In this document: in pieces, positions 1 through 6,061 of the stretch | Numbering within the stretch: position 1 is the stretch's first letter | How the letters are laid out: each line of letters begins with the position of its first letter | Assembly: GCA_018667995.1 (NCBI GenBank) | Contig: JABIQT010000003.1 | Span: forward strand, 1 to 6,061 | DNA: 6,061 nt | DNA from: Candidatus Latescibacterota bacterium | Lineage (GTDB): Bacteria; JAAXHH01; JABIQT01 | Direction: 5' to 3' | Made by a program: the position numbers and the translations under genes | The notes under the pieces: model-generated | The model's input: the letters and a program-made list of their open reading frames with translations, nothing else | The model's database searches: none | What the model was told of the DNA's origin: nothing

Positions 1-711
1 CGCATGAGAGATATCCATGGTGCCCCCATCATCATCCGGGACAGCGTCCACTGCTTCGTGGATATTGGGCTTGATGATCACGCTCCGGAATTCACCAATA
101 CGAACACGCGAATCGATCAGGATTGTCTTTTCTGAGTATTCCACTGCGAGGCGGCAGATTTCCGATCTGACACGATCCGTGATGACTCCGAAATTGCGTT
201 CTTGAACCTGATCGCTGACAATTACTCCATCCATTTCGGGTACGATGTTTCGCAAGTGGCGGATTATTTTTTCTTCAATATCAACCGGGACGGGCGTCCG
301 ATTCTTAATATCTAGACGATTTAGTTCCCGCTCGGAGCTTTGACCGATACGGACCGTGGGCTTGGTGTATGTGGGTGTAAAGCGCTCTGATGTCTCAACG
401 AGTGCGGTGGTATCTACACCTGATTCGATTAACCCCTTTCTGAGTTCATAACCGTTGCCGTCAGCGCCGATCATACTGAGTGCGTGTATGTTGCCAACGC
501 CCAGCGCTCTGAGATTATTCGTCACAGTCCCGGCTGCTCCAGGGCTGCAGCGCCGTTCGACCACCTGGTAGGCATCGAGACCTGTCTCAAGACTCGACTC
601 CGTTAGTTGAGGATCCGTGATGAGATATTCGTCCAGAAAGAAATCCCCGACCACTAGCATAGAGAGGTCTGGGAATCTCTCCAGCAGCAGCTGGAGCCGT
701 TGATCGGTCAT
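1..711 (-). CDS. PfkB-family carbohydrate kinase, HldE/RfaE kinase-domain-like (partial, C-terminus off the left edge)
   Basis: Reading leftward from ATG at 711, the frame stays open for 237 codons to the window edge. The translation matches the N-terminal two thirds of a ribokinase/PfkB-fold sugar kinase, closest in pattern to the heptose-7-phosphate kinase domain of HldE (RfaE). Residues 20-27 (VVGDFFLD) are the first beta strand with substrate-side Asp residues. Residues 57-71 (PGAAGTVTNNLRALG) correspond to the PGGAANVAxNxxxLG loop. IGADGNG follows at 82-88, a TKPTVRI strand at 117-123, and DSR...KPN at 200-216. The ATP-site GAGD motif would lie beyond the edge, so catalytic competence cannot be judged. 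The family phosphorylates a sugar or sugar phosphate with ATP in the cytoplasm; HldE itself serves ADP-heptose synthesis for LPS. An oddity is Thr62 where HldE-type kinases usually have Asn, so the substrate may differ. It starts 11 bp after the oxygenase stop codon, implying co-transcription; the upstream GTGAG is only a weak ribosome site. Family assignment is firm; the substrate is unknown. Confidence 0.85.
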   Translation of the reverse strand, partial: MTDQRLQLLLERFPDLSMLVVGDFFLDEYLITDPQLTESSLETGLDAYQVVERRCSPGAAGTVTNNLRALGVGNIHALSMIGADGNGYELRKGLIESGVDTTALVETSERFTPTYTKPTVRIGQSSERELNRLDIKNRTPVPVDIEEKIIRHLRNIVPEMDGVIVSDQVQERNFGVITDRVRSEICRLAVEYSEKTILIDSRVRIGEFRSVIIKPNIHEAVDAVPDDDGGTMDISHA

Positions 712-722
712 TGGATCTCACT

Positions 723-1601
723 TCAAAAAGGTGATCCCGTTTGGAATTCCTGGGGGCGTAGGTCGTAGCTCTTATGGTGGGTGAGATAATCTATTGGCTC
801 GTCCACATACGAGGCAGATGTTTCCAAATGGCTGTGTTCGAAATACGATTCGCAACCTGTAGCGATCCGGATCTCCCCCGATCGCATCCATGAGCACACG
901 TGAATCATGGCGATCATAGGACGTGGCCGGTTGCTGAGGTTGGGCATACCTCGATGCCAAAGTCGCATATCCCGTATCAGGATACCGCCAATCGGCACCT
1001 CCGGCTGAAGGGGCGGATGAGTATCTGTTCGCGAAAGAACGTCTTCCTCCGGAACACGGATAGAGTCTCCCCAAGCCACCGTGGTATCTGAATGGCTGCC
1101 TGGCCAGAGTTCGATACTGCCGTTGTGCGCAGTCATGTTGATCACGGGTACGTTTACGACGAGCATATTTGCCGGGTGTGGGTGTGCCATGTGAGGCCAG
1201 AGATGGCCCTGATCCACATGCACCGGTTGGCGTACGGAGCCCGGCAGATTAGTATTGCCGCTGTAAAAAGTGTTTCGTACTCCGTTGCCCAGAATGGCCT
1301 CCGTGATGGCAACAACGATCTCATTGCACACCACGTCTTTAAACAGGTATGGTTCGAAAGGCGGCGGATCCTGTTGAATGTGGCCTCGAACAAATTGGTA
1401 GGGAGGCTCTTTCAGGGACTCGATTGATGGCACATCCTGAAGCATTCGTGGCTGAATCTCGTGAATGTGCTCTGGATCTATGACACCGAGTAAAATCACA
1501 TACCCGTCTTTCCGAATAGCCCGTACAGCTTCTGTAAGACTTTCAGAATGAATGGTACCTGTGGCCCGTTCTGATCTCGAAATATCGATCATGTTAACCA
1601 C
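723..1601 (-). CDS. Phytanoyl-CoA dioxygenase (PhyH) family Fe(II)/2-oxoglutarate oxygenase
   Basis: This 292-residue protein has the usual length of bacterial PhyH-family enzymes, which hydroxylate small molecules using Fe(II), O2 and 2-oxoglutarate in the cytoplasm. The iron facial triad is visible: His128 and Asp130 in QPVHVDQGH, and distal His216 in RLWHRGMPN. Arg227 lies 11 residues after the distal His and is the expected 2-oxoglutarate carboxylate ligand; human phytanoyl-CoA hydroxylase has the same His-to-Arg spacing. GSIELWPGSH at 161-170 is the family's conserved strand-turn. No signal peptide or membrane segment is seen. The frame opens at GTG (1601), with an in-frame ATG at 1592 as an alternative. 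The AGGGGAG ribosome site at 1610-1604 sits very near the GTG and about 11 nt from the ATG, so the true start may be either. It heads an operon with the kinase downstream, behind a strong promoter. The substrate cannot be inferred: the family includes acyl-CoA, ectoine and natural-product hydroxylases. Confidence 0.9.
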   Translation of the reverse strand: MVNMIDISRSERATGTIHSESLTEAVRAIRKDGYVILLGVIDPEHIHEIQPRMLQDVPSIESLKEPPYQFVRGHIQQDPPPFEPYLFKDVVCNEIVVAITEAILGNGVRNTFYSGNTNLPGSVRQPVHVDQGHLWPHMAHPHPANMLVVNVPVINMTAHNGSIELWPGSHSDTTVAWGDSIRVPEEDVLSRTDTHPPLQPEVPIGGILIRDMRLWHRGMPNLSNRPRPMIAMIHVCSWMRSGEIRIATGCESYFEHSHLETSASYVDEPIDYLTHHKSYDLRPQEFQTGSPF

Positions 1602-1603
1602 AT

Positions 1604-1610
1604 CTCCCCT
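1604..1610 (-). promoter_or_regulatory. Ribosome binding site of the PhyH-family gene (decides between GTG and ATG start)
   Basis: On the minus strand this reads AGGGGAG, a good purine-rich Shine-Dalgarno. It lies only 2 nt before the GTG at 1601 and 11 nt before the in-frame ATG at 1592. The first distance is shorter and the second slightly longer than the usual 5-9 nt, so the site does not settle the start. The two options differ by three residues and do not affect the domain. Confidence 0.55.
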
Positions 1611-1644
1611 CGCGAGACTGAGATTTACGAGTCACCTTCTAACC

Positions 1645-1673
1645 ACTATATGACGGCCCGATTATTCTGTCAA
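1645..1673 (-). promoter_or_regulatory. Near-consensus sigma-70-type promoter of the oxygenase-kinase operon
   Basis: On the minus strand, TTGACA (1673-1668) is a perfect -35 hexamer. After exactly 17 bp comes TATAGT (1650-1645), a five-of-six match to the -10 consensus. Transcription would start near 1638, leaving a leader of roughly 37 nt that holds the ribosome site. This predicts strong housekeeping expression of the leftward pair unless a repressor overlaps it. No obvious operator palindrome is seen on the promoter. Confidence 0.75.
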
Positions 1674-1717
1674 CACGAATGAAAATCGTCCCGAGTTCTA
1701 TCAATGGGTGCATCCGA

Positions 1718-1733
1718 AGCGGTGTACAGCGGT
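1718..1733. repeat. Tandem AGCGGT direct repeat with 10-bp period, possible regulator site
   Basis: AGCGGT occurs at 1718-1723 and again at 1728-1733, one helical turn apart, between the two divergent promoters. If the rightward promoter at 1763-1790 is real, the repeats lie about 64-79 bp upstream of its start, a position typical for an activator. Two six-base copies can arise by chance, so this is only a candidate. Confidence 0.25.
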
Positions 1734-1762
1734 AGGTAATACTACTATGAGGAAATATGATT

Positions 1763-1790
1763 TTGTCTTCTAGCTGAGCTGTTGTATATT
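1763..1790 (+). promoter_or_regulatory. Putative promoter of the ABC exporter operon
   Basis: TTGTCT (1763-1768) is followed after 16 bp by TATATT (1785-1790), four and five matches respectively to the sigma-70 -35 and -10 hexamers. An alternative -10, TATTAT at 1787-1792, would give an 18-bp spacer. Transcription would start near 1797, about 40 nt before the ATG. It is weaker than the opposing promoter, which could mean activation is needed. Confidence 0.5.
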
Positions 1791-1825
1791 ATGCCGTGAA
1801 TTCCCCCCTTAGAGAATAAACCCGC

Positions 1826-1830
1826 AAGGA
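1826..1830 (+). promoter_or_regulatory. Ribosome binding site of the first ABC exporter gene
   Basis: AAGGA ends 6 nt before the ATG at 1837, an ideal distance. It selects this ATG over the overlapping out-of-frame ATG at 1833, whose frame stops after nine codons. Confidence 0.7.
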
Positions 1831-1836
1831 CCATGG

Positions 1837-4038
1837 ATGTCACTTACAGACCCAATCCCTGAGGCAATACAGCGGAAACTGAATACCTGTCTCGAGGCCG
1901 ATGAGGAGCTTCGGCTCGCCATCGAGTCGGACGTCGACAATGACGGACGCTTCAATCCGCGTTGGCTGATTACGACCGACAGGCGGGTAATGACCGTGGA
2001 TCTTAATGGCGGGAAGTCTGATATCGCCATTTCGTTGAAAGACATTCAAAAGGTCCATATTCATCCTCTGGTTGGCGGTGGGATGCTGGAGGTCAGCACA
2101 TTTTCCGATACCGTCCCCCTGATCTCCTATACTCAGAGCAAAACGGAACGGTTCGTAGAGGCCTCTCGTGGTATCGAGCAGCTAGTGGAAGAAAAGCCGT
2201 TCCAGGTAAGAACCAAGTTTGCCAAGACCAAATGCGATAGCTGCGGCCGCCGTCTTCCCTCCAAAGATGCTCTGTGCCCGGCCTGTGTCAGTAAGTGGGA
2301 TATGTTCAAGCGTATCGCCACCTACATGACGAATCATACCGGCAAAGTACTGCTTATGGCTGGTATGTTCCTCATAACCACCCTTGCCGATCTGGTACCG
2401 CCCAAGATTACACAGCTACTGATTGATGAAGCATTCCCGCAGAAGGATACGGAACTGCTTTTCTGGTATGTAGTGGCCTTGGGTTCCATGATGCTGATAC
2501 GCTGGATCGCCGAAATGGTGTATGGATGGTTGAGTGCCTGGCTTGGTGCCAGGGTAGTCGCAGACATTAGGAGCGAAGTCTATCGTCATCTGGAACTTCT
2601 TTCGCTGGGCTATCATGACAAAATGAAAACCGGCGGCCTCCTGTCACGCGTCACATCCGACACGCGCAATCTCCGCCATTTCCTTGTGGATGGCCTGCCA
2701 TACCTCGTCTTGCGCTGGCTTATGTGCATCGGTGTAGTGACGATGCTGTTCTACACCAATTGGCTTCTGACCATATACATCCTGCTGCCGGTTCCGATTA
2801 TTATCTATTGGGGCGCACAATTATTCAAGAGGCTGCGGGTTTCATACTACCGGCTTTGGCGCCGTTGGGAGGATTTCTACAACCATATACAGGAGACACT
2901 CTCCGCGATACGTGTCGTCAAGGCTTTTGCACAGGAGCCTCGTGAGGTAAAACGCTTCCAGCGTAATACCCAGGCACTGTTTGAGATCGGCTATTGGACG
3001 GAGCGGAAGTGGATCTTTTATTTTTCAACCATGGGATTGTTTACGTTCCTTGGTTTCGCAATCGTATGGCTGGTAGGCGGTCGACAGGTCCTTGGCGAGG
3101 AACTTACCGTTGGGGAGCTGATGCTCTTCTATTTCTATCTGCACATGTTCTATGGCCCATTGAGATGGCTGGGACGCGTCAATAGCTGGATGACACGAGC
3201 CATGAGCGCCGCAGAGCGGATTTTTGAGATCATGGATACGGAGCCTGAATCATACAACGATCCCAAATCCATTGCCATGCCCAATGTTCGTGGTGATATC
3301 TCGTTTCAAGATGTGACATTCGGATACGAGGCGGCATTGCCCGTATTGAAAGAGGTAAGTCTTGATATACACGCTGGTGAGATGGTGGGATTGGTGGGGA
3401 AATCTGGAGCCGGAAAGACCACTACTATCAACTTGATATGCCGCTTCTACGATGTGAACTATGGAGCGGTTCTCCTGGACGGTGTCGACATTAGAGATAT
3501 CCGGCTGGAGGACGTTCGAAGTCATATCGGCGTGGTGATGCAGGATCCTATTCTCTTCAATGGCACCATAGGGGAGAACATATCCTACGGTAATCCGGAC
3601 GCTTCCTTCGAGCTTGTCATCGCGGCGGCACGCGCGGCCAACGCCCACAATTTCATCCTTGGAAAACCAGATGGGTACGACACTGTTTTGGGTGAAAAGG
3701 GCACAGGCTTGTCCGGTGGTGAGAAGCAAAGGGTATCGATCGCCCGGGCCGTTTTACATGATCCCAGTATTCTCATTCTTGATGAAGCGACTTCGTCGGT
3801 GGATGCTCAGACAGAAAAGCTCCTGCAGGAGGCCATAGGTCGTCTTACCAAGGGACGAACGACGATTGCCATTGCCCACAGGCTCTCAACGCTTCGCGAT
3901 GCCAGTCGATTGGTGGTGCTTGATCAGGGAAAACTTGTTGAGCAGGGAACGCATGAAGAATTGATGAAGAAACACGGACACTTCCATCATCTGGTGCAGT
4001 TGCAGCAGATGACGTCTGAGATCATGGTCGTTAACTAG
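1837..4038 (+). CDS. ABC exporter half-transporter with N-terminal PH-like domain and zinc ribbon (first of a tandem pair)
   Basis: This 733-residue type IV (MsbA/BmrA-like) ATP-driven exporter subunit is longer than the usual 570-600 residues because of an extra N-terminus. Residues 10-118 are a beta-rich domain with a WLITTDRRV strand, resembling bacterial PH-like (YokE-type) domains. Cys133, Cys136, Cys147 and Cys150 form a CxxC-10-CxxC zinc ribbon just before the elbow helix. Six membrane helices fall near 170-190, 206-229, 287-307, 308-330, 393-413 and 423-445. The nucleotide-binding domain (about 487-722) has A-loop Tyr497, Walker A 521-528 (GKSGAGKT), Q-loop Gln569, signature LSGGE at 625-629, Walker B with Asp649 and catalytic Glu650, D-loop Asp656 and switch His681. 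All are intact. The extension should be cytosolic because it precedes the first helix and has no signal peptide. The start is supported by AAGGA 6 nt upstream. A paralogue follows after 26 bp, pointing to a heterodimer. Cargo is unknown; lipids, peptides or drugs are all possible. Confidence 0.93.
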   Translation: MSLTDPIPEAIQRKLNTCLEADEELRLAIESDVDNDGRFNPRWLITTDRRVMTVDLNGGKSDIAISLKDIQKVHIHPLVGGGMLEVSTFSDTVPLISYTQSKTERFVEASRGIEQLVEEKPFQVRTKFAKTKCDSCGRRLPSKDALCPACVSKWDMFKRIATYMTNHTGKVLLMAGMFLITTLADLVPPKITQLLIDEAFPQKDTELLFWYVVALGSMMLIRWIAEMVYGWLSAWLGARVVADIRSEVYRHLELLSLGYHDKMKTGGLLSRVTSDTRNLRHFLVDGLPYLVLRWLMCIGVVTMLFYTNWLLTIYILLPVPIIIYWGAQLFKRLRVSYYRLWRRWEDFYNHIQETLSAIRVVKAFAQEPREVKRFQRNTQALFEIGYWTERKWIFYFSTMGLFTFLGFAIVWLVGGRQVLGEELTVGELMLFYFYLHMFYGPLRWLGRVNSWMTRAMSAAERIFEIMDTEPESYNDPKSIAMPNVRGDISFQDVTFGYEAALPVLKEVSLDIHAGEMVGLVGKSGAGKTTTINLICRFYDVNYGAVLLDGVDIRDIRLEDVRSHIGVVMQDPILFNGTIGENISYGNPDASFELVIAAARAANAHNFILGKPDGYDTVLGEKGTGLSGGEKQRVSIARAVLHDPSILILDEATSSVDAQTEKLLQEAIGRLTKGRTTIAIAHRLSTLRDASRLVVLDQGKLVEQGTHEELMKKHGHFHHLVQLQQMTSEIMVVN

Positions 4039-4055
4039 CGCAGTACACCATACGC

Positions 4056-4059
4056 AGGG
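4056..4059 (+). promoter_or_regulatory. Short ribosome binding site of the second ABC exporter gene
   Basis: AGGG lies 5 nt before the ATG at 4065, inside the 26-bp gap after the first exporter gene. It is a weak match, but it supports this start. The gap shows no promoter or hairpin terminator, consistent with one transcript. Confidence 0.45.
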
Positions 4060-4064
4060 CAATT

Positions 4065-6061
4065 ATGGCAGTCTACTCAGAAAAAATGCCAGAAAAAATG
4101 GAAGAGAAATGCAGGCAGGCACTGCATGAAGGTGAAACTGTGCATATGAGCGCGGTTTCCGATCTTTCAGAAGACATGCAATATGTGGACCGCTGGCTAG
4201 TTGTCACGGATCGCCGTGTGCTTCGGTTTGACCCCGAAAGTGTGAACGGGACCTTCTCCATTGAACTGTCGGAAATCCGAAGCTCTGCCGTTGAAGACAT
4301 GGTGGGTACGGGCAGACTGAACGTGGATGTGGGCGGGGAGATGGTGGAATTCATCAATTATACTCCGACACAACGAGCCAAGTTTGTCGAGATCGCCAAG
4401 GGTATTGATCAGCTGGCAAAAGAAAAGCCTCTTGATATTTCTACCGACATAGATCGTACGAGATGCGATGCGTGCGGAATGCTGTTGCCTGAAGCGAACG
4501 GACTGTGCCCCAGTTGCACAAATAAGATGGCCATAATGAAGCGAATTCTGGCCTATCTGGCTCCGTTCAAAGGCACGGCCATTCTCATGGTGTCCATGTC
4601 CATGATCATGACAATCGCCGAGCTGGGACCTCCATGGATCATGAAGGTGATCCTCGACGATGTAATCGGTGCCAACAGTGCTGTTGCCGAAGGCGAGCGC
4701 CTGCCACTGCTCTACATGCTTGTGGCTGCGTTTCTCGGTATCCGCCTTGTGTCTTACGTGATGGAGGTCCTTCGTGGACGCATTTCCTTCTGGCTGGCAG
4801 GTCATATCACCATTGCCGTACGAGATCAGCTGTATAAGAATCTCACCCGTTTGGGATTGAAGTTCTACAACAAACGCCAGGTAGGTACCCTCATTTCACG
4901 TGTAACCAATGACGCGGAAAGCATGGAGGGATTTCTGCTGGACGGGATGCCCTACATGCTGACCAATGCCCTCATGATTGTAGGTATTCTCGGATTCCTA
5001 TTCTACATGAGTTGGCAATTGACGTTGTGCGTGCTCATCCCAGTTCCCCTCTTGGTCCTGGGTGGTACCTATTTCTGGGATCGACTACGCCGCGCGTTCC
5101 GGATGAAGTATTATCGCTGGGGCAAGTTAGTGGGATTGACCAGTGAAATGCTCTCTTCCGTGAGAGTCATGAAGGCATTCGCGCAGGAAACCCGAGAAAT
5201 GCGTCGATTTGAAGGACGTAACGAAGATGTCTTCCGTGGTGACTTCGATAGCGAGCGTGAGGCCTACATGTTTTTCGGCACCATGAGCATGTTAACGTCG
5301 TCCGGTCTGATCCTTGTGTGGTATTTCGGCGGAAATAGCATTATCGACGGTTCCTTTACGCTTGGCGCGTTGATGGCATTCATCAGTTATCTATGGATGC
5401 TGTACGAGCCGCTTCAGTGGTTCGGAGAACTCAATACGTGGATGAGCCGGGCTATGAGCGGCGCAGAGAAGATATTTGAGGTAATCGATACAAAGGCTGA
5501 GACGCACGACACGGAGAACCCCGCCGACATAGGGACCATAGAGGGGCGTGTCTCCTTTGAAGAGGTCAATTTCTCCTACGAGTCTGGCAAACCCGCTTTG
5601 AAGAAGATCTCGCTTGATATTGCTCCGGGTGAGATGATCGGTCTGGTAGGACGATCGGGAGCTGGAAAGAGTACGTTGATTAACCTGATCTGCCGGTTCT
5701 ACGACGTGGACGATGGTGTGCTTAAGATTGACGGAGTTGACATAAATCGAATCGCATTGAAGGACCTTCGAAGCCAGGTGGGAATGGTGCTGCAAGAATC
5801 CCTGTTCTTCAGTGGTTCTGTGGCGGAAAATATCGCCTACGGTCATCCCGATGCGACTTTAGAAGAGATAATGTCGGCGGCGCGGGCGGCCAATGCGCAC
5901 AATTTCATTTGCGGCAAGCCAGACGGTTATGATACCCAGGTGGGCGAGAACGGCCGTGAACTTTCAGGAGGAGAACGGCAGAGAATCTCTATTGCCCGTG
6001 CAATTATCGACAATCCTCGCATACTGATTCTCGATGAGGCCACATCATCGGTAGACACGCA
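4065..6061 (+). CDS. ABC exporter half-transporter with N-terminal PH-like domain and zinc ribbon (second of the pair, partial at the right edge)
   Basis: The frame runs from ATG at 4065 for 665 codons plus two bases to the window edge; by comparison with its neighbour about 65-75 residues are missing. The layout matches the first exporter: a PH-like domain (about 12-119, with WLVVTDRRV), a zinc ribbon of Cys134, Cys137, Cys148 and Cys151 with identical CxxC-10-CxxC spacing, a six-helix exporter membrane domain (about 165-455), and a nucleotide-binding domain from about 495. Visible ATPase motifs are A-loop Tyr505, Walker A 529-536 (GRSGAGKS), Q-loop Gln577, signature LSGGE at 633-637, and Walker B with Asp657 and Glu658; the D-loop begins at 661. 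The switch His lies off the edge. Similarity to the first protein runs end to end, including AARAANAHNFI in both ATPase domains, so they arose by duplication and probably pair as a heterodimer. An ATG at 4086 or 4098 could also start the frame, but 4065 has the better-placed ribosome site. Cargo is unknown. Confidence 0.92.
   Translation, partial: MAVYSEKMPEKMEEKCRQALHEGETVHMSAVSDLSEDMQYVDRWLVVTDRRVLRFDPESVNGTFSIELSEIRSSAVEDMVGTGRLNVDVGGEMVEFINYTPTQRAKFVEIAKGIDQLAKEKPLDISTDIDRTRCDACGMLLPEANGLCPSCTNKMAIMKRILAYLAPFKGTAILMVSMSMIMTIAELGPPWIMKVILDDVIGANSAVAEGERLPLLYMLVAAFLGIRLVSYVMEVLRGRISFWLAGHITIAVRDQLYKNLTRLGLKFYNKRQVGTLISRVTNDAESMEGFLLDGMPYMLTNALMIVGILGFLFYMSWQLTLCVLIPVPLLVLGGTYFWDRLRRAFRMKYYRWGKLVGLTSEMLSSVRVMKAFAQETREMRRFEGRNEDVFRGDFDSEREAYMFFGTMSMLTSSGLILVWYFGGNSIIDGSFTLGALMAFISYLWMLYEPLQWFGELNTWMSRAMSGAEKIFEVIDTKAETHDTENPADIGTIEGRVSFEEVNFSYESGKPALKKISLDIAPGEMIGLVGRSGAGKSTLINLICRFYDVDDGVLKIDGVDINRIALKDLRSQVGMVLQESLFFSGSVAENIAYGHPDATLEEIMSAARAANAHNFICGKPDGYDTQVGENGRELSGGERQRISIARAIIDNPRILILDEATSSVDT

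Follow-up and report, generated by a model that had tools for sequence, protein, structure and literature searches.

In ABC exporters, the segment that lies N-terminal to the elbow helix is cytosolic, and cytosolic domains of other kinds are known in this position from the C39-peptidase exporters (PCATs) and from IrtA. Many half-exporters of poorly studied phyla, by comparison, resemble generic MsbA-type pumps. The exporters described here begin with a PH-like domain followed by a four-cysteine ribbon. Bacterial PH domains are mostly electronegative, do not possess the lipid site of the eukaryotic domains and are predicted to have protein partners (Xu et al. 2010, PMC2817789). Those that have been solved form rings via beta-sheet extension and have been proposed to drive the oligomerisation of membrane proteins (PMC2817789). 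Among NCBIfam models, NF052233 ("cyanophycin metabolism-associated ABC transporter", CphA_assoc_ABC) fits both exporters best, and NF052234, a CphA_assoc DUF1854 protein, fits their partner protein best; the main text of a survey of cyanophycin genes names neither ABC nor DUF genes (PMC10206079).

Anatomy of the two tandem half-exporters

The window, a stretch of 6,061 nucleotides that makes up the whole of contig C943, belongs to a fragmented Candidatus Latescibacterota genome (6.06 Mb in 1165 contigs, 85% complete), and its features are collected in Table 1. The end of the second exporter gene was recovered from contig C438, the first 141 bases of which are identical to the last 141 bases of the window; joined across the two contigs, ORF2 encodes 752 aa in an unbroken frame with its H-loop intact, and C438 (L081:446-1021) holds the end of ORF2 together with a DUF1854 gene. 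ORF1 is an intact half-exporter, with Pfam domains ABC_membrane at residues 175-442 and ABC_tran at residues 504-653, and the Walker A, signature, Walker B and H-loop motifs are canonical both in ORF1 and in the completed ORF2. The two proteins are 42% identical over 660 residues. The PH-like domain and the putative zinc ribbon are present on both, and because ORF2 bears the same extension as ORF1, the window probably encodes both halves of one ABC exporter, a heterodimer. The membrane domain of ORF1 begins near residue 155-175, and the preliminary description was right to set the first 150 or so residues apart from a standard exporter: residues 1-152 precede the membrane domain, and the end that it gave to the extension, position 2292 (residue 152), falls two residues past the last cysteine. 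Because it is N-terminal to the elbow helix, the extension is cytosolic.

Table 1. Features of the window and the evidence for each
Feature	Position	Strand	Evidence
PfkB/HldE-like sugar kinase	1-711	-	TIGR02198 95.8 bits, cut-off 345
PhyH-type dioxygenase	723-1601	-	between kinase and exporters
ABC half-exporter 1 (ORF1), 733 aa: N-terminal extension + TMD + NBD	1837-4038	+	ORF; PF00664, PF00005; ATPase motifs
PH-like domain, exporter 1, residues 1-118	1837-2190	+	AlphaFold2; 3dcx_B Z 11.3; bPH_3 22.9 bits
Putative four-Cys zinc ribbon, exporter 1: C133, C136, C147, C150	2233-2286	+	sequence, conservation, weak double-zinc-ribbon Pfam matches
ABC half-exporter 2 (ORF2), runs past contig end	4065-6061	+	ORF; overlap with contig C438
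PH-like domain, exporter 2	4065-4418	+	aligns to exporter 1; bPH_3 19.8 bits
Putative four-Cys zinc ribbon, exporter 2: C134, C137, C148, C151	4464-4517	+	sequence, alignment

The PH-like fold that had been proposed from sequence pattern is borne out by structure prediction. In an AlphaFold2 model made from a 16-sequence alignment (mean pLDDT 84.5), residues 1-118 of ORF1 form a PH-like seven-stranded barrel with a C-terminal helix, the predicted layout being a helix at residues 9-18, seven strands within residues 25-99 and a helix at residues 100-117. The first Foldseek match was 3dcx, a bacterial PH protein, and the best fold match was its chain 3dcx_B (rmsd 2.6 over 104 residues, model residues 4-118); the 50 listed entries that were realigned are overwhelmingly PH-superfamily folds, including 3hsa_B (Z 11.0), and eukaryotic PH and GRAM domains are also among the fold matches. 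Searching with the extension alone (residues 1-172) gave a narrower outcome, in that bPH_3 (PF14470) matched residues 19-111 with an E-value of 1.2e-4 but fell 0.1 bit under its gathering cut-off of 23 bits, and scored 19.5 bits when the whole ORF1 protein was the query, so that sequence alone just misses the PH assignment. The same profile matches 6 of 24 family members at E 0.01. By sequence, the extension matched nothing in the PDB, and a 24-sequence profile of the extension returned weak PDB matches only (E 0.085 or worse). In 31 of the 38 members the PH module carries a net negative charge (median -4).

The cysteines of ORF1 form a CxxC-x10-CxxC pattern just ahead of the elbow helix, as the preliminary description had noticed. 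Among 38 non-redundant exporters, all four cysteines are present in 31 and all are absent from 7, with no partial set, an all-or-none pattern that suits a metal site and that chance would not produce; judged from its sequence, the ribbon would bind metal. It is missing from two separate clades that keep the PH domain and DUF1854. One is a clade of ribbonless paralogues, L021 (G000:C632), L083 and L085; the other consists of L122, L125, L126 and L074 (on a Gemmatirosa plasmid), where DUF1854 is still adjacent. Upstream of L122 lie ORFs that, judged by eye, resemble efflux and outer-membrane channel genes.

The kinase gene of the window is divergent from the exporters. The same PfkB kinase is found upstream in Latescibacterota-type relatives (L028, L053 and L055-L060), with none seen in other phyla, and the kinase/PhyH/exporter gene order recurs in L053.

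A single exporter clade and its DUF1854 partner

The extension marks a single exporter clade, a distinct and widely spread subfamily. The four copies that the window's genome contains were the sole source of a profile (A1), with which the extension was detected in 16 of 16 genomes of the phylum and in 1 of 23 genomes outside it. In phylum genomes a tandem pair is usually accompanied by one or two single-gene paralogues, and named loci come from Latescibacterota, Gemmatimonadetes-labelled MAGs, Chloroflexi, Zixiibacteriota, Armatimonadetes and others. In a tree of the exporter cores that was built without the extension, the 38 extension-bearing cores lie on one side of one branch (SH-aLRT 99), opposite a small outgroup of seven exporters without the extension, six of them in this genome and the seventh in another. 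ORF1 is joined in the tree by the leading genes of the L066 (Zixibacteria) and L121 tandem pairs, which places the duplication before the split of these lineages. One tandem pair with DUF1854 departs from the common architecture (L088:5740-7609 and 7484-9455, in G015): its first half has the ribbon only, and its second has neither PH domain nor ribbon. Two 182-aa ORFs with a weak match to the extension (G227:C26:18587-18946 and G356:C19:180759-181118) are not accompanied by an exporter and come from genomes that lack DUF1854. The extension of the second exporter, the marking of a single clade and the DUF1854 partnership had all been missed by the preliminary description.

DUF1854 (PF08909) scored 132.3 bits on contig C438, against a gathering cut-off of 26.8, and its open frame starts about 40 bases past the ORF2 stop. 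The gene lies directly 3' of the extended exporters in phylum genomes and at most other loci examined, and DUF1854 almost always accompanies the extension-bearing clade. Across 384 genomes, DUF1854 and the extension occurred together in 31 (31 of 31 DUF1854 genomes), a weak match to the extension occurred without DUF1854 in 3 and neither was found in 350, numbers that are somewhat circular in that some of the exporters behind the survey profile (A5) were themselves neighbours of DUF1854. The Fisher p is about 1e-42, with the genomes not being independent of one another, and outside the phylum the association held in 15 of 15. The A1 profile agrees on a smaller set, with G019 the sole outside genome from either search among the first 23. 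In three genomes (G019, G306 and G296) the DUF1854 gene and the exporter lie on different contigs, so the co-occurrence does not reflect gene order alone.

The partnership has local exceptions. Extended exporters without an adjacent DUF1854 gene are found at L062 and L087. In the Chloroflexi MAGs L061 and L062 no DUF1854 gene stands beside the exporter, L061 being near its contig end; a further copy, with DUF1854, is present in these genomes (L069 and L063), perhaps as a separated second half. In its divergence, DUF1854 is more closely correlated with the exporter core (partial r 0.53) than with the PH domain (partial r 0.28). The predicted structure of DUF1854 is confident (pLDDT 88.2) and gave no clear structural match (best Foldseek E 0.017, best Z 4.8), which is not evidence of a new fold. 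No third gene was common to different phyla around the exporter and DUF1854 loci examined, and no open-access paper mentioning DUF1854 was found. Searches of plasmids for DUF1854 found only that of Gemmatirosa, and one of 14 control genomes, that of the archaeon Sulfolobus acidocaldarius, has the domain. At L070:5450-7281, the tail of an exporter is followed by an open frame that joins a ribbon-bearing extension to DUF1854; this apparent fusion was rejected, as the locus is degraded and most of the exporter is missing.

Possible roles of the extension

We tentatively favour the view that the PH-like domain and the ribbon form a docking and regulatory platform on a two-half exporter that works with DUF1854, and put its chances a little short of even. 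In each half, a cytosolic PH-like domain would come first, followed by a zinc ribbon and directly by the elbow helix, and the small soluble DUF1854 protein, encoded just downstream, would work with the exporter. Placed at the pump's cytosolic mouth, the module would dock proteins and regulate the pump; the ribbon would be a rigid link between the PH domain and the elbow helix, and the binding of a partner (DUF1854 and/or cargo) at the module would be coupled to the transport cycle. The net acidity of the PH module, the properties described for bacterial PH domains (PMC2817789) and the partnership with DUF1854 favour a platform of this kind over a lipid sensor, and for the PH domain we infer that protein docking is likelier than lipid sensing. 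The ribbonless clades and the PH-less L088 pair indicate that no part of the extension is indispensable. A related proposal is that these proteins represent a widespread class of adaptor-dependent exporters, in which the PH domain and ribbon on each half are the docking site of a dedicated adaptor, DUF1854; the adaptor would choose the cargo or license the transport cycle, and the class would have nothing to do with cyanophycin except in one side branch. This is possible but, in our judgement, doubtful.

The observation behind the preliminary description is thus confirmed, and its interpretation, in which the extension senses membrane lipid, recruits a partner or gates transport, is supported in part. 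The recruitment of a partner is consistent with the almost constant presence of DUF1854, but the L088 pair keeps DUF1854 without a PH domain, and this pair, together with a divergence that follows the core more than the PH domain, makes us hesitate to name DUF1854 as the PH ligand, although the two may be in contact. The same two observations are compatible with a different role, in which the PH domain mainly holds subunits together, pairing the halves or building higher oligomers, while the ribbon is a spacer and DUF1854 binds elsewhere, and the oligomerising rings of solved bacterial PH domains (PMC2817789) point in this direction as well. We nevertheless consider a subunit-joining role rather unlikely. 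Single-gene members bear the same module, which is therefore not specific to pairing two different halves, and it is well established that ABC exporters already dimerise through the TMD and NBD. Sensing or binding of membrane lipid by the PH-like domain, with gating of transport, seems less likely still, and nothing that we found speaks for the lipid sensing of the preliminary description: a PH-superfamily fold beside the membrane, with eukaryotic PH and GRAM domains among its fold matches, would suit such a role, but a common fold proves no function, and both the charge of most of these modules and the lack of the eukaryotic lipid site in bacterial PH domains (PMC2817789) argue against it.

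That the exporter belongs to a cyanophycin system and moves cyanophycin or its dipeptides, as the best NCBIfam matches would imply, is very improbable, and for the locus in the window this reading is largely refuted. The exporter scores against NF052233 (634.2 bits for ORF1 and 491 for the contig-truncated ORF2 protein) are under its cut-off of 880, the DUF1854 protein scores 102 bits against NF052234 with a cut-off of 150, and the window's genome has no NF052233 match over the cut-off. Cyanophycin synthetase (CphA, TIGR02068) is over its cut-off in none of the 16 phylum genomes, of which the window's genome (85% complete) is one, and in none of the 15 other DUF1854 genomes, and there is no CphA gene in the window. 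Within the survey, 11 genomes have CphA over the cut-off and none of these has DUF1854, although an overlap of only about 1 would be expected by chance (p 0.61). Taken together, the scores under the cut-offs and the absence of CphA from DUF1854 genomes indicate that the cyanophycin label fits at most a side branch, and it should not be passed on to most members.

Comparison with described systems

Our analysis describes a real but moderately surprising variant of the ABC exporter, whose DUF1854 partner is well supported. Its N-terminal module and DUF1854 partner make the subfamily recognisable, and this offers a joint function to test for two unknown families. If the module docks an adaptor, this would constitute a new cytosolic way of controlling an ABC exporter, and the adaptor reading, if true, would be the first instance of control of such an exporter by a PH fold.

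NF052233 and NF052234 share with the window the same pair of exporter and DUF1854 genes, and the NF052233 model spans the whole protein, including the PH part (E 2.7e-6 for the PH domain alone); the window differs in having no cyanophycin synthetase and in having two exporter genes in tandem. Whether the extension is a routine, already characterised part of a known exporter subfamily therefore has a divided answer, in that NF052233 covers it, but no characterisation of the subfamily was found in the open literature. The MsbA-type models TIGR02203 and TIGR02204 are the next best for the ORF1 core (466.5 and 485 bits), although ORF1 is under both cut-offs (TIGR02203 needs 602 bits) and both models start at residue 156, after the extension. 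The bPH_3 profile is covered nearly in full and represents the same fold class, whereas the domain in the window is part of an ABC exporter and has the putative zinc ribbon after it. The closest solved structures, 3dcx and 3hsa, are PF08000/DUF1696 proteins and resemble the extension down to the N-terminal helix, but these are free-standing soluble ring-formers with 14-15% identity and no transporter. The N-terminal domains of PCATs and IrtA are unrelated and enzymatic, and no such activity is evident in the extension of the window, yet these exporters provide a working analogy, that of a cytosolic module placed ahead of the TMD to handle cargo or a partner.
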